DNA from: Deltaproteobacteria bacterium
GTDB lineage: Bacteria > Myxococcota > Myxococcia > Myxococcales > 40CM-4-68-19
DNA: 12,503 nucleotides
Direction: 5' to 3'
NCBI GenBank assembly: GCA_005879095.1
Contig: VBLM01000530.1
Location: forward strand, 1 to 12,503
A model generated the notes under the pieces. The model made no database searches. It was given only the letters and a program-made list of their open reading frames with translations, and was not told the origin of the DNA. Shown one piece after another: positions 1 to 12,503 of the stretch. Numbering within the stretch: position 1 is the stretch's first letter; every line of letters starts with the position of its first letter. Made by a program: the position numbers and the translations under genes.

Positions 1-872
1 ACGGCATCGACAAGGCCGGTCTGTTGATCTCGCTGCTGCCGGTTCCGCTCCGGCCGCACGCCGATCTCGCGGTCGGCTGCGAAGCCAGGCAGGCGCGCAA
101 GTGCGTCGAGCTGGCGAGCGCCTCGAGCGATCCGGCGCAGGCGGTCGACTATCTCGGTCGCGCCTGCAACGCGGGTGATTCCAGCGCCTGCGCCGAGGCG
201 GGCGATCGATGGCTGCGCAAGGAGACGCGCGACGTCGCGCGCGCGATCTCGGCGCTCGAAGCAGGATGCGCGGGCGGCTCGGCCCGCGCGTGCACGCGCC
301 TCGCCCGCGTCTACGAGGAAGGCGACGGGACCGACGTGGACCTCGCGCTGGCTGCCGAAATGCGCGACCGCGCCTGCACCGCCGGTGACGGCGCCAGCTG
401 CAGGAAGCTGGCGTGCACCGCCAGCGAACCACAGGCCGCGTCCGCGCTGTGGAAGAAAGGCTGCCAGGACGGCGACACGCTCTCCTGCACGCTGGCGAAT
501 GCAAGCACGCCGCGGAGGGAGCCGGCGCCGCCGGCTGTTGTGGCACCGCCCGCGGAGCCTTCCCGCCGTCACTCGGGGGCGGGTGCGGCGCTGGTCGGCG
601 TCGCGGTCGTCGCCGGAACCGGAGCGGCCATTCTCGCCCTTCAGGACGACGATCATTACCAGCACCGATACTGGGGCGGTCGCGACGTCGTGATGGCGCG
701 CGCGGGCGACGCGAGCCCGCGGCGCATTCTTCCGCTCGCTCTCGGCGCGACCGCAGCGGTGGTGGGCGCGGTCGGCATCGGGCTTCTCGTCTGGCAGCCC
801 GATCCCGGCCCCGGCAAGGTCGCGGTGGGCGTGACACCGACCGGCCTCGTCCTCTCCGGCTCGCTGCCCTAA
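1..872 (+). CDS. Sel1-like cysteine-rich repeat protein with two C-terminal membrane segments, 5'-partial
   Basis: The reading frame is open from the left edge (first whole codon at 3). The first possible start is a TTG at 24 without a typical signal peptide after it, so the true start probably lies outside the window. Counting from that TTG, five C-x7-C motifs occur (C19/27, C48/56, C82/90, C118/126, C147/155), the middle ones 34-36 residues apart within Ala-rich helices with AGD/GxSxAC turns. This is the pattern of Sel1/TPR-like, Hcp-type repeats, where the cysteine pairs are usually disulfides in an exported protein and the repeats bind other proteins. A Pro-rich linker (about 163-180) follows, then hydrophobic segments at about 184-206 and 234-257 separated by an Asp/His-rich stretch (208-219), and a short beta-like tail. 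Function is unknown: a scaffold in the envelope is an inference. The stop TAA at 870-872 overlaps the stop of the convergent adaptor gene. Confidence 0.72.
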   Translation, partial: GIDKAGLLISLLPVPLRPHADLAVGCEARQARKCVELASASSDPAQAVDYLGRACNAGDSSACAEAGDRWLRKETRDVARAISALEAGCAGGSARACTRLARVYEEGDGTDVDLALAAEMRDRACTAGDGASCRKLACTASEPQAASALWKKGCQDGDTLSCTLANASTPRREPAPPAVVAPPAEPSRRHSGAGAALVGVAVVAGTGAAILALQDDDHYQHRYWGGRDVVMARAGDASPRRILPLALGATAAVVGAVGIGLLVWQPDPGPGKVAVGVTPTGLVLSGSLP

Positions 873-1984
873 CGCGCGGCAGGCGCGGCGGCAGTCTGCG
901 GGCGCACCGGCGATCCGTCGGAGACCTCGGCGCCGAGGTTCAGCGCCACCATCTCGCCGCCGTGCAGACCGTCGAGCACCTCGACCTGCGCGCCGTCGTC
1001 CGCGCCCAGCTTCACCCGCTGGAAGTGGACGTGGTTCTGCTCGACGAGTGGCACCATCATCTGCCCGCCCACCGAAATCAGCGCGTCGGTGGGAACCAGC
1101 GGCCGCGGATTGCCGTGCAGCGGCAGCTGCGTATCGACGAACGCGCCCGGGTAGAGCCCCTGCGGCGGTCGCGACAGATCGATCTCGCACAGCATCGTCC
1201 GCGTGCGCGCGTCGAGAGCCTGCGAGATGCGCGAGATGGGCGCCTTGAGCAGCGGCTCGTCGGGCGCGATCCGCAGCGACACCTCGTCGCCGACGCGCAC
1301 CCGCGCCGCGTCGTCCTGGGCCAGATTGAGCGCGACGCGCAGACGCGAGAGATCGGCGATCTCGACCAGCGGCTGCGCGCTCGAAGTGCTGCCGGTGGCT
1401 GCGGGAAGCAGCGTGCCGGGATCGGCGAATCGTCCGGTGACCGTGCCGTCGAACGGCGCGCGCAGAATCTGGTAACTTTTCTGCGCGCGCGCCCGCGAGA
1501 CCGAGGCCTCGGCGATCTTCACCGCTTCTTCGGCCTGCTCGCGGTCCTGCTGCGAGACGCGGCCGGCCGGCGCCAGGCGCTCGGCGCGCGCTCGCTGCTG
1601 CCTGCGCAGCACCAGCTCCGCCTCGGCGGAGCGCACCTGCTCGTCGATGTCGGGCGATTCCAGCTCGGCGACTTCCTGGCCGGCCTTGACCTTGTCGCCT
1701 TTGTCGACCAGCACCTTCTTCACGTAGCCGGAGATCTTCGCGTAGAGCGTGGCGCGCTTCTCGGCCCGGACTTCGGCGGGCAGCGTGACCAGGCGGTCCG
1801 CCGCGGCCACCTTCACCTGCGCGACGCGAACGACCGGGCCTTGCGCGAGATCCTGCTTGAGCGCGTCTTCCTGCCGCGCCAGCGCGTTGTGCTCGCGGCT
1901 GAAGAGCAGGAACGCGCCCCCGCCCGCGAGCACCACGGCGATCGCGCAGGTGACGACGACGGCAGTGCGCTTGCGATCAGCCAT
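869..1984 (-). CDS. RND efflux periplasmic adaptor subunit (membrane fusion protein)
   Basis: This 371-residue HlyD/AcrA-type adaptor would bridge the inner-membrane RND permease and an outer-membrane TolC-like channel. An N-terminal membrane anchor spans about residues 8-28, with no lipobox seen. The two lipoyl half-motifs are at about 75-112 (AKISGYVKKVLVDKGDKVKAG) and 171-190 (ILRAPFDGTVTGRFADPG). Between them lies a short alpha-hairpin (about 113-168) carrying the channel-docking R-x3-L-x6-S motif as R133, L137 and S144. Beta-barrel and membrane-proximal domains follow (about 205-355), then an Ala/Pro tail. Length is usual for the family. The start ATG overlaps the end of the permease gene by 8 bases and has only a weak ribosome site, so translation is probably coupled to the permease. 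Here the adaptor is second, whereas adaptor-first order is commoner. The substrate cannot be told from the sequence. The gene ends by overlapping the stop of the convergent upstream-strand gene. Confidence 0.93.
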   Translation of the reverse strand: MADRKRTAVVVTCAIAVVLAGGGAFLLFSREHNALARQEDALKQDLAQGPVVRVAQVKVAAADRLVTLPAEVRAEKRATLYAKISGYVKKVLVDKGDKVKAGQEVAELESPDIDEQVRSAEAELVLRRQQRARAERLAPAGRVSQQDREQAEEAVKIAEASVSRARAQKSYQILRAPFDGTVTGRFADPGTLLPAATGSTSSAQPLVEIADLSRLRVALNLAQDDAARVRVGDEVSLRIAPDEPLLKAPISRISQALDARTRTMLCEIDLSRPPQGLYPGAFVDTQLPLHGNPRPLVPTDALISVGGQMMVPLVEQNHVHFQRVKLGADDGAQVEVLDGLHGGEMVALNLGAEVSDGSPVRPQTAAAPAAR

Positions 1985-4900
1985 GCGATGCGTCGAACGA
2001 TTCGCCGCGGCTCTCGGCCTCGAACTTCGCGTCGAGGGCGTGGGCGCGCGGAGGCGCCTTGCGCAGCAGGGTATAGACGGTGGGAACCACGAAGAGGGTG
2101 ACGAAGGTGGCGACGATCAGGCCGCCGATCACCGCGCGGCCGAGCGGCGCGTTCTGCTCGCCGCCTTCGCCGAGCGCGAGCGCCATCGGAACCATGCCGA
2201 GCAGCATCGCCAGCGCCGTCATCAGCACCGGCCGCAGACGCGTCCTGCCTGCTTCGATCGCGGCCTCGAGTACACCGAGGTTCGAAGCGACACGCGCGTC
2301 GTTCGCGGCGCTCTCCAGCAGAATGCTGTTCGAGGTCGCGATGCCGACCGCCATGATCGCTCCCATGAACGACTCGACGTTCAGGGTGGTCCCCGTCAGC
2401 GCCAGCATCCAGAGGATGCCCACCAGCGCGCCGGGCACGGCGACGAGGATGATGAACGGATCGATCCACGACTGGAAGAGCACGACCAGCAGCAAGTACA
2501 CCAGCGCGATCGCGAGCAGCAGCCCGAGGCCGAGCTTGCCGAAGGCCGCGAACATCGATTCGCTCTGGCCGCGGATGTGGATGCGCGTGGCCCTGGGCAG
2601 TTGCCCGAGCGAGTCGATCGCCTTCTGGATCGCGACCGCGACGCCGCCCAGGTCGCGGCCCGCGGCAGAGGCCTGCACGTCGACCACGCGCTGGACCGCG
2701 ACGTGGTTGATCATCGAGACGTCGCTGTCCGGCCGCAGCCGCGCCACCGCGCCCAGGTACGACGCGCCCGCGGGAGCCTCGTCGCCCGGCCGCGCCGAAG
2801 CGGTCAGCACGGTCCGTCCCAGCGGCATCGAGAGCAGCGAAGGAATGGAGTCGACCTTGCGCAGAGGCGTCTGCACGACGACGGGATAGTTCACGTTGTT
2901 GCGTGGATTGATCCAGAACGACGGCGCCACCAGCGACGAGCTCGACAAGGAAACCAGCAGGTTGTTGGCGACGTCGCGCTCGCTGACGCCGATCTGTGCC
3001 GCGCGCTGCCGATCGACGTCGACCGCCAGCGCCGGATGCGCGAGAACTTGCGGAATGCGCACGTCGGCAGCGCCGGGGATGGCCTTGATCTTCGTCGCCA
3101 GGGTGCGCGCGACCGCGTAGCTCTGCTCGACGTCCGGCCCCTCGATCTGCACGTCGATCGGCGCCGAGAGGCCGAAGTTGAGCACCTGCGAAACGATGTC
3201 GGCCGGCTGGAAATAGAGCATGCAGCCGGGAAAGTCGTCGGGAAGGTCGCGGCGGATGCGCTCCATGTACTTCTCGGTCGGGGCATGGCCCGGCCGCAGC
3301 GCGATGAGCACGTCGGTGTCCTGCGATCCGACGTTGTCGGTCTGCACGAAGGCGAGGTTGTACGAGATCGGCATCCCGATCATCGCGTTGACCGTCTGCA
3401 GATCGCGCGGCGGGATGATCTCGCGCAGGCGCTGCTCGAGCCGCGCCACGGTTCGCTCCGTCTCCTCCAGACGGGTGCCGACGGGCGCGCGGAAATGCAG
3501 CCGCATCTGGCCCGCGTCGACGTTGGGGAAGAAGTCGAGCCCGACCACGAACGGGAGCGCCACGCTGCAGGCCGCGATCAGCGCAGCCGACGTCAACACC
3601 ACGCCGCGGTGATGCAGCACCGTCTCCAGCGCGCGGCCGTACCCGTTCTGGAATCGCGCGTAGCCGCGATCGCGCCAGCGATTGAAGCGCGCCGAAAACG
3701 ATTCGCCCTCGTGGTGGAGGTCTTCCTTCTCCATCAGCATCCGCGCCAGCGTTGGCACCAGCGTTCGCGAGAGCACATAGGAGGCGAGCATCGAGACGAC
3801 GACGCCGAGCGCCAGCGGCTCGAAGAGGAACCGCGACGGGCCTTCGAGCAGCACCACCGGGAAGAAAACGATGCAGATGGTCAACGTGGCGGCCAGGGCC
3901 GGGATCGCGATCTGTTCCGAGCCGTCGAGGATGGCGGGCGTGAGCGGCTTTCCGCCGTGGCGGTTGCGATGGATCGATTCGATCGCGACCGTCGCGTCGT
4001 CGACCAGCATGCCGATGGCCAGCGCGAGGCCACCCATCGTCATCAGATTGAGCGTGTTGCCGGAGAGGAACAATCCGCAGAGGCCGACCAGGATGGCGAG
4101 CGGAATGCTGGTGCCGACGATCACCGCGCCGCGCCAGCTGCCGAGGAAGAAGAGGATCATCAGCGAGACGAGGATCGAGGCGATCAACGCCTCGTGCAGC
4201 ACGTTGACGATGGCGGCGCGGACGAAGACCGACTGGTCGAAGTCGAGCTTCAGCTCCATGCCTTCGGGCGCGGCTTCCTTGATGATCGGCAGCTGCTCGC
4301 GCGTTCCTTCGACGACGGCCAGCGTGGAGGCGTCGGCTTTCTTGAGGATGGCGAGATAGGTGGCGCGGCGGCCGTCGACGCGGACGATGTTCTCCTGCAC
4401 GGCGAAGCCGTCGTGCACGCGGGCCACGTCGCCGAGCAAAACGGTGGTGCCGTTCTCCGCCTTGAGCGGCATCTGGTTGAAGCCCTCCACCGAAGCCGGG
4501 CTGGAGTTGAGCTTCACGTCGTACTGAGTGCCACCGATCTGCGCGGAACCGGCGGGCACCAGCACGTTCGACTGCAGCACCGCCTGGACGACGTCGTTGG
4601 GCGCGAGGCCCCTGGCGGCGACACGCCGCGGATCGAGATCGACCATGATCTGCCGCTGCCTGCCGCCATACGGCGCTGGCGTGGCGAGCCCGGGGATGGT
4701 GAAGAGGCGCAAGCGGACGAAGTTGAGGCCGTAGTCGAACAGCTGCTCCTCGCTCAGCGTCCTGGAGCTGATGGTGAGCTGCGCAACCGGCACGTTCGAT
4801 GCGTTGAACCGGACGATGACGGGAGGCGTGATGCCCGGCGGCATGATCCGGCTCGCGGTCAGCATCACCGACGAGATCTGCGCGATCGCTCCGCCGATGT

Positions 4901-5201
4901 CGCTGCCCGGCTCGAACCAGACCTTGAGGATGCCGAGGCCGCTCATCGACTGCGAGTCGATGCGCGAGATGCCGCTGACCGTGCTGGACATGGCGCGCTC
5001 GCTGATGAAGACGACGCGGCGTTCCATGTCCTCCGCCGAAAGGCCGGGGTAGTTCCAGACCACGATCACCACCGGGATGTCGATGGCGGGCAGGATGTCG
5101 GTCTTCATCCGACTGGTGGAGAGCAGGCCGAAGATGCCGATCAGCGCGCAGACGACCGCGATCGTGTAGGGGCGGCGGAGAGCGAGGCGGACGATCCACA
5201 T
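1977..5201 (-). CDS. RND efflux permease, HAE-1-like (AcrB/MexB superfamily)
   Basis: This 1074-residue inner-membrane transporter is full length for the family (AcrB is 1049). It has the expected duplicated architecture: TM1 at about 10-30, a large periplasmic domain to about 330, TM2-6 (about 332-490), TM7 at about 532-552, a second periplasmic domain to about 885, and TM8-12 (about 888-1046). TM4 carries the proton-relay pair D401-D402 in GMLVDDATVAIES, which points to the HAE-1 (drug/organic solute) branch rather than the heavy-metal branch. At the TM10 position of AcrB Lys940, aligned through GIATSNSILLE (953-963), the residue is Ser957, followed by conserved Asn958. The classical relay lysine is therefore absent, as I recall for several HAE-like subgroups. 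The ATG at 5201 follows a 51-base gap with no strong ribosome site. The adaptor overlaps its 3' end. No outer-membrane channel gene is present, so a TolC homologue elsewhere is presumed. Substrate unknown. Confidence 0.94.
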   Translation of the reverse strand: MWIVRLALRRPYTIAVVCALIGIFGLLSTSRMKTDILPAIDIPVVIVVWNYPGLSAEDMERRVVFISERAMSSTVSGISRIDSQSMSGLGILKVWFEPGSDIGGAIAQISSVMLTASRIMPPGITPPVIVRFNASNVPVAQLTISSRTLSEEQLFDYGLNFVRLRLFTIPGLATPAPYGGRQRQIMVDLDPRRVAARGLAPNDVVQAVLQSNVLVPAGSAQIGGTQYDVKLNSSPASVEGFNQMPLKAENGTTVLLGDVARVHDGFAVQENIVRVDGRRATYLAILKKADASTLAVVEGTREQLPIIKEAAPEGMELKLDFDQSVFVRAAIVNVLHEALIASILVSLMILFFLGSWRGAVIVGTSIPLAILVGLCGLFLSGNTLNLMTMGGLALAIGMLVDDATVAIESIHRNRHGGKPLTPAILDGSEQIAIPALAATLTICIVFFPVVLLEGPSRFLFEPLALGVVVSMLASYVLSRTLVPTLARMLMEKEDLHHEGESFSARFNRWRDRGYARFQNGYGRALETVLHHRGVVLTSAALIAACSVALPFVVGLDFFPNVDAGQMRLHFRAPVGTRLEETERTVARLEQRLREIIPPRDLQTVNAMIGMPISYNLAFVQTDNVGSQDTDVLIALRPGHAPTEKYMERIRRDLPDDFPGCMLYFQPADIVSQVLNFGLSAPIDVQIEGPDVEQSYAVARTLATKIKAIPGAADVRIPQVLAHPALAVDVDRQRAAQIGVSERDVANNLLVSLSSSSLVAPSFWINPRNNVNYPVVVQTPLRKVDSIPSLLSMPLGRTVLTASARPGDEAPAGASYLGAVARLRPDSDVSMINHVAVQRVVDVQASAAGRDLGGVAVAIQKAIDSLGQLPRATRIHIRGQSESMFAAFGKLGLGLLLAIALVYLLLVVLFQSWIDPFIILVAVPGALVGILWMLALTGTTLNVESFMGAIMAVGIATSNSILLESAANDARVASNLGVLEAAIEAGRTRLRPVLMTALAMLLGMVPMALALGEGGEQNAPLGRAVIGGLIVATFVTLFVVPTVYTLLRKAPPRAHALDAKFEAESRGESFDASHG

Positions 5202-5251
5202 GTGAAGGTCTTGGATGCCGCAAGCGGCCGGGTGGTGCCAAGCTTTTTCAC
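5202..5251 (-). promoter_or_regulatory. Imperfect inverted repeat upstream of the efflux permease
   Basis: This is the only real gap inside the minus-strand gene chain (51 bases). Its ends are complementary: GTGAA (5202-5206) pairs with TTCAC (5247-5251), and CTTGG (5210-5214) pairs with CCAAG (5238-5242). A small inner stem, GCCG/CGGC, lies at 5217-5228 with a 4-base loop. In the minus-strand transcript the 3' arm ends directly against the permease ATG, so the fold would cover the region where its ribosome site should be. It could be a translational gate, a weak attenuator, or chance in GC-rich DNA. No U-tract follows, so a standard intrinsic terminator is unlikely. The pairing was done by eye and no folding energy was calculated. 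Confidence 0.3.
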
Positions 5252-5252
5252 T

Positions 5253-5603
5253 TCAGCGCGCTTCGCGCCAGGCCTTGGCGAACTCTCCGCTCAGGACGAA
5301 ACGCGGGAACGTGATCCACTGCTCGGCGAAGAAGCGCTTGAGCACGTCAGTGGGTCCGAGGAACGGCGCCGGCGCGGTCTTCTCCAGCTTGTGACCGCTG
5401 CCTTGCGCGATCATGCTCGCCAGCATGACCGCCGCGCCGCCCACGCCGGCCATCACGCCGGCCAGCGGCGAAAGCGCGAGCGCGCAGGTGCCGGCGAGGA
5501 AGATCGGCGCCGTCGCCGCGTGCAGCGCGAGGTTGCGCCGATCGCGGTGGCCGTCCGGATACAGCGACCACTGCCACTTCAGCAGTCCGCCTTCGCGCTC
5601 CAT
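5253..5603 (-). CDS. Small membrane protein, DUF962/Mpo1-like
   Basis: This 116-residue protein has two hydrophobic segments (about 31-49 and 50-67) flanked by conserved-looking polar motifs: GHRDRRNLALH (H19, N24, H28), then SGHKLEKTAP (H71, E74), and an aromatic/basic C-terminal part (about 87-112). The layout H-x4-N-x3-H, two membrane segments and GH-x2-E-x2-P resembles the DUF962/Mpo1 family. Yeast Mpo1 is an Fe(II)-dependent dioxygenase of 2-hydroxy fatty acid alpha-oxidation whose histidines are essential. Whether this bacterial relative has that activity is unknown, and similar bacterial proteins often carry uninformative names. The gene starts 9 bases after the ilvE stop and looks like the last member of the ilv/leu chain or the first of the efflux set. 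The ribosome site is weak. The open frame and coupling make it a credible gene; the family call is from motif memory only. Confidence 0.75.
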   Translation of the reverse strand: MEREGGLLKWQWSLYPDGHRDRRNLALHAATAPIFLAGTCALALSPLAGVMAGVGGAAVMLASMIAQGSGHKLEKTAPAPFLGPTDVLKRFFAEQWITFPRFVLSGEFAKAWREAR

Positions 5604-5612
5604 GCGCGGAGT

Positions 5613-6542
5613 CTAACCGACCGCCGCCGCCGCGGGGTGGACCTCGGTCAACCACCGCGCCGACAACCGGTGTTCGCCGCGCACGATCGCCTGGTACGCG
5701 CGTTGAAACGCCTGTGTCACCGGCCCGGTGCGGCCTGTGCCGACGGTGCGGAAGTCGATCTCGCGCAGCCCGATCACCTCTGCTGCCGTGCCGCTGACGA
5801 AGACTTCGTCGGCCGCGTAGAGTTGATCGCGCGAGACCGGCGCTTCCTCGACCGGATGGCCGATCTCCGGCGCCAACTCGATCAGCGACTGGCGGGTGAG
5901 ACCGTTCAAAATGTTGGCGTCGGGCGGCGTGCGCACTCTGCCGTTCTTGACCATGAAGATGTTCTCGCCGGTGCACTCCGCGACCATCCCCTGGGCGTCG
6001 AGCATGATGGCCTCGTCGAAGCCGAGCCGCAGCGATTCGGTCTTCGCCAGCACGGAATTCGCGTAGTTGCCGCTCACCTTCGCTTTGGTCATCGTCACGT
6101 TCGGTTGGTGTCGCGTGAACGACGAGACGTTGGCGCGCACGCCGAGCGCGGCCGCTTCCGGGCCGAGATACTGCTTCCATTCCCAGACCGCGATTCCGAC
6201 GTGCGGCTTGCCGGCGTCGACGGTGAGGTTCCATCCGCCCTCGGCGAGATACACCAGCGGGCGGATGTAACACTCCTCGAACGGACTGGCGGCAACCGTG
6301 TCGATACACGCCTGCGTCAGCTGTTGCGCCGTCCACGGCAGCTCGCGAAATCCGAGGATGCGTGCCGACTCGCACAAGCGCGCAATGTGATCATGCAGCC
6401 GAAAGATGGCTGGCCCGCGCGTGGTGCGGTAGCAGCGGATGCCCTCGAAGACGGCGATGCCGTAGTGAAGCGCCGGCGTGAGGAAATCGAGCTTCGCCTC
6501 CGCCGGCGCGACCAGTTTGCCGTTGAACCACATGCGGGTCAT
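5613..6542 (-). CDS. ilvE: Branched-chain amino-acid aminotransferase
   Basis: This fold-type IV PLP enzyme (309 residues, usual length) interconverts Val, Leu and Ile with their 2-oxo acids, using 2-oxoglutarate/glutamate, as the last biosynthetic step. Family motifs are present in order: [13 protein letters not shown] (26-38), PLP-binding lysine K155 in [10 protein letters not shown], the cofactor-contact segment [20 protein letters not shown] (176-195) with E189, [10 protein letters not shown] (215-224) and VSGTAAEV (249-256). The frame stays open upstream to 6899, but the ATG at 6542 is chosen. It overlaps the ilvC stop as ATGA and has an AAGGAGG ribosome site 4 bases before it at 6547-6553. 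A second ATG at 6533 is less well placed. Expression is probably coupled to ilvC. The Mpo1-like gene starts 9 bases downstream. The C-terminal Ala/Val tail is variable in the family. No key residue is missing. Confidence 0.96.
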
Positions 6543-7579
6543 GCAGCCTCCTTCTTCGGCGGCGGCGCCTCGCTGGAGTCCTTCTGCTTGTTGCGGATCC
6601 AGCTCATCGTCTCGCGCAGGCGGCGGCCCACTTCCTCGATCGGGTGCGCGCGGCCCTGCTCGCGCAGCTTGTCGAACACCGGCCGGCCGGCCTGGTTCTC
6701 GAGGATCCATTCGCGGGCGAACTTTCCCGTCTGGATCTCGCCGAGGATCTTCTTCATCTCCGCGCGCGCCGCCTCGCCGACGATGCGCTCGCCGCGCGAG
6801 TAGTCGCCGTACTCCGCCGTGTCGCTGATCGAGTGGCGCATCCAGGAGAGACCGCCCTCGTACATCAGGTCGACGATCAGCTTCAGTTCGTGCAGGCACT
6901 CGAAGTACGCGCTCTCGGGCTGGTAGCCGGCGCCGACCAGCGTGTCGAATCCGGCGGTCACCAGCGCGCTGATGCCGCCGCAGAGGACCGCCTGCTCGCC
7001 GAAGAGATCGGTCTCGGTTTCCTCGCCGAAAGTGGTCTCCAGAACGCCGGCGCGCGTCGCGCCGAGTGCGCGCGCGTACGAGAGTCCGGTCGCGTGCGCG
7101 CCGCCGGTCGCGTCCTGCTGCACGGCGATCAACGCGGGCGTGCCCTGCCCTTCGCTGTAGAGCCGGCGAACGAGATGGCCGGGCGCTTTCGGCGCGATCA
7201 GAACCACGTCGACATCCGGCGGCGGCTTGATCTGGCCATAGTGGATGTTGAAGCCGTGCGCGAAATAGATCGCCTTGCCCCTGGTCAGCGAGGGCAGGAT
7301 CTCATTCTCGTAGATCTTCTTCTGCTGCTCGTCGGGCGCGAGCACCATGATCAGGTCGGCCTCGCGCGCGGCCTCGGCGACGCTCAGCACACGCAGGCCT
7401 GCGCGCTGCGCCTTCTCGCGAGACTTGCTGGCCGCGTGCAGTCCGACGCGGACGTCGACGCCGGAGTCGCGCAGATTGAGCGCGTGAGCGTGGCCCTGGC
7501 TGCCGTAGCCGACGATGGCCACCTTGCGCCCGCGCACCAGGTCGAGATTCGCATCCTTGTCGTAATAGAGAGTGGCCAT
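6539..7579 (-). CDS. ilvC: Ketol-acid reductoisomerase, class I
   Basis: This enzyme converts 2-acetolactate or 2-aceto-2-hydroxybutyrate to the 2,3-dihydroxy acid, using NAD(P)H and Mg2+. At 346 residues it is a class I (short) enzyme. The Rossmann domain carries GYGSQGHA (24-31), with cofactor-loop serines S51 and S53, which suggests NADPH preference. Catalytic H108 is in FAHGFNIH. The metal- and substrate-binding acids are D191 and E195 ([12 protein letters not shown]), then E227 and E231 ([19 protein letters not shown]), and S252 in SISDTAEYG. All are one residue shifted from the usual family numbering, so nothing is missing. An AAGGAG ribosome site at 7587-7592 lies 7 bases before the ATG and sits inside the end of ilvD; the ilvD stop is one base upstream of this ATG. 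Because ilvC has its own strong ribosome site it may be translated even though ilvD upstream is broken. The Lys/Pro/Ala-rich tail (about 332-346) is lineage-specific. Confidence 0.98.
6547..6553 (-). promoter_or_regulatory. Ribosome binding site deciding the ilvE start
   Basis: The minus strand reads AAGGAGG, a full Shine-Dalgarno match, inside the last codons of ilvC. It is 4 bases from the ATG at 6542 and 13 bases from the alternative ATG at 6533. This and the ATGA overlap with the ilvC stop support the 6542 start. Confidence 0.8.
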
Positions 7580-7580
7580 G

Positions 7581-9183
7581 TCATTGCTCCTTGTTCGGCG
7601 AAGTGATGGCGCCCTCTTCCGCCGATGAGACGAGGGCTGCGTACTTGGCGAAGACGCCGGTCCGGTAGCGCGGCGCGGGCGGCTTGAAGTCGCGCATCCG
7701 CTCCTGCAGTTGCCGGGCGGTGATTTCGAGATCGACTTTTCTGGCGTCGACGTCGATCGAGATCGTGTCGCCCTCTCGCACCGCGGCGATCGGTCCGCCC
7801 GCGGCTGCTTCCGGCGAAACGTGGCCGAGCATCAGCCCGCGCGTGGCGCCGCTGAAGCGACCGTCGGTGACGAGCGCGACGGATTCGCCCAGGCCCTGTC
7901 CGACCAGCGCCGCGGTCACGCCGAGCATCTCGCGCATGCCGGGTCCGCCGCGCGGGCCTTCGTAGCGGATCACGACCACGTCGCCGGCCTTGATCTGCCC
8001 GTCGCGCACCGCCGCGAACGCGTCTTCTTCGCGATCGAACACGCGCGCCGGCCCGCGATGCCGCGGCCGCTCGTGACCCGCCATCTTGACCACCGCGCCT
8101 CCGGGAGCGAGCGAGCCGCGCAGGATGCACAGGCCGCCGGTGGCCTTGAACGGATTTGCCGCCGTGCGGACGACGGGCTGGTTTGGCGTCTCCCGTCCTT
8201 CATGCGCGCGCCACGGCGTGCCGTCGGCGGTGAACGCGTCGCCGTCGAATCGGTTCGCTTCGATCAAGCGCTGCGCGACGAGCGGGACGCCGCCCGCCCG
8301 GTGCAGGTCGACAGCGGTGAACTCTCCGCCCGGCTTGAGCGAGGCGATCAGCGGCGTGCGCGCGCTCACTCTGTCGAAATCTTCGAGCTGGAGAGGAATC
8401 CCGGCTTCGCGCGCGAGCGAGAGCAAATGCAGCACGGCGTTGGTCGATCCGCCGGTGGCCGCGACGCCTGCGATCGAGTTGTCGAACGACGCGCGCGTGA
8501 CGATGCTGCGCGGGCGGACATCGCGTTTCAGCAGATCGACGACGAGCTTGCCCATCTCGCGCGTGGCGTCGTCCTTGCGCGGATCGGTCGCCGGAATGCT
8601 GCCGTAGCCGACCGGACCGAGGCCGAGCAGCTCGACCGCCATTGCCATCGTGTTGGCGGTGAACTGCCCGCCGCATGCTCCCGCGCCGGGACAGGCCACG
8701 TCCTCGATCGCATGCAGCGTCTGCAGCGGGATCTTTCCGGCGGTGTGGGCTCCGACCGCTTCGAAGACGTCGACGATGGTGACGTCGCGGCCCTCGAACC
8801 GGCCGGGCATGATCGAGCCCCCATAGAGGACGAGCGCCGGCAGGTCCAGGCGCAGCACTGCCATCGCCGCCCCGGGGATGGTCTTGTCACAGCCGACCAG
8901 GCAGACGACCGCGTCGAACAGATGACCTCGGCAGACGAGCTCGATGCTGTCCGCGATCAATTCGCGGCTGACCAGCGCCGGCGGCGCGGATGCCCTCCTT
9001 CGCTTTCTCGGCGAGCCGGCGCAGATGGAAGTTGCACGGCATCGTCTCGGTCCAGGTGTTGGCGACACCGATGATCGGTTTCTGCAAGTCCTCGTCGGTG
9101 AAACCGATCCCTTTCAGCATCGCGCGCGCGGGGGCCCGGTCGGGGCCTTCGGTGATGACGCGGCTCTTATGTCGCGGGTCCAT
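7581..9183 (-). pseudogene. ilvD: Dihydroxyacid dehydratase, split by an internal frame-breaking deletion
   Basis: IlvD dehydrates 2,3-dihydroxy acids to 2-oxo acids using an Fe-S cluster and Mg2+. The gene begins at ATG 9183 (TGATG overlap with the leuB stop, GAAAGG ribosome site 6 bases away). It reads correctly for 69 residues to KEGIRAAG, including cluster Cys50 (TETMPCN), then runs out of frame to a stop at 8887. The correct sequence resumes in another frame at codon 8978-8976 with [13 protein letters not shown] and continues 465 residues to the stop at 7581. This part holds VGCDKTIPG (cluster Cys and carboxylated Lys), PGAGACGGQFTAN (third cluster Cys) and DGRFSGATRG (catalytic Ser). 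The 69 and 465 residues plus about 25 missing ones give the usual length of about 559. The absent block normally reads roughly EFNTIAVSDG...GMKxS and supplies a Mg2+ ligand, so ribosomal frameshifting alone could not restore it. Either the gene is inactive or the assembly lost about 74 bases. Confidence 0.9.
8976..8979 (-). other. Deletion junction inside ilvD
   Basis: The last codon fitting the N-terminal frame (Gly69, GGC at 8979-8977) overlaps the first codon fitting the C-terminal frame (GCG at 8978-8976, the residue before LVSRE). The two halves of the family alignment meet here with about 25 codons absent and the frame changed, implying loss of about 74 bases. The local sequence GCCGGCGCTGG would allow 2-3 bases of microhomology at the break. 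Confidence 0.8.
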
Positions 9184-10244
9184 CAATCGCCTTTCGCGTT
9201 CAACGCGTCGAGGACGGCGATCCCGACTTCGCGCGTGCTGGCCGCAGATCCGTTCTTCGCGAGGTCGGCGGTCAGCACGCCGCGTTCCACGGCCGCCGAA
9301 ACCGCCCCTTCGACTGCTTCCGCCTCTTCCTGCAGGCCGAGCGAAAGACGCAACAGCATCGCCGCGGCGAGGATCGTTCCCAACGGATTCGCGACGCCCT
9401 TCCCGGCGATGTCGGGCGCCGAGCCGTGGATCGGCTCGTACAGGCCGCGCTTGCCGTCGCCGAGCGACGCGCTGGGCAGCATGCCGATCGACCCCGCGAT
9501 CATCGCCGCCTCGTCGCTCAGGATGTCGCCGAACATGTTTTCGGTGACGATGACGTCGAACTGACGCGGATCGCGCACCAGCTGCATCGCGCAGGAATCG
9601 ACGAGCTGGTGCGAGAGCTGCACGGAGGGAAATTCGTCGCGGACCACGCGCTCGGCGACGCGCCGCCAGAGGCGCGAAGTCTCCAGCACGTTGGCCTTGT
9701 CGACCGAGCACAGCCGCTTCCGGCGCCTTTTCGCCAGCCTCGCGCCGGCCCGCACCAGCCGTTCGACTTCGTGCTCGGTGTACGTGCAGGTATCGACCGC
9801 GTACCCGGCCGCGCTTTCTTTCTTGCCGAAATAGAGTCCGCCCGTCAGCTCGCGAACGATGAGGAGATCGACGCCGGCGATCACTTCCGGCCGCAGCGTG
9901 GACGCGTGCGCGAGGCGCTGGTGGGCGACGACCGGGCGCAGGTTCGCGTAAACGCCCAGATCCTTGCGCAGCGCGAGCAGTCCCTCTTCGGGCCGCGGCG
10001 CCCTTTCCCATTTCGGTCCACCGACTGCGCCGAGCAGCACGGCGTCGGCCTCGCGGCACAGGGCGAGCGTGTCATCGGGCAGAGGCACGCCGCCGGCGTC
10101 GATGGCGCAGCCGCCGAACTTCGCCTCGCGCAGCTCGAACGCATGCCCGAAGCGCGCGCCGACAGCGGTGAGGACGCGCCTCGCTTCCGCCATCACCTCC
10201 GGACCGATGCCATCGCCGGGCAGGACTGCGATCAAGGCCTTCAT
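9183..10244 (-). CDS. leuB: 3-Isopropylmalate dehydrogenase
   Basis: This NAD-dependent oxidative decarboxylase converts 3-isopropylmalate to 2-oxoisocaproate in leucine synthesis. At 353 residues it is the usual length. Motifs: [10 protein letters not shown] (8-17), substrate-binding arginines R93, R103 and R131, Tyr138 in TGGLYFG, Lys183 in VDKANVLE, metal-binding D216, D240 and D244 ([12 protein letters not shown]), and [13 protein letters not shown] (270-282), where D278 favours NAD over NADP. The open frame extends upstream to 10532, but the ATG at 10244 is the real start. It overlaps the leuD stop as ATGA, has GAGG at 10252-10255 seven bases before it, and gives the conserved N-terminus. 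The stop TGA shares a base with the ilvD ATG (TGATG). No insertions, gaps or missing catalytic residues are visible, unlike its neighbours leuC and ilvD. Confidence 0.97.
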
Positions 10245-10744
10245 CGGCGCGCCTCGAACGCGGCGATCTCTTTTTCCGCGGCGAGCAGGTACCCGAGCTC
10301 GTCGATCTCGTTGATCAGGCAATGGCGCGCGAATGGATCGAGCGCGAACGACTGCCTGCGGCCCTCGCATTCGACGGTGCACGTCTCCAGATCGATCGCG
10401 ACTTCCCCACGCAGCTGCGACGTGTCCGGGATCTGCACCGGCACGAGGCCGTTCTTGATCGCGTTGCTGCGGAAGATGTCGGCGATCGACGAGCTGATCA
10501 CGGCGCGGAAACCGTGATCGAGAAGCGCCCACGGCGCGTGCTCGCGCGACGAGCCGCAGCCGAAGTTTTCGCCTGCGACGAGGATGCTGCCGGTTTGTCC
10601 CTGCAGGAATTCGGGCCGATCGGCGAACAGCGCGACACCCAGTCCCTCGCGCCTGGTCGTGCGCAGGAAGCGCGCCGGGATGATCTGATCGGTGTCGATG
10701 TTGGGCCGCAGCACGACGACGGCGCGCCCTTTCAGGAGCTTCAT
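10241..10744 (-). CDS. leuD: 3-Isopropylmalate dehydratase, small subunit (compact form)
   Basis: LeuD is the swivelling small subunit of the aconitase-type isopropylmalate isomerase and pairs with LeuC. At 167 residues it carries [12 protein letters not shown] (16-27), the signature [19 protein letters not shown] (58-76), [18 protein letters not shown] (86-103) and the bacterial-type C-terminus with [17 protein letters not shown] (138-154). It is about 34 residues shorter than E. coli LeuD. The shortening falls in two places: after FAD at residue 42, where bacterial-type LeuD normally has a WRY.../PxFVLN loop, and after PVQI at about residue 105. Archaeal-type LeuD is of similar length but has a different C-terminus. 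The ATG at 10744 overlaps the leuC stop (ATGA) and follows a strong GGAGGT ribosome site. The open frame above it, to 11566, is antisense or out-of-frame noise over leuC. The active-site segment is intact, so function is plausible. Confidence 0.94.
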
Positions 10745-12051
10745 CGCAGGACCTCCCGCGGGTCGGCGATCGCGCCGGCCACCGCTGCGGCGGCGGCGGT
10801 GAGCGGGCTGGCGAGGAACGTCCGTCCGCCCTTGCCCTGCCGGCCTTCGAAGTTGCGGTTGCTGGTGCTGACGGCCGCCTGTCCCGGCGCGAGCGCGTCC
10901 CCGTTCATGGCGATGCACATCGAGCAGCCCGGCTCGCGCCATTCCGCCCCGGCGTCGCGGAAGACCTTGTCGAGGCCCTCGCTCTCCGCAGCGCGCTTGA
11001 CCTGCTGCGAACCGGGGACGATGAGCACGCGTACTCCGGAGGCGATTCTGCGTCCGCGCAAGACCGACGCGGCGGCTCGCAGATCCGAGAGGCGGCCGTT
11101 GGTGCAACTGCCGACGAAGACGACGTCGATCTTCGTCCCGAGGAGCGGCGCGCCGGGTTTGACGCCCATGTAGGTGGCGGACTTCTGCGGCGCGTCTTCC
11201 GGGACGTTGCCGTCGACCGGAATCGCGGTGCCCGGGTCGGTGCCCCAGGTGATCATCGGCGCGAGCCTCGACACGTCGACGGCGATCTCCCTGTCGAAAC
11301 GCGCGCCCTCGTCGGTCTGCCACGCGCCGGACCCGACCATTCCCGCGCGCGCGCCGGCTTCGATCGACATGTTGCAGACCGTCATCCGCTCTTCGATCGA
11401 CATCGCGGAAACGGTCCTGCCCGCGTATTCGATCACCGAGCCGGTGCCGCCGCCCACGCCGAGCTTGGCGATGACTGCGAGGATCACGTCCTTGGCGGTC
11501 ACGCCCGGCTGCAAAGCGCCTTCGATGGAAACCCGCATCGTCTTCGGCTTGCGCTGCAAGAGGCACTGCGTCGCCAGCACGTGCGCGACCTCGCTGGTGC
11601 CGATGCCGAAGGCGAGCGCGCCGAACGCGCCGTGCGTGGAGGTGTGGCTGTCGCCGCAGACGACTGTCATCCCCGGCTTCGTCAGACCGAGCTCCGGACC
11701 GATGACGTGGACGATTCCCTGGTTGCGCGAGCCGAGCTCGTGCAGCTCGATGCCGTGCTCGCGGCAGTTGCGCGCCAGCGTCTCGACCTGCGTCTCGGCG
11801 TCGCCGTGCGCGAACGGAAATCGACCGTTCACACGCGGCAACGTCGGGGTCGAGTGATCCATCGTCGCGACCGTTCTTTCCGGGTGCCTCACGCGAAGGC
11901 CTCGCTCGCGCAGGACCGTGAACGCCTGCGGCGAGGTCACCTCGTGCACCAGGTGCAGATCGACATAGAGGATCGCCGGCGCGTCCTCCGTCTCCGGCCG
12001 CACCAGATGCGCGTCCCAGATCTTGTCCAAGAGAGTTCTAGACTGCGCCAC
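10741..12051 (-). CDS. leuC: 3-Isopropylmalate dehydratase, large subunit, with a missing internal block
   Basis: LeuC is the [4Fe-4S] large subunit that isomerises 2- to 3-isopropylmalate with LeuD. Cluster cysteines C316 (GSCTNGR), C376 and C379 (PGCSMC) are present, as are [20 protein letters not shown] (132-151), N227 and E231 in [10 protein letters not shown], and [11 protein letters not shown] (396-406). The protein is 436 residues, against 466 in E. coli. After GARAGMV (residue 239) the nearly universal APDETTF...GR...AP block and following helix are absent. GSGAWQ leads straight into TDEGARFD, a deficit of about 27 residues against E. coli. A second, milder contraction (about 10 residues) sits near residues 284-290. 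The start is a GTG at 12051 with AGAGGT 5 bases upstream, overlapping leuA by 14 bases. Identity is certain; activity is doubtful if the gap is real. Confidence 0.95.
10751..10756 (-). promoter_or_regulatory. Ribosome binding site deciding the leuD start
   Basis: The minus strand reads GGAGGT 6 bases before the ATG at 10744, within the last codons of leuC. Together with the ATGA overlap it fixes the leuD start well inside a much longer open frame. Confidence 0.75.
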
Positions 12052-12503
12052 AGGCGACCTCTTCGTCGATCACCGGCCGCACTGCGCGCGGCCGGCCCGC
12101 CGAGATCCGGTTCACCACCTCGAGGAACGCGCGTGCGCTGCCGACGATGATGTCGGTGGAGACGCCGCGGCCGCCGTACGTTCGTCCGTCGTGCTCGACC
12201 TCGATCAGCACCTCGCCCTGCGCGTCCTCGCCGGGCGTCATGCTGACGATGCGGAAGTCGCGCAGCTGCGCTTTCACGCCGGTGATCCGCTCGATGCTCT
12301 TGAAGACCGCGTCCACGGGTCCGTCGCCGACCGCCGCGTCCTCGACCCGCCGGCCGTCCTTCATCTCCAGGCACACCGCAGCGCTCGGCGCCGCGTTGGT
12401 GCCCGAGACCGCGTGGATGCTGACCAGCTTCCAGCGGCCGCCGTTGGTGCCGAACGACGTCGTCTCGACCAGCGCGTCGAGGTCGCCGTCGTAGATCTCT
12501 TTC
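12038..12503 (-). CDS. leuA: 2-Isopropylmalate synthase, C-terminal regulatory domain, 5'-partial
   Basis: LeuA condenses 2-oxoisovalerate with acetyl-CoA, the first committed step to leucine. Only the last 154 residues lie in the window; the TIM-barrel catalytic domain is beyond the right edge. The visible part is the LeuA dimerisation/allosteric domain: [18 protein letters not shown], then [20 protein letters not shown], then a [15 protein letters not shown] strand pair, [20 protein letters not shown] and a lineage-specific tail. In the family this domain binds leucine and mediates feedback inhibition, so the visible part suggests a regulated enzyme. No gap is seen within this fragment. It is the most upstream visible gene of the minus-strand operon, so the promoter and any leader or attenuator are outside the window. 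The TAG stop at 12038-12040 lies 14 bases inside leuC. Confidence 0.96.
12057..12062 (-). promoter_or_regulatory. Ribosome binding site deciding the leuC GTG start
   Basis: The minus strand reads AGAGGT 5 bases before the GTG at 12051, within the last codons of leuA. No ATG is available at the conserved N-terminus, and the protein read from this GTG ([15 protein letters not shown]) matches the family start, so GTG initiation coupled to leuA is the best choice. Confidence 0.65.

Follow-up and report, generated by a model that had tools for sequence, protein, structure and literature searches.

The 74 bases that are absent from ilvD in the window, by which we mean the whole 12,503-nucleotide stretch analysed here (positions 1 to 12,503 of contig VBLM01000530.1, assembly GCA_005879095.1), were in our estimate lost through a fault of the assembly (probability about 0.9), and a normal, full-length ilvD is very probably present in the organism. 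A first-pass annotation had reported the internal deletion and had read the gene as a dead copy that would require a second ilvD or leave the organism auxotrophic. The observation is confirmed; the dead-copy reading is not supported, and what was observed is most likely an assembly artefact and no real feature. The evidence observed for an assembly fault comprises the missing block itself, intact relatives, a near-identical intact protein (P0001), further N-free missing blocks in the same assembly, and N-runs that are too short. Counting against it, the window contains no N, its other eight compared genes are unbroken, and the 3-base overlap of the edges would equally suit a real microhomology deletion.

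A leu-ilv cluster occupies the minus strand of the window in the order leuA (end), leuC, leuD, leuB, ilvD, ilvC, and ilvE (Table 1). Within ilvD (minus strand, 9183-7581), the frame switches where the bases are absent, as 74 does not divide evenly by three. The trinucleotide CGC at the junction is common to the sequence of relatives on both sides of the block, and the break can thus be placed anywhere within 8974-8978. Both parts of the gene had been said to match dihydroxyacid dehydratase (DHAD), with the frame changing where about 25 conserved residues are missing, and a profile search bears this out: model NF002068 is matched at positions 3-65 by 8989-9183 (-) with an E-value of 7.9e-21 and at positions 94-557 by 7581-8990 (-) with an E-value of 3.8e-196. 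Taken alone, the C-terminal piece scores 652.9 bits against NF002068 (cut-off 644) and 564.3 bits against TIGR00110, which is under the cut-off of 618.15.

Table 1. Features of the leu-ilv cluster in the window and N-runs sized cleanly elsewhere in the same assembly (G000) by comparison with the genomes of relatives (G002 and others)
Feature	Position (strand)	State	Basis
leuC	10741..12051 (-)	unbroken	TIGR00170, 598.7 bits
leuD	10241..10744 (-)	unbroken	TIGR00171, 141.6 bits
leuB	9183..10244 (-)	unbroken; upstream neighbour of ilvD	TIGR00169, 481 bits
ilvD N-terminal piece	8978..9183 (-)	own frame up to the join; beyond it the frame continues out of phase and stops at 8887	NF002068 3-65
ilvD join	8974..8978 (-)	74 bases absent, 3-base overlap CGC	
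ilvD C-terminal piece	7581..8977 (-)	open in a different frame, with CDK motif	NF002068 94-557
ilvC	6539..7579 (-)	unbroken; downstream neighbour of ilvD	TIGR00465, 447.8 bits
ilvE	5613..6542 (-)	unbroken	TIGR01122, 354.7 bits
N-run		100 N for a true 122	G002, G003
N-run		73 N for a true 110	G003
N-run		57 N for a true 97	G002
N-run		198 N for a true 265	G002
N-run		174 N for a true 234	G002, G003, G005, G006

The window gene resembles IlvD (NF002068/TIGR00110, Ilv/EDD family) in sequence, in its place in the operon, in its C-terminal half, and in the CDK motif, which supplies the cluster cysteine and Mg ligands; a passage of PMC5770437 describes this motif of DHAD. It differs from the family in that the assembled copy has no continuous frame and has lost residues ~71-94 as numbered in P0001, among them the aspartate (D82) of the SDG segment, a putative further Mg ligand. 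The claim that the lost block supplies such a ligand holds by spacing: D82 lies 41 residues ahead of the cysteine of CDK in P0001, the same distance that separates the Mg ligand D98 from the cluster ligand C139 of Arabidopsis DHAD as given in a passage of PMC11528067. By this match of spacing, the two aspartates would be equivalent. Read at face value, ilvD as assembled could hardly yield an active enzyme. Both pieces are open and conserved, as they would be in a working split or recoded enzyme, but neither splitting nor frameshifting would bring back the SDG aspartate and the rest of the ~25 missing residues, and we regard such an enzyme as extremely improbable.

Comparison of the locus in the nearest relatives, a check that the annotation had proposed, revealed the 74 extra bases at the junction in every one of the eight genomes whose DNA could be matched to the window on either flank of it (G001, G002, G003, G005, G006, G008, G010, and G016). 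An ilvD protein match was found in 18 relatives, 10 of which were too diverged in DNA for the junction to be compared. The SDG-bearing block is likewise present in four aligned relatives, in PDB chain 6nte_A, and in P0001, an intact ilvD product of 558 amino acids that a public protein search recovered from another public assembly (ENA, 2 contigs). P0001 is identical to the large piece of the window gene at 461 of 465 residues and to the small piece at 69 of its first 70 residues. G002, the closest other species compared, reaches 91% over the large piece, which suggests that the source of P0001 is probably the same species as that of the window; the two may represent different strains, or one material assembled twice.

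The truncated 98-amino-acid ilvD product was not found elsewhere among the best 120 of 1295 matches, where the top identity was 89%. Two proteins that resembled a similarly broken ilvD in length or coverage were rejected, one (P0136) with an unrelated tail and the other (P0201) with the block retained and a later frameshift. In G008, about 75 residues of ilvD are absent in frame (L119, ~8338-8348; G008:C115), including ACPGAGACGG, with no N nearby; G010, from the same genus, has a full ilvD. This loss in G008 may be real or a further joining fault.

We then considered the state of the assembly. G000 comprises 791 pieces and is estimated to be 62% complete. A search for a second ilvD, also proposed in the annotation, found none in G000, which says little at such completeness. 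Our sample comprised the window and 60 more sequences (61 in total), from which 21 that consisted entirely of N (each under 3 kb) were left out. The 40 readable sequences (255,282 bases) contain eight internal N-runs of 28-198 bases, which indicates that the pieces of G000 are scaffolds; no N was present in the G002 sample, which comprised its ilv contig and 60 other sequences. All five of the eight N-runs that could be sized cleanly against relatives are too short, with shortfalls of 22-67 bases (Table 1). As to the others, the 28-N run of L135 lies in a diverged stretch that is not cleanly sizable and at face value is short by only ~2 bases against G003, and those of L204 and L224 had no match in relatives usable for sizing. 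Shortfalls of 22-67 bases would bring the estimates for gaps of up to ~80 bases close to zero or into negative values; the blocks missing without N are of the same size range as such gaps.

Such blocks were sought in nine G000 stretches aligned to G002 (32,072 bases in total), chosen as matches of >78% identity and >300 bases. Eight blocks of at least 40 bases are absent from G000, of which two coincide with N-runs and six (49, 78, 66, 59, 51, and 74 bases, the last being that of ilvD) are N-free. The 51-base block (L140) sits in a weakly aligned end where its edges are not resolved. In the reverse direction, a single block of 266 bases is absent from G002, and the excess of six over one is not significant by itself (p = 0.125).

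Blocks of this kind break genes at other places in the assembly. When G002 open reading frames (ORFs) were paired with G000, six of 113 changed frame, at four places: ilvD, an N-free join in L229 (near 13134, 59 bases absent), an N-free join in L227 (near 2859, 49 bases absent), and an N-run in L238. The reverse comparison gave one of 92 pairs, namely an antisense ORF that lies across the 266-base block. These counts were taken on all ORFs, as long antisense ORFs displace real genes and render a count of non-overlapping ORFs unusable. Relatives also carry additional bases at blocks other than that of ilvD. At position 12361 of L229, 65-66 more bases are present in all five relatives checked, and near 13134 these five carry some 53-65 more (net). 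At position 2859 of L227, G002 and G003 carry 49 more bases and G001 and G005 still more; the match to G006 ends about there.

Edges could be resolved at three of the six N-free joins, where they overlap by 3, 1, and 0 bases. The annotation had named an assembly collapse as the alternative to a real deletion. An assembly fault is upheld, in the form of a gap closed without Ns; collapse of a repeat is rejected on the basis of these overlaps. Loss of blocks through extreme base composition was also rejected, given a G+C content of 0.65-0.69 in the three resolved blocks versus 0.68 in the sampled assembly, as was a general stripping of Ns, given that N-runs are still present.

Underestimation of gap size, with contig ends joined without N, is a general fault of short-read assemblies. 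The window shares with this known artefact a short missing block with little overlap of its edges, several such blocks per assembly, and marked gaps that are undersized; we infer that the ilvD join is a scaffold gap. Two contigs would have ended inside ilvD and would have been linked into a scaffold by read pairs. Given an undersizing of ~20-70 bases in this assembly, the estimate for the true gap of 74 bases would have come to roughly zero or a negative value, and the contig ends would have been abutted without Ns. A literature search for assembly frameshifts arising from scaffolding found no paper.

Alternatively, the 74 bases might truly be deleted in this strain, whether as a fixed or a segregating change, and ilvD inactivated; the strain would then import branched-chain amino acids or have another ilvD in the unassembled part of its genome. 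The single small deletion and the clean join with 3 bases of microhomology resemble a recent pseudogene formed by microhomology-mediated deletion, and a passage of PMC12919014 describes branched-chain auxotrophy as common among myxobacteria. The names of similar proteins (Myxococcales) suggest that the organism is itself related to the myxobacteria. In addition, four of 12 genomes of the same GTDB family are without matches to ilvD and ilvC, the same four for both genes (G004, G007, G009, and G011). Their completeness is 74% for G004, 98% for G007 and G009, and 88% for G011; allowing for the low value of G004, this joint absence points to loss of the whole pathway in some genera. Set against a real deletion are the recurrence of similar losses in other scaffolds of the same assembly together with its biased gap sizes, the existence of P0001, the unbroken remainder of the operon in the window, and the finding of no second lesion in ilvD beyond the join. 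Relaxed selection is also not seen in ilvD between G000 and G002: its two pieces have dN/dS values of 0.047 and 0.099, similar to those of ilvC (0.093) and ilvE (0.084), with leuC, leuB, and leuD at 0.158-0.211. These values fit a working gene, although a very recent deletion would give the same ones. On balance, we consider a real deletion unlikely.

Elsewhere in the window, eight further genes are each in one piece when compared to G002 (Sel1-like, HlyD-like, AcrB-like, ilvE, ilvC, leuB, leuD, and leuC). A small ORF at 5253-5603 shows weak Mpo1-like similarity, scoring 23 bits against a cut-off of 24; it finds no match in G002 and coincides with the 266-base block absent from that genome. 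In leuC, in-frame stretches that amount to 37 alignment columns, including a segment after GARAGM, are absent in G000 and G002 and present in G010 and G008; the gene still scores above the LeuC cut-off. These gaps are probably real, because they are common to two species.

Collectively, our findings suggest that an assembly fault best explains the broken ilvD, and that in this and likewise-made draft genomes, gene breaks with 40-80 bases absent should not be called as pseudogenes or as auxotrophies before the reads have been checked. A real lesion, improbable as we hold it to be, would be the first step in a decay of branched-chain synthesis, with the rest of the operon intact and with relatives that lack ilvD and ilvC jointly; it would offer a view of pathway loss soon after its onset, where some related genomes appear to have completed it.
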